Shown here: positions 1 through 64,000 of the stretch, piece by piece | Layout: every line of letters starts with the position of its first letter | Numbering within the stretch: position 1 is the stretch's first letter | Assembly: GCF_000013385.1 (NCBI RefSeq) | Contig: NC_007760.1 | Span: 2,233,001 to 2,297,000, forward strand | Origin: Anaeromyxobacter dehalogenans 2CP-C | GTDB taxonomy: Bacteria > Myxococcota > Myxococcia > Myxococcales > Anaeromyxobacteraceae | Direction: 5' to 3' | DNA length: 64,000 nucleotides | Position numbers and translations under genes: made by a program | The notes under the pieces: generated by a model | The model's input: only the letters and a program-made list of their open reading frames with translations | The model's database searches: none | Told to the model about the DNA's origin: nothing

Positions 1-38
1 TCGTCCACGACGAGGATGCGGGCCGGGGTGCTGTTCAT
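1..38 (-). CDS. Response regulator, N-terminal 12 codons only (cut by window edge)
   Basis: Reading leftward from an ATG at 38 the translation is MNSTPARILVVD, followed by the first two bases of what would be another Asp codon. This is the typical first beta strand and acidic pocket of a CheY-like receiver domain. The ATG overlaps the TGA of the upstream kinase gene (ATGA), so the two are almost certainly translated together as a two-component pair. The output domain lies outside the window and cannot be named. Confidence 0.75.
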   Translation of the reverse strand, partial: MNSTPARILVVD

Positions 39-1408
39 GCGGCGTGCTCCGGGGCGCGCTGGGGCCGCGCCTGCTGCAGCGTCACGGTGAAGGTGGTGCC
101 GCCCTCGGGCGGGCAGCGGTAGCCGATGTGGCCCCCGTGCTCCGCCACGATGCGCGCGGAGATGGCGAGCCCGAGCCCGTTCCCCTCGCGCTTGGTCGTG
201 AAGAACGGCTTGAAGATCTGGGCGCGGAGGTCGGCCGGGATGCCCGGGCCGGTGTCCTCCACCTCGACGCTCACGGTGCCGTCGCCCACGCGGGAGCGGA
301 CGGTCAGGACCCCGCCGCGACGGGTGGCGATCATCGCCTGGCAGGCGTTCAGGCAGATGTTGAGGAACACCTGCTCGAGCTGGGACGGGTCGGCCAGCAC
401 CGCCGGGAGCCCGGGCGAGAGCTCGGGGACCAGCTCGATGGTGCCGTCGCGCGACTGCTGGCGGATGAGGAACAGCACCTTCTCCAGCGTCGCGTTCACG
501 TCGGTGGAGCGGAGCTTCGCCTTGGCCGGCCGGGCGAAGCTGAGCAGGCTCTCCATCGTGTGCGTGAGCCGCCGCACCTGGTGCTGCATCTCGGTGACGA
601 TGTCGGAGTGGCGCGCGTCGGCGGAGAAGTCCTCGGCGAGCAGCTCCAGCGCGCCGGACAGACCGGCCAGCGGGTTCTTGATCTCGTGCGCCAGCCCGGT
701 GGCGATCTCGCCCACCGCCGCGAAGCGGTCGGCCCGCACCATGCGCTCGCGGTAGAACGCCTCCAGCTCGGCCTGGCTGCGCCGCAGCGCCGCCAGCGTC
801 GCGTCGAACCCGCGCGCCGCCACGCCCAGCTCGTCCGGGCGCCCCTCGTCGGCGCGCACCGTCAGCTCGCCCGACTCGGCGCGGCGCATCACCCCCACCA
901 GCCGCTGCAGCGGGCTGACCGCCTCGCGGCCCAGGAGCCACAGCAGGATGGCGAGGAGGCAGACGAACGCCGCCGCGGCCGAGAGCGAGAGCGTCTTGGC
1001 GAGCTGCGCCTGCGCCTCGAGCACCGGCTCGCGGGTGAAGCGCAGGTCGAGCCAGCCGTTCACGTGGCTCTGCGTGCCGTGGCAGCGCGCGCAGGACTCC
1101 GCGTTCACGATGGGCTGGAGCACCGCGTACTCGGCGTCGTTGCCGCCCGGCCCCACCACCACGGTGGTGCCCTCCACCCGGTTCACCTCGGACCACGGCA
1201 CGCGGCCGAGCAGCGCCGGGCTGGTGGAGATGGAGATGTAGCCGTTCGGCGCGATCAGGCTGGCCGAGAGGAGGTCGCTGCGGTGGGCCACCAGCGCCTC
1301 CAGCAGCGTGGTCACCTCGCGCGGCTTCCCCGAGAGCATCACGTTCGACACGCCCGAGGAGACCATGGTCGCGAACAGCTCGGCCCGGTCCTGCCGGCCG
1401 CTCTCCAT
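35..1408 (-). CDS. Haem-binding sensor histidine kinase (membrane anchor 1 out of frame)
   Basis: Sensor kinase of 457 residues from this ATG. It shows an extracytoplasmic sensor region with one c-type haem motif, CARCH at 106-110, a transmembrane helix near 139-160, a HAMP segment, a HisKA phospho-acceptor (HEIKNPL, around 241), and an ATPase domain with an N box (NICLNAC), DTGPGIP and GNGLGLAI. It probably autophosphorylates in response to haem redox or ligand state and passes phosphate to the regulator that starts at 38. As written the protein lacks the first transmembrane helix needed to export the haem domain. A suitable helix is encoded directly upstream in another frame (1410-1544), so this is probably a frameshifted gene or a sequencing indel. 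The kinase identity is certain; the true start is doubtful. Confidence 0.88.
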   Translation of the reverse strand: MESGRQDRAELFATMVSSGVSNVMLSGKPREVTTLLEALVAHRSDLLSASLIAPNGYISISTSPALLGRVPWSEVNRVEGTTVVVGPGGNDAEYAVLQPIVNAESCARCHGTQSHVNGWLDLRFTREPVLEAQAQLAKTLSLSAAAAFVCLLAILLWLLGREAVSPLQRLVGVMRRAESGELTVRADEGRPDELGVAARGFDATLAALRRSQAELEAFYRERMVRADRFAAVGEIATGLAHEIKNPLAGLSGALELLAEDFSADARHSDIVTEMQHQVRRLTHTMESLLSFARPAKAKLRSTDVNATLEKVLFLIRQQSRDGTIELVPELSPGLPAVLADPSQLEQVFLNICLNACQAMIATRRGGVLTVRSRVGDGTVSVEVEDTGPGIPADLRAQIFKPFFTTKREGNGLGLAISARIVAEHGGHIGYRCPPEGGTTFTVTLQQARPQRAPEHAA

Positions 1409-1409
1409 T

Positions 1410-1544
1410 GTCCGCGCCGTAAAAGTGCACGGCGGCCGCCACCATCGCGGAGAGCGTCACCGCGAACAGCAGCGCCGTCGGCACCAGCACGCGCGCGCGC
1501 ATGCTGGAGTCCAGGCTCCGGTAGCTGCGCTCGAGGAGGTTCAT
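1410..1544 (-). pseudogene. N-terminal anchor of the haem kinase, displaced by a +1 frameshift
   Basis: From the ATG at 1544, 45 codons encode a short basic N-terminus and a hydrophobic helix (VLVPTALLFAVTLSAMVAAA), ending in GAD just before the kinase ATG at 1408. One extra base at 1409 separates the two frames; removing it would give an uninterrupted protein of about 502 residues with the expected anchor - sensor - anchor - HAMP layout. I see no strong Shine-Dalgarno before 1544; Met15 is an alternative start. Whether this is a real mutation, a programmed shift or a sequence error cannot be told from one sequence. Confidence 0.6.
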
Positions 1545-1587
1545 GCGGTCGGCCCGTGGGACAACGCGCGCCAATATCTCAGGAATT

Positions 1588-1608
1588 CCGGGCCTGGGGA
1601 AGGCCCGG
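1588..1608 (-). terminator. Hairpin after hemA
   Basis: A perfect 7-bp stem (CCGGGCC / GGCCCGG) with a 7-base loop lies 9 bases past the hemA stop codon. It is followed by AATTCC rather than a clear U-run, so it may be a weak intrinsic terminator or an RNA-stabilising end between hemA and the kinase. Confidence 0.45.
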
Positions 1609-1616
1609 ACCCCGGG

Positions 1617-2885
1617 CTACGCGGCGTCTCCCCGGGCGGCCGGCGCCGCGGACAGGTCGAAGATCTGCACCGCCGCCGCGACCAGCGGGTCGTTGGCCCC
1701 GCCGTCGCACACCGCCTGGCGGAGGCGCGTGCTGGGGGCGTGCAGGATCTTGGAGACGATCGAGCCCGCCATGGCGTCGAGCCGCTTCGCGAGCTCCGGA
1801 TCCTCGCCGAGGCGGCGGAGCGTGCGCTCGACCTCCTCGCGCGCGATCGCGCTGGCGCGGCTGCGCATCTCCTGGATGAGCGGGGCGGCGCGGCGCTCGG
1901 CCTCGGCGCGCGCGAACTTCTGCACCTCCTCGTCGGCGATCCGCTCGGCGTGCTGGGCCGCCTGGGCGCGCTCGGCCATGGCGGCCTTCATCACGCGGTC
2001 GAGGTCGTCCACGTCGCACAGGTACACGTCGGGGAGCGCCCCGGTCTCGGCGGGGATGGCGCGCGGGACGGCCAGGTCCACCATGACGATCCGCTTGCGG
2101 CGGGCGTGCAGGATGCGCTGCATGACCGCCGGGGCCAGCGCCGCGGGGGCGGCCGGCGCGGCGGACACCACCACGTCGGCGCGCAGCAGCTCCTGCTCCA
2201 GCGCGTCCAGCGGCCGGGCCTCGCCGCCCACCTCGGCGGCCAGCGCCTCGGCGTTCGCGAGCGTGCGGTTCAGCACCACCACCGAGGCGCGCTCGTCGCG
2301 CATGTGCTGGGCGGTGAGGCGGGCCATCTCGCCCGCGCCGATCACCGCCACGCGGCGGCCCGCGAGCGGGCCCAGCACCTTGCTGGCGAGCGCGGCCGCG
2401 GCGTTGCCCCAGGACACGCCGGCGCGGCCCACCGCGGTCTCGGTGCGGACGCGCTTCGCGGCGGCGAGCGCGCGGGAGAGGACGGAGGCGAGCTCCTTGC
2501 CCGCGGCGCCCGCCTCGGCGGCGCGGTGGAACGCGTCCTTCACCTGGCCGAGGATCTGCGGCTCGCCCAGGATGGCGGACTCGAGGCTGGAGGCGACGCG
2601 GACGAGGTGCCGGAACGCCTCCTCGCCCTGCAGCTCGAACAGCGGGAGCGAGCGGCCGGCGCGCGCCTCCAGCGCGTGACGCAGCGACAGCTCCGCGGCG
2701 GCGGGGCAGCGCGCGGCGGCGAAGATCTCCACGCGGTAGCAGGTGGAGACGATCGCGACCTCGTCCACCCCGTCGAGCGCCTGGAAGGCGGTGAGCGCGT
2801 CCAGCAGTTCCTCCGATGGCAGCGCGAGGACCTCGCGGTCTGCGACCGTGGCGCCCTTCTGGTTCAGCCCGACTGCGACGAGCAC
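1617..2885 (-). CDS. hemA: Glutamyl-tRNA reductase
   Basis: Catalyses NADPH-dependent reduction of glutamyl-tRNA to glutamate-1-semialdehyde, the first committed step of C5-pathway haem synthesis, in the cytoplasm. The 422-residue length fits the family. The GTG start at 2885 is chosen because AAGGAG lies six bases upstream and the product opens [11 protein letters not shown] like family members. Visible features are the catalytic Cys49 in STCYR (the usual STCNR has Asn where this has Tyr), the [13 protein letters not shown] substrate loop, the NADP site [10 protein letters not shown] and the C-terminal dimerisation helices. No other haem gene adjoins it, though hemF is about 18 kb away. Demand for haem should be high given the many c-type cytochromes around it. 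Confidence 0.96.
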
Positions 2886-3443
2886 GAGGCGCTCCTTTCG
2901 GGAACGGGCGGCATGCGAGCAAGCGCCGTGCCCCGTGGGAACGTGCGAGATTTCAGCGGGGTAGCGGCGCGGACCGCGCAAGGGTTGCGCCGGATCAGGG
3001 GCATGGGTCCCCGCCGGCGAAAGCGCTGCGGGCCCGCGCGGAGCCCGGGGGATCCCTCGAACCTGCGCGCAAGGTCGCAGGGTTAGCTCCTCCAGCGGAG
3101 CGCTCCGCGCCCCCCGGTCGCACTGCCTCCCCAGGTCCGCATTCGTCCCGCCATCGGAGGTGCGCCGTTCCCGGCGCGGCGGCGCCCCCGGGGACCCGGC
3201 CCGCGCGCCGGCGCACATCGGGAATCCGCCCGCCGCCGGCTCCGGTGTCCGCGCCCGCGGCGCCCCGGTCGCCGCGGCGCTCCGCCCCCGGCGCCCGCGC
3301 CCGCCCGGCCCCGGCCTCGCGACGCCGCCGGCTCCGGCGCCGCGCCGGTCCCCGCCCCGGAATCTTTCCCGCGCGGCTCGGTCATCGTCCCAATTTCTTC
3401 GCCGCGCGATTGGCGAGACATTGCCAATCGAAAGGAGCCAATC
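2886..3443. other. Divergent intergenic region between hemA and the small membrane genes
   Basis: About 560 bases with no convincing gene. Open frames here are low-complexity Arg/Ala/Pro/Gly runs typical of GC-rich noncoding DNA. It must hold the hemA promoter (leftward) and the promoter of the two small membrane proteins (rightward). The only distinct structure is the inverted repeat near its right end. Confidence 0.6.
3408..3429. promoter_or_regulatory. Inverted repeat upstream of the tandem small membrane genes
   Basis: GATTGGC and GCCAATC form perfect 7-bp arms separated by 8 bases, ending one base before an AAAGGAG ribosome-binding site and 14 bases before the ATG. It could be a repressor operator or a 5'-leader hairpin that controls ribosome access. 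No matching copy was noticed elsewhere in the window. Confidence 0.4.
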
Positions 3444-3872
3444 ATGGCCAACACGTTCAAGGGCGGCAGCGCGGTGCAGAGCGGTTACTACCTCAACCTC
3501 TCCCGGTGGGCGATCGAGCCGGTCGCGAAGGACGGCGAGCGCCTCCCGCAGGGCAAGGGCGAGTGGCGGCGGATCCCGGTGGCGCTGGCGCTGGTCCTCA
3601 CCCCGGTGCTCGGCGCGACGTTCCTGATGTTCATGCCGGTCATCGGCTTCGTGCTGCTGGCGCAGGCGGTGGCGATGCGCGCGGTCCGCACCTTCCGCGG
3701 CCCCGCCGAGGAGCTGGCCGCGACCATGAGCCCCGGCTGGCAGCCCGGAGAGGCGCACTTCACCGGCAAGTCCACCGAGAACGGGGGCGTCGAGGAGAAG
3801 GGGCCCACGGCCGGCGACGAGAAGCTCGAGGCGCTCGAGAAGGAGATCGAGGCGAAGCGGCGCCAGAGCTGA
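3444..3872 (+). CDS. Small membrane protein of unknown function, paralog 1
   Basis: 142 residues, no recognised family. The order is a polar N-terminus with [14 protein letters not shown], a strongly hydrophobic stretch at about 45-77 long enough for one long or two short membrane spans (containing [10 protein letters not shown]), the motif [13 protein letters not shown] at 97-109, and a charged C-terminal helix rich in Glu and Lys. An AAAGGAG ribosome site sits just upstream. The next gene encodes a clear paralog with the same layout, so the pair arose by tandem duplication and is probably one transcription unit closed by the terminator after it. The WAxE segment and the PGEAHFTGK motif are candidates for functional sites; no role can be inferred. 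Confidence 0.85.
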
Positions 3873-3928
3873 GCGGCGCGGTCCACCGCGGTCCCACGGT
3901 CGGCGGAGCGGCACGGAAGGAGACGGTC

Positions 3929-4348
3929 ATGGCCAAGTACACGGGCGGAGCGAACGTGAAGGGCGGCTACTACTGGAACCCGAAGGCGTGGGCGGTCGAG
4001 GTGGTCCCGTCGGAGGGCGGGCGCCTCCCTGGCAGCGGCGCGCGGTTCGTGAAGGTGCCGTTCCCGCTGCTCCTGGTGATCGTGCCGGTGCTCGGGGCGC
4101 TGTTCCTGATGTTCATGCCGGTGATCGGGTTCGCGCTGCTGGTCCACGCGGTGGTGAAGAAGGTCACCGGCGGCGTGAAGGAGGGCGCGGCCGACCTCGC
4201 CGCCACGGTCCACCCCGGGTGGCGGCCGGGCGAGGCGCACTTCACCGGCAAGCCCGGTGAGGAGGAGGAGAAGGCGCCGGGCGCCGCGCCGACGAAGGAG
4301 CTGAAGGCGCTCGAGGACGAGATCGCCCGCAAGCGCGGCGACGAGTAG
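3929..4348 (+). CDS. Small membrane protein of unknown function, paralog 2
   Basis: 139 residues, clearly homologous to its upstream neighbour: matching N-terminus (GYYWNPKAWAVEVV), hydrophobic core at about 44-76 including [23 protein letters not shown] at 96-108 and a Glu/Lys-rich C-terminal helix. The ATG is preceded by GGAAGGAGACGGTC, a good ribosome site. The gap between the paralogs is 56 bases and a strong terminator follows, so they are likely co-transcribed. The most conserved parts are the second half of the hydrophobic segment and the PGEAHFTGK motif, which would face the same side of the membrane in both. Function unknown. Confidence 0.85.
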   Translation: MAKYTGGANVKGGYYWNPKAWAVEVVPSEGGRLPGSGARFVKVPFPLLLVIVPVLGALFLMFMPVIGFALLVHAVVKKVTGGVKEGAADLAATVHPGWRPGEAHFTGKPGEEEEKAPGAAPTKELKALEDEIARKRGDE

Positions 4349-4680
4349 CGGCGGCGGGGCGAGGACCGGGGCCGGCGGCGAATGCCGCCGGCCTCTTCCT
4401 TTGGGAGTGTGGGTCGGGTGGGGCCATTCCCCCACGCGTCCCAACGGATGGGTGAACCCACCCAGCACCGCGGGTGCGCCGGCGACGCAACCCGTCGTTC
4501 TCACGGGGATCGGGCCCTGCTCGAGGGAGGGCCGGTGCGGGCACGGCACGTGCTACCTCCCGGGGCTGGAGAACGGCGGCACTCTGGGAGGGGGGCTGCG
4601 GTTCTTCACCTGATGCGGGCAGCTTCCGGTGGGGGCCGGCGGCTGCGCCGCATCTCTTTCTTTCGCGGCCCCCGGGCGCG
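4349..4680. other. Convergent intergenic region
   Basis: 332 bases between the plus-strand membrane pair and the minus-strand response regulator. It holds the terminator of the former and, near 4625-4675, G/C-rich complementary tracts (GGGGGCC with GGCCCCC, enclosing GCGGC/GCCGC) that could fold as the terminator of the leftward operon. A 70-codon frame across the middle has no ribosome site or recognisable product and was not called. Confidence 0.5.
4371..4402 (+). terminator. Intrinsic terminator of the paralog pair
   Basis: A perfect 9-bp stem GCCGGCGGC / GCCGCCGGC with a GAAT loop is followed by the pyrimidine tract CTCTTCCTTT. It lies 22 bases after the second paralog's stop codon. Confidence 0.8.
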
Positions 4681-5337
4681 CTACTCGTCCACCCGGATCA
4701 CGCCCTTGCGGATCGCGAAGCGGACGAGCTCGGTGCGGTTGTGCACGCCGAGCTTCTCCATCACGTGCTCGCGGTGGCTCATGGCGGTCTTCACGCTGAT
4801 GCCGAGCACGTCCGCCACCTCCTTGTTGCTCCGCCCCTCCGCGACCAGCTTCAGCACCTGCTTCTCGCGGTCGGTGAGCGACTCGTAGGGATCCGCCTCC
4901 CCCGGCGCCGCCGGGCCGGCCTCCTCCATGGCGGTGCGGGCGACCTCCGGGTCGAGCACCAGGCCGCCCCGGTGGACCGCGCGGATGGCGTTCGCGAGCT
5001 CGGCGCCGGCGGACTTCTTGAGCACGTAGCCGGACACGCCGGCCTTGAGCAGGCGCCTGACGTACTCGCGATCCTCGTACTGCGACAGGATCAGGATGCG
5101 CGCGCGCCGCCCCAGCTTCTTCAGCTGCAGGCTGGTCTCGATGCCGCCCAGCCCGGGCATGGCGATGTCCATCAGCACCACGTCCGGATCGAGCCGCTCC
5201 ACCTGCTCCAGCGCCTGCATGCCGTCGGCGGCCTCGCCGGCCACCTCGATGTCGGGCTGGAGCTGGAGCAGCGCGCGCACGCCCTCGCGCAGGATCGCGT
5301 GGTCGTCCACGATGAGTACCCGGATCTTGTCGCTCAC
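4681..5337 (-). CDS. LuxR/NarL-type response regulator
   Basis: 218-residue DNA-binding response regulator. The receiver domain (about 5-120) has the acidic pair at 11-12, phospho-acceptor Asp57 in VVLMDIAMPG and the conserved Lys in YVLKKSA. A LuxR-type helix-turn-helix follows (LTDREKQVLKLVAEG, NKEVADVLGISVKTAMSHR). The GTG start overlaps the TGA of the upstream kinase gene (GTGA), so the partner is that NarX-like kinase. As the last gene of the operon it probably controls transcription of genes for anaerobic or cytochrome-based respiration, possibly its own operon. The target genes cannot be identified from the window. Confidence 0.95.
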   Translation of the reverse strand: MSDKIRVLIVDDHAILREGVRALLQLQPDIEVAGEAADGMQALEQVERLDPDVVLMDIAMPGLGGIETSLQLKKLGRRARILILSQYEDREYVRRLLKAGVSGYVLKKSAGAELANAIRAVHRGGLVLDPEVARTAMEEAGPAAPGEADPYESLTDREKQVLKLVAEGRSNKEVADVLGISVKTAMSHREHVMEKLGVHNRTELVRFAIRKGVIRVDE

Positions 5338-7310
5338 GTCGCCCTCCCCTCCCCGTCCGCGCCCGGCTCGGTCGTCGCGCGCGGCACCGGGATGCGCACC
5401 TCGACGCGGGTGCCCTTGCCCGGCGCCGACTCCACGGTCGCGTCGCCGCCCAGGATCTCGGCGCGCTCGCGGATGCCCATCAGCCCCCACGACCGCCGCC
5501 CCTCGCGCCGCGCGACCGCCTCCGGGTCGAAGCCCGTGCCGTCGTCCTCGATGTCGATGCGGAACACGTCGTCCTCGAGCGCCACCTCCACCAGCACCGC
5601 GGTGGCCTGAGAGTGGCGGGCGATGTTGCTCATCGCCTCCTGGCAGATGCGGAACAGCGCCGTCTCCATCTCGGGCGGCAGCCGCCGGTCCAGCTCCCCG
5701 AACTCGCAGCGCACCGAGATGCCGCGCGTGCCGAGCTGGCGCTCCGCGTACCAGCGGATCGCCGACAGCAGCCCGAGGTCGTCGAGCACCGACGGGCGGA
5801 GGTCCAGGATGATGCGGTGCACGTCCTCGAGCGTGCGCACCGCCACCGCCTTCACCTCGTCGAGGCGCGGCGCCTTCCCTCCGCGCAGCGCGTCCTGGGC
5901 CGCCTCCAGCCCCATGGCCAGCACCGCCAGGCTCTGGCTGGTCTCGTCGTGCAGCTCGCGGGCGATGCGCTTGCGCTCGTCCTCCTGCGCCGAGATCAGC
6001 TTGCGGAGCAGCTGCGCGCGGGCCTCCTCGCGCGCGGCGAGCTGGGCGTAGGCCTCGTTGAGCGCGTGGGTGCGCTCCTCGACCCGCTGCTCCAGCTCGG
6101 CGTTCACCCGGGCCACGTCGTCGAGCAGGCGCCGGAGCGCGAGGCGCATGCGGTCGAGCGACCGCCCCAGGCGCCCGACCTCGTCGGTGCCGAGGTCGGG
6201 GATGGGCCAGTCCAGCTCCCCGCCGGCGATGCGCTCCGCCTCGCCGGTGAGCACGCCGATGGGCCGGGTCACGCTGCGCGCCGCGCCCCAGGCGAACGCC
6301 GCCGCGACGCCCACGTGCGCCGCCAGGCCCGCCGCCACCAGCCACCAGGGCACGTCGCCCTCGGTCGGCAGCGCCTCGGAGGTGCGCTGCCGCACCACCA
6401 CGCCCCAGGGCGCCGCGGCGAGCGGCGCGAAGACCATCAGCTCGGAGGGCGCCGCCGCCTTCACGCCCCACTCGCCGTGGCACCCGTCGCAGCGCGCCGC
6501 CTGGGCGCGCTTGTCCTTCACCAGCTCGCCCAGGTGCGCCCGGCACTCGGTGCGCCCCCCGACCCGGGACGGCACGGTGCTCGCGATGATCGTGCCGCCC
6601 GCGTCGATCAGCTCGGCGAAGCCGCTCTCGCCGCGGCGCAGGTGCTGCAGCACGCGATCGAAGCCGCGCCGCGACGGGTCGAACGTGCCGCCGGCGATCC
6701 CGATGATCTGGTTCTGCCAGCTCCGCACCGGCACGAGCTCGTGCACCACCCGCCCGCGCGCGCCCTGGAGCACGCCGGAGAGGCGCGGCAGCCCGGTGCG
6801 CAGCACCTCGTCCACCACCGCGAGGTCGTCGGGCGGCGCCGCCGAGCGCGGACCGCCCGGCGCCTCCGCGAGCACGTTGCGCTCGGCGTCCAGCAGGTAG
6901 ACGCCCTCTCGATGGCGGAACTGGTGGTACGCGTCGGTCACCACGCGCCGCTCGTCCTCGAGGTCCGCGTTGCCCATGGTCTGGGCCACGCCGGAGGCGA
7001 GCCGCTGCAGCACCTCGAGGTCCTCGGTCAGGACGCCGTCGAAGTGGGTCGCCGCCATCGCCGCGGCGGACGTGCGGCCCTGCACCAGCCGCTCGTCGAG
7101 GTTGCGCGCCCAGTGGATCCCCGTCGCGCCCATGATCACGAGCGGGATGGCGATGCCGGTCGCCATCAGGAGGTAGACGCGCCGGCGGATGCCGCCCGGC
7201 ATGGCCGGGTGCGGCGCGGTCCCGGGCGCGGGAGCGCGCTCCGGGGGCGGGGCCGCCGGCGGCGCGGGCGGCGGCGTCGCGGGCACGCCTTCGTCGTGCG
7301 CGGGCCTCAT
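5334..7310 (-). CDS. NarX/NarL-family sensor kinase with c-type haem motif
   Basis: 658 residues. A Pro/Ala-rich cytoplasmic head (1-40) is followed by a membrane helix at about 44-63. A large extracytoplasmic sensor (about 65-305), probably a dCACHE/PAS-like fold, carries CDGCH at 274-278. Then come a second helix at about 308-333, a HAMP domain, a coiled coil, the HisKA_3 site (RIARELHDETSQSL) and an ATPase domain (NIARHSQA, DDGTGFD, GLMGIRERA). The haem should sit outside the membrane, so the kinase probably senses redox state or a gaseous ligand. Both flanking gene borders are 4-base stop/start overlaps, tying it to the membrane protein before it and the LuxR-type regulator after it. Confidence 0.95.
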   Translation of the reverse strand: MRPAHDEGVPATPPPAPPAAPPPERAPAPGTAPHPAMPGGIRRRVYLLMATGIAIPLVIMGATGIHWARNLDERLVQGRTSAAAMAATHFDGVLTEDLEVLQRLASGVAQTMGNADLEDERRVVTDAYHQFRHREGVYLLDAERNVLAEAPGGPRSAAPPDDLAVVDEVLRTGLPRLSGVLQGARGRVVHELVPVRSWQNQIIGIAGGTFDPSRRGFDRVLQHLRRGESGFAELIDAGGTIIASTVPSRVGGRTECRAHLGELVKDKRAQAARCDGCHGEWGVKAAAPSELMVFAPLAAAPWGVVVRQRTSEALPTEGDVPWWLVAAGLAAHVGVAAAFAWGAARSVTRPIGVLTGEAERIAGGELDWPIPDLGTDEVGRLGRSLDRMRLALRRLLDDVARVNAELEQRVEERTHALNEAYAQLAAREEARAQLLRKLISAQEDERKRIARELHDETSQSLAVLAMGLEAAQDALRGGKAPRLDEVKAVAVRTLEDVHRIILDLRPSVLDDLGLLSAIRWYAERQLGTRGISVRCEFGELDRRLPPEMETALFRICQEAMSNIARHSQATAVLVEVALEDDVFRIDIEDDGTGFDPEAVARREGRRSWGLMGIRERAEILGGDATVESAPGKGTRVEVRIPVPRATTEPGADGEGRAT

Positions 7311-7879
7311 CGGCCGCCCCCGGGGTGCGTGCTGTGGGCCATGTGGTAGAGCTCGTCGAGATCGCCGCGCGTGCGGAGCAGCACCGTCCGGCCGCGCTGC
7401 TCCCAGGCCAGCTCCTGCCAGGGCTGGCCCGCCACCAGCACCGCGGAGAGCGTCGCCGGGTACGGGCCCACCGTGGTCCGCTGGACGCGCAGGACGTTGC
7501 GATCGGCGAGCAGCGGCGCGGCGATCTCGGCGCCCTCGGCGGTGGACTGCAGGATCTGGACGGCCGGCGCGCCGGTGCGATCGACGATGGTGACGGCCGC
7601 GGAGCCGCGGCGCCCGCCGGCGAGCCGGATCTCCGAGGGCGGCCAGGCGAGGCGCTGCGGGAAGTAGCCGGGCAGCATCAGCATGGCGCCGAGCCGGCGC
7701 TCGGCCTCCTGCACGCTGCCGGCGTGGCGCACCGCGCTGCCCTCGCCGGCGATCCACCCGGGCAGCGCCCCGAGGGCGGCGATCACCAGCGCGGAGGTCG
7801 CGGCCACCCACACCAGCGCCGCGAGCATCCGCGCGAGCTCGAGCCCCGCCTCGCGCGCGCGCGTCACGCCCACGGTCAT
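7307..7879 (-). CDS. Membrane-anchored protein, DUF4367-like extracytoplasmic domain
   Basis: 190 residues. One N-terminal membrane helix (about 17-42) is followed by a soluble domain outside the membrane. The domain contains LPGYFPQRLAWPPSEI and closes with a segment resembling the end of DUF4367 domains (DLDELYHMAHS), a fold often attached to anti-sigma factors. The family match is from motif memory only. The start and stop overlap the M56-like peptidase gene before it and the kinase gene after it (ATGA on both sides), so the protein is produced in step with them. A plausible role is a periplasmic sensor or substrate for the neighbouring protease; this is inference. Confidence 0.75.
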   Translation of the reverse strand: MTVGVTRAREAGLELARMLAALVWVAATSALVIAALGALPGWIAGEGSAVRHAGSVQEAERRLGAMLMLPGYFPQRLAWPPSEIRLAGGRRGSAAVTIVDRTGAPAVQILQSTAEGAEIAAPLLADRNVLRVQRTTVGPYPATLSAVLVAGQPWQELAWEQRGRTVLLRTRGDLDELYHMAHSTHPGGGR

Positions 7880-8868
7880 ATCACGAAGAACAGCAGGGCC
7901 GTCAGGGTGAGGGCCGCCAGCGCGACCCGCGCCGCGCCGAACGGCAGCCGCGGCGCGGGCGGCTGGAGCAGCCGCCTGCAGCGCAGCTCGATGTCGCGCG
8001 ACCGCACGCGCGCGAGCGGCTCCGACAGCGCCGCGGCGAGCGGCAGCGTCCGGCGCACCGGCGGCGGCCCGGCGGTGGCGCGGTGCAGCTTGAGCAGGCC
8101 GCTGGCGAGCGCGAGCCGGTCCCCGCACGCCTCGGCGGCGTGCTCGTCCGCGAGCCACTCGGCGTCGCGGGCCAGCGCGCGAGAGACCACCTGGAACGCC
8201 GGGTTGAAGCCCATGGCGACCCGCGCCAGCAGCACCACCCAGCTCGCGGCCGGATCGCGCCGGGCGAGGTGGGCCAGCTCGTGGGCCAGCGCCGCGCGCA
8301 GCTCGGCCGCGTCGAGCAGGCGGAGCGCGCCGCGAGAGAGCACCACCGCCGGCCGCCGGATGCCGGTGCAGAACAGGACGGGCGCGCCGCGCTCCACCCA
8401 GACCAGCGCCGGCGCGCGGGTGCCGAGCCGCGTGGCCAGCTCGGCCAGCGTGGCGCCGAGCCGCGCCGCCGTCTCGGGATCCGGCGCCGCGCGCTCGGGC
8501 GGGCGCGCGCGCCGCCGGCGGCACAGGAACGGCACCAGGTCCATCAGCAGCAGCGCCAGCCCGATGGCCGCGAGGCCGCCGACGAACCACTGGAACATCC
8601 CGGTCCCGAACAGCCGCACGTCCGCCCAGCGGCGGCCGACGAGCAGCGCGCCGCCCTCGCGGAACGCGTCGCCGGCCCGCACCGGGAACAGCAGCACCAG
8701 CGCCGGAAACAGGACCAGCGGATAGCCCAGGGCGGTGAGCCGCAGGGCGATCCGCTGGCCGGGGTCGCGCACTCGCCAGGTCCGCACCAGCGCCTCCACG
8801 TACAGCGAGGCGACCAGGGTGTGGAAGATGGCCTGCGCGAGGACGTCAGCCCACGTGGCGCTCGTCAT
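7876..8868 (-). CDS. M56/BlaR1-like (M48 clan) membrane metallopeptidase
   Basis: 330 residues with several membrane spans (about 10-30, 45-65, 90-115 and the extreme C-terminus) flanking a cytoplasmic zinc-protease domain. The zinc site is HELAH (in RAALAHELAHLARRD), with the third-ligand region DAEWLADEHAA and the intervening GFNPAFQVVSR, which together look more like BlaR1/M56 peptidases than HtpX. The ATG at 8868 lies within the last 23 bases of the cytochrome b gene and the stop overlaps the next gene. BlaR1-type proteases cleave regulators after a signal; here the partner could be the DUF4367-like protein or the two-component system, an arrangement I do not recognise from known respiratory operons. 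Confidence 0.88.
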   Translation of the reverse strand: MTSATWADVLAQAIFHTLVASLYVEALVRTWRVRDPGQRIALRLTALGYPLVLFPALVLLFPVRAGDAFREGGALLVGRRWADVRLFGTGMFQWFVGGLAAIGLALLLMDLVPFLCRRRRARPPERAAPDPETAARLGATLAELATRLGTRAPALVWVERGAPVLFCTGIRRPAVVLSRGALRLLDAAELRAALAHELAHLARRDPAASWVVLLARVAMGFNPAFQVVSRALARDAEWLADEHAAEACGDRLALASGLLKLHRATAGPPPVRRTLPLAAALSEPLARVRSRDIELRCRRLLQPPAPRLPFGAARVALAALTLTALLFFVI

Positions 8869-9571
8869 GCGACGAGGCGTGGCCGCCGTGCTCCGCGGGC
8901 GGCGCCCGCCCCTCGATCCGCGCCAGCTCGAGCGGGTGCTCGTGCTCGTAGCGCTCGCGGCTGACCTTGCCGGTGAACATCGACGTGTCGAACGGGAACA
9001 CGTCGGGGCTCAGGTGCGCGTTGAACACGTGCCAGATGGTGATCACCAGGAACGCCATCAGGCCCTCGTTCGAGTGGGCCACCTTGGCGGCGGGGATCAC
9101 CTCGCCCGGCAGCAGCGACGCGACGGTCACCGGGAAGAACAGGATGAAGCCGGTGAGCACCATGATGACGTTGCCGAACACCAGGCCCCAGTACTCGAAC
9201 TTCTCCTTGTACGTGTACCGATCGTACATCGGGTGCTTGTCGGTCACGCCCAGGTAGTACTTGAGCTGGAGGATGGCGTCCTCGAAGTCCTTCTTCGACG
9301 GCACCATCGTGAAGCCGATCTTCTTCGAGAGCATCGCGGCGATCGCGTTCGCGAAGTGGATCACCGTGGACGCCGCCAGGATCAGGCCGCACACGCGGTG
9401 GACCCAGCGCGCCACGTCGATGCCGCCGAACACGCCGACCACCGCCTGCGACCAGCCGGCCGTGTAGAACTTCTGCGGCAGGCCGGTGAGGCACAGCAGC
9501 ACGAACACGAGCATCGTGATGAAGTGCTCGATCCGCTGCTGCAGGTTGAAGCGGACGATGTAAGCGCTCAT
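8846..9571 (-). CDS. Cytochrome b561-type membrane subunit (FdnI/HydC-like)
   Basis: 241 residues with four hydrophobic spans and His residues at the membrane positions expected to bind two b haems (QQRIEHF, HRVCGLILAASTVIHF, IWHVFNAH). Such subunits exchange electrons between menaquinone and periplasmic c haems. The start codon overlaps the stop of the nine-haem cytochrome gene (ATGA), and together the two resemble the halves of Geobacter CbcL-type menaquinol oxidoreductases, here as separate proteins. The C-terminal tail is His-rich (HGGHASSHDERH). Direction of electron flow is not shown by the sequence. Confidence 0.9.
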   Translation of the reverse strand: MSAYIVRFNLQQRIEHFITMLVFVLLCLTGLPQKFYTAGWSQAVVGVFGGIDVARWVHRVCGLILAASTVIHFANAIAAMLSKKIGFTMVPSKKDFEDAILQLKYYLGVTDKHPMYDRYTYKEKFEYWGLVFGNVIMVLTGFILFFPVTVASLLPGEVIPAAKVAHSNEGLMAFLVITIWHVFNAHLSPDVFPFDTSMFTGKVSRERYEHEHPLELARIEGRAPPAEHGGHASSHDERHVG

Positions 9572-10608
9572 CGGTTCACCACCACGCGCCAGAGGTGCAG
9601 CGCGATCTGGAGCACGAGCCCGCCCACCATGAACGGGATCAGCATCTTGTAGAAGACCTGCACGCCCCACACGAGCGGCGCCTTCTGCGGCGTGGGCTCG
9701 TAGTGCGAGAGCCAGGCCTTCGGGAAGCTCGCGCTGGCGCCCTGGTGGCACTTCGCGCAGGTCTTCTGCAGGTTGGCGGCCATGACCGTGGACGACGGGT
9801 CCTTGGAGGACTGGATGTCGTGGACGCCGTGGCAGTCGGTGCACACCGCGGCGAGGCGCGCGTCCGGCGCGTTCTTCTGCTTGCGCTGGAGCGTGGCGGC
9901 CATGCCGTGGAAGTCGGAGAGGTAGGTGGACACCACCTTGCTCGAGAGGCCGTACTTCGACATCAGCTTCTCGTCGGTGTGGCAGCGGCCGCAGATCTCC
10001 GGGGTGCGCATGGCGAGCTGGCCGTCGCGCGGGTCGGTGGTGTCGTGGGCGCGGTGGCAGTCGGTGCACACCGGCACGTCGGGGCTGCTCTCCGCCGCGC
10101 GGCCGTGCACGCTCTTCGCGTAGACGTCCGCCTCCTCCGCGTGGCAGCCCGAGCACATCTTCGAGATGCGGGTGCGCGGCTGGCCGGGCCGGGAGATGTC
10201 GTGGGCGCCGTGGCAGTCCACGCAGAGCGCGGCCTTGTCGTTGCCCTTGGCCATCACCGCGTAGTGAACGCCGTCCAGCGTCTTGGTGTAGTTCGCGAAG
10301 TGGCAGCCCTTGCACTGCTCGTAGTAGGCGCGGGTCACGTCGCGGCGGGTCTTGAACTTCAGCTCGCCGGTGGCGTGGTCGCTCGTCTTGTCGGTGTGGC
10401 ACTCCGTGCAGCGGAGCGCCTCGCCGTGGACCGACTTCGCGAACGCGTCCTGGTCCACGTACAGCGAGAGCTTCTCGCCGCTCGGGAGGTCGAAGGTCTG
10501 GCTCGGGTCGCTGTGACAGCCGAGGCAGTCCTCCTGCTCGGCCGGGATACCCGCCCAGGCTGGGTTCGCGGCGAACGCGAGGAGGAGGGGCAACAGGCGT
10601 CGGATCAT
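9568..10608 (-). CDS. Nine-haem c-type cytochrome, membrane-anchored
   Basis: 346 residues from the ATG at 10608, chosen because it begins a clean signal peptide (MIRRLLPLLLAFAANPAWAG); a TTG at 10638 is in frame but less likely. Nine CxxCH motifs are visible: CLGCH, CTECH, CKGCH, CVDCH, CSGCH, CTDCH, CGRCH, CTDCH and CAKCH. Many additional His can act as distal ligands (GVHY, GAHD, SVHG, RAHD, DFHG, GVHD). A C-terminal helix (about 322-342) anchors it outside the inner membrane beside its cytochrome b partner. It heads an operon of six overlapping genes and probably relays electrons between the quinone pool and periplasmic acceptors. Confidence 0.95.
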   Translation of the reverse strand: MIRRLLPLLLAFAANPAWAGIPAEQEDCLGCHSDPSQTFDLPSGEKLSLYVDQDAFAKSVHGEALRCTECHTDKTSDHATGELKFKTRRDVTRAYYEQCKGCHFANYTKTLDGVHYAVMAKGNDKAALCVDCHGAHDISRPGQPRTRISKMCSGCHAEEADVYAKSVHGRAAESSPDVPVCTDCHRAHDTTDPRDGQLAMRTPEICGRCHTDEKLMSKYGLSSKVVSTYLSDFHGMAATLQRKQKNAPDARLAAVCTDCHGVHDIQSSKDPSSTVMAANLQKTCAKCHQGASASFPKAWLSHYEPTPQKAPLVWGVQVFYKMLIPFMVGGLVLQIALHLWRVVVNR

Positions 10609-11146
10609 TTGCACACCCTGGAGGAGTCGGTGCGTCAATCCGTGACAGCCACGGATTGCGCCACTTCCTACCAGGGGGCGGCGGGATTGTCCAACGCCTC
10701 CCGCGGCTTAAGCACGCGTGAACTCAGTGCGAATTGCGCGATCGCGACCCGCCGCGCAAGAATCGCGGGCTTCGCACACCTCCCCCGCGCCGCGCGCAAT
10801 GGCCGCCGATTCTGCGTCGCGGCCGGGGAGGATTGATGCGCGTCAAATGGGTCCGCGCCGCCTCCCCCGGATTCCCTGCGCCCGATTGCGCACCCTTCCC
10901 CGCGCCCCCTGCGCGCCCGCGCGCACGCCGCGCACAATGTCCCGGATTGCAGCGGGATGGCCGGGCCGATCGGCGCGGCCGCGGCGCGTGCCGCGGCCGC
11001 CGGGATCGCGAGGGCGCGCGCCGGCCGGGCGGCGGGGACCCATGCGGCCGCGCGCCGCACCTGGTCCCCGGACCGCTCGCGCCCGCGCGCGCCCGCGAAA
11101 GTCGTGCGGGGAGTGGCCGATTGCCGCACCGGCGCGGCGCGGCCGC
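10609..11146. other. Intergenic region upstream of the cytochrome bc operon
   Basis: About 540 bases between the end of the GcvH-like gene and the start of the nine-haem cytochrome. The part at 10,620-10,760 is less GC-rich and carries the inverted repeat, so it is the likely promoter region of the operon. The rest (10,760-11,140) shows only G/C-rich low-complexity sequence with no supportable gene. Confidence 0.6.
10636..10658. promoter_or_regulatory. Perfect 9-bp inverted repeat (candidate operator) before the cytochrome bc operon
   Basis: CAATCCGTG and CACGGATTG are exact complements separated by 5 bases. The repeat ends 28 bases upstream of the cytochrome start codon. The spacing suits a dimeric regulator, such as the LuxR-type regulator encoded at the end of the same operon, or an RNA hairpin in the leader. 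Confidence 0.5.
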
Positions 11147-11851
11147 TCACGGCCGCAGGAACGACTGCGTCAGCGCCGACCATCCCTCCTCGCCCACCAG
11201 CCACGGCGCGGGCGCGACCAGCGTCCCCCCGTCGGCCGCGGCGAAGCCGAGCTGGTGCTCGACGAACTGGTTCCAGCGCTGCGCCTCGCGCCGCATCCAC
11301 GACTCCGCGGCGCCCGCGCGCGGCATCGACGCGTAGGCCTCGTCCGCCGGCGCGAGCGCGACCAGCCAGCCGCGCCCGTAGCCCTCGCGCTTCACCAGCG
11401 CGGGGTCGCGCACCACCGAGACGTTCAGGCCCACCACCGTGCCGTCCACCGGCGCAGGGATCTCCAGCGCGCGCCCGCCGCCGTGCAGCGTGGCGATGGT
11501 GTCGCCGCGGGCCACGCGCGTGCCCGGCCGCGCCAGGTCCACCGCGGTGACCGCCGGCATCAGGCGCTGCGCGATGCCGTCGAGCCCGAGCTCCACCGCG
11601 CGCCCGCCCGGGCGGCGGTGCAGCCAGACGTGGCCGGGCGCGTAGAACAGGTCCGGGCGGAACGGCACGCCGTCCACGTCGCGGATCCCGAGCGCGCGCT
11701 CGCGCCGCTCGGCGCGCCCGCGGACCACCAGCGCGATGAGCAGCGCCGGGACCACGATGACCGCCACCATCGCCAGGAACAGGCCGAACCGGGCCAGGAT
11801 GCCGAGGGTGAAGACGCCGATCGACTGGAGGATCTCGAGAACGCTCTGCAT
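11147..11851 (-). CDS. Membrane-anchored GcvH-like (lipoyl-fold) protein 2
   Basis: 234 residues. An N-terminal membrane helix (about 12-44) is followed by a glycine-cleavage H-protein-like domain: FYAPGHVWLHRRPGGRAVELGLDG, the hairpin RALEIPAPVDGTVVGLN and the C-terminal GRGWLVAL. At the place where true H proteins carry the lipoylated Lys, this one has Gly/Arg, so it probably cannot be lipoylated there. It therefore should not act in glycine cleavage; no gcvP or gcvT is nearby. It is the last gene of the HybAB-like respiratory cluster and may be a structural subunit. GGGAGGA provides a ribosome site. Its role in the complex is inference. Confidence 0.85.
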   Translation of the reverse strand: MQSVLEILQSIGVFTLGILARFGLFLAMVAVIVVPALLIALVVRGRAERRERALGIRDVDGVPFRPDLFYAPGHVWLHRRPGGRAVELGLDGIAQRLMPAVTAVDLARPGTRVARGDTIATLHGGGRALEIPAPVDGTVVGLNVSVVRDPALVKREGYGRGWLVALAPADEAYASMPRAGAAESWMRREAQRWNQFVEHQLGFAAADGGTLVAPAPWLVGEEGWSALTQSFLRP

Positions 11852-11906
11852 GGCTTCCTCCCGACTGCGAGCCCGCGCCCGTCACCGGGCGCCCTCATCC
11901 GCGCCT

Positions 11907-11943
11907 GCGGTCCCCGGCCCGGAGCGAGTGGGCCGGGGACCGC
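11907..11943 (-). terminator. Very stable intra-operon hairpin between c7 cytochrome and GcvH-like 2
   Basis: GCGGTCCCCGGCCC pairs perfectly over 14 bp with GGGCCGGGGACCGC around a 9-base loop. No U-run follows on the leftward transcript, so partial termination or protection of the upstream mRNA end seems more likely than full termination. Confidence 0.6.
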
Positions 11944-11956
11944 CGACGCGCCCCCC

Positions 11957-12295
11957 TCACTGCGCGTGGCACATGGTGCAGTCGTCGAACCCGAACGCCT
12001 GCTTGCCGTGGCACGCCCCGCACGCCTCGCCCTTCTCCATCGCGGCGTGCGTGACCGCCTCCTTCTTCGCCTTGGCCGAGCGGCCCAGGATCGCGAACCG
12101 GCGCGGGTGGCAGGACACGCAGTCCGGCTTGGCCGAGTCCACGTGGCTGTCGTGCCGGAACGTCACCTGGCCCGGGCTTTCGCCGCCCTGCGGGAGCGGG
12201 AGCTCCGGAGGCAGGTTGGGAAGGTCGCCCGCCAGCGCGCTGCCGCCCAGCAGCAGCCCGGCCAGCGCACCGCACCACGAGAGCTTGAGCGTCAT
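11957..12295 (-). CDS. Triheme c7-type periplasmic cytochrome
   Basis: 112 residues with a signal peptide (cleavage likely after GGSALA) and three haem motifs: CVSCH at 59-63, CGACH at 92-96 and CTMCH at 106-110. His48, His51 (RHDSHVD) and His83 are available as distal ligands, as in cytochrome c7/c3 folds. It sits between the two GcvH-like genes in the HybAB-like cluster, so it probably carries electrons between the membrane complex and other periplasmic cytochromes. The ATG is preceded by GGAG about ten bases upstream. Confidence 0.93.
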   Translation of the reverse strand: MTLKLSWCGALAGLLLGGSALAGDLPNLPPELPLPQGGESPGQVTFRHDSHVDSAKPDCVSCHPRRFAILGRSAKAKKEAVTHAAMEKGEACGACHGKQAFGFDDCTMCHAQ

Positions 12296-12312
12296 GGCTG
12301 TGGTCTCCGTTC

Positions 12313-13023
12313 TCAGGTCAGGAAGAAGGTGCGGGCCATCTCGTCCCAGTCGTCGCCGGCCAGGGCGCGGCCGATGCCGTGGATGGGGACGCCGCCGTCC
12401 TGCAGCACGCGGCCGAGCTCGGGGCTCATCCGCATGGCGAGGCGCTCGGACGCGTCCTCCAGGAACCGGTTCGCGGCGCTGTCGGCGAAGAGCTGGCGGA
12501 GGTTCGCGGCGAGGCGGGGCGCCTTCACCTTGAACAGCCAGCCGGCGCCGTACGGATCCTCGACGCCGTCGGGGCGCTCGCGCGCCGCCGCGTTCACCGC
12601 CACCACGGTCCCGTCGATGGGCGAGAGCATCGGGACGCTCTTCTCGCCGTCGCCGAGCTCGAGCGCCGGCTCGCCCTGCGCCACCTTCGCGCCGACGCTC
12701 GGCAGCTCGACCCGGGCCGGCCCCACCAGCTTGTGGGCGAAGTCGTCCACGCCCACCGCCACCAGGCCGTCGGACTCCAGCCGCGCCCAGGTGTGGCCGG
12801 GGTGCAGGTGGACGCCGGCGGGGACCTGGAACCAGCCGGCCACCGCGGGCCGGGCCGCGACCGGGTGGGCCGCGGGGACGGGGGCGGGGGCGCGGACCTC
12901 GGCCGCCGCCGGCTTGCCGCCCTGGACGTACCGCCAGAACGGGATGAACATCAGCAGGTAGGCGATCCCGAGGCCGTACTCGAGGAGCTTGGCCGGGTAC
13001 ACGGAGAGCAGGTCGTAGGCCAT
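12313..13023 (-). CDS. Membrane-anchored GcvH-like (lipoyl-fold) protein 1
   Basis: 236 residues starting at an ATG with AAGGAGG upstream. It has an N-terminal membrane helix (about 12-34), an Ala/Pro linker, then an H-protein-like domain: VHLHPGHTWARLESDGLVAV, the hairpin GEKSVPMLSPIDGTVVAVN and YGAGWLFKVK. A Lys is present in the hairpin but one residue away from the usual lipoyl position relative to the following SPxxG, so modification is uncertain. A helical C-terminal extension of about 65 residues is absent from normal H proteins. It lies between the HybB-like gene and the c7 cytochrome, hence is a likely accessory subunit of that electron-transfer complex rather than a glycine cleavage protein. 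Confidence 0.87.
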   Translation of the reverse strand: MAYDLLSVYPAKLLEYGLGIAYLLMFIPFWRYVQGGKPAAAEVRAPAPVPAAHPVAARPAVAGWFQVPAGVHLHPGHTWARLESDGLVAVGVDDFAHKLVGPARVELPSVGAKVAQGEPALELGDGEKSVPMLSPIDGTVVAVNAAARERPDGVEDPYGAGWLFKVKAPRLAANLRQLFADSAANRFLEDASERLAMRMSPELGRVLQDGGVPIHGIGRALAGDDWDEMARTFFLT

Positions 13024-13039
13024 GGCTTCCTCCTTTCTT

Positions 13040-14251
13040 TCAGTGCTCCGCGGGGAACGCGGGGTCCCCACGCAGGATGGGCATGCGGTTGACGATCCAG
13101 CGGTAGGCCAGCACGCCGATGGTGACGAGCGTGATGGACACCCAGATCTCCATCCAGCTCGGCACGTACCGGTCCACCCGGTTCCAGTTGAAGGCGATGA
13201 CCGAGATGTTGAGGCGGTTCAGCACCACCCCGAGGACGCCGACCACCGAGGCCGCGCGGATGAGCTTCACCTTGCGGTTGCGCGCGCCGTAGGCGAACAC
13301 CAGCGAGGGCAGCAGCACGAAGCCGACCACCTCGACCAGCCACCAGGCGCCGTAGCCGGTGGCCAGGTAGCCCCAGCTGTGCCCGTCCACCAGGCTCTGC
13401 AGCTTGAGGAAGAAGTAGGCGAACATCACCACCGCGGCCGCCTTCCCGAGGCCGATGGTCAGCTTGTCCACGTCCACGTGGTGGTCGGCCCGGCTCTGGA
13501 AGATCCGGTGCGAGAGCGCGCTCTCGAAGATCACCATGTTGAGGCCGGCGATGATCGCGCTGACGAAGAAGAACACGAAGATGTAGGGCGTGTACCAGAG
13601 CGGGTGGAGCTTGGTCGGCGCGAGCAGGAACAGCGACCCGAGCGCCGACTGGTGCATGGTCGAGAAGATGACCGAGAGCACCGTGAGCGCGATGAGCGCC
13701 TTCTTCATCACCGAGTGGATGCGCTTCCAGCCGAGCCACTCGAACAGCGGCACGGTGAACTCGAGCAGGAGGACGGTCGTGTAGCACATGACGCACCACG
13801 CGACCTCGAACAGCACCGAGGCGGTCCCGAAGTTGAAGAGCGCCATGATGATGTTCCAGGGGCGGCCCAGGTCGGCGAGCAGGCCGATGACCGCCATCAC
13901 GTAGCCGAGGAAGGCGGTGAGGATCGCGGGGCGCTCGATGCCGTGGTAGTCCTTCAGCCCGAACAGCTGCACCGCCGAGCCGATGGTGAAGCCGCCGGCG
14001 GCGAGCACGATGCCGGTCATCATGTCGAAGCCGATCCAGAGGCCCCACGGCGCCGACTGCGACAGGTTGGTGGTGGCGCCCAGGCCGGCCGCGAAGCGGT
14101 AGACGAGCAGCGGGACGCCGATGATGAGGATGAACGTCGCGACGGCGTTCGTCGGCGTGAGCAGCGAGCGGAGGTACTCCTTCCAGCTCATGCCCAGCAG
14201 GATCTTCTCCCGGACGAACGAGTGCTGGGCGACCGCGGTGGCGTTAGCCAT
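13040..14251 (-). CDS. HybB/NrfD-family quinone-interacting membrane subunit
   Basis: 403 residues with about ten hydrophobic spans, resembling HybB, the cytochrome-free quinone-binding subunit of hydrogenase-2 and related complexes. Characteristic stretches are WGLWIGFDMMTGI near the N-terminus, the polar GLADLGRPWN segment and FSTMHQSALGSL. It transfers electrons between the partner iron-sulfur protein and menaquinone. Its ATG overlaps the last 8 bases of the HybA-like gene, the usual pairing. There is no hydrogenase large or small subunit gene in the window, so the electron donor is something other than a locally encoded hydrogenase. Confidence 0.92.
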   Translation of the reverse strand: MANATAVAQHSFVREKILLGMSWKEYLRSLLTPTNAVATFILIIGVPLLVYRFAAGLGATTNLSQSAPWGLWIGFDMMTGIVLAAGGFTIGSAVQLFGLKDYHGIERPAILTAFLGYVMAVIGLLADLGRPWNIIMALFNFGTASVLFEVAWCVMCYTTVLLLEFTVPLFEWLGWKRIHSVMKKALIALTVLSVIFSTMHQSALGSLFLLAPTKLHPLWYTPYIFVFFFVSAIIAGLNMVIFESALSHRIFQSRADHHVDVDKLTIGLGKAAAVVMFAYFFLKLQSLVDGHSWGYLATGYGAWWLVEVVGFVLLPSLVFAYGARNRKVKLIRAASVVGVLGVVLNRLNISVIAFNWNRVDRYVPSWMEIWVSITLVTIGVLAYRWIVNRMPILRGDPAFPAEH

Positions 14252-15140
14252 GGTGATCCTCCTTCCCCTGCGCCGACTCGGCGTCCTTGATCTCCTCGCG
14301 CCGGTTCGAGAACGCGTAGATGCCCATCAGCAGCGGCGGCCAGAGCGTCATCACGAACGGCGGCACCGAGAGCGCGCCGGAGGCGAGGTCGGGGATGGGC
14401 CGCTCGGGGACGTCGGTCCGGAACGCGAGCTGCTCCAGGTCCACGTCGGTGATGTACAGCCAGCTCGTCCCGCCGGCCTCGCGCTCGCCGTACACGTGGT
14501 GCAGGTAGCGGTCGGGGTTGGTGTAGATGCGGGTCTTGGCGACCTCGAGGAGCTCGCTGCGCTTCCCGAAGGTCAGCGCGCCCGAGGGGCACACCTCGGT
14601 GCACGCCGGCTTGAGGCCCTTCGCCTGCCGCTCGGCGCAGAAGTTACACTTGCGCACGCGCGGCGCGTTCGAGCCGTACTCGTACTTCGGCACGTCGAAC
14701 GGGCAGGCGATCATGCAGTACCGGCAGCCCATGCAGCGGTTCGGGTTGTAGACCACCGGCCCCTCGGGCGACTTGGTCATCGCCTTCACGGGGCAGGCCG
14801 AGGCGCAGGCCGGCGCCAGGCAGTGCATGCACTGCTTCTTCGCGAAGCGCTCGACCCCGGGCGCCTTCTCGGTGCGGTTCACCACCGTGAAGGCCTGCTC
14901 GTGCGTGTCGCGCTTCTCGTCGAAGACGTTCGCGTCCTCGGGGGGCGGCGCGAGGTGGTTGGCCTCGGCGCACGCCGCCTCGCACGCGCGGCAGCCGACG
15001 CAGAGCGTCGTATCGACGAGCACGCCTGGCCCGTCCTCCGCCGCCCCGTGCGCCGCTGCGGCGGCGGTGGCCGCCGACGCGCCAGCGGCCCCCACCGTCA
15101 CTGCCGCGATCTTGAAGAACCCTCTGCGTCCGATCTTCAT
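14244..15140 (-). CDS. HybA-like Tat-exported ferredoxin with four [4Fe-4S] clusters
   Basis: 298 residues. A twin-arginine signal (GRRGFFK near the N-terminus) directs export of the folded protein. Four Cys groups follow: CVGCRACEAAC, CMHCLAPACASACP, CMGCRYCMIACP and CNFC...CTEVCP. A C-terminal membrane helix (about 262-280, PPFVMTLWPPLLMGIYAF) anchors it outside the membrane, as in HybA. It should pass electrons between periplasmic c-type cytochromes and the HybB-like quinone subunit encoded next. The gene lies directly after the 25-residue microprotein gene in the sigma-54-driven operon. Confidence 0.94.
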   Translation of the reverse strand: MKIGRRGFFKIAAVTVGAAGASAATAAAAAHGAAEDGPGVLVDTTLCVGCRACEAACAEANHLAPPPEDANVFDEKRDTHEQAFTVVNRTEKAPGVERFAKKQCMHCLAPACASACPVKAMTKSPEGPVVYNPNRCMGCRYCMIACPFDVPKYEYGSNAPRVRKCNFCAERQAKGLKPACTEVCPSGALTFGKRSELLEVAKTRIYTNPDRYLHHVYGEREAGGTSWLYITDVDLEQLAFRTDVPERPIPDLASGALSVPPFVMTLWPPLLMGIYAFSNRREEIKDAESAQGKEDHHG

Positions 15141-15162
15141 GGTTGTCTCCGCGCGGGTGCGG

Positions 15163-15240
15163 TCAGCCGTGCGCCGCGACGAGGTTCATGGTCCCGAGCA
15201 CCGCAACTCCGACCACCATCACGACGAATGCGAACATCAT
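15163..15240 (-). CDS. 25-residue single-span membrane microprotein
   Basis: The frame runs MMFAFVVMVVGVAVLGTMNL followed by VAAHG, almost entirely one hydrophobic helix. AAAGGAG lies upstream and the ATG overlaps the TGA of the preceding Cys-protein gene (ATGA), strong signs that it is translated. The next gene, the HybA-like subunit, starts 22 bases downstream. Tiny one-helix proteins often stabilise multi-subunit respiratory complexes (CydX and KdpF are known cases), so an assembly or stability role in the HybAB-like complex is the best guess. Length and position are directly visible; the role is inferred. Confidence 0.72.
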   Translation of the reverse strand: MMFAFVVMVVGVAVLGTMNLVAAHG

Positions 15241-15455
15241 GGCGTCGCTCCTTTGGGCCCTGCGGGTGAGGGATGGGAGTCCGCGTCGGCCGACCGTTCG
15301 GCTCGCTCGAGCGCCTCGCGGAAGAGCGGGCAGGTCTTGAACGCCTCGCCTTCGCAGGTGCTCGCCGTGGTGACCCGGTCGATCGGCACGAGCTTCTTCA
15401 CCGGGTAGGCCCGGCAGAACACCATCGAGACCTCTTTCAAGTACGGGCAGGTCAT
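15237..15455 (-). CDS. Small four-cysteine protein, first gene of the sigma-54 operon
   Basis: 72 residues, cytoplasmic, with Cys at 3, 14, 34 and 42 in the pattern MTCPYLKEV...FC...STC...TCPLF. Four Cys with such spacing could bind a metal ion or an iron-sulfur cluster. A GGGAGG ribosome site precedes the ATG, which lies about 30 bases downstream of the sigma-54 -12 element. The last bases overlap the microprotein start. I do not recognise a named family; it may be a maturation or redox-sensing factor for the HybAB-like complex. Another small Cys protein at 34363-34599 also contains CPLF but otherwise differs. Confidence 0.8.
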   Translation of the reverse strand: MTCPYLKEVSMVFCRAYPVKKLVPIDRVTTASTCEGEAFKTCPLFREALERAERSADADSHPSPAGPKGATP

Positions 15456-15910
15456 CTGTCGCCGTCCTCCCGCGGATCCCTATGGCAAGGGGCGCGCCAG
15501 CCGGGGCGCGGCGGCGCGCGCGAGTGAAGACCGGCGTGTTCACGGTGGGTTACGCTCCGGGTGCGGCGTGCGCCCGCGCGCGGCGCGGGGCCCGGCGCTG
15601 TCGAGATCCTCAGCGCCCCTTCACCGGGGCGGGGTGCGACCGCCCGTGATCACGCGAGCTTGCGGCCGCGGCGGCGCCGGTGGAGAGAACCTCGACGGTG
15701 CGGAGGAACTCGACGTGGCAGCCGGTCGCAGGCGGCGCGAGGCGGACGGCCGGGCGCGGCAGGAGCGCGCGGCTCGTTCACGCTCGGTCACTTCACGCAC
15801 GGCGAACGCGGCGCCGCGCCGCCTGCGCCCCGGGGCGCAGGCGGGCCGGCGGGCCGGCGGGTTCGGTGGATGGCACCGGGCGCGCGGGGGCGCGCAGCCC
15901 GGGCGCGCGG
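15456..15910. other. Regulatory region between the NtrC-type activator and the respiratory operon
   Basis: 455 bases without a supportable gene. It holds the sigma-54 promoter (15485-15499). Candidate activator sites upstream of it are a GTGAA-N10-TTCAC inverted repeat (15524-15543) and a CGTGATCACG palindrome near 15645. The rest is G/C-rich with only low-complexity reading frames. Confidence 0.6.
15485..15499 (-). promoter_or_regulatory. Sigma-54 (RpoN) promoter
   Basis: On the minus strand TGGCGC-N5-TTGC matches the -24/-12 consensus TGGCAC-N5-TTGC with one mismatch and the exact GG-to-GC spacing. Transcription would start near 15473, just ahead of the Cys-protein gene's ribosome site. 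The gene upstream encodes a sigma-54-dependent activator, which makes the call stronger. Confidence 0.72.
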
Positions 15911-17301
<1,391 letters not shown>

Positions 17302-17302
<1 letters not shown>

Positions 17303-17844
17303 CACCTGGGACCTCCGGTCTGCAGCTCCTCGAGCCTGCGTCGGCACTCGGAGCAGAGCTCCGGCTTCTTCTCGTCCACGTTGCGGACGCCGGACGAGCG
17401 CGCCATCACGCACACCGGCGTCGCGCAGTGCAGCAGGCCGAACGCGTGCCCGACCTCGTGCACCGCCTCCTTGGCGAGCCGCTCCAGCAGCAGCTGCGGC
17501 CCGATCAGCTCCACGTCCTCCAGCAGGCGCGCGATGGAGACCACCGCCGCGCCGCCCCCGAGCTGCCCCTCCCCGAACACGTAGGTGAGGATGGGGATGA
17601 ACAGGTCGCGGTCGGTCACCCCGAGCACCTTCCCTGCGCCCGGCCCGGCCTCCAGCAGCCACTTCAGGATCGCGCCGGAGAGGTGCTGCTTGCGCTTCGG
17701 GTCGTACGCGTGGCGCGGGCGCTCCGGCGAGCTCCACTCCCGCACCGGCCGCCCGAAGGCGCGGCCCAGGTGCAGCGCGGCATGGTCCAGCAACGCCCGG
17801 TCGGGCGCCGCCTCGCCGATCCACCAGATGAAGATCGGGTCCAT
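17302..17844 (-). CDS. Archaemetzincin-type zinc peptidase (M54)
   Basis: 180 residues. The family signature is intact: HEVGHAFGLLHC, a zinc-binding HExxHxxGxxH-type motif, followed by CVM, then a Lys/Glu-rich stretch and CSEC, giving the four-Cys second metal site typical of archaemetzincins. It has no signal peptide, so it is probably cytoplasmic. The gene sits between a haem-binding kinase and the NtrC-type regulator, 68 bases after the first and overlapping the second by one base. Natural substrates of bacterial archaemetzincins are poorly known; here the position suggests trimming or turnover of a protein in this signalling or respiratory system, which is inference. Confidence 0.92.
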
Positions 17845-17912
17845 TCATTCGATGCCCTGGGGGCGCCGCCGCCGCGCCCCCCCGGAACCCGCCGCCGTCC
17901 GCGCGCCGCGCA

Positions 17913-19667
17913 TCACTCCGCCGCCTTCCGGGGCGGCAGCCGGATGGCGACCCGCGTCCCCTTCCCCACCTCGCTGTGGATCTCGATCTTGCCGTGGTGG
18001 CGCTCGACGATGCCGTACACCACCGAGAGCCCGAGCCCGGTGCCGCGCTCCTTGGTGGTGAAGAAGGGGTCGAAGATCTTGGACAGGTGGGCGGGCGCGA
18101 TGCCCGGCCCGGTGTCGGTGAACGCGACCTCGACCCAGCGGCCGCCCTCCACCAGCGCCGACTCCACCGTGAGCTTCCCGCCGCGCGCCATCGCCTCGCA
18201 GGCGTTCATGATCACGTTCACGCAGGCCTGCCGGAGCTGCCCGAAGTCGCCCTCCACCGGCGGCAGCGGCACCAGCCGCTTCTCCAGCGTGACGTTCTGG
18301 ATGTTGATCTGGTTGGAGAGCAGCTGGACGCCCTCCTCCACCACCGCGTCCAGGTCCACGTCCTTGAGGGTGAGCGGCCGCTCGCGCGCGAAGTCGAGCA
18401 GGTTGCGCACGATCGCGCTGCAGCGCTCGGTCTCGCGCTGGACGAGGAGCAGGTGCTTCACCAGCGTCTTGCGCGTGGCGTCGTCGGGCACGCCCTGGTC
18501 CAGCGTGCGGACGATGAGCTTCGCGAAGGTGAGGATCCCGGCGAGCGGGTTGTTGATCTCGTGCGCGATCGACGCGGACAGCTTGCCCAGCGAGGAGAGC
18601 TTCTCGGAGCGGACCAGCTGGTCCTGCGCGGCCCGGAGCGCGGCGGTCCGCTCCAGCACCTGCTGCTCGAGGCTCGACATGAGCGCGTCGAGGTCGCGGC
18701 GCGCCGACCGCAGCGAGCGCGTCATGTCGTTGAAGGACGCGGCCAGCAGCCCCAGCTCGCCGCTCCAGGTGATCGGCACCTCGAGCTCCAGCTGCTCGCG
18801 CGCGACGCGCCGGGTGGCCTGCACCAGCGCCGCGATGGGCCGCATCAGGTGGTGGCGGGTGAACAGCCAGGCGAACAGGCCGAGCAGGAACGAGGCGAGC
18901 GCGGCCGCGGCCAGGGTGCGCCACCGGAAGGTGTGGGTCTGCGCGTCGAGGCGCGCGAGCGAGACGTCCAGGTCGATGACGCCAAGCACCTCCTTCGCGG
19001 CGGGGTGCGCGTGGCAGGCGCCGGTGGAGCAGGACGCCTCGTTGTAGACCGGGGTCATGATCCCCAGCACGCGGTGGTCGCCGGAGCGGAACACGCGGCT
19101 CCGCTCCTCCAGCTCCAGCTTGCGCAGCGGCTGGCCCGCCGCGTGGCAGCCGGAGCAGGCCTCCGCGTCGCGGTCCACCATCAGGCCCACCTCCTCCGGC
19201 ACGGTGGAGAAGGTGACGCGCCCGTTCGCGTCCATCATGCGGACGCGCTCGATCCCGGCCTGCCGCGCCACGTCCTGCATGATGAGGTAGGCGTCGCCGC
19301 GGCGGTCCTGCAGCATGGCGCGGTGGAGCGCGTTGCGGACCGTCTGGCTGAGGAGGTCCGACTCCTGCACCACCTGGCCGAGCAGGTGCCGCTGCACCGC
19401 GATCTCCGCCAGGAAGAACAGGCCAACGGTGGCGAGCGCCACCGCCCCGATCATCGCGAACAGCTTGGTGGAGAGCCGCTGCTGCCAGGGGATCTCCAGG
19501 CCGAGCGCGCCGAGCGACGCGGGCGCGATGGCCCGGGCGAGGCGCTCCAGCGCCCGGTCCTCCTCCGCCGTGCGGCCGTTCTCCTGGGTACGCGCCGCGG
19601 GCTCCGCCGGCGGGGGCGGGTCGGGGGCCGGGGAGATCCCGGGCGAGGTTCCTGGCGATGCGCTCAC
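17913..19667 (-). CDS. Sensor histidine kinase with two c-type haem motifs
   Basis: 584 residues from a GTG. A Pro/Ala-rich cytoplasmic head of about 60 residues is followed by a membrane helix (about 68-89). The extracytoplasmic sensor carries CSGCH at 171-175 and an unusual CSTGACH at 213-219 (CX4CH spacing). A second helix (about 252-270), HAMP, HisKA with His369 in AHEINNPL and an ATPase domain (NVIMNACEA, DTGPGIAP, GTGLGLSVV) complete it. It should sense redox potential or a ligand in the periplasm and phosphorylate the NtrC-type regulator. The start is uncertain: the ribosome site is weak and the head could begin later. Confidence 0.93.
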   Translation of the reverse strand: MSASPGTSPGISPAPDPPPPAEPAARTQENGRTAEEDRALERLARAIAPASLGALGLEIPWQQRLSTKLFAMIGAVALATVGLFFLAEIAVQRHLLGQVVQESDLLSQTVRNALHRAMLQDRRGDAYLIMQDVARQAGIERVRMMDANGRVTFSTVPEEVGLMVDRDAEACSGCHAAGQPLRKLELEERSRVFRSGDHRVLGIMTPVYNEASCSTGACHAHPAAKEVLGVIDLDVSLARLDAQTHTFRWRTLAAAALASFLLGLFAWLFTRHHLMRPIAALVQATRRVAREQLELEVPITWSGELGLLAASFNDMTRSLRSARRDLDALMSSLEQQVLERTAALRAAQDQLVRSEKLSSLGKLSASIAHEINNPLAGILTFAKLIVRTLDQGVPDDATRKTLVKHLLLVQRETERCSAIVRNLLDFARERPLTLKDVDLDAVVEEGVQLLSNQINIQNVTLEKRLVPLPPVEGDFGQLRQACVNVIMNACEAMARGGKLTVESALVEGGRWVEVAFTDTGPGIAPAHLSKIFDPFFTTKERGTGLGLSVVYGIVERHHGKIEIHSEVGKGTRVAIRLPPRKAAE

Positions 19668-19891
19668 GGCGTGCTCGGCCGCCCACCCGTACCGCCGCGG
19701 CGAGGGTGCGCGCCTTGCGGTCCGTCAACGATTGTTCAATTTCTCGTCGCCCCGATGCAATCCTGGCCGGCCGAAAATTGCGCGCGAATTGACGCACCCT
19801 GCGCGGTCCTGCCGCGCCCCCGCCGCCCGGCCCCTCCGCCGGCCCGGCCGCCCGTCCCCCGGCGCGGGGTGCGCCGCCGCGCGCAGGGGAT

Positions 19892-19920
19892 TTGATCCCG
19901 GGCACGCCTCCGTCTACCCT
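19892..19920 (+). promoter_or_regulatory. Candidate sigma-70 promoter of purU
   Basis: TTGATC and TACCCT are spaced 17 bases apart, and the -10 ends ten bases before the GTG start. With no ribosome site visible, the transcript would have a leader of only a few bases. Confidence 0.4.
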
Positions 19921-19930
19921 CTCGGGTCCC

Positions 19931-20791
19931 GTGACCCAGCCCCGCGCCATCCTCCTCGTCCAGTGCCCCGACCGCCCCGGCATCGTCGCGGCGATCTCCA
20001 GCTTCCTCTACCGCCACGGCGCCAACATCCTCGACTTCGACCAGCACACCTCGGTGGACAACGGCGGCGCCTACTTCACCCGCCTCGAGTTCCAGACCGA
20101 CCGGCTGGACCTCCCGGTGGAGGACCTGCAGCGCGCGTTCGCGCTCGACGTCGCCCGCCCGTTCGCGATGGACTGGCGGCTCACGCTCTCGTCGCAGCGC
20201 AAGAAGGTCGCGATCCTGGTCTCGAAGCACGACCACGCCTTGCTGGAGCTGCTCTGGAACTGGGACCGCGGCGACCTGCACGCCGACGTGTCCACCGTGA
20301 TCTCCAACCACCCCGACCTGCGCGAGGCGGTGGAGTCGTTCGGCGTCCCGTTCGTCCACGTGCCCAACACCCGCGACACCCGCGCCCAGGCCGAGGCCCG
20401 CATGCTGGAGCTGCTCGACGGCAAGGCCGACCTGGTGGTGCTCGCGCGCTACATGCAGATCGTCTCGCCGGAGCTGGTGGCGCGCTGGCCGGGCCGCATC
20501 ATCAACATCCACCACTCCTTCCTCCCGGCGTTCGTGGGCGCCGACCCGTACCGGCAGGCGTACGAGCGCGGCGTGAAGATCGTGGGCGCCACCGCGCACT
20601 ACGTCACCGCGGAGCTCGACGCCGGGCCCATCATCGACCAGGACGTGGGCCGGGTCTCGCACCGCGACGCGGTGGAGGACCTGAAGCGGCTCGGGCGCGA
20701 CCTGGAGCGCCGGGTGCTGGCGCGCGCGGTGCGCTGGCACTGCGAGGACCGCGTCATCGTGAACGGCAACAAGACCGTCGTGTTCAGCTGA
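19931..20791 (+). CDS. purU: Formyltetrahydrofolate deformylase
   Basis: 286 residues. Hydrolyses 10-formyl-THF to THF and formate, balancing one-carbon units for purine synthesis. An N-terminal ACT domain (about 5-85, LVQCPDRPGIVAAISSFLY) is followed by a formyltransferase-like catalytic domain with NIHHSFLPAF and the catalytic Asp in AELDAGPIIDQD. The GTG start is chosen because family members begin just before the ACT strand; a TTG 39 bases upstream is in frame but overlaps the likely promoter. A stable hairpin follows the gene, so it is probably transcribed alone. Confidence 0.95.
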   Translation: MTQPRAILLVQCPDRPGIVAAISSFLYRHGANILDFDQHTSVDNGGAYFTRLEFQTDRLDLPVEDLQRAFALDVARPFAMDWRLTLSSQRKKVAILVSKHDHALLELLWNWDRGDLHADVSTVISNHPDLREAVESFGVPFVHVPNTRDTRAQAEARMLELLDGKADLVVLARYMQIVSPELVARWPGRIINIHHSFLPAFVGADPYRQAYERGVKIVGATAHYVTAELDAGPIIDQDVGRVSHRDAVEDLKRLGRDLERRVLARAVRWHCEDRVIVNGNKTVVFS

Positions 20792-20810
20792 CGGCGCGCG
20801 GGGCGCCCGC

Positions 20811-20846
20811 CCGGCCGCGGCGCCGCGTGCCCGCGACCGCGGCCGG
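20811..20846 (+). terminator. Hairpin after purU
   Basis: CCGGCCGCGG pairs with CCGCGGCCGG over 10 bp around a 16-base loop, 20 bases past the purU stop. No U-run, so its termination strength is uncertain. Confidence 0.45.
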
Positions 20847-20872
20847 CCGCACCTTCCCGAGGGAGGTGCGCC

Positions 20873-21202
20873 ATGGCGGCCCGGACGCTCACGCTCATGC
20901 TCGGCCTGTGGCTGTTCGTCTCCGCGTTCCTGTGGAGGCGGGCGCCCGCCTCCTTCGCGAACGCGTGCGCGGTGGGGCTGCTCGCCTGCGCCGCGGCGCT
21001 GTGGGCGATGTGGCGGCCGCGCGTGCGCCTGGCCGGCGTCGCCCTGTCCGCCTGGCTGCTGGCGGCGGCGCTGCTCCTCCCGCCCCCCTCGCCGTCGGCG
21101 CGGTGGAACGACGTGGCCGTGGCGCTCGCCATGTTCCTCACCGCGCTCGTGCCCGGCACGATGTACTCCTCGCGGCGCGCGGTCGCGGCCGGCGGCGCCT
21201 GA
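20873..21202 (+). CDS. Small SPW-repeat-like integral membrane protein
   Basis: 109 residues with four hydrophobic helices. It shows the two-fold pattern of SPW-repeat proteins: LGLWLFVSAFLW in the first half and a related stretch with ARWNDVAVALAMFL in the second. GGGAGG lies upstream of the ATG. Function of this family is unknown. It sits between purU and hemF, all on the plus strand, but without evidence of a shared operon. Confidence 0.75.
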   Translation: MAARTLTLMLGLWLFVSAFLWRRAPASFANACAVGLLACAAALWAMWRPRVRLAGVALSAWLLAAALLLPPPSPSARWNDVAVALAMFLTALVPGTMYSSRRAVAAGGA

Positions 21203-21265
21203 GGGCGGCGCCGCGGCCCCGCGCGGGAGGTGCGGACGCGGCGCGCCCGCGGCAAGGGTTCCGCC

Positions 21266-22174
21266 GTGCCCACGCCCGCGTCCCCCGAGCTGCTCGCCCG
21301 CCTGCGCGCGGGCATGGCCGAGACCGTCCGCGCGCTGCAGGAGGAGATCTCCGCCGCGCTGGAGCGCGCCGACGGCGCCGCCCGCTTCGCCGCGGACCGC
21401 TGGGAGCGCCCCGGCGGCGGCGGCGGCGAGAGCCGCGTGCTCCAGGACGGCGCGCTGCTGGAGAAGGCGGGCGTGAACGTCTCGGAGGTCCACGGGGAGC
21501 TGCCCGACGCGCTCGCGCGCAAGGTGCAGGGCGAGGGCGGCGCGTTCACCGCGGTCGGGCTGTCGGTGGTGGTCCACCCCGCCAGCCCCATGGTCCCGAC
21601 GGCGCACATGAACGTGCGGCTGCTGAGCCGCGGCGGCGGCGCCTGGTTCGGCGGCGGCGCCGACCTCACCCCGTACTACCTGTTCGAGGAGGACTGCCGG
21701 CACTTCCACGCCGTGCTGCGCGACGCCTGCGAGCGCCACGAACCCGGCAGCTACGCGCGCCACAAGCGCGCCGCCGACGCGTACTTCTACCTGCGCCACC
21801 GCCGCGAGCACCGCGGCGTGGGCGGGATCTTCTACGAGGACTCCGGCGACGACCTGGAGCGCGAGCTCGCGTTCGCGGGCGAGATGGGCCGGGCGTTCCT
21901 GCGGGCGTACCTGCCCATCCTGGAGCGCCGCCGCGCGGCGCCGTTCGGCGAGGCGGAGCGCCGCTGGCAGGAGATCCGGCGCGGGCGCTACGTGGAGTTC
22001 AACCTGGTCTGGGACCGCGGCACCGTGTTCGGCCTGGAGACCTCCGGCCGCGCCGAGTCGATCCTGATGTCGCTGCCGCCGCGGGTACGCTGGGTGTACG
22101 ACCACCGGCCGGCGCCGGGCAGCCGCGAGGCCGCGCTCCTCGACGTGCTGCGCGCGCCGCGCGACTGGGCGTGA
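21266..22174 (+). CDS. hemF: Oxygen-dependent coproporphyrinogen III oxidase
   Basis: 302 residues from the GTG at 21266, preceded by AAGGG; an in-frame GTG 36 bases earlier lacks ribosome spacing. The enzyme decarboxylates two propionates of coproporphyrinogen III using O2, giving protoporphyrinogen IX. Family motifs are all present: AHMNVR, WFGGGADLTPYYLFEED, YFYLRHRREHRGVGGIFYED and FNLVWDRGT. Having the aerobic enzyme fits a facultative organism that also meets oxygen. It is complete and of normal length (E. coli HemF is about 299 residues). Confidence 0.96.
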   Translation: MPTPASPELLARLRAGMAETVRALQEEISAALERADGAARFAADRWERPGGGGGESRVLQDGALLEKAGVNVSEVHGELPDALARKVQGEGGAFTAVGLSVVVHPASPMVPTAHMNVRLLSRGGGAWFGGGADLTPYYLFEEDCRHFHAVLRDACERHEPGSYARHKRAADAYFYLRHRREHRGVGGIFYEDSGDDLERELAFAGEMGRAFLRAYLPILERRRAAPFGEAERRWQEIRRGRYVEFNLVWDRGTVFGLETSGRAESILMSLPPRVRWVYDHRPAPGSREAALLDVLRAPRDWA

Positions 22175-22205
22175 GCGGCGCGGGCGGGCGCGTTAACCCA
22201 CCCGG

Positions 22206-22784
22206 ATGCAGCTCGAGCTGGTCCCCTCCCCCGTCCCGGCGCTCCCTCCGGGCATGCGCCTGTGGCCCGCGCTGCTCCCCGTGGAGGAGCAGCAGGCGCT
22301 CCTCGCCGCGATCGCCGGCGTCGAGCTCGGCGAGGTCCGGATGCACGGCGTGACGGCGCGCCGCCGCGTGGCCCACTTCGGGCGCGCCTACGCGTACGAC
22401 GCCCGCGCGCTGGAGCCCGGCCCACCGCTGCCGCCGGCGCTCGAGTCGCTGCGCCGGCTCGCGGCCGGCCTCGCCGGGGTGGAGCCCGCCGCGCTCGTCG
22501 AGGCGCTCGTGACCCGCTACGCGCCGGGCGCCGGGATCGGCTGGCACCGCGACGCGCCGGCGTTCGGGGAGGTGGTGGGCGTGTCGCTCGGCGCGCCCGC
22601 GCGCTTACGGATGCGCGAGGGCGGGCCGGGCGGCCGCGCGCTCGAGGTGCGGCTCGAGCCCGGCTCGGCCTACCTGCTCGCCGGCGCGGCGCGCTGGCGC
22701 TGGCAGCACGCCATCCCGCCGGTGCGGTCCGAGCGCTGGTCGGTGACGTTCCGGACGCTGCGCGACGCGCCGGCGCCGCCGTGA
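22206..22784 (+). CDS. AlkB-like 2-oxoglutarate/Fe(II) dioxygenase
   Basis: 192 residues. The iron site is visible as HRD in IGWHRDAPAFG and the distal His in RWQHAIPPV, followed by the 2-oxoglutarate-binding Arg in RWSVTFR. The size and the strand order match short AlkB proteins that demethylate alkylated nucleic acid bases, though substrate choice (DNA, RNA or protein) cannot be read from the sequence. It follows hemF closely on the same strand and has no ribosome site; a TTAACC box lies seven bases before the ATG. Confidence 0.87.
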   Translation: MQLELVPSPVPALPPGMRLWPALLPVEEQQALLAAIAGVELGEVRMHGVTARRRVAHFGRAYAYDARALEPGPPLPPALESLRRLAAGLAGVEPAALVEALVTRYAPGAGIGWHRDAPAFGEVVGVSLGAPARLRMREGGPGGRALEVRLEPGSAYLLAGAARWRWQHAIPPVRSERWSVTFRTLRDAPAPP

Positions 22785-22809
22785 CGGGGCGGCGCCGCCG
22801 GGGAGCCCC

Positions 22810-23772
22810 CTACGCCTCGGGCGACCCGGCCTCCTCGCGCCGCGTGCGCCAGAGCGAGTAGCCCATCGCGCCGCCGAGCAGCGCCACGACCACGCCCAGC
22901 GACGCGAACGCGTTCACGTGCACCCAGCTCGAGACGACCATCTTCAGGCCGATGAACACGAGCACCAGGGCGAGGCCCGCCTTCAGGTACTCGAACCGCC
23001 GCAGCAGCTGCGCCACCGCGAAGTAGAGCGAGCGCAGGCCCATGATGGCGAAGATGTTCGAGGTGAAGACGATGAACGGGTCGAGCGTGATGCCGAAGAT
23101 CGCCGGCACCGAGTCGAGCGCGAACACGACGTCGGAGACCTCGATCATGCACAGCGCCAGGAACAGCGGCGTCGCCACCCGGCGGCCGTTCTCCACCAGG
23201 AAGAAGTGGTGCCCCTCCATGCGGCTGGTGGACGGGACCAGCCGGCGCAGCACCCGGAACGCGACGCTCTTCTCCGGGTGGTGCTCCTGCTCCTCGTGGA
23301 AGAAGATGCGGATCCCGGTCACCACCAGGAACGCGCCGAACACGTAGATGAGCCAGTGGAAGCGCGTGAGCAGCGCGGTGCCGCCCACGATCATCACCAG
23401 GCGCAGCACGAACGCGGTGGTGATGCCCCAGAACAGCACGCGGTGCTGCAGCTTCGGCGGGATCGCGAAGGTCGCGAACACGAGCACGAAGACGAACAGG
23501 TTGTCCACCGAGAGCGACTGCTCGATGAGGTAGCCGGTGACGAACTCGATCGCCTTGTTCGCCCCGAAGCGCCACCACACGAACCCGGCGAACACCGCCG
23601 CCAGCGCCGCCCACACCGCGGTCCAGCCCAGCGCCTCGCGCGCGCGGATCACCTCGTCGCGCCGGTGGAACACGCCCAGGTCGAGCGCGAGCAGGACGAG
23701 CACCAGGACCAGGAAGCCGAGCCACAGCCAGGGGTTTCCGACGGTCTCGAGCGCGAGGGCGGGAGGGTGCAT
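22810..23772 (-). CDS. TerC/Alx-family integral membrane protein
   Basis: 320 residues with about nine membrane spans. It carries the TerC family signatures LALDLGVFHRRDE, SLSVDNLFVFVLVF and VVFALDSVPAIFGIT, whose buried Asp residues are thought to handle divalent cations. The E. coli homologue Alx is induced at alkaline pH and linked to manganese handling. Here it is transcribed divergently from an NhaR-like regulator with a gap of only 69 bases, suggesting pH or cation control by that regulator. A TCTAAA box lies 12 bases before the start. Confidence 0.93.
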   Translation of the reverse strand: MHPPALALETVGNPWLWLGFLVLVLVLLALDLGVFHRRDEVIRAREALGWTAVWAALAAVFAGFVWWRFGANKAIEFVTGYLIEQSLSVDNLFVFVLVFATFAIPPKLQHRVLFWGITTAFVLRLVMIVGGTALLTRFHWLIYVFGAFLVVTGIRIFFHEEQEHHPEKSVAFRVLRRLVPSTSRMEGHHFFLVENGRRVATPLFLALCMIEVSDVVFALDSVPAIFGITLDPFIVFTSNIFAIMGLRSLYFAVAQLLRRFEYLKAGLALVLVFIGLKMVVSSWVHVNAFASLGVVVALLGGAMGYSLWRTRREEAGSPEA

Positions 23773-23829
23773 GAGGCGGCCTTTTTAGACCTTCCGGCGG
23801 GTTCGCGCCGGGGAATTCGGGATCCGGGT

Positions 23830-23835
23830 TAGATT
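23830..23835 (+). promoter_or_regulatory. -10 box directly before the nhaR-like gene (leaderless geometry)
   Basis: TAGATT ends six bases before the ATG, so transcription would begin at or next to the A of the start codon. No Shine-Dalgarno is present. No convincing -35 was found. Confidence 0.45.
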
Positions 23836-23841
23836 TTCTCC

Positions 23842-24750
23842 ATGGAATGGCTCAACTACCATCACCTCTTCTACTTCTGGACGGTGGCCCGCGCCGGCAG
23901 CATCGCCCGCGCCAGCGAGGAGCTGCGGCTCGCGCAGCCCACCATCTCCAACCAGCTGAAGACGCTCGAGGCGAACCTGGGCGTGAAGCTCCTCGAGCGG
24001 CAGGGGCGGCGGCTCGTCCTCACCGACGTGGGCCGGACCGTGCTCCGCTACGCGGACGACATCTTCCGCACCGGGCGCGAGCTGCAGCGCGCGGTGAAGG
24101 GGCTCCCCACCGGCCAGCGCCTGCGCCTGGTGGTCGGCGTCGCCGACGTGATCCCGAAGCGCATGGCCGCGCTGCTCCTGCAGCCCGCGGTGGACGCCCA
24201 CCCGGACCTCACGCTCGTCTGCCGCGAGGGCCCGCTGCCGCAGCTGCTCGCGGCGCTGGCGCTGCACGAGCTGGACGTGGTCATCGCCGACGTCCCCGCG
24301 CCGGAAGACGTCAAGGTGAAGGCGTTCAGCCACCGGCTGGGCGACTGCGGGACCTCGTTCCTGGCGGCGCGCCCGCTCGCGCACCTCAGGAAGGGCTTCC
24401 CGCGCTCGCTGCAGGCCGCGCCCATGCTCCTGCCCTCGGAGGGCACCGCGCTCCGCCGCGGGCTCGACGCCTGGCTCGAGCGCACCGGCGTGCGCCCGGT
24501 GGTCGCCGGCGAGTTCGACGACAGCGCGCTCATGCAGGCGTTCGGGGCGCGCGGGCTGGGCGTGTTCGCCGCGCCGCGCGTGCTGGAGGAGGACATCCGC
24601 TCGCAGCTCGAGGTGGGCGTGATCGGGCGGGCCGAGGACGTGCGCGAGTCCTACCACGCCATCACGGTGGAGCGCCGCCTGCGCCACCCGGCGGTGGTCA
24701 CGCTGGCCGAGGCGGCGCGGGACGCCATCTTCGGCGCGCCGCAGGCCTGA
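23842..24750 (+). CDS. nhaR: LysR-type regulator, NhaR-like
   Basis: 302 residues. The N-terminus WLNYHHLFYFWTVARAGSIARA is the NhaR-type start of the LysR winged helix, continuing with ELRLAQPTISNQLKTLE as recognition helix. The effector domain spans about 90-295. NhaR activates the Na+/H+ antiporter gene in E. coli in response to sodium. Here no antiporter adjoins; the divergent neighbour is a TerC/Alx-family gene, a fitting target for a cation- or pH-responsive regulator. The ATG lacks a ribosome site and lies right after a -10 box. Confidence 0.9.
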   Translation: MEWLNYHHLFYFWTVARAGSIARASEELRLAQPTISNQLKTLEANLGVKLLERQGRRLVLTDVGRTVLRYADDIFRTGRELQRAVKGLPTGQRLRLVVGVADVIPKRMAALLLQPAVDAHPDLTLVCREGPLPQLLAALALHELDVVIADVPAPEDVKVKAFSHRLGDCGTSFLAARPLAHLRKGFPRSLQAAPMLLPSEGTALRRGLDAWLERTGVRPVVAGEFDDSALMQAFGARGLGVFAAPRVLEEDIRSQLEVGVIGRAEDVRESYHAITVERRLRHPAVVTLAEAARDAIFGAPQA

Positions 24751-24823
24751 GCGCGCGGCGCGGCAGGATCGCGGGCAGCCCGAACCCCTGATTTTCTCGC
24801 AGACTCGCGCCGTCATTTTCTAT

Positions 24824-24851
24824 TTGTCTGCGTCTCGCCAGCGACTAGGTT
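24824..24851 (+). promoter_or_regulatory. Candidate promoter of htpX
   Basis: TTGTCT, 16 bases, TAGGTT, in a stretch clearly richer in A/T than its surroundings, about 40 bases upstream of the htpX start. Confidence 0.4.
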
Positions 24852-24891
24852 CTCCCTGCGCGCGCACCGTCGCGCGGCGGAGGCCACACCC

Positions 24892-25791
24892 TTGAAGAAC
24901 CAGCTGAAGACCATCCTGCTCCTCGGCACGCTCTCGGCCCTGCTGGTCGCGTTCGGCGCCAGCCTCGGCCCGGGCCCGTTCTGGCTGTTCACGGCGATCG
25001 CGGTCCTGATGAACCTCGGCGCCTACTTCTTCTCGGACAAGATCGTGCTGCGCATGCACGGCGCCCGCGAGCTGGCGCCCGGGGAGGCGCCGCGGCTGCA
25101 CGAGATCGTCCGCGAGCTGTCGGGCCGGGCCGGGATCCCGCCGCCGCGGCTGTTCCTCGTGGACGAGCCGCACGCGAACGCGTTCGCGACCGGGCGCAAC
25201 CCGCAGCACGCGGTGGTGGCGGTGACGCGCGGCATCGTGGACCTGCTCGACGAGCGCGAGCTGCGCGGGGTGATCGCGCACGAGCTCGCGCACGTCGCGA
25301 ACCGCGACATCCTGGTGGCGAGCGTGGCGGCCGGCATGGCCGCGGCCATCTCGAACCTCGCCAACATGCTGATGTTCTCGAGCCTGCTCGGCGGCGGCCG
25401 CGACGACGAGGAGGGCGGCGGCGGCGGGCTGCTCATGATGCTCGTCGCGCCCATCGCGGGCACGCTGGTGCAGCTCGGCATCTCGCGCTCCCGCGAGTAC
25501 CTCGCGGACGAGACCGGGGCGCGGATCAGCGGCGACCCGCTCGCGCTGGCGAGCGCGCTCGAGAAGCTCCAGCGCGGGGCCGAGGTGCTGCCGTCGGCGG
25601 CCGGCGCGCCCGCCACCGCCAGCCTGTTCATCGTCAACCCGTTCGGCGCCGGCGCGGTGCTGGGCGGCCTGGCCCGGATGTTCTCGACGCACCCGCCCGC
25701 CGAGGAGCGCATCCGCCGGCTCCGCGAGCTGGCCCGCGTGTCCGGCGGCGCCGACGGGTACGGCCCGCGCACGCGGATGGTGCGGGGCTGA
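24892..25791 (+). CDS. htpX: Membrane zinc protease HtpX
   Basis: 299 residues. Quality-control protease of the inner membrane that cuts misfolded membrane proteins. It has two N-terminal membrane helices (about 7-45), the zinc site HELAH in GVIAHELAHVANRD, further hydrophobic segments around 145-205 and the third ligand Glu in SREYLADETGA. The TTG start is chosen because CGGAGG lies upstream at suitable spacing and the product opens as family members do (MKNQLKTILLL). A Gly-rich loop (GGGRDDEEGGGGG) between the middle helices is typical. Confidence 0.95.
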   Translation: MKNQLKTILLLGTLSALLVAFGASLGPGPFWLFTAIAVLMNLGAYFFSDKIVLRMHGARELAPGEAPRLHEIVRELSGRAGIPPPRLFLVDEPHANAFATGRNPQHAVVAVTRGIVDLLDERELRGVIAHELAHVANRDILVASVAAGMAAAISNLANMLMFSSLLGGGRDDEEGGGGGLLMMLVAPIAGTLVQLGISRSREYLADETGARISGDPLALASALEKLQRGAEVLPSAAGAPATASLFIVNPFGAGAVLGGLARMFSTHPPAEERIRRLRELARVSGGADGYGPRTRMVRG

Positions 25792-25813
25792 TCGCAGCTT
25801 CCCTGCATCGGAC

Positions 25814-25841
25814 GCCGGCGCGGAACACGGACCGCGCCGGC
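25814..25841 (+). terminator. Hairpin after htpX
   Basis: GCCGGCGCGG and CCGCGCCGGC form a perfect 10-bp stem with an 8-base loop, 22 bases after the htpX stop codon. No T-run follows. Confidence 0.5.
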
Positions 25842-25851
25842 AGCCGCGGGG

Positions 25852-25889
25852 GCGGCGCCCGGTCCCGCTGCGCGGGGACCGGGCGCCGC
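25852..25889 (+). other. Large hairpin upstream of the glutaredoxin gene
   Basis: A perfect 15-bp stem, GCGGCGCCCGGTCCC against GGGACCGGGCGCCGC, with an 8-base loop lies between the htpX terminator and the glutaredoxin ribosome site. It may be a second terminator element or a leader structure. Confidence 0.5.
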
Positions 25890-25907
25890 GTTATCCTAGG
25901 AGAGGTC

Positions 25908-26171
25908 ATGAGCGCACCCAAGATCACCGTCTACACGAAGCAGAACTGCCCGTACTGCGTGCGCGCCAAGCGCCTCCTCGAGAAGAAGGGCGTCGCGTTC
26001 GAGGAGATCTCCGTCGAGGGCCGCGACGAGCTGCGCACCTGGCTGTCCGAGAAGACCGGCCAGCTCACCGTCCCGCAGATCTTCGCCGGAGAGCGGTCGC
26101 TGGGCGGGTTCTCGGACCTCGACGCGCTCGAGCAGCGCGGCGAGCTGGACCCGATCCTGCGCGGGGAGTGA
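25908..26171 (+). CDS. grxC: Glutaredoxin (GrxC-like)
   Basis: 87-residue glutaredoxin with the dithiol active site CPYC at 14-17, the TVPQIF cis-Pro loop and GGFSDLDALE for glutathione binding. It reduces protein and glutathione disulfides in the cytoplasm. TAGGAGAGG gives a good ribosome site. It stands alone between htpX and the efflux operon. GrxC fits the length and active site best. Confidence 0.93.
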   Translation: MSAPKITVYTKQNCPYCVRAKRLLEKKGVAFEEISVEGRDELRTWLSEKTGQLTVPQIFAGERSLGGFSDLDALEQRGELDPILRGE

Positions 26172-26259
26172 CGCGCCGCGCAGCGCCGGGCGCCGACGCA
26201 TCGGCCCCGCACGCGCGACTTCCTTCCGGAAATCCCGCGCGCCCCGCGCCACTCCGCCG

Positions 26260-26287
26260 TTGACGCGCGGGCTGGCGTCCTTCAAAT
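26260..26287 (+). promoter_or_regulatory. Promoter of the RND efflux operon
   Basis: TTGACG and TCAAAT are spaced 16 bases apart (5/6 and 4/6 matches to the sigma-70 consensus). The -10 ends ten bases before the ATG of the outer-membrane factor, so the leader would be very short; no ribosome site is seen. Confidence 0.55.
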
Positions 26288-26297
26288 AGGGCAGAGC

Positions 26298-27776
26298 ATG
26301 GTCGCCGCCCGCACCCGCACCGCCGCCGTCCTCGCCGTGCTCGTGTCGGCGAGCGGCTGCGGCACGCTGGCGCCCTCGCGCTTCGTGGACGGGCGCACCG
26401 CGCCGCCGGCGGAGGTGGCGCGCCGGGCCGCGGCCGAGCCCGGGCCGCCGCCGGCGCGCGCCGGGGCGGCCGCGCCCCCGCCCTCCCCCGCGCCCGCGGC
26501 GCCGCGCTCGATCCCGGAGCTGGTCGCCCGCGCGCTGGAGGTCGATCCCGCCACGCGCGCCGCCTGGCACGACGCCCGCGCCGCGGCGGCGGCCGCGGGC
26601 GGCGAGCGCACCGCCTACCTGCCCTCGGTCTCGGTCGGCGCCGGGCTCCAGCGCGCCGAGACCGCGCGGACGCTGACGCGCGCCGGCACCACCGCCACCA
26701 CGGCCGGGCCCTCCGGCGAGCTCACCTGGATCCTGCTCGACCTGGGCGCGCGCGGCGCGCGGGTGGACCAGGCCGATCAGCTCCTGCTCGCGTCGCGCCT
26801 CGCCGAGCACGCGGCGGTCGCCGACCTGGTGCTGCGCGTCCAGGAGACCGCCTACCAGTACCTGGGCAGCCGCGCGCTGGTCGAGGCGGAGGCCGCGGCG
26901 GTGAAGCAGGCCGAGGAGAGCCTCGCCGCCGCCGAGGGACGGCGCGGCGCCGGGGTGGCCACGGTCGCCGACGTCCTGCAGGCCCGCACCGCGCTGTCGC
27001 AGGCGCGCCTGCGGCTGCAGCAGCTCGAGGGCCAGGCGCTCACCGTCGCCGGCGCGCTCGCCACGCTCGCCGGGCTCCCGCCCACCGCCACGCTCGACCT
27101 CGGCGCGCTGCCCGCGGACGTCCGGGTCCCGGAGACGTCGCCGGCGGTCGAGGCGCTGCTCGACGAGGCGGCGCGGCGGAGCCCCGACCTGGCCCGCGCG
27201 CAGGCCCAGGCCGGCGCGGCCGCCGCCGGCGCGCGGGCCGCCGAGCGCGCGTGGCTCCCCGTCCTCTCGCTGAACGCCGCCGCCAGCCGCTCCTGGTACC
27301 TCGACCCGTCGGGCGTCCCGCCCTCGACCGCCTGGACGGTGGGGCTCGCGCTGCGCCTCCCGCTGCTGGACGGGCTGCTCCGCCCGGCGTACGACGCGCT
27401 CGCCGCCCGCGCCGCCGCGGACGCGGCCGAGGCGCGCGCCGCCGCCACCGCGCAGGCGGTGGCCCTCCAGGTCTGGACCGGCTACCAGGCGTTCCGCACC
27501 GCCGGCCTCCGCGTCGAGACCGCGCGCGACCTGCTCGCCTCGGCCCAGGCCTCCAGCGACGTCGCCGCCGGCCGGTACCGCGAGGGCGTCGGCTCCATCC
27601 TCGATCTCCTCACCGCGCAGGCCGCGCTCGAGGGCGCCCGGGCCGAGGAGGTGCGCGCCCGCGCCGACTACCTCGTGGCGCTGGCCCAGCTCGCCCGCGC
27701 CACCGGCCGCCTCGCGCTGCCCGCGCCCGCGGCCGCCGCGCCGGCGCCCGCCCCCGCACCGGAAGGGAACCCATGA
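26298..27776 (+). CDS. Outer-membrane efflux factor (TolC/NodT family lipoprotein)
   Basis: 492 residues. The signal peptide ends in a lipobox-like SASGC with acyl-acceptor Cys21. The mature protein carries two OEP repeats, each long alpha-hairpins rich in Ala, with LTWILLDLGARGARVDQAD and its second-half counterpart LRLPLLDGLLRPAYDALAA. It forms the trimeric channel of a tripartite efflux pump. It is the first gene of an operon in which the order is outer-membrane factor, adaptor, pump, with each stop overlapping the next start (ATGA). The substrate is unknown. Confidence 0.94.
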   Translation: MVAARTRTAAVLAVLVSASGCGTLAPSRFVDGRTAPPAEVARRAAAEPGPPPARAGAAAPPPSPAPAAPRSIPELVARALEVDPATRAAWHDARAAAAAAGGERTAYLPSVSVGAGLQRAETARTLTRAGTTATTAGPSGELTWILLDLGARGARVDQADQLLLASRLAEHAAVADLVLRVQETAYQYLGSRALVEAEAAAVKQAEESLAAAEGRRGAGVATVADVLQARTALSQARLRLQQLEGQALTVAGALATLAGLPPTATLDLGALPADVRVPETSPAVEALLDEAARRSPDLARAQAQAGAAAAGARAAERAWLPVLSLNAAASRSWYLDPSGVPPSTAWTVGLALRLPLLDGLLRPAYDALAARAAADAAEARAAATAQAVALQVWTGYQAFRTAGLRVETARDLLASAQASSDVAAGRYREGVGSILDLLTAQAALEGARAEEVRARADYLVALAQLARATGRLALPAPAAAAPAPAPAPEGNP

Positions 27777-28894
27777 CCCCCCCTCGCGCCGCGCCGCTCG
27801 CGCTCACCCTCGCCGCGCTCGCCGCCGCCTGCGGGCGGGGCGGCGACGCCGGGCCGAAGGGACCGCGCCCGGTGGCGGTGCGCGTGGCGCAGGCGGAGCA
27901 GCGCGACGTGCCGGTGGAGGTCCGCGCCGTCGGGCGCATCGTGGCGAACCAGTCGGTGGCGGTGCGGGCGCAGGTGTCCGGCCCCATCGTCGCGGTGCGC
28001 TTCACCGAGGGCCAGGCGGTGCGCCGGGGCGACGTGCTGCTCGAGCTCGACCCGCGCCCGTACCGCGCCGCGCTCGACGAGGCGCGCGCCCGGCTCGCCC
28101 AGGACGATGCCCGCGCCGCGAGCGCCCGCGACGACGCGCGCCGGTTCGCCGAGCTGGTGAAGAAGGAGTACGTCACGCAGCAGCAGGCCGAGCAGGCCTC
28201 GGCCGCGGCGACGGCGGCCGCGGCGGCGGTGGCCGCCGACCGCGCGCAGGTGGACCGGGCCGCGCTCGACCTCTCCTACTGCACCGTGCGCGCGCCGGCG
28301 GCGGGCCGGACCGGGCGGCTGCTCGTGCACGCCGGCAACCTCGTCACCGCGTCGGCGCAGACGCCGCTGCTCACCATCGAGCAGGTGAAGCCGGTGTACG
28401 CGGCCTTCTCCGTCCCCGAGCGCCACCTGCCGGCGCTGCAGGGCTGGCGCGCCCACCCGCCGCCGGTGCGCGTGCGCGCCGGCGACGGGCCCGAGATCGC
28501 GGGCGTGCTCGACTTCGTGGACAACGCGGTGGACGCCGGCACCGGCACCATCCTGCTCAAGGCGCGCCTCGCCAACGAGGACGAGGCGCTCTGGCCCGGG
28601 CAGGTGGTGGACGTCGCGCTCCGGATCGGCGAGCGCCGGGGCGCGGTGGTGGTGCCGGCCGCCGCGGTCGCGCAGGGGCAGCAGGGCGATTACGCCTACG
28701 TGGTCGGCGCGGACGGGAAGGCGGAGCTGCGCGGCGTGACGGTCGAGCAGGCGGGCGACGCCGAGTCGGTGCTCTCGAAGGGGATCGCGCCCGGCGAGCG
28801 GGTGGTGGTCGAGGGCCAGCTGAAGCTGCGGCCGGGCGCGCAGGTGGAGGTGCAGGGGCCGCGCGAGGAGGGCCGGAAGGCGCCGGGCACATGA
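27773..28894 (+). CDS. RND efflux periplasmic adaptor lipoprotein
   Basis: 373 residues. A signal peptide with lipobox AAAC (Cys20) anchors it to the inner membrane. Domains in order are a beta-barrel start (VAVRVAQAEQRDVPVEV), a lipoyl-like half (SGPIVAVRFTEGQAVRRGD), an alpha-hairpin (about 100-155), the second lipoyl half (VRAPAAGRTGRLLVHAGN), and the beta-barrel and membrane-proximal domains (VVVPAAAVAQGQQGDYAYVV). It resembles MdtA/AcrA adaptors. Overlaps of four bases with both neighbours show co-translation. Confidence 0.95.
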   Translation: MTPPRAAPLALTLAALAAACGRGGDAGPKGPRPVAVRVAQAEQRDVPVEVRAVGRIVANQSVAVRAQVSGPIVAVRFTEGQAVRRGDVLLELDPRPYRAALDEARARLAQDDARAASARDDARRFAELVKKEYVTQQQAEQASAAATAAAAAVAADRAQVDRAALDLSYCTVRAPAAGRTGRLLVHAGNLVTASAQTPLLTIEQVKPVYAAFSVPERHLPALQGWRAHPPPVRVRAGDGPEIAGVLDFVDNAVDAGTGTILLKARLANEDEALWPGQVVDVALRIGERRGAVVVPAAAVAQGQQGDYAYVVGADGKAELRGVTVEQAGDAESVLSKGIAPGERVVVEGQLKLRPGAQVEVQGPREEGRKAPGT

Positions 28895-31800
28895 ACCTCT
28901 CCGAGCCCTTCATCCGCCGGCCCGTCATGACGACGCTCGTCATGGCGAGCTTCATCGCGTTCGGCCTGGTCGCGTACCAGAAGCTGCCGGTCTCCGACCT
29001 CCCCAACGTGGACTTCCCCACCATCAGCGTCTCCGCCTCGCTGCCCGGCGCCAGCCCGGAGACGATGGCCTCCTCGGTGGCGACGCCGCTGGAGCGGCAG
29101 TTCTCCACCATCGCCGGCCTGACGGCGATGAACTCGTCCTCGGGCCTGGGGACGACGCAGATCACGCTGGAGTTCGACCTCGACCGCAACATCGACGCCG
29201 CCGCGCAGGACGTGCAGTCCGCCATCTCGGCGGCGGGCCGGCAGCTGCCGCAGAACATGCCCAGCCCGCCGACGCTGCGGAAGGTGAACCCGGCCGACGC
29301 GCCCATCGTCTACTTCTCGCTCACCTCCCCCACCCTGCCGCTCTCCGACCTGAACCGGTTCGCGCAGGACGTGGTGGCGCAGCGGGTCGCCACCATCGCC
29401 GGCGTCGCGCAGGTGCTGGTCTACGGGCCGCAGAAGTACGCGGTCCGGATCGAGCTCGACCCGCAGGCGCTGGCGGCCCGCGGCATCGGGCTCGACGAGG
29501 CCACCGCCGCCATCGCGGCCGCGAACCCCAACCTCCCGGCCGGCCTGGTGCAGGGCGGCGCGCGCGCGTTCACCGTGGAGGCCACCGGCGGGCTGATGCG
29601 CGCCAGGGACTTCGCCGACGTGGTGCTCGCGTTCCGGAACGGCGCGCCGGTGCGCGTCGCCGACGTGGGCCGGGCGCGCGACGGCGTGGAGAACGAGCTC
29701 GCCGCCGCCTGGCTCTGGAAGGACGGGCGCGAGCAGCGCGCCATCGTCCTGGCGGTGCAGCGCCAGCCCGGCACCAACACGGTGGCCGTGGCCCAGGCGG
29801 TCCGGCAGCTCCTCCCCACGCTGCGGGCCCAGCTCCCCGGCGCCGCCCAGCTCGAGCTGCTCTACGACCGCTCCGAGACCATCGAGGAGTCGGTCACCGA
29901 CGTGAAGTTCACGCTGCTGCTCACGCTCGTGCTGGTGGTCCTCGTCATCTTCGTCTTCCTGCGCAACCTGCCCGCGACCGTGATCCCCAGCCTGGCGCTG
30001 CCGGTGTCGCTCATCGGCACGTTCGCGCTCATGTTCCAGCTGGGCTACTCGCTCGACAACCTGTCGCTCATGGCGCTCACGCTCGCGGTCGGCTTCGTGG
30101 TGGACGACGCCATCGTGATGCTCGAGAACGTGGTCCGGCACATGGAGATGGGCGAGCGGCCGTTCGAGGCCGCCCTGAACGGCTCGAAGGAGATCGCGTT
30201 CACCATCGTGTCGATGACGATCTCGCTCGCGGCGGTGTTCCTGCCGGTGCTGTTCATGGGCGGGATCGTGGGCCGGCTCTTCCACGAGTTCGCGGTCACC
30301 ATCGGCGCCGCGATCCTGGTCTCCGGCTTCGTCTCGCTCACGCTCACGCCCATGCTGTGCAGCCGCTTCCTGCGGCCCGGCAAGGAGGCCCACCACGGCC
30401 GGCTCTACGCCGTGACCGAGCGCGCGTTCGACGCGAGCCTGCGGCTCTACGACCGCGGCCTGGTCTGGTCGCTGGCGCACCCGCGCACCGTGCTGGCCGG
30501 CTCGGTGGTGGTGCTGGTGGCGATGGTCCCGCTGTTCGCGGCGGTGAAGAAGGGCTTCCTGCCGAGCGAGGACACCGGCCGCCTCCAGGTCATCACCGAG
30601 GGCCCGGAGGGCGCGAGCTGGGACTACATGGTCCGGGCGCAGCGCGGCGCGGCGCAGGTGGTCGCGACGCACGCCGAGGTGGAGATGTTCATGTCCAGCG
30701 TGGGCGGGCGCGGCACCGCCGGCGTCACGCAGGGCAACATGTTCCTCCGGCTGCGCGGCCGGCACGACCGGGAGGCGAGCGCGGACGAGCTCCTCGCGCG
30801 CCTGCGCGCGGAGCTGGCCCGGTACCCGGCGCTGCGCGTGTTCCTGGTGAACCCGCCGCCCATCAACATCGGCGGCCAGCAGAGCCGCGCGCAGTACCAG
30901 TTCACGCTGCAGGACGCCGACACCGAGGGGCTGTACCGGCACGCGCAGGCGCTGGAGGAGCGGCTGCGCGCGCTGCCCCTGCTCCAGGACGTCACCAGCG
31001 ACCTGCGGCTCGCCTCGCCGCGCGTCACCGTCCGGATCGACCGCGACCGGGCCGCGGCGCTCGGGGTGACGCCGGACGCGATCGAGGACGCGCTCTACAC
31101 CGCCTACGGCGACCGGCAGGTCTCGACCATCTTCGCCCCGGAGGACCAGTACCAGGTGATCCTCACGCTGGGGCCGTCGTTCCGGCTCGAGCCCGCGGCG
31201 CTGGCGCTGCTGCGGGTGCGCTCCACCACGGGCGCGCCGGTCCCGCTCGACACCGTGGCGCGGCTGGAGCGCGGCGTGGGGCCGCTGACGGTGAACCACT
31301 CCGGCCAGCTCCCCTCGGTGACGCTGGCGTTCAACCTCCGCGAGGGCGCCTCGCTCGGCGAGGCGGTGGGCGCGGTGCAGGCCGAGGCCGACCGGATGCT
31401 GCCCGCCACCGTCGCCACGCGGTTCCAGGGCACGGCGCAGGCGTTCCAGTCCTCGCTGTCCGGCCTGGGCCTGCTGCTCGTGATGGCGGTGCTCGTCATC
31501 TACGTGGTGCTCGGCATCCTCTACGAGAGCTTCGCGCACCCGTTCACGATCCTCACCGCGCTCCCCTTCGCCGGCCTGGGCGCGCTCGTGACGCTGCTCC
31601 TGTTCCGCGTGGAGCTGTCGCTCTACGCGTTCGTCGGCATCGTCATGCTGGTGGGCCTGGTGAAGAAGAACGGCATCATGATGGTGGACTTCGCGGTGGA
31701 GGCGCAGCGCGGCGGGCGCACGCCGGGCGAGGCCATCCGCGAGGCGTGCCTGGTCCGCTTCCGGCCCATCATGATGACCACCATGGCCGCGCTGATGGGC

Positions 31801-32016
31801 ACGCTGCCCATCGCGCTCGGCTTCGGGGCCGGGGCCGAGTCGCGCCGGCCGCTCGGCCTCGCGGTGGTGGGCGGCCTGGTGTTCTCGCAGCTGCTCACGC
31901 TGTTCGTGACGCCGGTGTTCTACGTCGCGATGGAGCGGCTGCGGGGCCTGCGCCGCCGCGGCGGCTCGTCCGGCGCCGGCACGCCGGAGCGCTCGGCGGC
32001 CGCGCCGCAGGGCTGA
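28891..32016 (+). CDS. RND efflux pump inner-membrane transporter (HAE1, MdtB/MdtC-like)
   Basis: 1041 residues, normal for the hydrophobe/amphiphile efflux RND family. It opens with MNLSEPFIRRPVMTTLV. The proton-relay helix 4 motif is AVGFVVDDAIVMLENV, with two adjacent Asp; twelve membrane helices and two large periplasmic loops are evident, and the second-half GIVMLVGLVKKNGIMMVDFA is typical. It exports drugs or other amphiphiles using the proton gradient together with the two proteins encoded just before it. MdtB/MdtC-type resemblance is by motif, not alignment. Confidence 0.95.
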   Translation: MNLSEPFIRRPVMTTLVMASFIAFGLVAYQKLPVSDLPNVDFPTISVSASLPGASPETMASSVATPLERQFSTIAGLTAMNSSSGLGTTQITLEFDLDRNIDAAAQDVQSAISAAGRQLPQNMPSPPTLRKVNPADAPIVYFSLTSPTLPLSDLNRFAQDVVAQRVATIAGVAQVLVYGPQKYAVRIELDPQALAARGIGLDEATAAIAAANPNLPAGLVQGGARAFTVEATGGLMRARDFADVVLAFRNGAPVRVADVGRARDGVENELAAAWLWKDGREQRAIVLAVQRQPGTNTVAVAQAVRQLLPTLRAQLPGAAQLELLYDRSETIEESVTDVKFTLLLTLVLVVLVIFVFLRNLPATVIPSLALPVSLIGTFALMFQLGYSLDNLSLMALTLAVGFVVDDAIVMLENVVRHMEMGERPFEAALNGSKEIAFTIVSMTISLAAVFLPVLFMGGIVGRLFHEFAVTIGAAILVSGFVSLTLTPMLCSRFLRPGKEAHHGRLYAVTERAFDASLRLYDRGLVWSLAHPRTVLAGSVVVLVAMVPLFAAVKKGFLPSEDTGRLQVITEGPEGASWDYMVRAQRGAAQVVATHAEVEMFMSSVGGRGTAGVTQGNMFLRLRGRHDREASADELLARLRAELARYPALRVFLVNPPPINIGGQQSRAQYQFTLQDADTEGLYRHAQALEERLRALPLLQDVTSDLRLASPRVTVRIDRDRAAALGVTPDAIEDALYTAYGDRQVSTIFAPEDQYQVILTLGPSFRLEPAALALLRVRSTTGAPVPLDTVARLERGVGPLTVNHSGQLPSVTLAFNLREGASLGEAVGAVQAEADRMLPATVATRFQGTAQAFQSSLSGLGLLLVMAVLVIYVVLGILYESFAHPFTILTALPFAGLGALVTLLLFRVELSLYAFVGIVMLVGLVKKNGIMMVDFAVEAQRGGRTPGEAIREACLVRFRPIMMTTMAALMGTLPIALGFGAGAESRRPLGLAVVGGLVFSQLLTLFVTPVFYVAMERLRGLRRRGGSSGAGTPERSAAAPQG

Positions 32017-32073
32017 CCCCCCGCCTGGCCGCGGCGCGCGGCGGTGCCCAGGCTACGGCGCAGGGAGGCACAC

Positions 32074-32280
32074 GTGAACCGCGACCAGATCAAGGGCAAG
32101 CTCGACGAGCTGAAGGGCAACGCGAAGAAGCGGATCGGCGGGGCGACCGAGAACCCGTCCAAGCAGGCCGAGGGCTGGGTGGAGGAGCAGCAGGGGAAGA
32201 TCCGCAAGGGCGTGGGCGATCTGAAGGAAGACGCCGAGCGCTCGCGGCGGAGCGACCCGGACCGCGACCTGGACCGCTGA
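32074..32280 (+). CDS. CsbD-like stress protein
   Basis: 68 residues from a GTG with GGGAGG upstream. The CsbD pattern is clear: NRDQIKGKLDELKGNAKKRIGG near the N-terminus and a second GKIRKGVGDLKEDAE repeat. The protein is small, very hydrophilic and charged. CsbD family members are general-stress induced, but their biochemical role is unknown. It lies 57 bases after the efflux pump gene and ahead of a strong terminator. Confidence 0.9.
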   Translation: MNRDQIKGKLDELKGNAKKRIGGATENPSKQAEGWVEEQQGKIRKGVGDLKEDAERSRRSDPDRDLDR

Positions 32281-32298
32281 CGCGCGGGGCAGGAAACG

Positions 32299-32334
32299 GC
32301 GCGCCCCGGCGACCGCTCGGCCGCCGGGGCGCGC
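32299..32334. terminator. Bidirectional terminator between csbD-like and M2 peptidase genes
   Basis: A perfect 13-bp stem, GCGCGCCCCGGCG against CGCCGGGGCGCGC, with a 10-base loop and followed by TTGCTCC on the plus strand. It serves the convergent genes on both sides. Confidence 0.65.
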
Positions 32335-32374
32335 TTGCTCCGCTCCGGGCCGCGAGCGCGGCCGGGGGCGCCGG

Positions 32375-34219
32375 CTACCAGCCGCAGGACTGGCCGGCGG
32401 TCTGCTTGCGCAGCCAGGCGCGCAGCGGCGCGAAGTACTCGAGCATCGCCGACGCGTCCGCCTGGCGCGAGCCGGTCAGCGCCTCGTACGCGTCCGGCCA
32501 CGGCTTCGACGCGCCCATGGCCAGCATGGCCTCGAGCTTCTTGCCGGCCGCCTTCGAGCCGTAGATCGAGCACTCGTGCAGCGGGCCCTTCCAGCCGGCG
32601 GCCTCGCACAGCGCCTTGTGGAACTGGAACTGGTACACGTGCGCGAGGAAGTAGCGCGTGTAGGGCACGTTCGCGGGCACGTGGTACTTCGCGCCCGGGT
32701 CGAAGTCCGCCTCGCTGCGCGAGACCGGCGCGTCCACGCCCTGGTACTTGCGGCGCAGCTCCCACCAGGCGGCGTTGTAGCGCGACGGCGGCGTCTTGCC
32801 GGAGAACACGTCCCAGCGCCACTGGTCGATGAGCTTGCCGAACGGCAGGAACGCGACCTTCTCGAGCGCCCGCTTCATCTGCACGTTCACCACGCCCTTC
32901 TCGTCCTTCGGCACGGTCTGGATCAGGCCGACCTGCTTCAGGTAGCCGGGGGTGATGGACAGCGCGATGGCGTCGCCGATGGCCTCGTGGAAGCCGTCGT
33001 TCGCGCCGTTCTGGAACAGCACCGGCAGGTGCACGTAGGCGCGCTGGTAGAAGTTGTGCCCCAGCTCGTGGTGGATGGTGACGAGGTCCTCCTCGGTCGG
33101 CCGGATGCACATCTTGATGCGCAGGTCGGCGGAGTAGGTCACGTCCCAGGCGCTGGCGTGGCACACCACGTCGCGGTCGCGCGGCTTCGTGAACTGCGAG
33201 CGCTCCCAGAACGTCTTCGGGAGCGGCTCGAAGCCCAGCGAGGTGAAGAACGCCTCGCCCAGCTTCACCATCTTGATCGGGTCCGTCTTCTGCCGGCGCA
33301 GCGCCGCGTCCACGTCGAGCGACGGCTGCCCGTGGTACGGCTCGACCAGCGGGTAGAGGTTGGCCCAGTCCTGCGCCCACATGTTGCCGAGCAGGTGCGC
33401 CGGGATGGGCTTGCCGTCCGGCACCCGCGCCTTGCCGTACGCCCGCTGCAGCTTGCTGCGGACGTAGCAGTGCAGCTCCTCGTAGAACGGCTTCACCTGC
33501 GCCCAGAGCCGGTCGGTGTCGGCCTCGAACGCGTCCGGCGGCATGTCGTAGCCGCTGCGCCACAGGTCGCCGAGATCGCGGAAGCCGATCTCGCGCGCGC
33601 CCGCGTTGGAGATCGTCACCATCCGCTCGTAGAGCGGACGCATGTCGCGCGAGATGGTGTGCCAGCCGGTCCAGGCGTCGAGCAGCGCGTCGTAGTCGCG
33701 GCTCTTCGCCATCACCTGCTCGAGGTCCTGCAGGTCGCGGCACTTCTCTGCCCCGCGCGCCGCGCTGCCGGGCGCGCCGCACCACTTGCCCTTGCCGTAC
33801 ATGCCCTCGAGCTTCGCCGCCAGCTGCGCCAGCTCGGCGCGCTGCGCGGCGTCGCTCGGCGCCGGCAGCGGCGAGGCGATGCGCAGCAGCATCAGCATGC
33901 GCTCGGTGTCCGGGTCGGCGCCGACGCCCTGGAACCGGACCGCGCCGCGGATGGCGTCGGTCAGGTACGCCATCTGGTCCTCGTTGAGGGCCGCGGCGTT
34001 CCGCTCGGTGTCGTCGGTGATGTACGTGGACTTGATCCACTCCGCGGTGGACCAGCGGATCCAGAGCTTCTTGAGCTCCGCGTTGGCCTCGCCCACGAAC
34101 GCCTTCGCGTCGGCGGCGGTGGGCTTCGCGGCGGCTGCGGCCTGCGGGGGGGCCGCCGGCGCGGAGGGCGCGGCGGCGAGGAGGACGGCTGCGAGCTGCA
34201 AGACCGGGAGTGTCGTCAT
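32375..34219 (-). CDS. Secreted M2-family peptidyl-dipeptidase (angiotensin-converting-enzyme-like)
   Basis: 614 residues with an N-terminal signal peptide (cleavage near APAAPP). The zinc motif is HHELGH (HExxH), and the third ligand Glu lies in [12 protein letters not shown], as in ACE. Other conserved stretches are [35 protein letters not shown] and the chloride/substrate region near the C-terminus. It would remove C-terminal dipeptides from peptides in the periplasm or outside the cell. It is transcribed alone; a TAGGAT box eight bases before the ATG and the lack of a ribosome site suggest a leaderless message. Confidence 0.95.
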
Positions 34220-34362
34220 GCGCGCGGATCCTAGGACGGGGTCGGCGATCCCGCCAGCGCGGTGGGACCGGACCGTTCCTGAGACGCGAGCGCGCCGGAC
34301 GTGACCGCCGGGGGCACCCCCGCGACGGGCGCGGGGCGCCGCGCCCGGGGTCGGGCCGCGGA

Positions 34363-34599
34363 CTAGTGAGCCTGCCCGCCGCCGCGGCGGTCGTTCGCGA
34401 AGCTCCCCGCGAACGCGCGCGGCTCCTCCTGCACCCGGAACAGCGGGCACTTCTCGCAGGACCAGCTGTCCCAGTCGAGCTTCACCGCGACGTCGAGGCA
34501 CGCGTCGTAGTGGAAGCAGTACAGGTTCCGGTGGCCGGAGACCGTGGTCTCGGAGCGGATGAGCGCGGCGAGCGGGGTCGGATTGGGCTGGGTGTGCAC
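34363..34599 (-). CDS. Small Cys-rich protein of unknown function
   Basis: 78 residues from a GTG with GGGAG upstream. The central stretch YCFHYDACLDVAVKLDWDSW is followed by SCEKCPLF, giving four Cys that could hold a metal. The tail is basic and disordered-looking (NDRRGGGQAH). I do not recognise a family name. The CPLF ending recalls the four-Cys protein at 15237-15455, but the remainder does not align obviously. It is isolated between an M2 peptidase gene and a divergent HIT gene. Coding status rests on the well-ordered Cys pattern and normal codon bias. Confidence 0.65.
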   Translation of the reverse strand: MHTQPNPTPLAALIRSETTVSGHRNLYCFHYDACLDVAVKLDWDSWSCEKCPLFRVQEEPRAFAGSFANDRRGGGQAH

Positions 34600-34875
34600 G
34601 CTGGAGGTCTCCCGGATGGCTGCTCGGGTCGGAAACAGGCAAGCGCCGTCGCCATTCCCACTTTCGGCGTCGTGTGAGCCCGAACGTGAGCCTTGACCAC
34701 ACGAGGGGGAAGCCCCCTCCGGGTCGCACCCGGCACGCCTCGCCCATCGAGGTCTGCTATGACGGACGGTTGCAGCCGCCCGCCCGTCCGCCGCGCTCCG
34801 TCAGGGATTCGCTCTCGGCGCGACCGGCGGTTCCGCGCCCCCGCGAGCGCGGCCTCGCGCCGCACCGGAGCCCCC

Positions 34876-35310
34876 ATGTCCACCGCCGAGCCGTGCACTG
34901 CTTGTGAACTCCTCCTGGGCCGCGGCCGCGTGCCCGGCGGGCTGCTGCGCCGCGAGGGCGGCTTCGCGCTGCACGCGCTCGCCGACGCGTCGCCCATCCC
35001 CGGCTGGCTGGTGCTCACCAGCGAGCGCCACGCGCGCGCCTGGTACGACCTCGCGCCCGCCGAGCTCGCCGCCCTCGGGCCGCTCGCCGCGCGGGTGATG
35101 AACGCGCAGCGCGCCGTCCTCGGCGCCGAGCACGTGTACGCGTTCGCGATCGGCGACGCGCTCCGCCACTTCCACCTGCACCTCGTCCCGCGCGCCGCCT
35201 CCACCCCGGAGCGCCTGCGCGGCCGCCGCTGCTTCGAGGGCCGGCCGGAGGACATGCTGGGCGAGGACGCGCTGGCCGCCGCGGCGCGCGCGGTGGCCGC
35301 CGCGCTGTGA
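34876..35310 (+). CDS. HIT-family nucleotide-binding protein
   Basis: 144 residues. The histidine triad is visible as HFHLHLVPR (HxHxH). The N-terminus has CTACELLLGRG, where two Cys may bind zinc. HIT proteins hydrolyse or transfer nucleotide phosphates (AMP-lysine, Ap4A and related substrates). CGGAG precedes the ATG. It converges with the epimerase gene, leaving only 13 bases between the stops. Confidence 0.85.
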   Translation: MSTAEPCTACELLLGRGRVPGGLLRREGGFALHALADASPIPGWLVLTSERHARAWYDLAPAELAALGPLAARVMNAQRAVLGAEHVYAFAIGDALRHFHLHLVPRAASTPERLRGRRCFEGRPEDMLGEDALAAAARAVAAAL

Positions 35311-35323
35311 GCCGGCCCGCGCC

Positions 35324-36175
35324 TCAGGATCGCCGCGCCTCGGGCACGAGCGGGAGGAGCCCCTCCCGGAAGCTCGGGTAGGCGAGCGTCACGCCGAGCG
35401 CGGCGCGCGTCCGCTCGGAGAGGACGCGCCGGTCCGGGCCCGGCGGCGCCACCGTGGCGCGGGCCGGCTCGACGCCGATCCGGTCCGCGATCCAGCGCAC
35501 CACCTCGCGCCGCCGCGCCGGCGCCGCGTCGCTGCCGTGGTAGACCGCCCCCGGCGCGCCGCGGGCGATGGCGGCGAGCACGAACGACACCGCGTCGTCG
35601 AGGTGGCAGAAGTTCATCCAGGCCTGCTCCCCCGCCCCGAGCGCGAGGCGCCCGCTCCGCACCCGCTCCACGATGCCGGCCCGGCCGGGCCCGTACAGGC
35701 CGGACAGGCGCACCACGCACGCCTGGAGCCCCGCCGCGCCCGCCGCCTGGATGGCCCGCTCCGCCTCCGCCAGCACCTCGGCCGTCGGGCCGAGCGGCAT
35801 CGGCGGGCTGGACTCGTCCACGTCCAGGCCGTCGCTCTGGCCGAGCACGCCGGTCGAGCCGGTGTAGACGAGCCGCGCGCCGCAGCGGCGGGCGTGGGCG
35901 AGCAGCGCCCGGTTCGCGTCCAGGTAGGCGGCGCGGTACGCCTCGGGCGTGTCGGAGGTCGCCGACTGGCAGGCGACCACCGCGTCCACCGCCGGGAGCC
36001 GCTCCTCCGCGCCGGGCGCGGCGAGATCCAGGGCGAGCGGCGCGATGCCGGTCGCGGCCAGCGCCGCCGCCCGGGCCGGGTCGCGGCGGATCCCCGTCAC
36101 GCGCCTTCCCTCGAACAGCAGCCGCCTCGCGATCGCCGAGCCGAGCCAGCCGCACCCCGCCACCAGCACGTGCAT
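35324..36175 (-). CDS. NAD(P)-dependent epimerase/dehydratase (atypical extended SDR, YeeZ-like)
   Basis: 283 residues. The Rossmann start is VLVAGCGWLGSAIARRL (GxGxxG). The middle has LVYTGSTGVLGQ, a Ser/Thr-rich active-site strand, and RLSGLYGPGR; the usual YxxxK is not evident, as in SDR atypical subgroup 5. Substrate unknown. A GGAGAGG ribosome site lies before the ATG. It reads toward the HIT gene and is separated by 135 bases from the divergent aldo/keto reductase gene. Confidence 0.87.
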   Translation of the reverse strand: MHVLVAGCGWLGSAIARRLLFEGRRVTGIRRDPARAAALAATGIAPLALDLAAPGAEERLPAVDAVVACQSATSDTPEAYRAAYLDANRALLAHARRCGARLVYTGSTGVLGQSDGLDVDESSPPMPLGPTAEVLAEAERAIQAAGAAGLQACVVRLSGLYGPGRAGIVERVRSGRLALGAGEQAWMNFCHLDDAVSFVLAAIARGAPGAVYHGSDAAPARRREVVRWIADRIGVEPARATVAPPGPDRRVLSERTRAALGVTLAYPSFREGLLPLVPEARRS

Positions 36176-36310
36176 GCGTCACCTCTCCGGGGGATCATCC
36201 CACCGCCGGGCCCGGCCGCGAAACGCGGGCGGTGCGCGGCGGCGCGGCCTGCGTCATTATGTCGTCTCGACCCTCGGTTCGCCGTTCCGCCGCGGGGGTG
36301 AGGAGCCATC

Positions 36311-37144
36311 ATGGCCGGCGCCTGGACGATCCGATCGACCGTGGAGCTTCGCGGCGGCGTGCGCATGCCCGTCCTCGGGCTGGGCGTGTGGCAGTCGCCG
36401 CCCGGCGACGAGACGCGCAACGCGGTGCTCGCCGCGCTGCGGCTCGGGTACCGGCTGGTGGACACCGCCCGCGCCTACCGGAACGAGGAGGACGTGGGCG
36501 CGGCCATCCGCGAGAGCGGCGTGCCCCGCGACGAGGTCTTCGTCACCACCAAGCTCTGGAACTCCGACCACGGCTACGACTCGACCCTGCGCGCCTGCGA
36601 CGAGAGCCTGCGCCGGCTCGGGCTCGACCGGCTCGACCTGTACCTCATCCACTGGCCGGTCCCGAAGCTGCGCGGCGAGACGTGGCGGGCCATGGAGCGG
36701 CTCCTCGCCGACGGGAAGGCCCGGGCCATCGGCGTGTCGAACTACACGGTGCGTCACCTGGACGAGCTGCTGGCCTCGGCGAACGAGCCGCCCTCGGTGA
36801 ACCAGGTCGAGCTGCACCCGTTCCTGCTCCAGCGCGAGCTGGTGGACCACTGCAAGGCGAAGGGCATCCAGGTGGAGGCGTACGGGCCGCTGGTGCGCGG
36901 GCACAAGATGGAGAACCCGGTGCTGCAGCGGGTCGCGCACCGGGTCGGGCGCACGCCGGCGCAGGTGCTCGTCCGCTGGGGCATCGAGCACGGCCTGGTG
37001 ACCATCCCGAAGTCGGTGCACGAGCACCGGATCCGCGAGAACGCCGACGTGTTCGGGTTCTCGCTGTCGCCGGCGGACCTCGCCGCGCTCGACGGGCTCG
37101 ACGAGGGCTACCGGACGAGCTGGGACCCCACCGACGCGCCCTGA
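36311..37144 (+). CDS. Aldo/keto reductase (2,5-diketo-D-gluconate reductase type)
   Basis: 277 residues. The family motifs are in place: GLGVWQSP, catalytic Asp/Tyr in VDTARAYRNEEDVG, Lys in VTTKLWNSDHG, His in LYLIHWPVP, GVSNYTVRHL, NQVELHPFL and the NADPH phosphate site IPKSVHEHRIREN. It reduces small aldehydes and ketones with NADPH; the exact substrate cannot be assigned. GAGGAG gives the ribosome site. Convergent with pgm, only 23 bases between stops. Confidence 0.93.
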   Translation: MAGAWTIRSTVELRGGVRMPVLGLGVWQSPPGDETRNAVLAALRLGYRLVDTARAYRNEEDVGAAIRESGVPRDEVFVTTKLWNSDHGYDSTLRACDESLRRLGLDRLDLYLIHWPVPKLRGETWRAMERLLADGKARAIGVSNYTVRHLDELLASANEPPSVNQVELHPFLLQRELVDHCKAKGIQVEAYGPLVRGHKMENPVLQRVAHRVGRTPAQVLVRWGIEHGLVTIPKSVHEHRIRENADVFGFSLSPADLAALDGLDEGYRTSWDPTDAP

Positions 37145-37167
37145 CGGCCGCGGCGCGCCGCCCGCGC

Positions 37168-38808
<1,641 letters not shown>

Positions 38809-38835
38809 GGAAGGATCCTGGCACGCCCCCGGCCC

Positions 38836-38864
38836 TTGTCACGACCTCGTGCGGGCCCGACAAT
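38836..38864 (+). promoter_or_regulatory. Sigma-70-type promoter of the phosphodiester glycosidase gene
   Basis: TTGTCA (5/6 match), 17 bases, GACAAT (4/6 match). The -10 ends seven bases before the ATG at 38872, so the message is predicted to be leaderless. Confidence 0.6.
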
Positions 38865-38871
38865 GCGCGGG

Positions 38872-39675
38872 ATGCCCGCGCTCGCCCTCGCCGCCCTCCT
38901 CGCGCTCGGCGCCGCCCCGACCGCCGCCCCGGCCGGCTTCCAGGCGCTCGAGCCCGGGCTGGAGCTGGGCCAGTTCGACGGCCCGCCCGGCGTCGCGGGC
39001 GACGGGAAGATCGTGGTGGTGCGCATCGACCCGGCCCGCTTCGAGCTGCGGCTCCTGAACGCCTCCGCGCCCAGCCACGGCGGGCTGCTCACCGCGCGCG
39101 CCTGGGCGGAGCGGGCCGGCGCGTCGGCCGCGATCAACGCGAGCATGTACCAGGAGGACTTCCGCACCAGCGTCTCGCTCATGCGGACCCGCGAGCACGT
39201 GAACCAGCGGCGCGTCTCGCGCGACCGCACCGTGCTCGCGTTCGACCCGCTGGAGCGCGGCCTCCCCGCGGTGCGGATGATCGACCGCGACTGCGAAGAC
39301 CTCGACGGCGCCCTGCGCGGCTACGGCGCGGCGGTGCAGTCGATCCGGATGGTCTCCTGCCAGCGCAAGAACGTCTGGGCCCCGTCGGCGCGCCGGACCT
39401 CCGCCGCGGCCGTCGGCGTGGACGGCAAGGGGCGCGTGCTGTTCATCCACGCGCGGAGCGCCTGGCCGGTGCACGAGCTGGTCAACGCGCTGCTCGCGCT
39501 GCCGCTCGACCTGCGGCAGGCGATGTACGTCGAGGGCGGCCCGGAGGCGCAGCTGTTCGTGCGCGGCGGCGGGCGCGAGCTGGAGCGGGTGGGCGCGTTC
39601 GAGGCGGCGCCGGCGGCCGACAACCGAGACGCCTGGCCGGTGCCGAACGTGATCGCGGCCGTGCGCCGGCGCTAG
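38872..39675 (+). CDS. Secreted phosphodiester glycosidase-like (NAGPA domain) protein
   Basis: 267 residues with a signal peptide (cleavage after APTAAPA). The NAGPA-type fold shows in INASMYQEDF, LFIHARSAWPVHELVNALL and YVEGGPEAQLFV. Relatives include the N-acetylglucosamine-1-phosphodiester glycosidase and bacterial exopolysaccharide-associated proteins such as YigE. The ATG at 38872 is preferred over 38863 because of its spacing from a good promoter. It precedes the cellulose-synthase fusion gene by 110 bases on the same strand, so a role in polysaccharide modification is plausible but unproven. Confidence 0.85.
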   Translation: MPALALAALLALGAAPTAAPAGFQALEPGLELGQFDGPPGVAGDGKIVVVRIDPARFELRLLNASAPSHGGLLTARAWAERAGASAAINASMYQEDFRTSVSLMRTREHVNQRRVSRDRTVLAFDPLERGLPAVRMIDRDCEDLDGALRGYGAAVQSIRMVSCQRKNVWAPSARRTSAAAVGVDGKGRVLFIHARSAWPVHELVNALLALPLDLRQAMYVEGGPEAQLFVRGGGRELERVGAFEAAPAADNRDAWPVPNVIAAVRRR

Positions 39676-39785
39676 CGGGCGCGGCCCCGCCACGCCCGGC
39701 GAGCCCCGCGGCGTCCGCCCCGACGTGGGCCCGCCCCCGGCGCGGCGCTTCCCCCGGGCGGCACGGGCCCCCACCGTGCGCCGCG

Positions 39786-42700
39786 ATGCGGCCGACCGCG
39801 CGGAACCTCGCCCCCCTGCTCGCCGTCCTGTGCGCCCCGCCCGCCCTGCTCGCGGGGTGCGGCCACGCGGAGCCGCGCCCGCGGGCGGCCGCGCAGGACC
39901 GCGACGGGCTCTCCGCCCTGTGGAGCTACTACCGGTACACCCACGTGCAGGGCGGACGGGTGGCGGCGCTCGACGAGGGCGGCGTCACCACCTCGGAGGG
40001 CCAGGGCTACGCCATGCTCCGCGCGGTGTGGATGGACGACCGCGCCACGCTGGACGCGGTCTGGCGCTGGACGCGCGAGAACCTGGCGGTGCGCGAGGAT
40101 CGGCTGCTGGCGTGGCGCTGGCTGGACGGCAAGGTCAAGGACCGCAACGCCGCCACCGACGCGGACCAGGACGTGGCCCTCGCGCTGGTGCTCGCGTCCC
40201 GCCGCTTCGGCGACCCGCGCTACCTCGAGGCGGCGCGCCCGCTGCTCGCCGACATCTGGGCGCGCGAGGTGATCCGCGCCGGCGGCCGCTGGCTCCCCAC
40301 CGGCGGCAACTGGGCGCCCGCGGAGCGCTACCCCACCCTCCACGTCGCCTACCTCGCGCCGTACGCCTACCAGGTGTTCGCCGACGTCGATCCGGAGCGG
40401 CCCTGGGCCGAGCTGGTCGAGTCGAGCTACCAGGTGCTGCGGTTCCTGATGATCGAGAAGGGCCTGGCGCTCCCGCCCGAGCGCATCTGGGTGGACCCGC
40501 GCACCGGCGAGCTGCTGCTGGCGCGCCCGGGCGGGCAGCCGGACGCGTTCGGCTACGACGCGGTGCCCGTCTACTGGCGCGTGGCGCTCGACGCGCGCTG
40601 GTTCGGGCGGCGAGGCGAGGCGGAGCTGCGCGCCCGGCTGCTCCGCTTCCCGGCCGAGGCGTTCCGCGACGAGGGGCGCCTGCGCGAGCGGTACACGACC
40701 TCGGGCCGCCCCCTCTCCGAGCTGGACGGGCTCCCCCACCTCGCCTCGGTGCAGGCGCTCGCGCAGCTCGAGGATCCCGAGCTGGCGCGCGCCATGCGGG
40801 CGTCGAAGCTGGACGCGCTGTTCGACCGGGCCCTCTCCGGCGAGGCGACGCCCTACTACCTCCACAACTGGCTCTGGTTCGGGCGCGCCCTGGAGGCCGG
40901 GCTCCTGCGCCGCTTCGACGAGCCGCTCGCGTTCCTCTCCTCGCTGGACTGGGGCGCGTTCCGCGACCGCTTCCCGCTGCTCCCGGTCGCGCTGGCGGTC
41001 GTGCTCGCGCCGCTCGCGCGGCGGCTCTGGCCGGCGCGGGCGGCGCTGGTGGCGCTCGCGCTCGGCCTGTCGATCCGGTACCTCGCCTGGCGCGCCGGCT
41101 CGACGCTCAACTTCGTCGAGCCGCTCGGCCCCGCCCTCTCGCTGGCGCTCCTCGCCGCGGAGGCGTACGCGCTCTCCACCGTCGCGCTCCTCGTGGTGCA
41201 GGTCGGGCTCCGCCACCGCGCCCGCCCGCCCGAGCCGCCGCTCGGGGCCGGCGAGCCGCACCCGTCGGTGGACGTGATGGTGCCCATCTACTCCGAGCCG
41301 CTCGACATCCTCGACAAGACGCTCGCCGCCTGCGCCGCCCTGCGCTACCCGCGGAAGACCATCGTGGTCTGCGACGACTCGCACCGCGAGGAGGTGGCCC
41401 GGCTCGCGGCCGAGCACGGCGCCCGCTACCTGGCCGGCCCGCGCCGGCACGCCAAGGCCGGCAACCTGAACGCCGCGCTGGCCCGGACCGACGGCGAGCT
41501 GGTGGTGGTGTTCGACACCGACCACGTGCCCACCGCCGCGTTCCTGGAGCGGACCGTGCCGTGCTTCCGCGACCCGCGGCTCGGCGTGGTCCAGACCCCG
41601 CACCACTTCTACAACCCCGACGTCTTCCAGCGCGCGCTCGGCGCGCCGGCCTCGGTGCCGAACGAGGCGGACCTGTTCAACCACGCCATCCAGGGCGGGC
41701 GGGACCGCTGGGGCGGGGCGTTCTTCGTGGGCAGCGGCGCGGTGTTCCGCCGCGAGGCGCTCGCCTCGGTGGGCGGCTTCCACCTGCTCTCCATCACCGA
41801 GGACATCCACACCAGCCAGAAGCTGCACGCGGGGGGCTGGCGCACGCGCTTCGTGGACGAGGACCTCGCCGCCGGGCTCTCCGCCGAGGACCTGGCGAGC
41901 TACGTGGTGCAGCGGCGGCGCTGGATGCTCGGCTGCCTGCAGATCTTCTTCCGCGACAACCCGCTGCTCCAGCGCGGGCTGCCGCTGCGCCACCGCCTCG
42001 GCTACCTCGCCTCGCTCTGGTACTTCTTCTTCCCGCTGGCCCGGCTGGTGTTCTTCGCCACGCCGCTCGCGTACCTCCTGTTCCACCTGCACCCGCTGTT
42101 CGCCGAGCTGCCGGTGCTGCTCGCCTACCTCGTCCCGCACCTGGTCGCCGCGCCGCTCGCGGCGTCCGCGCTGGTGCCGGGCTGGCCGCGGCTGCTCTGG
42201 GGCGGCCTGTACGAGGGCGCGGTGGCGTTCCCGCTGGCGCGCGCCACGCTCGACCTGCTCCTGCCGAGGCGGCTCGGCTTCAAGGTGACGCCCAAGGGCG
42301 TGCGCTCCGAGCGGCGCCGCTTCGACCTGCGCACCTCGGCGTTCACGCTCGCCGCCGCGGCGGTCGGGCTCCTCGCCATCGCCAAGGGCGCGGCGGAGCT
42401 GTGGGCGTTCGGCATCGAGGTCGAGGCGTACGCGTTCAACCTGGCCTGGGCGGGCGCGAACCTGGTCTCGGTGCTGCTCGCGCTGCTCGTCGCCTGGGAG
42501 CGCCCGCAGCGGCGCGAGGACGAGCGGATCCGGCGGCGCGTGCCGGTGCGGCTGGAGGCGCCGGGGCTGTCGCTCGAGGCGAGCACGCTCGACCTCGCCC
42601 GCGGCGGGGCCGCGGTGGCGCTGCCGCCCGGCGCCGCGCTGCCGGCCGAGGTCGAGGTGACGTTCGACGGGCCCGAGGGGCTCCGCCTCCGCGCGCGCGT

Positions 42701-43208
42701 CGCCTACGTCGAGCCGGTGGACGGGGCGCCGCGCGCCGGGCTCGCGTTCCAGGGCGTCGGCGCGGCCGAGGCGCGCGCGCTGGTCCGGATCGCGTTCTCG
42801 GCCGACGGGGCGCACGCGGGCGCGCACGACGGGCGCAGCCGGTGGCAGGCGGCCATGGCCTGGCACCTGCTCGCCGGGCTGTGGCGGGCGGTCCGGCCGC
42901 TCCGCCCGCGGCGGCGCCTCGGGGCGCGGCGCCGGACGCTGCGCCCGCTCCGGCTGTGCGGCGCGGGGCGCGCCTGCCGGGCCCTCGCGGTGGACGCGTC
43001 GGCGGGGGGGCTGGGGCTCGTCGCGGCCGGCGCGAGGGGTGCGATCCCCGCGCCGGGCACGGCGCTGGCGCTGCTCGCCCCGGAGGGGATCGGCTGGGCC
43101 CGCGTGGTCCACGCACGGCGCATCCTCCCGGGCCTGTGGCGGCTGGGGCTGGCGCTCCAGGCGGAGCCCGTCCCGGGCGCCGAGCCGCATGCCTACCTTG
43201 CTGCCTGA
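39786..43208 (+). CDS. Fused GH8 endoglucanase - BcsA-type cellulose synthase - tandem PilZ protein
   Basis: 1140 residues. An N-terminal signal has lipobox LLAGC (Cys25). A GH8 cellulase domain follows (about 40-380, BcsZ-like) with proton donor Glu71 in TTSEGQGYAM, and TDADQD at 124-129 and GYDAVPVYW. Three membrane spans (about 397-475) lead to a GT2 synthase domain with VVCDDSH, FDTDH at 576-580, TED at 671-673 and QRRRW at 709-713, then about four more spans. A PilZ domain follows (RRRVPVR, DLARGGA), and a second PilZ-like one (RRxxxRR, DASAGGLG). Spans place the cellulase outside and synthase and PilZ inside. It would polymerise beta-glucan under c-di-GMP control and trim it on export. 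BcsA and BcsZ are normally separate proteins. Confidence 0.92.
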   Translation: MRPTARNLAPLLAVLCAPPALLAGCGHAEPRPRAAAQDRDGLSALWSYYRYTHVQGGRVAALDEGGVTTSEGQGYAMLRAVWMDDRATLDAVWRWTRENLAVREDRLLAWRWLDGKVKDRNAATDADQDVALALVLASRRFGDPRYLEAARPLLADIWAREVIRAGGRWLPTGGNWAPAERYPTLHVAYLAPYAYQVFADVDPERPWAELVESSYQVLRFLMIEKGLALPPERIWVDPRTGELLLARPGGQPDAFGYDAVPVYWRVALDARWFGRRGEAELRARLLRFPAEAFRDEGRLRERYTTSGRPLSELDGLPHLASVQALAQLEDPELARAMRASKLDALFDRALSGEATPYYLHNWLWFGRALEAGLLRRFDEPLAFLSSLDWGAFRDRFPLLPVALAVVLAPLARRLWPARAALVALALGLSIRYLAWRAGSTLNFVEPLGPALSLALLAAEAYALSTVALLVVQVGLRHRARPPEPPLGAGEPHPSVDVMVPIYSEPLDILDKTLAACAALRYPRKTIVVCDDSHREEVARLAAEHGARYLAGPRRHAKAGNLNAALARTDGELVVVFDTDHVPTAAFLERTVPCFRDPRLGVVQTPHHFYNPDVFQRALGAPASVPNEADLFNHAIQGGRDRWGGAFFVGSGAVFRREALASVGGFHLLSITEDIHTSQKLHAGGWRTRFVDEDLAAGLSAEDLASYVVQRRRWMLGCLQIFFRDNPLLQRGLPLRHRLGYLASLWYFFFPLARLVFFATPLAYLLFHLHPLFAELPVLLAYLVPHLVAAPLAASALVPGWPRLLWGGLYEGAVAFPLARATLDLLLPRRLGFKVTPKGVRSERRRFDLRTSAFTLAAAAVGLLAIAKGAAELWAFGIEVEAYAFNLAWAGANLVSVLLALLVAWERPQRREDERIRRRVPVRLEAPGLSLEASTLDLARGGAAVALPPGAALPAEVEVTFDGPEGLRLRARVAYVEPVDGAPRAGLAFQGVGAAEARALVRIAFSADGAHAGAHDGRSRWQAAMAWHLLAGLWRAVRPLRPRRRLGARRRTLRPLRLCGAGRACRALAVDASAGGLGLVAAGARGAIPAPGTALALLAPEGIGWARVVHARRILPGLWRLGLALQAEPVPGAEPHAYLAA

Positions 43209-43238
43209 CGACCTGACGCTCGAGGGGAGTCCCGCCCG

Positions 43239-45326
43239 ATGATCCGAACCCTCCGCGCCGCCGCGCTCGCGGCCGCGCTCGCGCTGCCCGCCGCCGCCCG
43301 GCCCGCCGGGATCTCCGAGGCCTGGTACCTCGCGCGCGGGCGCGCCAACCTGCGCATCGGCAACTGCGCCGCCGCGGTGGAGGCCTACCGCAAGGCGCTC
43401 GCCGAGAACCCGCGCGGCCGCGAGGCGTCGCGCGGCGTGGCGCTGGCGCTGCTCCAGAACGGCGACACCGACCTCGCGGTCGCGGAGCTGGACCGCCACC
43501 TGGCGCGGTTCCCCGACGACGCGGAGCTGGCGTTCCGGCAGGCCGGGCTGCTGCAGTGGTCGCGCTACGCCTACCGCTCGAGGGACGCGGTGCGCTACCT
43601 GCGCATGGGCCTGGCGGTGCGGGACGATCCCGCCCGGCGGCGCGAGCTGGCGCGGCTGCTGGCGCGCGAGCGCGCCGCGCTGGGCGAGGCGCTCGCCGAG
43701 TACGACCGGCTGCTCGCGGCGGCCCCGGACGACCGGACGCTCCGCGACGAGCGGCTGCGGCTGCTGCTCTGGGATCCGGCGCGGCGCGAGGCGGCGGTCG
43801 AGGAGCTGCGCCGCCGCCGGCGCGAGGCGCCCGGCGACGCGGCCGCGACCCGCGCGCTGGCCGGGCTGCTCGCCGCCGACGCGCGCACCGCCGGCGAGGC
43901 GGTGGGCCTGTACGACGAGCTGCTCGGGCGCCGGCCCGACGACGCGGAGCTGGCGCTGGGTCGTGCGCGGGCGCTCTCGAAGGCCGGGCGGCGCGCCGAG
44001 GCGCGCGACGCGTACGCGCGGGCGATCGCGCTCCGCCCGTCGGCCGAGGCGCGCCTGGAGCGGGCCGAGCTGCTCGCGGCCGACCCGGCCACCCGCGGCG
44101 AGGCCCGCGCCGAGTACCAGGCGGTGCTGCGGGCCGAGCCGCGCTCGCGGCGCGCGCGGCTCGGGCTGGCGCGCGTGCTCGGCGCCCGCAAGGAGACGAG
44201 CGGCGAGGCCATCGCCGCTTACGAGACGGTGCTCGCCTCGGCGCCGCAGGACGCCGAGGCGCACCGCGGGCTGGCGCAGGCGTACGCGTGGAACGGCGAC
44301 CCCGACCGCGCGCTGGCCCACGGGGACCTGGCCGGCCGCTACGGCCCGGCCCGGCCCGAGCTGGCGGCGCTGGAGCGCGACCTGCGCCGCGGGCGCGAGC
44401 CGGCGGCGGGCGGCCTGGCGCGGGCGCTGGCGCAGACGGGCGGGGACTTCGCGATCTCGTCGGCCGGCGCGTTCGCCACCGGCCGCACCGACCCGACGCC
44501 GTTCACGACCGGCGCGGTGGAGGCCGGCGCCGCGGCGCACCGCGGCCCGGACGGCGCGCGCGCCGAGGGCGCGCAGGTGCGCGTCACCGGCCGCTGGCGC
44601 CCCGACCCGGCCTGGCGCCTCGACGCGGCGGGCGGGTGGGACGGCGCGCGGCGCGCCGGCCAGGGCTTCCAGGGCGCGCTCGGGCTCGAGGCGACGCTCG
44701 GGGCGGCCACCCTGGCGGCCTCCGTCTCGCGCGCGCCGCGCCTGGACTCCTTCCGCGCCTACGCCGGCGAGCTCGTGGACGGGCGCGTCGTCGGCGCCGC
44801 CTCCGAGACCGTCGCCGCGCTGCGGGTGGCGCTCGCCGGCCGGGACCTCCGGGGCGAGCTGTCGGCGCGGGCGGGGACCGTGTCCGGCGCCGGCTTCCGC
44901 TCCACGCTCCTCGCCGGCGTCGCCGCGCGCGCCGATCGCGTGCTGGCCCGGCCCGGCGGCTTCGAGCTGGCCGCCGGCGGCGCGGTCGAGGCGGTGCACC
45001 ACGCCCGCGATCTCTCCGGCGACGGGCCGGTGCCCGACCCGGCCGCCCCGCGCCTCTTCTCGCCCCCGCTGCACGCCACCGCCTCGCCGCGCCTCTCGCT
45101 GGCGCGCGACGACGGCCTGGCCGGGCGCCTCGTCCTCGACGCCGGCCCGGCCGTGCAGCTCACCACCGGCGCGCGCGGCGCGGTCCGCGCCGGCGGCGAC
45201 GCCCGCGCCGCGGTGCTCCGCCGGATCGGGCGGCTCCAGCTCTCCGCCGAGGCCCGCTACGGCCGGCTCGCCTCGGTGCACGCCGCGTTCAGCGGCGCGG
45301 TCGGGGCGGAGATCCTCTTTCCGTGA
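43239..45326 (+). CDS. BcsC-like TPR and beta-barrel exopolysaccharide export protein
   Basis: 695 residues with a signal peptide (after LPAAARPA). About residues 25-390 are tetratricopeptide repeats (AWYLARGRANLRIGNCAAAVE and many following helical pairs). About 400-695 alternate in a beta-barrel pattern and end in Phe-Pro, like outer-membrane proteins. BcsC binds nascent cellulose in the periplasm with its TPRs and passes it through an outer-membrane barrel. It follows the synthase fusion by 30 bases and overlaps the pseudokinase start (GTGA). It is shorter than E. coli BcsC (about 1150 residues), with fewer repeats. Confidence 0.85.
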   Translation: MIRTLRAAALAAALALPAAARPAGISEAWYLARGRANLRIGNCAAAVEAYRKALAENPRGREASRGVALALLQNGDTDLAVAELDRHLARFPDDAELAFRQAGLLQWSRYAYRSRDAVRYLRMGLAVRDDPARRRELARLLARERAALGEALAEYDRLLAAAPDDRTLRDERLRLLLWDPARREAAVEELRRRRREAPGDAAATRALAGLLAADARTAGEAVGLYDELLGRRPDDAELALGRARALSKAGRRAEARDAYARAIALRPSAEARLERAELLAADPATRGEARAEYQAVLRAEPRSRRARLGLARVLGARKETSGEAIAAYETVLASAPQDAEAHRGLAQAYAWNGDPDRALAHGDLAGRYGPARPELAALERDLRRGREPAAGGLARALAQTGGDFAISSAGAFATGRTDPTPFTTGAVEAGAAAHRGPDGARAEGAQVRVTGRWRPDPAWRLDAAGGWDGARRAGQGFQGALGLEATLGAATLAASVSRAPRLDSFRAYAGELVDGRVVGAASETVAALRVALAGRDLRGELSARAGTVSGAGFRSTLLAGVAARADRVLARPGGFELAAGGAVEAVHHARDLSGDGPVPDPAAPRLFSPPLHATASPRLSLARDDGLAGRLVLDAGPAVQLTTGARGAVRAGGDARAAVLRRIGRLQLSAEARYGRLASVHAAFSGAVGAEILFP

Positions 45327-46666
45327 ACACCGTCCCGCCGCTCCCCGCGCCGGGGTCCGCGCCCCGCGCCTCGGCGGTCCCCGCGCCCGCCGCGCCGGGG
45401 CGGCCGGTCCCGCCCCGCGCGCCCGCGGCCGCCGCGGCGCTCGACGCGCCGCGCCCGGCGGCGGAGCCCCTGCGGGCGCTGGCGGAGGTGCTGGCGGCGC
45501 GCCCCGAGGGCGCGGCGCGGCTGGCGATCGCGCGCGGCCTGGCCGCCGCGGTGGCGGCGCTGCACGCGGAGGGGCGCGTCCACGGGGCGCTGCACCCGGG
45601 CACCGTCCGGATCGCGCCGGGCGGCGCGGTGGCGCTCGGGGCGCGCGGCGCGGCGCGCCCGGGGCTCGGGCCGGGCGCGCCGGTCGAGCCCGCCGGCTTC
45701 GCGGCGCCGGAGGTCCTCCGCGGCGCGCGCGCCGGACGCCGCGCCGACGTGTTCTCCACCGCCGCGCTGGTGCAGGCGATCCTCTGCGGCGCGCCGCCGT
45801 TCGACGCGCCGACCGCGCTCGAGGCCGCCCACCGCGTCCTGTACCGGCCGCCCGCACCGCCCGGCCCGGAGGTGCCGCCCGCGCTGGAGGACGCGATCGC
45901 GGCCGCGCTCGCGAAGCCGCGCTGGCGCCGGCCGGGCAGCGTCCTGGCGCTGTGCGCCGCGCTGGCGGCGCCGGCCTCGGCCCCGGCGCCCGCGCCGGCG
46001 CCGGCGCCGAACGCGTGGGACGGCGCGCTCGACCGCGCGCGCTCGGCGCTCGCCTCGCTCGTCGCCGCGGCCGCCGTCCGGCGCGCACCCGCGCTCGGCG
46101 CCGCCGCCCTCCGCGCCCTGGAACGGCTCCGGCCCCTGGTCGCGGCCGCCCGCGTTCGCCTGCCCGCCTCGCGCCGGGGCCGCGCCGTGCTCGCGGTCGC
46201 GCTCCTCGCCCTCGCCGGCCTCCTCGCCGTCCCGCGCGGCGAGGCGGACCTCGCCGCCGGCGTGGCGGCGCGCCTGGCGGCCGGCGACGCCGCCGGCGCG
46301 CGCGCCCTCCTCGACGAGGCCGAGCGCGCCGGCCGGCGCGGGCCGCTCCTCGACAAGCTCCGCGGCGACGTGGCTTGCGCCCGCCGCGCCTCCGGCGAGT
46401 GCCTGCGGCGCTACCGGCTGGCGCTCGCCGCCGACCCCGCGCTGCGGACCGACCCGGTGATCCGCGAGAACGCGCGCCGGCTGCTCGGGGCCGACGGCTG
46501 CGGAACCCGCCGCGCCGCCGCCGAGCTGATCGGCGAGCTGCGCGACCCGGAGGCGCTGCCGGCGCTGCGCGCGGCGCGCGGCCGCGGCGGGCTGCTGGCG
46601 TACTTCTGCACCGGCGACTCCATCGACCGCGCCATCCGCGAGGTCCGCGCCGACGCGCGCCCGTGA
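45323..46666 (+). CDS. Membrane-anchored Ser/Thr pseudokinase-like protein
   Basis: 447 residues from a GTG overlapping the stop of the exporter gene. A Pro/Ala-rich head (1-45) precedes a region with the layout of a Hanks kinase C-lobe: HGALHPGTV at 87-95 in place of HRDLKPEN, no DFG, then FAAPEVLRG (APE) and ADVFSTAALVQAILCGAPPF. No glycine-rich loop or VAxK lysine is present, so catalysis is unlikely. One membrane helix at 287-304 is followed by about 140 extracytoplasmic residues with four or five Cys and repeat-like helices (LLDEAERAG, ALPALRAAR). It may act as a scaffold or signal adaptor for the glucan synthase. Family assignment is from motif order only. Confidence 0.78.
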   Translation: MNTVPPLPAPGSAPRASAVPAPAAPGRPVPPRAPAAAAALDAPRPAAEPLRALAEVLAARPEGAARLAIARGLAAAVAALHAEGRVHGALHPGTVRIAPGGAVALGARGAARPGLGPGAPVEPAGFAAPEVLRGARAGRRADVFSTAALVQAILCGAPPFDAPTALEAAHRVLYRPPAPPGPEVPPALEDAIAAALAKPRWRRPGSVLALCAALAAPASAPAPAPAPAPNAWDGALDRARSALASLVAAAAVRRAPALGAAALRALERLRPLVAAARVRLPASRRGRAVLAVALLALAGLLAVPRGEADLAAGVAARLAAGDAAGARALLDEAERAGRRGPLLDKLRGDVACARRASGECLRRYRLALAADPALRTDPVIRENARRLLGADGCGTRRAAAELIGELRDPEALPALRAARGRGGLLAYFCTGDSIDRAIREVRADARP

Positions 46667-46693
46667 GGGCTCAGGGGAACGCGCGCCGGGCGC

Positions 46694-47380
46694 TCACGGC
46701 CCGTCGCTCCGGCGCGCCACCCACCCGTGGATGAGGACGCTCTGGAAGCACCGGAGCGGCGCGTCGAAGCCGCCCGCCGCGACGAGGGCGGCGACCTCGT
46801 CCGGCGGGAGCACCGCCACCTGCTCCGCGAACGTCTCGGGCATCCGCGCGACCTGCTCCGCCGGCACGCCCGCGTGCAGCCAGGCCCGCCCCCACAGCGC
46901 GGCCAGGCCGCCCGACAGCGACGGCGCGGCCAGGTCGGCCACCACCAGCGGCGCCCCGGGCCGCAGGCGATTGGCGATGGCGCGGAAGAACGCCTGCCGC
47001 GCCGCGCGATCGACCAGGAACTGCGACACGAGCAGCGCCGTCGCGCCGTCGTGGTCGCCCGCCGCGCCGGGGAGGTCACCGACGGTGCCCACGTGGAACT
47101 GGCACCGGTCGGCGACCCCGGCGGCCTCCGCCCGCGCCCGGCAGCGGCGGAGCATCGGCTCCGAGGTATCGACCGCGGTGAAGCGCCACCCCGGGAACGC
47201 CGCCGCGAGGTACAGCAGCTCCGCCCCGGTGCCCGCGCCGGCGCACAGGATGCGGGCGTCGGCGGGCAGCGCGTCGAGCGCGATCCGCGTCACCAGGTGC
47301 AGCGCGTCGCGAAACGGGGCGAGCGCGGCGAACTGCGCGTCGTAGGAGGCCGCGTGCGACTCGTCGAAGGGTTTCGGCAT
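46694..47380 (-). CDS. Class I SAM-dependent methyltransferase
   Basis: 228 residues. The Rossmann methyltransferase motif I is ILCAGAGTGAELLYLA, motif II TAVDTSEPML and motif III region CQFHVGTVGDLP, with motif IV GATALLVSQFLVD. The substrate is unknown; the small size and cap resemble small-molecule or tRNA-modification methyltransferases. It begins 12 bases after the SpoIID-like gene's stop and so is probably the last gene of the envelope operon. Confidence 0.87.
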   Translation of the reverse strand: MPKPFDESHAASYDAQFAALAPFRDALHLVTRIALDALPADARILCAGAGTGAELLYLAAAFPGWRFTAVDTSEPMLRRCRARAEAAGVADRCQFHVGTVGDLPGAAGDHDGATALLVSQFLVDRAARQAFFRAIANRLRPGAPLVVADLAAPSLSGGLAALWGRAWLHAGVPAEQVARMPETFAEQVAVLPPDEVAALVAAGGFDAPLRCFQSVLIHGWVARRSDGP

Positions 47381-47392
47381 GGTGCCCGGAGG

Positions 47393-48649
47393 CTAGCGCC
47401 GCGCGCCGCCCGGCGGTAGGGCGCGGCGTGCGCCCGCATCGGCGGATCGTTCGATGGACGGCCCATCCGGTGCCCGCGCCGTCGCGACGGCGGCGCCCGG
47501 GAAGTACGCCCGGAGGATCTCCCGGTACCCCTGCCCGGCCCGCGCCCGCCGCGCGGCGCCCGCCTGGCAGAGCCCCACGCCGTGGCCGCGCCCGGCGCCC
47601 TCCAGCACCGGGCGCCCTGCGCCGGAGGCGGAGGCGAGCCGGAACCGCGAGCTGCGCACCACCCCGCGCCCGGCGGACGCGTCGGCCGCGCGCGCGAACG
47701 CGTCCCCCCCGAGCGCCCAGCCGCCGTCCGCGCCCGCCACCTGCGCCACCCACCCGCCCGCGCCGGCGCGCACCGCGAGGTCGGCCGCCCGGAGCCGCGC
47801 CGGCACCGCCGCCGCGCCGCCCGGATCCGAGGCCGCGAGCGCCGCGCGCACCGCCGCCGCCAGCGCGGCCGGATCGAGCGCCGCGCGCCAGCGCTCCGGC
47901 GCGCAGCCCGGGTCGGCCACCGCCGCCGCGCCGATGCCCGCGCCGCCGAATGCCTCCCGCGGATCGGCGGTGTGGCCGCCGCAGGCGGCGTGGAACGGCG
48001 CCGCCGCCACCGCGCCGCCCGGCAGGCGCAGCGCCTCGCCCGCGGTGGCGCGCGCCGCTGCCCTCGCCGCCGCCTCGTGCGCGCGATCCGCCCCGCCGCC
48101 GCGCAGGAGCTGGCAGTGGGCGAGGTCGCACCGGGCGCCGTCCGCGTGGCGGGGCGGCGCGGCGAGCGCGTAGGAGCGGACCACCACCGCCAGCGCGCGC
48201 AGCGCCTCGCGCGGCGTGCCCGGCAGCGCCTCCGAGGCGACCACCCCGGCCACGTAGTCCTCGAGCGCCATCGTGGCGCGCACCCGCAGCACCCCGCGCT
48301 CGGCGCGGATCCGGAGCGCCGCGCGGTAGGTGCGCGCGCGGGTCGCGAGGCCGTCCCGGTGGCCGGCGACGACGCGCCAGGTGCGGGCCGGCAGCGCGAG
48401 CGCCGCGCCGGCCGCCACCCCGTCCACCACCAGCGCGTCGCCGCGGGCCACCACCGACCGCCGGCGCCCGCCGGCCTCCAGCTCGAGCCGCCGCGGCGCG
48501 AGGCGCGCCAGCAGCTCGACGTCCACCGGCGGCGCCGCCGTCGCGGCGACCGAAGGCGCCGCAGGCGCGGCCACCGAGCGCGCCGACGACGCGGCGGTCG
48601 GGGCGGCCGTCAGGAGCAGCAGCGCCGCGAGGATGCCCGGCGCGCTCAC
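47393..48649 (-). CDS. SpoIID/LytB-domain protein, secreted
   Basis: 418 residues from a GTG overlapping the PBP1C stop (GTGA). An N-terminal signal peptide (about 1-22) precedes a SpoIID-type domain: LEDYVAGVVASEALPGTPREALRALAV carries the conserved catalytic Glu, and the closing GAGRGHGVGLCQAGA is the family's C-terminal motif. SpoIID-like proteins are lytic transglycosylases or peptidoglycan-binding proteins that act on denuded glycan. Its place next to a peptidoglycan synthase supports a role in cell-wall remodelling in a non-sporulation context. Confidence 0.9.
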   Translation of the reverse strand: MSAPGILAALLLLTAAPTAASSARSVAAPAAPSVAATAAPPVDVELLARLAPRRLELEAGGRRRSVVARGDALVVDGVAAGAALALPARTWRVVAGHRDGLATRARTYRAALRIRAERGVLRVRATMALEDYVAGVVASEALPGTPREALRALAVVVRSYALAAPPRHADGARCDLAHCQLLRGGGADRAHEAAARAAARATAGEALRLPGGAVAAAPFHAACGGHTADPREAFGGAGIGAAAVADPGCAPERWRAALDPAALAAAVRAALAASDPGGAAAVPARLRAADLAVRAGAGGWVAQVAGADGGWALGGDAFARAADASAGRGVVRSSRFRLASASGAGRPVLEGAGRGHGVGLCQAGAARRARAGQGYREILRAYFPGAAVATARAPDGPSIERSADAGARRALPPGGARR

Positions 48650-50985
48650 GGCGCGCCCCGGACGGTGAACGTGCTGACCGCGGCCGGCGCGGCGCCGCCG
48701 GGGAGCCACACCTCCAGCCGGTGGCGGCCGGGCCGGGCCGCGAGCCGCGCCGCGAACGGCGGCCCGAGCGCGAGCCGCTCGCCCCCGACCCGCACCTCCG
48801 CCCGCGCCGTCCCCGGCGGCAGCGCCAGCCGGAGCGGGATGCCCTGCGCGCCCTCCGGATACCCGGCCTCGACCAGGTACTCGTCGCCGTCGGCGGGCAG
48901 CAGCACCCGCGGCGCGCCAGCGTCCGCGGCGGCGCCGTCCGCCACCGCCGCGATCCCCTCGGCGCGCGCCCACCCCAGCAGCTCCGGCGCGAGCGCCACC
49001 GGCGCGCCTGGGCCGTGCGCGTGCGCGGCGCAGGCCGCCGAGGGCGCGGTGCCGGGCAGGAAGACCTCCTCGAGCGCCCCCGGGCAGCCCGTCCCCGCGC
49101 GCAGGCCGGTGAGCGGGCACACGCGGGCGCGGGTGAAGCGGCCGCGGTCCACCAGCGGCGCGGGCTCGATGCCGCGCATCGCGCGCACCATCACGCGCGC
49201 GAACACGGGCCCGGCGCCGGTGATCCCCGAGACGCCCTGCATCGGCCGCCCGTCGAAGCTCCCCACCCACACCGCCACCGTCCGCTCCGCGGTGTAGCCG
49301 GCGGTCCAGTTGTCCACGTACGCGCGCGAGGTCCCGGTCTTGGCCGCCACCGGGAACGGGAGCCGGAGCGCGTTGTGCACGCCGAACGCGGGCGCCCGCG
49401 CCGCCTCGTCGGAGAGGATGTCGGTGAGGAGCGCCACCGCGCCCGCCGGCAGGAAGCGCCGCGGCGCGAGCTCGCGCGCGACCGGCAGCGGCCGCCCGGC
49501 CGCGTCGCGCGCGGCCCGCACCTCCCGGAGCGGCTCCAGCAGGCCGCCGCGGGCGAGCCCGCGGTACGCGCGCGCCAGCTCGCGCAGCGTCACGTCGCCG
49601 TTGCCGAGCACCACCCCCGCGCCGTACCGGTCGGCGCCGCCCGAGAGCGACTCGAACCCGGCGGCCCGCAGCGTGCGCAGCACCCGCTCCGGCCCGAGCG
49701 CCTCGGCGAGCCGCACCGCGGGCACGTTGTAGCTGTTCTGCAGCGCGGCGCGGAGCGGCACCGGCCCGTGCGCCCGCCGGTCGTAGTTGCGCGGGACCCA
49801 GTCGCCGGTCGGGGTGGCGAGCCGCACCTCGACGTCGGACAGGACCGACGCGGCGGTGTACCCGCGCGCGAGCGCCAGGCCGTAGGCGAACGGCTTCAGC
49901 GCCGAGCCCGGCTGGCGCCGCGCCCGCACCCCGTCGTTCTGGCCGAGGCCGGCCGCGTCGAGGAAGTCGGCCGAGCCCACGTACGCGAGCACCTCGCCGC
50001 TCGCGTTGTCCACCACGATCACCGCGACGTTCCCGAGGCGCGGGTCGCCGGCCAGCTCGGCGCGGACGAGCTCCTCCACGTCGCGCTGCAGGCCGCGATC
50101 GAGCGCCGTCTCGACCTCGGCGGCGGCGTCCAGGCCGAGGGCGCCGAGCCGGCCCGAGAGCGCCTCCACCAGGTGCGGCGCCTCGAAGCTCCGCTCCGGC
50201 GCGGCGAGGTCGAGCGGCGCCTCCCGGGCGAGCCGCGCCTCCTCGGCGCCGACGAGGCCGAGCGCCTCCATCCGGCCGAGCACCGCCAGCGCGCGCTCGC
50301 GCGAGGCCTCCGGGCGCCGGAGCGGGTCGAGCGCGGAGGGCGCGCGCGCGAGCCCGGCGAGCAGCGCCGCCTGCGCCGCCGAGAGCGTCCGCGCCGGCCG
50401 CCCGAAGTACAGCGCGGCCGCCGCCTCCACGCCGTAGAGGTCACCGCCGAGCGGGACGCGGTCGAGGTAGGCGCGGAGGAGCTCGTCCTTGCCGAGGTGC
50501 GCCTCGAGCCGGAGCGCCCACAGCGCCTCGACCAGCTTCCCGCCGGCGGTGCGCGGGTGCGGCACGAGCGCGCGGGCGAGCTGCATGGTGAGGGTGGACG
50601 CGCCCGAGACCACCCGGCGGTGCCGGACGAGCTGCCAGCCGGCCCGCGCCACCGCCAGCGGATCGACGCCCGGGTGGCGCTCGAAGCGCGCGTCCTCCGC
50701 GGCGACGAACGCGGCGCGGACCCGGGGCGGCACCGGCTCGCCGCGCGGCAGGGGCACGCTCCGCCCGTCCGCCCGCGAGGCCACCTCGCGCAGCAGGCCG
50801 CCGTCGCGGTCGGTGAAGCGCACCGCGGCCACCGGCCGGCGCTCGAGGAGGCCGTCCGGCAGCGGCCAGGCCACGAAGACCCCCGCCGCGAGCGCCGCCA
50901 CCGCGGAGAGGCCGGCCAGCACCGCCGCGACGCGGACCAGGGCGGGTCGCACGGCCCTCGCGGCCCGCTGAGACGCCTCCCGCAC
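48646..50985 (-). CDS. pbpC: Penicillin-binding protein 1C
   Basis: 779 residues. A membrane anchor (about 16-42) is followed by a glycosyltransferase domain (AAEDARFERHPGVDPLA with the catalytic Glu; GASTLTMQLARAL), a transpeptidase domain with the serine motif SALK in QPGSALKPFAYG, SYN and KTGTS, and a C-terminal BiPBP_C domain (about 690-778) typical of PBP1C. It polymerises and crosslinks peptidoglycan at the inner membrane. The preceding gene encodes an alpha-2-macroglobulin, the classic partner. The GTG start lies nine bases after that gene's stop; an internal GTG 36 bases later is also possible. Confidence 0.95.
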   Translation of the reverse strand: MREASQRAARAVRPALVRVAAVLAGLSAVAALAAGVFVAWPLPDGLLERRPVAAVRFTDRDGGLLREVASRADGRSVPLPRGEPVPPRVRAAFVAAEDARFERHPGVDPLAVARAGWQLVRHRRVVSGASTLTMQLARALVPHPRTAGGKLVEALWALRLEAHLGKDELLRAYLDRVPLGGDLYGVEAAAALYFGRPARTLSAAQAALLAGLARAPSALDPLRRPEASRERALAVLGRMEALGLVGAEEARLAREAPLDLAAPERSFEAPHLVEALSGRLGALGLDAAAEVETALDRGLQRDVEELVRAELAGDPRLGNVAVIVVDNASGEVLAYVGSADFLDAAGLGQNDGVRARRQPGSALKPFAYGLALARGYTAASVLSDVEVRLATPTGDWVPRNYDRRAHGPVPLRAALQNSYNVPAVRLAEALGPERVLRTLRAAGFESLSGGADRYGAGVVLGNGDVTLRELARAYRGLARGGLLEPLREVRAARDAAGRPLPVARELAPRRFLPAGAVALLTDILSDEAARAPAFGVHNALRLPFPVAAKTGTSRAYVDNWTAGYTAERTVAVWVGSFDGRPMQGVSGITGAGPVFARVMVRAMRGIEPAPLVDRGRFTRARVCPLTGLRAGTGCPGALEEVFLPGTAPSAACAAHAHGPGAPVALAPELLGWARAEGIAAVADGAAADAGAPRVLLPADGDEYLVEAGYPEGAQGIPLRLALPPGTARAEVRVGGERLALGPPFAARLAARPGRHRLEVWLPGGAAPAAVSTFTVRGAP

Positions 50986-50994
50986 CGCGGCCCC

Positions 50995-53900
50995 CTACCG
51001 GCCCCCGGCCCGCACCTCGAACGTGCCCGCGTCGGAGCGCCCGAACACCTCCGGCGCGTACATCTCCTCGGCCCGGGCCGGCGCGAGCAGGAACGTGCCC
51101 GGCGTCGTGGCGCGCGCCACGAACGTCGCCACGTGGAGCCCCGGCGGCAGCGAGTCCGCGAACAGCACCAGCCGGTCGTCCCGCCGCTCCTGGTGGTTGA
51201 ACGGGCTCCAGAAGCGGAAGGCCCAGCCCGCCGGCGGCCCGGCCTCCTCCTCCGAGAGGTCCTCGGCCGACTCCCAGGCGTACCCCTCGCCCTCCTCCGC
51301 GTCCTCGCCGTCCGCCTCGGGCGCGGGCGCGGCCGGGACGGCGGCGGTGGTGGCGAGCGAGGTGTCCACGATCTCCAGCCCGGCGGGCACCGGCACCGAG
51401 ACCGCCACGTGGTGGCGCTCCTGCGAGGTGCCGAGCCGCACCCGGATCCGCACCAGGTCTCCGGCCGCGACCGCGCGGACCTGCCCGCCGCCGGCCTGCC
51501 CGTCGTACGGCTCGATCCAGCGCTGCACGTGGATGCCGCGCTCGAGCGGCTCCCGCGGCAGCTCGGCCGGCGCCCAGCGCAGCACCGCCCCGTAGTAGAG
51601 GACGCCCGCGGCGCCGTCCCGCGCGAAGTCGAGCGCGCCGCCGCCGCGCGGCAACCGCGACATGGGGACCTCGCGGCGCACCGCCTCGGCGCTCCGGCCG
51701 GCGAAGCGCGCCGAGGCCACCTCGGCGCCCGCGAGCGAGACGCGGGCGGTGAAGTCGGGCACGTCCTTCTCGCGGGTGCGCAGCACCTCGGACAGCGCGA
51801 GGAGCGCGAACGCCGCCTCCTGCGTGTTGCGGAAGCGCCCGTCGGCGCGGCGCACCCCCGCCAGCCACGCGGCCAGCTTCGGCACGTAGGGGTGGTCCGG
51901 CATGGCCGAGGCGAGCGTGCCGAGCACGATGCCGGTGGTGCGCGTGTCCGACGACCAGAGCGGCGCGTAGGTGCGCGGGTCGGCCTCCTCGAGGTGCGCC
52001 CCGGTGGGCGACTCCTTCACGTGGTTCAGGACCTCCTGGAGCACCCGCCGCCCCTCGTCGCGGCTGCCGGTGACGAGCAGCGCGTCCGCCAGCATGGCCT
52101 GCGAGAACAGCGGCAGCGCCGCGCGGCGCGCCACCAGCTCGGCGTGGAACGAGGCCTTCGGCGCGCGCGTGCGCGCGAGCGCGTACAGCGCGAACACGCG
52201 GGTGGGATCGTCCGGCGTCGCGCAGGAGCCGCCGCAGCGCGTGCAGCGCCCGGCCGCCACGGTGCCGGCGAGGTACTTCTGCCCGCGCGAGAGCGCCGCG
52301 CGATCCACCGGGTAGCCCAGCTCGGCGGCCCGGCCCAGCGCCAGCACCGCGTACGACGAGGCCCACGGCGCCGAGCACTCCGAGGAGGGCCAGTACCGAT
52401 AGCCGCCGTCCGGCCCCTGCAGCCGCTCGATGGCCTTCACCGTCCGCCGGACCACCTCGTCCGGATCGTCGGTCTCCTGGATGCGGAACACCTCGTCGCC
52501 GAGCCAGGCGCGCGCCCAGGCCGGCGGCGACGGCGCGCGCTCGCCGGGCAGGTGGCGCAGGCCGAGCCGGCCCTGCAGCTCGCGGAGCGCGATGAACGGC
52601 ACGAGGCGCGAGGAGAGCTGCTCCAGGCAGCCGTAGGGGTACTCGACGAGCTGCCGCATGCCCTCGGAGAAGCCCGCGAGCGCGGTGGAGGCGAGCCGCA
52701 CCTCCAGGCCGCCCACGTCCGGCCGCGCCCCGGCCGGCGGCGCCAGCGCCTCGCGCCGGCGGTCGCGCGTGTCGCCGGAGACGGCCACCGCCTCCTGCTC
52801 CACCGCGAGCCGCACCGGGAGCCGCTGCTCCACCCCGTCCTGCCCGGCCGCGCCGTGCGCCGCGAACCGGAGCACCGCCTCGCCCGGCGCGTCGGCCCGG
52901 AACGCGAACCGCACCTCGCGCGGCGCCCCGTCGAGCCTGACCTTCTTCACCGCCGGCCCGTCGAGGACGAGCCCGCTCGCCTCGGCGCGGACCTCCACCT
53001 CCTGCGCCGGTGCGCCGGGCGCGTGCACCACCACCCCGGCCTCGAACCGGTCGCCCACCCGCGCCAGCCGCGGCAGCGCCGGGAGCGCCAGGAGCGGCTT
53101 CGAGACCGTCACCTTCGAGCGGCCCGCGCCCATCCGATCGCCGCGCGACACCGCCACCGCCATGATGCGCCAGGTGGTGAGGTTGTCGGGGACCGTGAAC
53201 CGCACCGTGGCCCGGCCCTCGGCGTCGGTGAGGACCTCCGGCGCGAACAGGACCGTGGTCTCGAAGCGCGTGCGGAAGCCGGCGCCGGCGCCCTCCCCGC
53301 CGCCGCCGCCGCCCGGCGACCGCCCCTTCTCGCCGTAGCGGGCCCGCTCCACCAGGTGGATGAGCGACTCGCCCAGGCGCACCGAGAGGCCGCGCTCCGG
53401 GTGGACCAGCGCCACCGGGTCGGGCGGCTCGTAGCCGGTGAGCCGGAGGATGCCCTCGTCCACCGCCCACACCGTGACCTCGGCCGGCGCGCCCTTCCCG
53501 GCGTGGTCGGTGACGTGGACCCGCACCTCCACCGGCTCGCGCGGCCGCTTCTCGGCGCGATCCGGCTCGAGCGCCACCTGGAGCCGCTTCGCCCGCCGCT
53601 CCACCGACAGCTTCGCGTACCCGACCCGCACCTCGGGGCGGCCCGGATCCGCGCCGGGGCCGCCCGGCGCCCCGCCCGCGTCGGCGGCGGCGACGCGGCC
53701 GCGCACGAGCAGCACCGACACGAAGACGTTCGGGAGGTCGTCCTCGGCGATCGGCACCTCCAGCGTGGTGGCGCTGCCCTCCAGCGTCACGCGGCGCGCG
53801 GAGCGCACGCCCTCGCGCTCGACGGTGAGGATGGCCTCTGCACGGGGGAACGGGCTCTTCACCAGCACCTTCGCCACCTCGCCCGGCTGGTAGCCCTGCC

Positions 53901-56900
53901 GGTCCGGCACGAGGTCGATCCTGCCGGTGTCCTCGCGCTGCCAGGACACCCAGCCCGCGCCGGCAGCGTAGAACGGGAAGCGCGTCACCTGCGTCCGCCC
54001 CTGCGCGTCCTTCAGCGTGGCCTCGGCCACGTACAGCGCCGGCGCCGGCGGCGTGAACGCGCACGCCACCGGCTCCTCCCGCGTGCGCAGCGCGCAGCCG
54101 CCGGCCCGCTCCTCCACCACCTCGCTCTCGGTGACCCAGCGCCCGCCCACGCCCTTCTTGCGGATCCAGCGCCACTCCCGCTTCTTCACCACCAGGTCCA
54201 CCGCGATCCCGGCGCGCACCGCGCCGTCCGGCGCCGCCGCGATGACCTCCAGCTCGCCCGGCCGGCCCGCCTCGGCGAACCCGGCGCCGCGGCGCCGAAC
54301 GCCGGCGTACACGGCCGCCGGGTGGACGGTGACCGCGGCGCGGGCGGCGATCCGCTGCCGGTTCACGTCGGTGACCTCGGCCTCGAGCGTGACCGCGAAC
54401 GTCCGGCCGCCGGTGGCCTCCGCCTTGCCCGCGTCGATGGCGAGGTGGCCGGTGTCGCCGGTCTCGCCCGCGCCGGAGGCGACCACGTCCGCCGTGCGCT
54501 GCGGCGCCTCGTCGTCCCACCACCAGGTCTGCGGGCCGAACCCGAACCCCGGGTGCCCCGGCGGCTGGAAGTCGATCGACTCGCGGGCGGCGGTCCAGCG
54601 CACCGCCGCCTTGGGCATGGCCCCGCCGAACAGGTAGCGGGCCAGCACCTCCGCGCGCAGCGGTTCGCCGGCGGTCACCTCGCGCGCCGGCGCGGTGACG
54701 TCCACCTGGAACTGCGGCGCGCGGTACTCCTCCACGCGGAAGCCGGCGTGGTACGGCAGCACCGCCTTGCCCGCCGCGACCCGCGCCCGCACCTCGAACG
54801 CGCCCAGCGGCGCGTCGGCGGGGATGGGCACCTCGGCCGACCAGGTCCCGAACGGCGTCAGCGCCGCCTCGCCGGACCAGATCTCCTTCCCGCGGGCGCT
54901 CAGCACGGTGACCGCCGCCTTGCCGCGCGCCGGCGTCCCGATCCGGCCGAGCGCGCGGGTGCGGACGAGGCCCTTCAGGTGCACCTTCTCGCCGGGCCGG
55001 TAGATCCCGCGGTCCGCGAACACGCCGCCGAGCGGCCGCGGCTCGGTCCCGTCCCAGTCGGTGGGGACGTCCTGCGCCGACGGGTCGAGGCCGCCCGACC
55101 AGCTCGAGAGCGTGACGCCGAGGTCGCCGCCGGCCCGCGCCGACACGAGCGCGAACGGCGTGGCCCACGGGGACTCGGGCTCGCGCCCGTGCGGCGGGAT
55201 GACCTCCGCCAGCCCCGGCACGTCGGCGAGCCCGTCGGCGCCGGCCCGCCCGCGCCAGCGCTCGATGCCGTCGCGATCGTGCAGCGCGACGTCGGCGCCC
55301 GGCACCGGCTGGCCGTCGGAGAGCCGCGTCACCCAGACCACGCCGCGCGTCGCGCCGAGCTTCGCGTGCACGGCGAGGTCGGTGAGCTGGCCGACGATCC
55401 GCCGCTCGCGCCGCCACCGCTGCCAGGGCTGCTCGACGCGGATCTCCGGCGCCACCACCCGCACCGCGAACAGCGTGGTGCCGCGGCCCGCCAGCAGCTC
55501 GCGCACCGGGAGCGGCACGGTGCGGCCGGCGTTGCGCGTCCCCGACACGTCCAGCGTCCGGGACACCGTCGGGCCGCCGCCCAGGTCGGTGCGATCCGGC
55601 TTCGCGAGCAGGCGCGCCAGCGCCGGGACGTCGAGCGGCGCGAGCGTCGCCTCCACCGTCCGGAGGTTGGTGGCGCCCACCGGGAGCGCGCCGTCCCCGC
55701 CCGCCTCGAGCAGCGCCAGCTCGTCCCCGGCGTCCAGCTCGGGCTCTAGGTCGGAGGTGTCGAAGGTGCGCTCGAACCGCTCCGCCGGCGCCTGGCCGAA
55801 CACGTCGCGGAGCGCCGGCCCGATCGCGATCCGGTAGCGGGTCCCGGGCGCGAAGGCCGCCGGCAGGATCACCTCGGCGCCGCTCGCGTCGGGGCCGGAG
55901 ACCTCCACGTCGTCCCAGTCGATCCTCACGGAGGGCGTGATGGTGACGGCGGCGGCGAGCGTGGCGCGGTCCACCGGGTTCGTGGTGCGGATCCGCACCG
56001 GGCCCCGCGGGCAGCGCTCCCCGCCCCACCAGCAGGGCTCCACCGCCGCGACGCGCAGCGGCCCGTAGGTCCTGAGCGCGAAGCGCGGCGCGCCCTCCAG
56101 CGTCAGCGGGCCCTCCGCGCCCGCGAGCTCGCCCTCGATGCGCAGCTCCACCGGCGTGTCGAGCGGGTACGGGCGCTGCGGGGTGAGCTCGTACCGGACG
56201 CGGCGATCGCGGCCGGTGCGCGCGGACGGGTCGGGCGGCGGGAGGCGGCGACCGGGGCCGGCGGGCTTCTCGTCCGCGACCGGGATCGCCTTCAGCGCGT
56301 ACGGCCAGCCGTCCTCGCCCCCCACCTTGACGCGCAGGTGCGCGGCGAGGTCCTTCACCGGCTGGTCGAGCACGAGCGACACCGGCTCGCGCGGCGCCAG
56401 CCAGCCGTAGCCCTCGCGCGGCAGGAGGCGCTGCACCACCGGGCGCGGCGTCTCGAAGGTGAACGCGTACGGGGCGGCGAGCGCGGCGCCGTCCACCGCG
56501 CGCAGGCCGGCCGGGACGGTGACGGTGAAGCGCGTCGCGAGCGGGAGGAGCGCGCGCGGCACGAGCTCCACGGTGGCCGAGCCGAGCCAGCGCCACTCGC
56601 CCTCCACCGGCGGCGAGATCGTGATGCCGGCCGCGGGATCGTGCGCCGGGTCGGCGGCGCCGAGCGCCACCACCGGGCGCGAGAACGTGATGGCGGGCCG
56701 GACCTCGCCCTCCGCCGGCCCCACCGGGCGCGCCGCCACCACCGCGAGCTCGCCGGCCGCGGCCGTCGCGCCCTCGGGGATGACGAGCGGGGGCGGCTCG
56801 GGCAGCGGCGAGAGCGCCACGCCCTCGGGCGCAGGCGCGGGGCGGCAGCCGCGACCGCAGGCGGTGAGGGCGACGGCGGCCAGCAGGGCCGCGGCGGCGG

Positions 56901-56919
56901 CGAGCGGTTTGCGGAGCAT
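50995..56919 (-). CDS. Bacterial alpha-2-macroglobulin lipoprotein (YfhM-like)
   Basis: 1974 residues, starting at an ATG with GGGAGG upstream. The signal peptide ends in lipobox LTAC (Cys21). Many macroglobulin beta-domains lead to the bait region and a thioester motif GCLEQ with the reactive Cys at about 1431, followed by the alpha/alpha thioester domain (EYPYGCLEQLSSRLVPF and its helical repeats). Such proteins trap attacking proteases in the periplasm, probably protecting the wall while PBP1C repairs it. The pair with pbpC is conserved in many bacteria. It is longer than E. coli YfhM (about 1650 residues). Confidence 0.96.
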   Translation of the reverse strand: MLRKPLAAAAALLAAVALTACGRGCRPAPAPEGVALSPLPEPPPLVIPEGATAAAGELAVVAARPVGPAEGEVRPAITFSRPVVALGAADPAHDPAAGITISPPVEGEWRWLGSATVELVPRALLPLATRFTVTVPAGLRAVDGAALAAPYAFTFETPRPVVQRLLPREGYGWLAPREPVSLVLDQPVKDLAAHLRVKVGGEDGWPYALKAIPVADEKPAGPGRRLPPPDPSARTGRDRRVRYELTPQRPYPLDTPVELRIEGELAGAEGPLTLEGAPRFALRTYGPLRVAAVEPCWWGGERCPRGPVRIRTTNPVDRATLAAAVTITPSVRIDWDDVEVSGPDASGAEVILPAAFAPGTRYRIAIGPALRDVFGQAPAERFERTFDTSDLEPELDAGDELALLEAGGDGALPVGATNLRTVEATLAPLDVPALARLLAKPDRTDLGGGPTVSRTLDVSGTRNAGRTVPLPVRELLAGRGTTLFAVRVVAPEIRVEQPWQRWRRERRIVGQLTDLAVHAKLGATRGVVWVTRLSDGQPVPGADVALHDRDGIERWRGRAGADGLADVPGLAEVIPPHGREPESPWATPFALVSARAGGDLGVTLSSWSGGLDPSAQDVPTDWDGTEPRPLGGVFADRGIYRPGEKVHLKGLVRTRALGRIGTPARGKAAVTVLSARGKEIWSGEAALTPFGTWSAEVPIPADAPLGAFEVRARVAAGKAVLPYHAGFRVEEYRAPQFQVDVTAPAREVTAGEPLRAEVLARYLFGGAMPKAAVRWTAARESIDFQPPGHPGFGFGPQTWWWDDEAPQRTADVVASGAGETGDTGHLAIDAGKAEATGGRTFAVTLEAEVTDVNRQRIAARAAVTVHPAAVYAGVRRRGAGFAEAGRPGELEVIAAAPDGAVRAGIAVDLVVKKREWRWIRKKGVGGRWVTESEVVEERAGGCALRTREEPVACAFTPPAPALYVAEATLKDAQGRTQVTRFPFYAAGAGWVSWQREDTGRIDLVPDRQGYQPGEVAKVLVKSPFPRAEAILTVEREGVRSARRVTLEGSATTLEVPIAEDDLPNVFVSVLLVRGRVAAADAGGAPGGPGADPGRPEVRVGYAKLSVERRAKRLQVALEPDRAEKRPREPVEVRVHVTDHAGKGAPAEVTVWAVDEGILRLTGYEPPDPVALVHPERGLSVRLGESLIHLVERARYGEKGRSPGGGGGGEGAGAGFRTRFETTVLFAPEVLTDAEGRATVRFTVPDNLTTWRIMAVAVSRGDRMGAGRSKVTVSKPLLALPALPRLARVGDRFEAGVVVHAPGAPAQEVEVRAEASGLVLDGPAVKKVRLDGAPREVRFAFRADAPGEAVLRFAAHGAAGQDGVEQRLPVRLAVEQEAVAVSGDTRDRRREALAPPAGARPDVGGLEVRLASTALAGFSEGMRQLVEYPYGCLEQLSSRLVPFIALRELQGRLGLRHLPGERAPSPPAWARAWLGDEVFRIQETDDPDEVVRRTVKAIERLQGPDGGYRYWPSSECSAPWASSYAVLALGRAAELGYPVDRAALSRGQKYLAGTVAAGRCTRCGGSCATPDDPTRVFALYALARTRAPKASFHAELVARRAALPLFSQAMLADALLVTGSRDEGRRVLQEVLNHVKESPTGAHLEEADPRTYAPLWSSDTRTTGIVLGTLASAMPDHPYVPKLAAWLAGVRRADGRFRNTQEAAFALLALSEVLRTREKDVPDFTARVSLAGAEVASARFAGRSAEAVRREVPMSRLPRGGGALDFARDGAAGVLYYGAVLRWAPAELPREPLERGIHVQRWIEPYDGQAGGGQVRAVAAGDLVRIRVRLGTSQERHHVAVSVPVPAGLEIVDTSLATTAAVPAAPAPEADGEDAEEGEGYAWESAEDLSEEEAGPPAGWAFRFWSPFNHQERRDDRLVLFADSLPPGLHVATFVARATTPGTFLLAPARAEEMYAPEVFGRSDAGTFEVRAGGR

Positions 56920-57103
56920 GGGTCCTCCCGGTCCGGGCGACGGCGTTGCAGGCGGGAGGCCAGCGACCACCCCCGCGGAGTCCGGGAGCTTTCGGGCGCC
57001 GACCGCGGGGCCGTGTCCGCCGTGCCGCAGGTGCGCGCCGAGTAGGACACACCGCAGGCTGTGGGTGCAACGCTCGCGTGCGGCGCCGGGCCGCGCTCCG
57101 CGA

Positions 57104-57733
57104 TCAGCCGCGCGATCCGGACCGGACCGCCGGGCCGGCGCCCGCGCCGAGCAGCGCGTCGCGCAGCCCGCCGTCCACCGGCCGGCTCCCGAGCCAGATC
57201 GAGAAGAAGGCCCGGGCGAAGTCCGCCCCCTCCACGCGCGCCAGCGGCCGGCCGTTCAGCGACAGCTCGGTGCCGCGGCCCGGCGTGTAGGTGAGCGCGT
57301 ACCGGTCGCCGGGCCTCAGCCCGACGTACGCCGCGCGCAGCCGCGCCAGCCGGCCGCCCAGCGATCGCATCACCTCCGGCCCGTGCGCGCGCGCCAGCAG
57401 CCGCTCGGTGGCGCGGGCCAGCTCCGCCGCGCTGACGTTCACCAGGCACGCGATCTCGAGCCGCCGCGCCACGTCCGCGTCGGGCGGCGCGCCCGGTGCC
57501 GCGGCGTCGAGGTAGTGCGCCGCCGCGTAGACCTTCACGAACCAGCCCCAGCGGAACAGCCCGGCCCCCTGCAGCTTGAGATGCGCGCCGCCCGCGTCCT
57601 GCCAGGCCGGGAACGCCGCGCCCCCGATCCGCACCGGCGCGTCGCCGGAGGCGGTGGCCCGGGCCGGGAGCACGAGCAGGAGGGCGGCCAGCGCAGCGGT
57701 GGAGGCCAGGGAGGGCACGCGAGGGCGGCGCAT
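57104..57733 (-). CDS. Secreted chalcone-isomerase-like protein
   Basis: 209 residues from the ATG at 57733, chosen because it starts a normal signal peptide (MRRPRVPSLASTAALAALLL). A second start at 57799 overlaps the aceK stop (ATGA) and would add 22 mostly polar residues; the coupled start is common in this genome and cannot be excluded. The mature part matches the bacterial chalcone-isomerase-like fold (PF16036 type): FRWGWFVKVYAAAHYL, LRPGDRYALTYTPGRGTELSLNG and FARAFFSIWLGSRPV. Bacterial members lack known isomerase activity and probably bind fatty acids or other lipids. Confidence 0.85.
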   Translation of the reverse strand: MRRPRVPSLASTAALAALLLVLPARATASGDAPVRIGGAAFPAWQDAGGAHLKLQGAGLFRWGWFVKVYAAAHYLDAAAPGAPPDADVARRLEIACLVNVSAAELARATERLLARAHGPEVMRSLGGRLARLRAAYVGLRPGDRYALTYTPGRGTELSLNGRPLARVEGADFARAFFSIWLGSRPVDGGLRDALLGAGAGPAVRSGSRG

Positions 57734-57795
57734 CCTGGCACGCGGGGCCGGGGTTCGGGCCAGGTCCCGGGAAGGTCGGGTCGTCTCGGATCGGC

Positions 57796-59556
57796 TCATG
57801 GATGGGCGTGGCGGAGCCGCTGCTCCTCGCGGTACGGGAAGATGTCCACGATCTCCCCCGCCCGCAGCCGCGCCTGGATGTCGCGCCACCAGCGGCCCGT
57901 GAGCAGCTCCCCGTGGGCCCGCAGGAACACCTCGCGGAGCCGCCCCGTCAGCCCGAGGAACGGCAGCAGCTCCTCCGGGAACACGTCGGCGGGCCCCACG
58001 TAGAACGGCGGGTCGCCGCCGTCGTAGCCGGCGTCGGGGCCGCCGCCCCAGCCGTCGTCGCCGTCGCCGGGCCCCGCGCCGGGCAGGTCGCGGAAGTTGC
58101 AGTCGGTGACCCGGGTGAGCTCGTCGTAGTCGTAGAAGATGACGCGGCCGTGGCGCGTGACGCCGAAGTTCTTGAGGAGCAGGTCGCCGGGGAACGTGTC
58201 GGTGGCGGCGAGGTCGCGGAGCGCGCAGCCGAAGTCGAGCACCGCCTGGCGCGCCGTCCACTCGTCCGCCTCGCGCACGAACAGGTTGAGCGGCGTGACC
58301 CGGCGCTCGGCGTAGAGGTGCCGGATGGCCACCTCGCCGCCCGCCACCCGCACGCCGTCGCCGCACTCGGTGCGCAGCTCCTCGAGCAGCGCCGGCGAGA
58401 AGCGCGCGGCCGGGAACGCGAGGTGCTCGTACTCCTGCGCGTCCACCAGCCGGCCGGCGCGGTCGTGGCGGAACACGTGGCGGTACCGGTCCATCACCTC
58501 GCGCCGGGTGGTCTGCTTCGGCGGCGCGAAGCGGTCCCGGATGACCTTGAAGATCACGTCCAGGCCCGGGAGCGTGAACACGCACATCACCAGCCCGCGG
58601 TCGCCGCGCGCCGGCACGAAGCGGTCGTCGCCCTCGGCGAGGTGCTGCGCCACCTCGCGGTACAGCTCGGCCTTGCCGTGCTTGTGGTAGCCGAGGCCGG
58701 TGTAGAGCTCGGAGCGCCGCTTCAGCGGCAGCAGCGTGGACAGGAACGCCACCATGGCGCGGGGCCGCTCCAGCGCCACGTGGAAGTAGGAGCGCGTGAA
58801 CCCGAACACGATCGACACGTCCTCCTCGGTGAACAGGACCGCGTCGAGCGCCACGCCGCGGTCGCCGTGCGCGAGCGCCAGCACCAGCGGCGTCAGGTGC
58901 CGGCCGCGCCGGATCCGGCCGACCAGGTACGCGCCCTTCCCGCGGTAGAAGACCGGCCGCGCCAGCTCGACCGCGTCGATGGGCTGGCGGTCCGGCAGGC
59001 CGCGCACGTGCGCGTCCAGCTCCAGCGCGGCGAGGCGCGCGTCGCGGGCCAGGTCCTCGAACGGCGCCGAGATCGGGGCCGCGCGCAGGATGCGCGCGAG
59101 CAGCGCCTCGGTGGTCGCCTCGCGCGCGAAGGCGCGGTGCTGCGGCGGGTCCTCGCGCGGCGGCGGCGCGTCGGCGGCCAGGAACTCGATGGCCGGGTCC
59201 ACGCCGACGGTGGTGAGCACGCGCCGGGTGACCGAGTTGAAGAACGACCCGGCGATCTCGGCGTCCGGCCGGGCCGCGGCCACCGCCTCGAACGCCTCCT
59301 TGGCGCGGCGCCACACCTCGCGGTCCTGGACCGCCCCGCCCAGCTCGGCGCGGACCTCGCCCACCGTCCGGTGCACCACGCCGTCGCGCAGGTCGAGCCG
59401 CTCCCGCGCGTCGCGCTGGGCGCCCGCCCAGTCGCGCGCCTCGAAGCGCCCGCGCGCCCGCGCGGTGATCCGCGCGCGCTCGGCCTGGTACGCCTCGTAC
59501 CCCGCCCGGATGGCCTCCGCCGCGCCCCGCGCGAGCGCGCCCCGCTCGTCGAGCAT
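57796..59556 (-). CDS. aceK: Isocitrate dehydrogenase kinase/phosphatase
   Basis: 586 residues, the usual AceK length. It phosphorylates and dephosphorylates isocitrate dehydrogenase and so switches flux between the TCA cycle and the glyoxylate bypass. Recognisable parts are the N-terminal AMP-sensing region (GSFFNSVTRRVLTTVGVDP), the glycine loop and kinase core (FVPARGDRGLVMCVFTLP), HDRAGRLVDAQEYEHLAF, and the catalytic loop NFGVTRHGRVIFYDYDE. No aceA or aceB is within the window. A TAGAAC box six bases before the ATG and no ribosome site suggest a leaderless message. Confidence 0.96.
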   Translation of the reverse strand: MLDERGALARGAAEAIRAGYEAYQAERARITARARGRFEARDWAGAQRDARERLDLRDGVVHRTVGEVRAELGGAVQDREVWRRAKEAFEAVAAARPDAEIAGSFFNSVTRRVLTTVGVDPAIEFLAADAPPPREDPPQHRAFAREATTEALLARILRAAPISAPFEDLARDARLAALELDAHVRGLPDRQPIDAVELARPVFYRGKGAYLVGRIRRGRHLTPLVLALAHGDRGVALDAVLFTEEDVSIVFGFTRSYFHVALERPRAMVAFLSTLLPLKRRSELYTGLGYHKHGKAELYREVAQHLAEGDDRFVPARGDRGLVMCVFTLPGLDVIFKVIRDRFAPPKQTTRREVMDRYRHVFRHDRAGRLVDAQEYEHLAFPAARFSPALLEELRTECGDGVRVAGGEVAIRHLYAERRVTPLNLFVREADEWTARQAVLDFGCALRDLAATDTFPGDLLLKNFGVTRHGRVIFYDYDELTRVTDCNFRDLPGAGPGDGDDGWGGGPDAGYDGGDPPFYVGPADVFPEELLPFLGLTGRLREVFLRAHGELLTGRWWRDIQARLRAGEIVDIFPYREEQRLRHAHP

Positions 59557-59562
59557 GCGAGG

Positions 59563-59568
59563 GTTCTA
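59563..59568 (-). promoter_or_regulatory. -10 box directly before aceK (leaderless geometry)
   Basis: TAGAAC on the minus strand ends six bases before the aceK ATG; no Shine-Dalgarno is present and no convincing -35 was found. Confidence 0.4.
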
Positions 59569-59614
59569 AGCGACCCGCGCCGCCGTCGCCGCGGGCGGCC
59601 GCGGGGCGGGCCGG

Positions 59615-60808
59615 TCAGGCCGCCGCAACCGCGGCCCCGTCCGCGAGCTCCCTCCACCGCGCGAGCGCCTCGGTGGGGAGGCCGTACGGCTGCACGAGCA
59701 GCAGCGTCTGCCCGCCCTCGGTCCAGGACAGCTTCACGGTGGCGAAGCCGCGCAGCGCCGGGTCGCAGGCGATCTTCATCTCCAGCAGCACGTTCTCGGC
59801 CAGCGCGCACGGCCCGGACACCACGCACTGGGTCGCGCCCATGGCGCAGACGTCGAAGACGTGCTCGGCCCCGCCGAGCCGCAGGGTCATGGCGTACGGC
59901 AGCGGCCGCCCCGCGGCGGCCACCGTGGGCGGGGACGCCGGCGCCGCGATCGGGCTCGCGCCCAGCTCGACCTTCCAGGCCTCGGGGCGCTCGAACGCGG
60001 TCACGAAGCCGGGCAGCACCTCGATGGTGCGGGCCACCAGCGGCCGCTCCGGCGCGTCGAGCAGCGCCGCCTCGGCCAGGTCGTCCGCCGAGACCGCCGT
60101 CCGGTCGCCCAGCATGCGCACCACCTCGTCCACCGCCGCGACGGTCTCCACGTAGCGCGGGTCCGCCGCCGCGCCGATGCGCTCGGCGTGGTGCAGCGCG
60201 ACGACGTCGGCGAGCACCGGCGGCAGCTCCCACTGCGCCGCCATCACCACGCCCAGCTCCACGTGGTAGCGCTCGGCGACGGCGGCCCACTCGGCGGCCT
60301 CGCGCGGCGCCTCGCCCTCGCGCCGCGCCAGCAGGTCCTCCAGGCAGGCGATGGCCACCACCTTCCCGAAGTCGTGGAGCAGCCCGGCCGAGAACGCGAT
60401 CTCGGGGGAGAGCCCGCGCCCGCGCGCCAGCGCCTGGCACAGGAGCGCCGAGGCGAGCGCGTCCATCCACACGCGCCGGCGCAGCGGCGCGAGCTTGCCG
60501 GCCGCGAGGACGTGCGCGCCCAGCCCCGAGGCGAGCGCCAGCCGCGCCACGTCCCTCGCGCCGATGCGCTGCACCGCCTGCTTCACCGAGGCCACCGGCG
60601 CGCCCCGCGCGTACAGCGCGGTGTTCGCGCAGCGGAGGACGTCGGCGGCGAGCACCTGGTCCGACGCCACCAGCTTCGCGAGGTCGTCGAGGCCGTAGTC
60701 CAGGCTGCGCAGCAGCGCGTCGATCTGGAACGCGACCGCGGGATACGGCGGGACCTTCACCTGCTTGCGCGCCACGAAGTCCACGACGGCGCTGTCGAGG
60801 TCGATCAT
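59615..60808 (-). CDS. HDOD-domain signalling protein
   Basis: 397 residues. An HDOD domain fills about 10-215 (VPPYPAVAFQIDALL, ASVKQAVQRIGARDVARLAL, AFSAGLLHDFGKV, VALHHAERIG). The C-terminal third (about 285-385) is a beta-rich region that could be PilZ-like, but lacks a clear RxxxR / DxSxxG signature. HDOD proteins are common regulators in myxobacteria and delta-type proteobacteria. It follows the lipocalin-like gene by 28 bases. A TAGACT box lies eight bases before the ATG, without ribosome site. Confidence 0.88.
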   Translation of the reverse strand: MIDLDSAVVDFVARKQVKVPPYPAVAFQIDALLRSLDYGLDDLAKLVASDQVLAADVLRCANTALYARGAPVASVKQAVQRIGARDVARLALASGLGAHVLAAGKLAPLRRRVWMDALASALLCQALARGRGLSPEIAFSAGLLHDFGKVVAIACLEDLLARREGEAPREAAEWAAVAERYHVELGVVMAAQWELPPVLADVVALHHAERIGAAADPRYVETVAAVDEVVRMLGDRTAVSADDLAEAALLDAPERPLVARTIEVLPGFVTAFERPEAWKVELGASPIAAPASPPTVAAAGRPLPYAMTLRLGGAEHVFDVCAMGATQCVVSGPCALAENVLLEMKIACDPALRGFATVKLSWTEGGQTLLLVQPYGLPTEALARWRELADGAAVAAA

Positions 60809-60816
60809 GCGCCGCG

Positions 60817-60822
60817 AGTCTA
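60817..60822 (-). promoter_or_regulatory. -10 box before the HDOD gene (near-leaderless geometry)
   Basis: TAGACT on the minus strand ends eight bases upstream of the start codon; there is no ribosome site. Confidence 0.35.
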
Positions 60823-60836
60823 CCTCAGCGCGCCGA

Positions 60837-62009
60837 TCAGATGGGCGGCCGCGCCCGCGCGCCGTAGCCCGTCAGCTCGACGTATCCCTCGCCCGCGGCG
60901 CGGCCGTCCGGACCCGTGAGTCGCACCGGCCCCTCCCAGTAGGCGAGCCCGGGCACGCGCGAGGAGACGTTCTCCGCGGCCTCCAGCTCCGGCCGCACCG
61001 TGAGGCGAATCCCCGCCGACGGAACCGTGACGGTCCAGCCGAGCGGGTACTCGGCGCCGGTGGCCTCGCTGCGCCAGCGCCCCAGCGGCTCGGCGCGCCA
61101 CGCGTCCGCGTCGAGCCAGCGCACCGCGCCGTCCGGCGTCACCAGCGTGGCGCGGCGGAAGTCCACCGTGCCGTCGGCGCGCCGGAGCGCGTAGAGCATC
61201 AGGTCTCGCCCGTCGGCGAGCCGGAGCGCGAACCAGTCCCAGCCCACCTGCGCCGGGGCGAGCTGCGACGAGCCCATCTCGCGGTCCATCCAGCTCGTCC
61301 CGCGCACCGCGCGCGCCCGGCCGCCGAGCGTCACCGTGCCGGAGGTCGCCATCCGGGTGAACGAGTAGTAGAGGCTGGCGTGGCCGGGCGCGGCCGCCTT
61401 GCGGCTGTAGCCGTTCGGCCCCTGCAGCACCACCGGGCGCTCCGGGCGCGCCACCAGCTCGAGCGCGATCCCCTGCGCGTCGTCGCGGGCCGAGAGGGCG
61501 AACGCGCCGTCCGCGGCGAGCGTGAGCGCCCAGCGGCCCGCGGTGCCGGGCGGCGCGACGGCCCAGGCCAGCACCGGATCGCCGTCCGCCCCGAAGCCGC
61601 CCAGCATCGGGACGTCGCGCCAGAGCACCTCGGCGAAGCGGTGGGTCCCCGCGCCCGGATCGGTGATCGCGAGGTGCGCCATGACGGCGCCGCCGGTCGC
61701 CCAGGCGGAGTCGAGCGCCGGCGGCTCGCGCACCAGGCCCACGCGGAAGAACGTGACCTGGTACCCGAGCCGGCGGCCGGGCGCGGCCGCGTCCTCCACC
61801 GTGCCGGTGAGGTACCACCACTCGTTCCGGTACTCGCGGTGGGCGTGGTGGTCGCGCGGGAAGCTCCAGCGGTGCGCCGGGTCGGCGGGCGCCCAGGTCG
61901 CGCCGCGCCGGTCCGGCGCGCTCGCGGGCCCAGCCGCGCCGCCCGGCGCGGCCCCGGCCTCGGCGGCGAGCGAGGCCGCGAGCGCCAGGGCGAGCACGCT
62001 AGAGCGCAT
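60837..62009 (-). CDS. Secreted CrtC/AttH-like lipocalin-domain protein
   Basis: 390 residues with a signal peptide (cleavage near AEAGAAPG). Two tandem lipocalin-like beta-barrels fit the CrtC / Lipocalin_9 family: HREYRNEWWYLTGTVED and FFRVGLVREPP in the first, GTSWMDREMGSSQL and WDWFALRLADGRDLMLYALR in the second. CrtC is a carotenoid hydratase; AttH relatives are exported proteins encoded with FtsX-type ABC transporters. The start lies 11 bases inside the upstream permease gene, so the AttH-like role, perhaps handling a lipid exported by that transporter, is favoured over carotenoid synthesis. Confidence 0.88.
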   Translation of the reverse strand: MRSSVLALALAASLAAEAGAAPGGAAGPASAPDRRGATWAPADPAHRWSFPRDHHAHREYRNEWWYLTGTVEDAAAPGRRLGYQVTFFRVGLVREPPALDSAWATGGAVMAHLAITDPGAGTHRFAEVLWRDVPMLGGFGADGDPVLAWAVAPPGTAGRWALTLAADGAFALSARDDAQGIALELVARPERPVVLQGPNGYSRKAAAPGHASLYYSFTRMATSGTVTLGGRARAVRGTSWMDREMGSSQLAPAQVGWDWFALRLADGRDLMLYALRRADGTVDFRRATLVTPDGAVRWLDADAWRAEPLGRWRSEATGAEYPLGWTVTVPSAGIRLTVRPELEAAENVSSRVPGLAYWEGPVRLTGPDGRAAGEGYVELTGYGARARPPI

Positions 62010-64000
62010 CGCGGGAGAGCTCCTGCGCCGGCGTGCGGCTCGCGGCGAGCGCCGGGTAGAGGCTGGCCGCGGCGGCGGCGGCGAGGATGGCGAGCGCCTC
62101 GAGCGCGAGCGCGCGGAGCGGGACCGAGATCCCCAGCGTCCAGCCGAAGAAGGCCGGGTTCACCGCGCGCACCAGCACGATCGCCAGCGCGCCGCCGCCC
62201 AGGAGCCCGAGCGCCAGCCCCGCGCCGCCCACCGCCAGCCCGCGCCCCAGGAACACCCGGAACAGCTGGCCGCGGCTCGCGCCCAGCGCCCGGTACAGCG
62301 CCAGCTCGGCGCGCCGGTCGCGCGCCAGCACCAGCAGCGACAGCGTCACCCCCGCGGCGGCGATCACGAGCCCCATGGCCTCGAGCAGCCGCGTCACCGC
62401 GAACGTCTGCTCGAAGATGGCGAGCACCTCGGCGCGGAGCGTGCGGTTGGAGCGGATCTGGAGCGCGGCCCCGGGGAGCGCCGTGCGCAGCGCCGCCACC
62501 GCGCGCTCCGGATCGGCGCCCGGGGCGAGCGTGAGCGCGGCGTTGGACGGCGCGCCGGCGCCGAACGCGCGCGCGTACGCCCCGAGATCCATCAGCACGG
62601 CCCCGCCCTCGGCGCCGTAGTCGCGGTAGACGCCGGCCACCGGGAAGCGCGCCGGGCCCGCGCGCCCGCGCAGCGTCAGCGCGCCCCCCGGCGCCAGCCC
62701 GGCCCTTCGGGCGAGCGGCTCGGAGACCAGCACCGCCCCGCGCTCGCGCAGCGCCCGCATGGCCTCGGCGGCGTCGCCGGCCACCAGCGCCACGCGCCGC
62801 TCCGCGCCGGGGACGCCGGCGTCCACGCCGGAGACCTGCACCCGGCGGCCGTCGCCGGTGTAGCCGGTGTGCTGCCGGAGCACGTCCACCGACCGGACGC
62901 CGGGGCAGGCGCGCAGCGCCGCGAGCACCTCGGGCGCGAGCGTCGCCTCGCTGCGCGCGCGCCGCCAGGAGGGCGTGGTCACGTAGACGTCGGCGCGCAG
63001 CGTGGCGTCGAGCCAGCGCTCCACCGTGTCGCGGAAGCTCCCCACCATCACGGTGACGCCGGCGAGCATGGCGACCGCCACCGCCAGCGCCCCCGCCGCG
63101 GACGCCGAGGCCGAGAGCCGCCCGCCCAGGCTGCGGAGGCCGTAGGCGATGCCGAGCCGGTGCGGGAGGCCGGCGCGCCCCATCCCGCGGAGCAGCGCCG
63201 GCGTCGCGAGCGGCACCGCCACCAGGATGCCCACCGCCGGCGCGAAGCCCGCCGCGGCGACCCGCTGGCCGGCGAGCGCGTACACCGCCAGCCCGGCCGC
63301 GAGCGCGGCGAGCCCCGCCGCGAGCAGCCGGCCCGCCCGCGCCCCGGCGCCCTCCTCCACCGCGATCGAGGCGAGCAGCGCGCGCGGGTCGGCCCGGGCC
63401 GCGTCGAGCGCCGGCCAGAGCGCGCCCGCCAGCGCGCCCGCCAGGCCGGTGGCCGCGCCCAGCGCGACCAGGCCGGGGGTGAGCGCCACGCGGTCGATCC
63501 CCTCCAGCAGGTAGAGGTTGCGGACGGTGCCGGACACCGCGCCCACGTTGGCCCGCGCCGCGAGCCAGCCCAGCGGCACGCCGGCGGCCGTCCCGAGGAT
63601 CCCGAGCAGCGCCGCCTCGCCCAGCACGAGCCCCAGCACCTGCGCCCGGGTCGCGCCCACCGCCCGGAGCAGCCCCAGCTCCTCGCGGCGCCGCGCCAGC
63701 GAGGCGCGCACCGAGGCGTAGACCAGGAACCCTCCCACCAGCACCGAGACCAGCGACAGCGCGGTGAGGTTCAGGCGGAAGGCCGAGAGCAGCCCGCCGG
63801 CCTCGACGGTGCGCTGCTCGGGCGTGGCGACCCGCGCGCGATCGCCCAGCGCGGCCGAGAGCCGCTCCGCCAGCGCGGCCGGCGCCACGCCCGGCGCGGC
63901 GCGGACGTCGATCTGGTGGATGCGGCCGCGCGCGCCGAGCAGCCCCTGCGCCTGCCCGAGGTCCATCAGCGCCAGCCGGCGGCTCGCCAGCGGCGCCGCC
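61999..64000 (-). CDS. FtsX/MacB-type ABC transporter permease (N-terminus outside window)
   Basis: At least 667 codons; the frame is open to the window edge, so the ATG at 63966 is internal and the true start lies beyond 64000. Two copies of the FtsX permease core are visible: FLVYASVRASLARRREELGLLRAVGAT and a C-terminal LLVLARDRRAELALYRALGASRGQ, with periplasmic domains between. The doubled FtsX domain and about eight or more membrane spans match AttF/AttG or LolC-like proteins that extract lipids or lipoproteins with a separate ATPase, which would be encoded further upstream. Overlap with the lipocalin-like gene implies shared function. Confidence 0.92.
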   Translation of the reverse strand, partial: AAPLASRRLALMDLGQAQGLLGARGRIHQIDVRAAPGVAPAALAERLSAALGDRARVATPEQRTVEAGGLLSAFRLNLTALSLVSVLVGGFLVYASVRASLARRREELGLLRAVGATRAQVLGLVLGEAALLGILGTAAGVPLGWLAARANVGAVSGTVRNLYLLEGIDRVALTPGLVALGAATGLAGALAGALWPALDAARADPRALLASIAVEEGAGARAGRLLAAGLAALAAGLAVYALAGQRVAAAGFAPAVGILVAVPLATPALLRGMGRAGLPHRLGIAYGLRSLGGRLSASASAAGALAVAVAMLAGVTVMVGSFRDTVERWLDATLRADVYVTTPSWRRARSEATLAPEVLAALRACPGVRSVDVLRQHTGYTGDGRRVQVSGVDAGVPGAERRVALVAGDAAEAMRALRERGAVLVSEPLARRAGLAPGGALTLRGRAGPARFPVAGVYRDYGAEGGAVLMDLGAYARAFGAGAPSNAALTLAPGADPERAVAALRTALPGAALQIRSNRTLRAEVLAIFEQTFAVTRLLEAMGLVIAAAGVTLSLLVLARDRRAELALYRALGASRGQLFRVFLGRGLAVGGAGLALGLLGGGALAIVLVRAVNPAFFGWTLGISVPLRALALEALAILAAAAAASLYPALAASRTPAQELSRDAL

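Follow-up and report, generated by a model that had tools for sequence, protein, structure and literature searches.

Membrane-anchored GcvH-like domains without the lipoyl lysine in an Hmc-like operon of Anaeromyxobacter dehalogenans with linkage to a two-component system

Complexes of the NrfD family are widespread, and no mechanism that switches them from the cytoplasm is known to us. The family of the membrane subunit HmcC, known from the Hmc complex of Desulfovibrio (HmcABCDEF), is reported to have no redox cofactor (PMC8076601). A GcvH-type protein recruited into a redox system has been described in LbpA of the sulfur-oxidising Hdr-like system, for which a strictly conserved lysine (95 proteins) and, except in some archaeal members, two conserved cysteines are reported (PMC6067878). 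Archaemetzincins are characterized as proteins whose biological importance is very little known (PMC3427221). We analysed a stretch of 64,000 nucleotides of the A. dehalogenans 2CP-C genome (hereafter the window), in which the minus strand at 11147-15455 carries an operon for two membrane-anchored GcvH-fold proteins (GH1 and GH2) together with HmcB/HybA-like and HmcC/HybB-like subunits, a triheme c7 and a 4-Cys protein. The features of the operon and its surroundings are as follows.

17913..19667, minus strand: histidine kinase (HAMP-HisKA-HATPase) with CXXCH in the N-terminal sensor region
17302..17844, minus strand: archaemetzincin-family protease with the motif HEVGHAFGLLHC
15911..17302, minus strand: NtrC-type sigma-54 response regulator, its linkage kept in relatives
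15485..15499, minus strand: sigma-54 type (-24/-12) promoter-like site, 9/10 consensus positions, 30-44 bp upstream of operon gene 1
15237..15455, minus strand: operon gene 1, small 4-Cys protein (MTCPYLKEV..C...C....CPLF)
14244..15140, minus strand: HmcB/HybA-like ferredoxin with the Tat-type signal RRGFFK (Pfam Fer4_11, 8.4e-22)
13040..14251, minus strand: HmcC/HybB-like (NrfD) quinone-interacting membrane subunit (Pfam NrfD, 1.9e-19)
12313..13023, minus strand: GH1, HmcD-like TM anchor, lysine-less GcvH-fold domain and C-terminal helical extension (Pfam GCV_H, 8e-19)
11957..12295, minus strand: triheme c7-type cytochrome with a signal peptide (Pfam Cytochrome_C7, 6.9e-12)
11147..11851, minus strand: GH2, TM anchor, lysine-less GcvH-fold domain and C-terminal extension (Pfam GCV_H, 2.4e-16)
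9568..10614, minus strand: multiheme c cytochrome with 9 CXXCH, a conserved neighbour downstream of the operon
8846..9571, minus strand: b-type cytochrome (Ni_hydr_CYTB/FdnI-like)

An earlier note made from the letters of the window had named HybA-like and HybB-like subunits, a triheme c7 and two anchored H-protein-like domains, all of which were present by Pfam and in the translations. The best NCBIfam models were HmcB for 14244..15140 (350 bits, under the equivalog cut-off of 420) and HmcC for 13040..14251 (481 bits, under the cut-off of 550), and the locus appears to encode an Hmc-like complex. HybAB of hydrogenase was rejected (240 against a cut-off of 263 and 260 against 450 bits), and no hydrogenase subunits were seen in the operon. 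The 16-heme HmcA was not found at the locus, where CXXCH counts gave 3-heme and 9-heme proteins only; the 9-heme gene is separated from the operon by a 532-bp gap and is perhaps transcribed separately. GH1 most likely starts at 13023 rather than at the GTG at 13071, since its relatives and one paralogue begin at the former position. The 4-Cys protein had no match in Pfam and NCBIfam scans, and its relatives precede HmcB in Acidobacteriota, Nitrospinota and Rokubacteria. The archaemetzincin scored 157 bits against a family cut-off of 145, with the HEXXHXXGXXHC motif in its translation. The gene block is conserved across the family and in other phyla, which exceeds chance. An Rfam scan gave no match, and terminator and sigma-70 promoter scans were uninformative.

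Compared with E. coli H-protein crystal structures, the predicted models of GH1 and GH2 both have the lipoyl-domain fold that had been supposed (TM-score by target length 0.88-0.89), at identities of 35% and 31%, respectively, over 124-127 columns. As the earlier note had also read, neither has a lysine at the exact lipoyl position, which is Glu followed by Lys in GH1 and Gly followed by Arg in GH2. Lysine is likewise absent from this column in 123 of the 128 distinct domains of the family, and the next residue is Arg or Lys in 53 of 71. Modification of the shifted GH1 lysine was considered and discarded, this residue being Arg both in a 96%-identical relative (L012) and in a solo paralogue. 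No cysteine and no cofactor motif were found in either protein. The two domains are most likely not lipoylated. Lys and Arg were more numerous after the TM helix than before it in 21 of 22 GH1-type and 22 of 24 GH2-type proteins; this charge bias points the opposite way from periplasmic GcvH domains, so that both domains probably face the cytoplasm, and HmcB and c7 are predicted by their Tat-type signal and signal peptide to be periplasmic. Reuse of the fold beside a quinone oxidoreductase, as proposed in the earlier note, is thus borne out by the fold, the missing lysine and the genetic linkage, while the suggested redox coupling is not supported: domains that have no cysteine and probably lie on the opposite side from the iron-sulfur and heme subunits are unlikely to take a direct part in it.

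The N-terminus of GH1, directly following HmcC, matched an HMM that we built from free HmcD peptides (17.7 bits), as did 6 of 8 GH1-type proteins in all (17.7-33.5 bits), where the best of 1300 shuffles reached 6.4. An NCBIfam scan of GH1 residues 1-50 gave no HmcD model match, so the homology is that seen with our own HMM, by which GH1 corresponds to the Hmc subunit HmcD with a GcvH domain attached. A survey of gcvH-like genes beside nrfD/hybB-type genes showed that, among 80 HmcC loci, GcvH-like domains occurred in 20, HmcF in 40 and HmcE in 44, with no match to HmcE or HmcF in any of the 20. The number of independent changes behind this exclusion is small, 7 on the best HmcC tree and 3 when strong branches alone are counted; sign tests on them are powerless, and only 3 pairs of the HmcC tree were usable in independent-pair tests.

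We then considered loci with GcvH-like domains irrespective of HmcC, 92 in number, from which 10 were dropped for sharing an identical domain; domains with fewer than 40 trailing residues were retained in this survey only when fused to a receiver and were tallied separately in another count. Because gene calls were wrong in several high-GC loci (L111-L113, L116-L118 and L134), the counts are based on six-frame HMM searches. Of the 82 non-redundant loci, 54 had a histidine kinase of one particular type, an NtrC or a receiver fusion close by, as had none of 24 true-gcvH loci (L303 being counted as a true gcvH locus), and HmcF was found near none of the 82. This kinase/NtrC/receiver system is the commonest partner of the lysine-less GcvH domain, accompanies or is fused to it in several phyla, and is found even away from HmcBC: a kinase or regulator without HmcC was present at 12 of the 82 loci, some of them in Hdr/Nuo- or hydrogenase-like clusters. 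Among 51 kinase loci, the heme motif and HmcC were both present in 36 and both absent in 9, with 6 discordant. In six loci, nine proteins joined a receiver to the GcvH domain, recognized by Pfam in L085 (two), L277 and L289 and by our own HMM in L285, L286 and L291; the phospho-Asp and Lys motifs were read in these fusions, one protein of L286 having its start placed inside the receiver. With a histidine kinase next to them, these relatives fit the pattern of a two-component response regulator whose output is a GcvH domain. In L277, L289 and L291, the fusion sits with HmcB, HmcC and the kinase, with no full NtrC in those stretches. These associations suggest that the lysine-less GcvH domain has been turned to docking or control in respiration.

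At 22 of the 82 loci, the GcvH-like domain had neither HmcC nor a kinase/regulator within 8 kb, including two further solo paralogues of the same genome, one GH1-type and one GH2-type. The operon can do without the domain, since G039 has kept only the GH1 anchor, in frame, with the GcvH domain of GH1 lost, and L116 and L118 have lost both domains at the locus (the L118 genome has GcvH-like proteins elsewhere). The sigma-54 type pattern with up to two mismatches matched 26 times in the window against a chance mean of 52.8, so only the position of the site is informative; in 9 of 10 non-identical relatives, a site with 8-10 of 10 positions stands at the equivalent place upstream of operon gene 1. 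Transcriptional control through this conserved site already explains the adjacent NtrC, which counts against a regulatory reading of the domain.

We assign a probability of about 0.45 to an Hmc-like module whose non-lipoylated cytoplasmic GcvH domains would dock partners or regulate the complex and would be tied to the two-component system. Through HmcB and HmcC, electrons would pass between the quinone pool and c-type cytochromes of the periplasm (c7 and probably the 9-heme protein). GH1 would fill the HmcD position, its helix taking the GcvH-fold domain into the cytoplasm, and GH2 would be a second anchored copy. In loci that do not carry HmcE and HmcF of classical Hmc, the domain may serve as a docking and regulatory site on the cytoplasmic face, linking the complex to the two-component system. 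The kinase would sense the periplasmic redox state via its heme motif, NtrC would then activate the sigma-54 promoter of the operon, and signalling or assembly factors would finally act on the complex at the GcvH domain. In minimal relatives this final step would be intrinsic, as the domain there forms the output half of a receiver protein anchored in the membrane. A broader generalization, which we hold as doubtful, is that two-component systems use the lysine-less GcvH domain as a general output or docking domain to act on energy-conserving redox complexes directly, bypassing transcription. If so, the targets would be HmcBC in the membrane and, in the cytoplasm, complexes of the Hdr/Nuo-like or hydrogenase-like kind; TM-receiver-GcvH proteins next to HmcB, HmcC and a heme-motif kinase would represent phosphorylation-controlled respiration in its minimal form, and GH1 and GH2 its split form.

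A purely structural role, in which the domains cap or stabilise the cytoplasmic side of an HmcC lacking HmcE and HmcF and the kinase and NtrC are merely transcriptional, would fit the HmcD homology and the HmcE/F exclusion, and the sigma-54-type site alone would account for the kinase/NtrC neighbours; it is nevertheless somewhat unlikely given the kinase or regulator loci without HmcC, the receiver fusions, and the operons of G039, L116 and L118 that lack the domain. The mutual exclusion with HmcF would also be expected if the domains replace HmcF by docking a soluble redox partner that passes electrons to cytoplasmic acceptors, and relatives of the domain are indeed fused behind NuoG-type 2Fe-2S/4Fe-4S ferredoxin domains. 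We judge such an electron outlet improbable, as GH1 and GH2 contain neither cysteines nor a cofactor motif, no conserved soluble redox partner was seen in the operon among relatives, the HmcC family is reported to be without a redox cofactor (PMC8076601), and GcvH-type loci gave no HmcE match.

Cryptic lipoyl carriage at the shifted or an occasional lysine, with LbpA-like action, could draw on the +1 lysine of GH1 and on the exact-column lysine of 5 of the 128 domains. Those five, however, lie in G-K contexts and not in the E-S/T-x-K-A/S of the true GcvHs seen here, the GH1 lysine is replaced by Arg as described above, and the window copies have no Cys pair of the kind described for LbpA (PMC6067878), which leaves this reading very improbable. 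That GH1 and GH2 are ordinary GcvH paralogues of glycine cleavage is suggested by their Pfam GCV_H matches and is hardly credible: the lack of the lysine is in practice enough to refute it, both proteins are membrane-anchored, and they scored 65.5 and 46.6 bits with the NCBIfam gcvH model against a cut-off of 115.85. The gcvT-gcvH(Lys)-gcvPA-gcvPB-like genes, carrying their own GcvH, are found 0.8 Mb from the locus, at 1.44 Mb as against 2.245 Mb on one 5.01-Mb contig, in agreement with the earlier statement that no glycine cleavage genes are near.

A literature search of open-access full texts returned no description of GcvH with Hmc/NrfD or two-component systems, nor one for archaemetzincins. 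The loci give these proteases a recurring bacterial gene context. With a cofactor-less H-protein domain, a heme-motif kinase and receiver fusions, direct two-component control of respiration becomes testable in culturable Anaeromyxobacter. Many proteins annotatable as 'glycine cleavage system protein H' are probably unrelated to glycine or lipoate.

NCBIfam already separates not_gcvH (TIGR03077) and GcvH_rel_desulf (NF045810) from gcvH, and GH1 and GH2 scored only 29-34 bits (cut-off 144) and 22-31 bits (cut-off 150) with these models. GcvH (PF01597) has the fold in common with GH1 and GH2, which differ in their TM anchor, their C-terminal helical extension (DGG...W...F), the missing lysine and the absence of gcv neighbours. 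LbpA is alike in being a GcvH-type protein recruited into a redox system, but an LbpA-like lipoate carrier was rejected for proteins with no lysine at the column and no cysteine. HybA/HybB of hydrogenase-2 belong to the same ferredoxin and NrfD-like subunit superfamilies. In Hmc of Desulfovibrio, HmcB-like, HmcC-like and the HmcD helix follow in the identical order, whereas the window operon has no 16-heme HmcA, HmcE or HmcF, its HmcD bears a GcvH fold, a second GcvH-like protein and a triheme c7 are added, and its neighbours are the kinase, NtrC and the archaemetzincin.

The Hmc-like operon lies on the minus strand of a single-contig genome of 5,013,479 bases, and encodes the following proteins:

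15237-15455, minus strand, small 4-Cys protein
14244-15140, minus strand, HmcB/HybA-like ferredoxin with a Tat-type signal
13040-14251, minus strand, HmcC/HybB-like NrfD protein
12313-13023, minus strand, GH1, the first membrane-anchored, lysine-less GcvH-fold protein
11957-12295, minus strand, triheme c7 cytochrome
11147-11851, minus strand, GH2, the second membrane-anchored, lysine-less GcvH-fold protein

GH2 is followed by a 9-heme c cytochrome and then a cytochrome b, and NtrC, an archaemetzincin and a histidine kinase are encoded upstream of the operon. The window's HmcC has a 98% identical relative in Anaeromyxobacter sp. PSR-1. A tiny ORF of 25 hydrophobic residues (15163-15240) was seen between the 4-Cys gene and HmcB, and a further small Cys-rich ORF at 34363-34599. 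Two small membrane proteins (3444-3872 and 3929-4348, the latter with no Pfam match) have relatives recurring near the GcvH-like loci L090 and L100 and look-alikes in L123 and L125; L123 also has similar kinase, regulator and cytochrome genes.

Both anchored proteins were matched by Pfam GCV_H (8e-19 for GH1 and 2.4e-16 for GH2), and their AlphaFold models (mean pLDDT of 83 and 92, respectively) matched GcvH crystal structures, with TM-scores (target length) of up to 0.89 and rmsd of 1.4-1.9 Å to the E. coli H-protein, so that the GcvH-like fold proposed in the earlier note is real as far as predicted structures tell. Its claim that neither domain has a lysine at the exact lipoyl position also held, the alignment placing Glu (GH1) and Gly (GH2) in this column and Lys and Arg, respectively, at the next residue. 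The latter Lys of GH1 is replaced by Arg in a 96%-identical relative (L012) and in a solo paralogue of the same genome, and the position was Arg or Lys in 53 of 71 domains examined; the 'shifted' lysine therefore marks a basic position that is largely conserved. Across the family members examined, Lys was missing from the lipoyl column in 123 of 128 distinct domains, and the five that had it there (L122, L123, L180, L274 and L277) carry it after Gly and outside the E-S/T-x-K context that true GcvH shows. No cysteine was found in the GH1 or GH2 sequences. As previously stated, glycine cleavage genes are not nearby: the same genome has its gcv operon at 1.44 Mb, and the GcvH encoded there does bear the Lys. 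Solo paralogues of GH2 type (L008:7067-7756) and GH1 type (L009:6810-7556) were also seen in this genome, apart from HmcBC (the HmcB- and HmcC-like subunits together) and kinase genes.

Classical Hmc operons encode a one-helix peptide of 40-45 residues directly after HmcC. According to PMC10924467, HmcD is a hydrophobic peptide, HmcE a cytochrome b related to NarI, and HmcF an iron-sulfur protein of the cytoplasm. An HmcD HMM derived from nine free one-helix peptides of classical operons matched six of eight GH1-type proteins at 17.7-33.5 bits (17.7 for the window's GH1), against a best score of 6.4 bits among 1300 control sequences with shuffled N-termini. The two proteins missed, the first copy of L122 and that of L132, are both anchored, and neither is directly after HmcC. 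In genome G039, GH1 is shortened in frame to a 52-residue anchor with c7 directly after it, and the GH2 domain is retained. By these sequence comparisons, GH1 is an HmcD to which a GcvH domain has been added.

From an HmcC-alignment search of genome contigs, we used the best 80 of 192 relatives, among which a GcvH-like domain, HmcF and HmcE were found at 20, 40 and 44 loci, respectively, and none of the 80 combined a GcvH-like domain with HmcF or HmcE. For the 49 loci with at least 4 kb on either side of HmcC, the counts were 14 for GcvH-like, 29 for HmcF and 0 for both. According to record names, the 20 GcvH-type loci include Myxococcota, Acidobacteriota, Nitrospinota, Planctomycetota, Rokubacteria, Hydrogenedentota and Zixibacteria. 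On an HmcC tree of 86 rows, the GcvH label required 7 changes, 3 of them forced by strongly supported branches; independent-pair tests gave no significance, having too few pairs, and the exclusion is thus clean yet rests on few events.

Among the same best 80 loci, a strong NtrC match was found at 17 of the 20 with GcvH versus 2 of the 60 others (L116 and L118, Anaeromyxobacteraceae lacking both GH1 and GH2; the L118 genome has GcvH-like proteins at other sites). Since these loci had been found through HmcC, further loci were gathered via the GcvH-like proteins themselves, as a choice among best matches, and pooling gave 92 loci, or 82 non-redundant ones after removal of 10 with an identical shared domain. 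A member of the kinase family, NtrC or a receiver fusion was present within 8 kb at 54 of the 82 and HmcC at 48 (42 with both, 12 with signalling genes alone, 6 with HmcC alone and 22 with neither), and none of these genes was found at 24 true-gcvH loci treated in the same way, 20 of which were taken from the search that also gave the Acidobacteriota loci. Signalling genes were present at 25 and HmcC at 21 of the 35 later-fetched loci with an extended domain, and 8 of these loci had neither. The commonest partner of the GcvH-like domain is a two-component system. An archaemetzincin-family protease, which in the window (17302-17844) keeps its zinc motif, was also seen within 8 kb of the domain at 41 of the 82 loci.

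Some signalling-only loci are Hdr/NuoEF-type clusters in which the lysine-less GcvH domain follows a NuoG-type ferredoxin domain (confirmed by Pfam for L072 and L075), and another, L071, has the same lysine-less domain (L071:6478-8211) in what is, by inspection, a hydrogenase-like cluster. L074 and L076 look similar to L072 and L075 (fusions at L072:8150-9436, L074:8482-9768 and L076:6002-7288, and also in L075), and clusters of this type hold, by inspection only, HdrA/CCG-like, NuoE/F-like and TusA/DsrE-looking genes. A 4-Cys motif, C-x9-12-YK[LIV]C-x4-[FY]xC-x2-C, was noticed by eye before the GcvH domain in the same polypeptide in L072, L075, L124, L140 and L180; in the window, the small 4-Cys protein is a polypeptide of its own.

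Out of 51 non-redundant kinase loci, 36 had a kinase CXXCH with a nearby HmcC, 9 had neither and 6 disagreed, including two with the kinase cut by the stretch edge (L095 and L259) and two close to a contig end (L085 and L266); CXXCH was present in 9 of 54 weaker kinase matches of the same stretches. The kinase heme motif tracks HmcBC, which fits a sensor reading the periplasmic cytochromes. A sigma-54-type site (15485-15499) is located 30-44 bp upstream of the operon's first gene, in a window where such matches are not enriched (26 found versus 52.8 expected). In nine of ten non-identical relatives, which span Myxococcota, Acidobacteriota, Nitrospinota and Rokubacteria, a corresponding site that matches the consensus at 8-10 of 10 positions was found upstream of this same first gene, 44-88 bp from its start; L123 is the one without. 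Read most simply, the operon is driven by the neighbouring NtrC. Another sigma-54-like site with one mismatch (2919-2933), 34 bp before a hemA-like gene (1617-2885), perhaps co-regulates heme supply.

A receiver domain precedes the GcvH domain in nine proteins from six loci (two each in L085, L285 and L286, and one each in L277, L289 and L291), all beside a histidine kinase; coordinates are L277:7179-8042, L289:4247-5422, L291:7431-8531 and L085:652-2644. Pfam confirmed the fusion in all four proteins submitted, those of L277 and L289 and both of L085. An N-terminal TM helix, the receiver Asp site and the K-P-F motif are all present in the fusions of L277, L289 and L291 and in one of the two from L085. 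In L277, L289 and L291, the fusion adjoins HmcB, HmcC and a CXXCH-bearing kinase, no full-length NtrC was matched in the fetched stretches, and the sole response regulator seen next to the kinase uses the GcvH domain as its output; these three are the strongest hint that the domain may act on the complex as an effector. In many Acidobacteriota genomes, a GcvH-like domain lies within a reading frame of ~376 codons (e.g. L277, G292, G245 and G410), that of L277 being a receiver fusion.

The 15 residues that follow the TM helix had more lysine and arginine than those preceding it in 21 of 22 GH1 sequences (59 versus 3 in total) and 22 of 24 GH2 sequences (96 versus 21), which probably places the GcvH domains in the cytoplasm, whereas motifs (a Tat-type signal in HmcB, a signal peptide in c7) put these other two subunits in the periplasm. 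This topology, together with the lack of cysteines, argues against a direct form of the redox coupling suggested earlier. We favour a docking or regulatory GcvH domain that would belong to an HmcBCD-like module, sit on its cytoplasmic side and be wired to the kinase/NtrC system. Transcriptional control by this system is well supported by linkage and the predicted promoter. That the complex is also controlled directly, by way of the GcvH domain, would be a further step, for which the receiver fusions, the absent HmcE/HmcF and the absent cofactor motif argue. The main rival to the favoured reading is a pure scaffold role of the domains. A possible analogy for docking is offered by the pyruvate dehydrogenase kinases of mitochondria: they have the GHKL fold in common with histidine kinases and use a lipoyl domain as their docking site.

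Searches of open-access full texts gave no account of GcvH domains without the lysine in Hmc-like complexes, with receivers or with archaemetzincins, and the main text of a review of NrfD-like subunits contains no words starting with 'glycine' or 'lipo' (PMC8076601). LbpA, as described in PMC6067878, retains its lysine. In sum, the complex is a variant of an already known kind, and the receiver-GcvH output, if confirmed, would be new.

Follow-up and report, generated by a model that had tools for sequence, protein, structure and literature searches.

The pairing of a cellulose-cutting enzyme with cellulose synthesis in bacteria is an old puzzle. In the BcsA-BcsB/BcsZ/BcsC systems of E. coli, R. 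sphaeroides and Komagataeibacter, the synthase BcsA and the endoglucanase BcsZ are separate proteins, BcsB is present, and the synthase contains one PilZ domain and four membrane spans before the GT2 domain. The BcsA mechanism of synthesis, extrusion and PilZ gating has been described (PMC11470070), and in the Gram-negative systems studied to date, BcsA was active only together with BcsB (Omadjela 2013, as cited in PMC7710045).

The window analysed here, a stretch of 64,000 nucleotides from Anaeromyxobacter dehalogenans 2CP-C (NC_007760.1, positions 2,233,001 to 2,297,000), lies within one contig of 5,013,479 bases and contains a gene that fuses a GH8 domain, a BcsA-type synthase and two PilZ-type domains. 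The locus has the GT2 core, gating loop, PilZ domain, GH8 domain and TPR-barrel exporter in common with the systems above, whereas it differs from them in the fusion itself, the absence of BcsB, the second PilZ domain and the number of spans before GT2. The BcsAB and BcsZC fusions of Zymomonas also place Bcs subunits in one chain, but these are other pairs, and no BcsZ-BcsA fusion is reported in the available part of that survey of synthase-dependent operons (PMC7112194). The tunicate CesA-GH6 protein likewise combines a cellulose synthase with a cellulase-family domain; however, it is an animal protein, and its GH6 domain is C-terminal and has lost the catalytic Asp (PMC7464555). The cyanobacterial type IV / XcsA systems resemble the fusion in having a BcsA-type synthase with PilZ and no BcsB, but they use an HlyD-like partner, a TolC route and a separate endoglucanase (PMC12430437). 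Clostridial CcsZABHI also contains a synthase and a hydrolase without a BcsB homologue, but as separate proteins in a Gram-positive background, with the CBM protein CcsB replacing BcsB (PMC7710045). In the literature that we searched, no description of such a fusion was found, which agrees with the earlier note, where the four-part order was called unfamiliar; a mention in reviews of Bcs diversity is possible. The fused synthase with its own export-pore gene, and with BcsB almost always absent, points to a compact and seemingly undescribed kind of cellulose-secretion system.

Domain organization of the fused protein

As shown in Table 1, the fused gene is a single open frame of 1140 codons, from the ATG at 39786 to the stop codon at 43206-43208. 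The GC3 values over the GH8, GT/membrane, PilZ 1 and PilZ 2 segments were 0.99, 1.00, 1.00 and 0.96, respectively; because GC3 stays at 0.96-1.00 across all four segments, the gene contains no frameshift.

Table 1. Features of the fusion locus in the window and of the longer frame in the Myxococcota MAG JALHOP01
Feature	Position	Strand	Residues or length	Basis or remark
Phosphoglucomutase	37168..38808	-		Beside the fusion in Anaeromyxobacter loci only
Fused gene: signal, GH8, three spans, BcsA-type GT2, spans, PilZ 1, PilZ 2	39786..43208	+	1140 aa	
Secretion signal with lipobox LAGC	39786..39860	+	aa 1-25	LAGC at residues 22-25
GH8 endoglucanase domain	39909..40919	+	aa 42-378	PF01270, alignments, fold
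Three predicted pre-GT membrane helices	40977..41204	+	aa 398-473	Match spans 2-4 of ordinary BcsA
GT2 synthase domain	41262..41930	+	aa 493-715	Pfam, NCBIfam, phmmer
C-terminal membrane helices	41985..42491	+	aa 734-902	
Gating-loop motif FKVTPK	42279..42296	+	aa 832-837	
PilZ domain 1	42507..42797	+	aa 908-1004	Pfam
PilZ-like domain 2	42912..43160	+	aa 1043-1125	Motifs, hhalign, model
BcsC-like exporter	43239..45326	+	695 aa	Signal, TPR-type helix pairs, 16-strand barrel
Third gene of the Anaeromyxobacter operon	45323..46666	+		Degenerate protein-kinase-like domain, membrane span, HEAT-like repeat
JALHOP01 mega-ORF	L035:3918-8903	-	1661 aa	Same gene at L057:6905-11899 (+)

Pfam matched GH8 at residues 46-282 (E 7e-33), together with GT2 (E 3e-28) and the first PilZ domain (E 1.6e-14) at the residues given in Table 1, and NCBIfam matched CelA/BcsA at 401-1005 (E 4e-152) and BcsZ at 45-372 (E 9e-30). 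A phmmer search against the PDB returned BcsA across residues 397-952 and GH8 enzymes across about 40-320, and the closest sequence match of the GH8 domain was the BcsZ-type CMCax. With the BcsA profile TIGR03030 the protein scored 507.7 bits, below the curated equivalog cut-off of 699.1, so the fused synthase is a relative of BcsA that lies outside the curated equivalog. The score with the BcsZ profile was 103.8 bits, below the curated cut-off of 299 bits.

The GH8 residues are E71 (acid), D125/D127 and D258 (base), with the acid and base assigned from alignments with CelA and CMCax; catalytic roles of the equivalent residues have been named for AfmE1 (PMC5407803). Among relatives with a residue at the position in question, E71 was conserved in 24/24 and D258 in 25/25. 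The GT2 residues of the window copy are D530/D531, D577xD579, E672-D673 and Q709RRRW713, and both the D,D / DxD / TED / QxxRW motifs and the gating loop FxVTxK were retained in almost every one of 26 sequences. The catalytic signatures of both enzymes, reported as intact in the earlier note, were thus found in place and essentially invariant in 26 relatives. The acceptor-site motif reads FFVGS, as against FFCGS in E. coli BcsA. We also confirmed the lipobox-type signal (Table 1); its Cys is kept in Anaeromyxobacter and several other Myxococcota, and other relatives have SPase I-like or ordinary signal peptides.

The first PilZ domain and a putative second one

PilZ 1 contains R910/R914 of the RxxxR motif, which are kept in most family members, and D936xA938xxG941; the DxSxxG motif of the window copy reads DLARGG, with Ser replaced by Ala. 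In PilZ 2, the corresponding motifs are R1044/R1048 and D1070xSxxG1075, and conservation was high for R1044 (23/24), R1048 (22/23), and S1072 and G1075 (20/21). In a 16-member alignment of PilZ 2, the Arg residues of RxxxR were invariant, and the Ser and Gly of D/NxSxxG nearly so. Pfam gave no PilZ match to the second domain of the window protein, and PF07238 matched this domain weakly in 5 of 16 relatives (best E 0.0025). Comparison of PilZ 2 with PilZ 1 by hhalign gave 94.8%, and the AlphaFold2 model contains two separate six-stranded units (920-988 and 1049-1125). The VIA-align fold comparison listed no PilZ-only match for PilZ 2, its list being taken up by the other domains. On these motifs and the model, we accept PilZ 2 as a putative diverged PilZ domain, in line with the earlier proposal of two PilZ-like domains.

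Predicted structure and topology

The AlphaFold2 model of the fused protein had a mean pLDDT of 82.3. Residues 28-379 superposed on GH8 enzymes (Z about 33-39; BcsZ 36), where the beta-1,3-1,4-glucanase 5xd0 was level with the cellulases, and residues 389-1036 superposed on R. sphaeroides and E. coli BcsA (Z 36.9 to 4p00 and 39.7 to 9b8v). The orientation of the GH8 domain relative to the membrane domain is uncertain in this model (pTM 0.64), and the linker at 379-381 has a pLDDT below 50.

The model revealed pre-GT helices at 398-411, 415-439 and 448-473 and five helices after the GT domain. Hydropathy likewise gave three spans before GT2, with peaks at 401, 425 and 462, in contrast to four spans in ordinary Myxococcota BcsA, a count read by eye from the same profile; some of the spans are fused or divided by the simple peak caller. 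The BcsA profile alignment starts at position 36-42 in the fused proteins, as opposed to 4-11 in ordinary BcsA, and in the structural comparison the fused protein aligns with R. sphaeroides BcsA from residue 35-37 of the latter onward. From these alignments and the model, the exported GH8 domain with its signal peptide is predicted to occupy the place of BcsA span 1, which would keep GT2 inside and GH8 outside; three rather than four spans before GT2 are what a periplasmic GH8 requires. These results support the domain order and the topology that the earlier note had described.

The adjacent exporter and other neighbouring genes

The gene downstream of the fusion encodes a BcsC-like exporter, whose model (pLDDT 90.6, 16 strands) had E. 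coli BcsC (9b8a) as its top PDB match. Against the curated BcsC profile it scored 50.8 bits, through the TPR part only and below the cut-off of 858 bits. A TPR-barrel gene lies directly 3' of the fusion in every locus that extends that far; the spacing is 30 bp in the window and elsewhere varies from an overlap or a few bp up to about 150 bp. The fused protein still requires a pore in the outer membrane, which this adjacent gene supplies, so the unit consists of two genes, and the description "one-protein cellulose machine" in the earlier note is not supported in that form; an all-in-one frame was found in one MAG only.

Beyond the fusion and the exporter, no further conserved gene was found at the locus outside Anaeromyxobacter. 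Within this genus, the third gene is conserved and its start overlaps the exporter stop (GTGA); no match to it was found at fusion loci outside Myxococcota, and its product could regulate the exporter. The phosphoglucomutase, as a source of glucose-1-phosphate for UDP-glucose, fits a role in UDP-glucose supply. We also observed that, in Anaeromyxobacter, the gene immediately 5' of the fusion encodes a secreted NAGPA-type phosphodiester glycosidase (PF09992; 38863-39675).

Absence of BcsB and of a stand-alone GH8

BcsB (PF03170) was missing from 22 of the 23 genomes with the fusion, some of which are incomplete MAGs, while several Anaeromyxobacter genomes are single-contig and that of N. moscoviensis is finished. 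The one exception is a Fibrobacter MAG in which BcsB lies on a different contig. By comparison, each of the 19 control genomes, which carry ordinary BcsA, contained BcsB (3/3 and 16/16). In the genome of the window, the search gave just a 9.7-bit match at chance level; such a family search may miss a BcsB analogue that has diverged strongly and is encoded at another site. The fused GH8 was the sole GH8 in 17 of the 19 fusion genomes tested, and no free-standing second GH8 (BcsZ) was found in the genome of the window.

Distribution and origin

The fusion was found in all nine Anaeromyxobacter genomes searched (several single-contig), in 9 of 146 genomes of the phylum searched, and in 5 of 78 genomes of the order of N. 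moscoviensis, whose chromosome is finished. The taxonomic survey of GH8-GT2 fusions that the earlier note had suggested was carried out with a GH8-junction profile: 25 of the 31 named loci fetched were fused. These carry about seven phylum labels (Myxococcota, Nitrospira, Pseudomonadota, Bdellovibrionota, Thermodesulfobacteriota, Fibrobacterota and KSB1), with finer labels including Gammaproteobacteria/Chromatiales, Fibrobacter, Bdellovibrio and Desulfosudis. Apart from those of Anaeromyxobacter and N. moscoviensis, the loci come mostly from MAGs, and single-contig taxon labels are possibly wrong. The relatives share the same domain order and a similar length across these labels. In a tree of 49 rows, the 23 fused synthases formed one clade (support 100/100), which a long stem separates from ordinary BcsA; a single origin followed by transfer between phyla would explain this clade most simply. 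A plasmid search with the GH8-junction query gave no plasmid that matched over most of the query, and hence no fused relative on a plasmid.

In the Myxococcota MAG JALHOP01, GH8-BcsA-PilZ, a signal-like helix ending AHA-EG, TPR and barrel form one frame, with the length in Table 1 counted from the first start and PilZ 2 absent. Codon bias is continuous across the junction, which contains no Ns, and the contig is 774 kb long. No further mega-fusion was found in eight genomes of the same order, so that it was seen in one genome only. The frame is possibly a synthase-to-pore polyprotein; alternatively, translation from an internal ATG could yield the pore as a protein of its own.

Proposed mechanism and alternative explanations

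Judging from sequence and model, the locus is likely to encode a compact system of two genes, without BcsB and under c-di-GMP control, that secretes cellulose or a closely related beta-glucan, with GH8 tethered at the chain exit. By homology to BcsA, the fused protein would polymerise UDP-glucose on the cytoplasmic side, and its own membrane domain would be the channel by which it extrudes the chain. The chain would reach the periplasmic side beside GH8, which the next span would tether to the membrane, and in Myxococcota the lipid is probably a further anchor. As the topology suggests, GH8 at this exit may cut or untangle the emerging chain, and since BcsB is missing, it probably also assumes part of the chain-receiving or guiding job of BcsB. 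The chain would then be handed to the adjacent TPR-barrel protein and cross the outer membrane. As with BcsA, the gating loop would be freed once c-di-GMP binds PilZ 1, and PilZ 2 may be a second c-di-GMP input. The cooperative response that the earlier note thought two c-di-GMP sites could give may exist, and the motifs of both sites are conserved across the family. The need for BcsB in the studied systems, the chance that family searches miss a strongly diverged BcsB analogue, the Ser to Ala change in PilZ 1 of the window copy and the uncertain orientation of GH8 in the model count against this system.

The fusion may instead be one of convenience within an ordinary Bcs system, in which GH8 only trims as BcsZ does and an unrecognised protein elsewhere fills the role of BcsB. 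Analogues without sequence similarity to BcsB do exist, such as the cyanobacterial HlyD-like proteins (PMC12430437) and clostridial CcsB (PMC7710045), and family searches overlook them; however, the known analogues are encoded in the synthase operon, and here only two genes are conserved at the locus outside Anaeromyxobacter, so that we regard this explanation as rather unlikely. It is unlikely that the product is another beta-glucan, such as a mixed-linkage (1,3;1,4) glucan, with GH8 matched to it: the tie of 5xd0 in fold Z, the long stem of the fused clade and the FFVGS motif would agree with such a product, but the top sequence matches are BcsA for GT2 and BcsZ-type CMCax for GH8. The GH8 family takes in lichenases, xylanases and chitosanases, which also counts for another glucan.

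A mainly structural GH8 domain that guides or anchors the chain, with incidental hydrolysis, has a parallel in the suggestion made for the tunicate GH6 domain; the loss of the catalytic Asp there (PMC7464555) indicates that a hydrolase domain fused to a synthase can be retained after its catalytic function has gone. In the fused family, however, the full conservation of E71 and D258 points to selection for catalysis, and we consider a structural role quite improbable. The joining of two neighbouring genes by a sequencing or assembly error has a negligible probability and was rejected together with a frameshift, the two faults that the earlier note had asked about: the same fusion occurs in nine genomes of the genus and in N. 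moscoviensis, and codon bias is continuous.

Beyond the two-gene BcsB-less system favoured above, we tentatively propose, as a possibility, a separate class of beta-glucan secretion in which GH8 built in at the chain exit functionally replaces BcsB, with no more than two proteins needed to synthesise, trim and export the glucan under c-di-GMP control; in a single lineage of Myxococcota, synthase and pore would have merged into the one frame of JALHOP01, possibly cut by signal peptidase at the internal AHA site. Overall, the earlier note was borne out on domain order, topology, motifs and novelty in the literature, but not on its one-protein claim, and it missed the loss of BcsB, the adjacent BcsC-like gene and the replacement of span 1.

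Having both enzymes in one chain, with catalytic residues retained, gives them a fixed stoichiometry and a defined place, and the loss of BcsB in the fusion genomes is a natural test of its purpose. A two-gene system would be a handy minimal machine for structural work or engineered cellulose, and annotators can give a name to a widespread pair of genes that also occurs in Nitrospira, a key nitrifier.

Other BcsA-like synthases

Some Anaeromyxobacter genomes (G004, G005 and, at locus L020, G008) contain a second BcsA-like synthase (33-39% identical; frames of 608-789 aa), and no BcsB was found in the Anaeromyxobacter genomes that have it. In two Pseudomonadota BcsA frames (L088 and L094), the BcsB match lies in an equally long adjoining frame (1524 and 1798 aa, respectively), and these are probably BcsAB fusions of the known kind.
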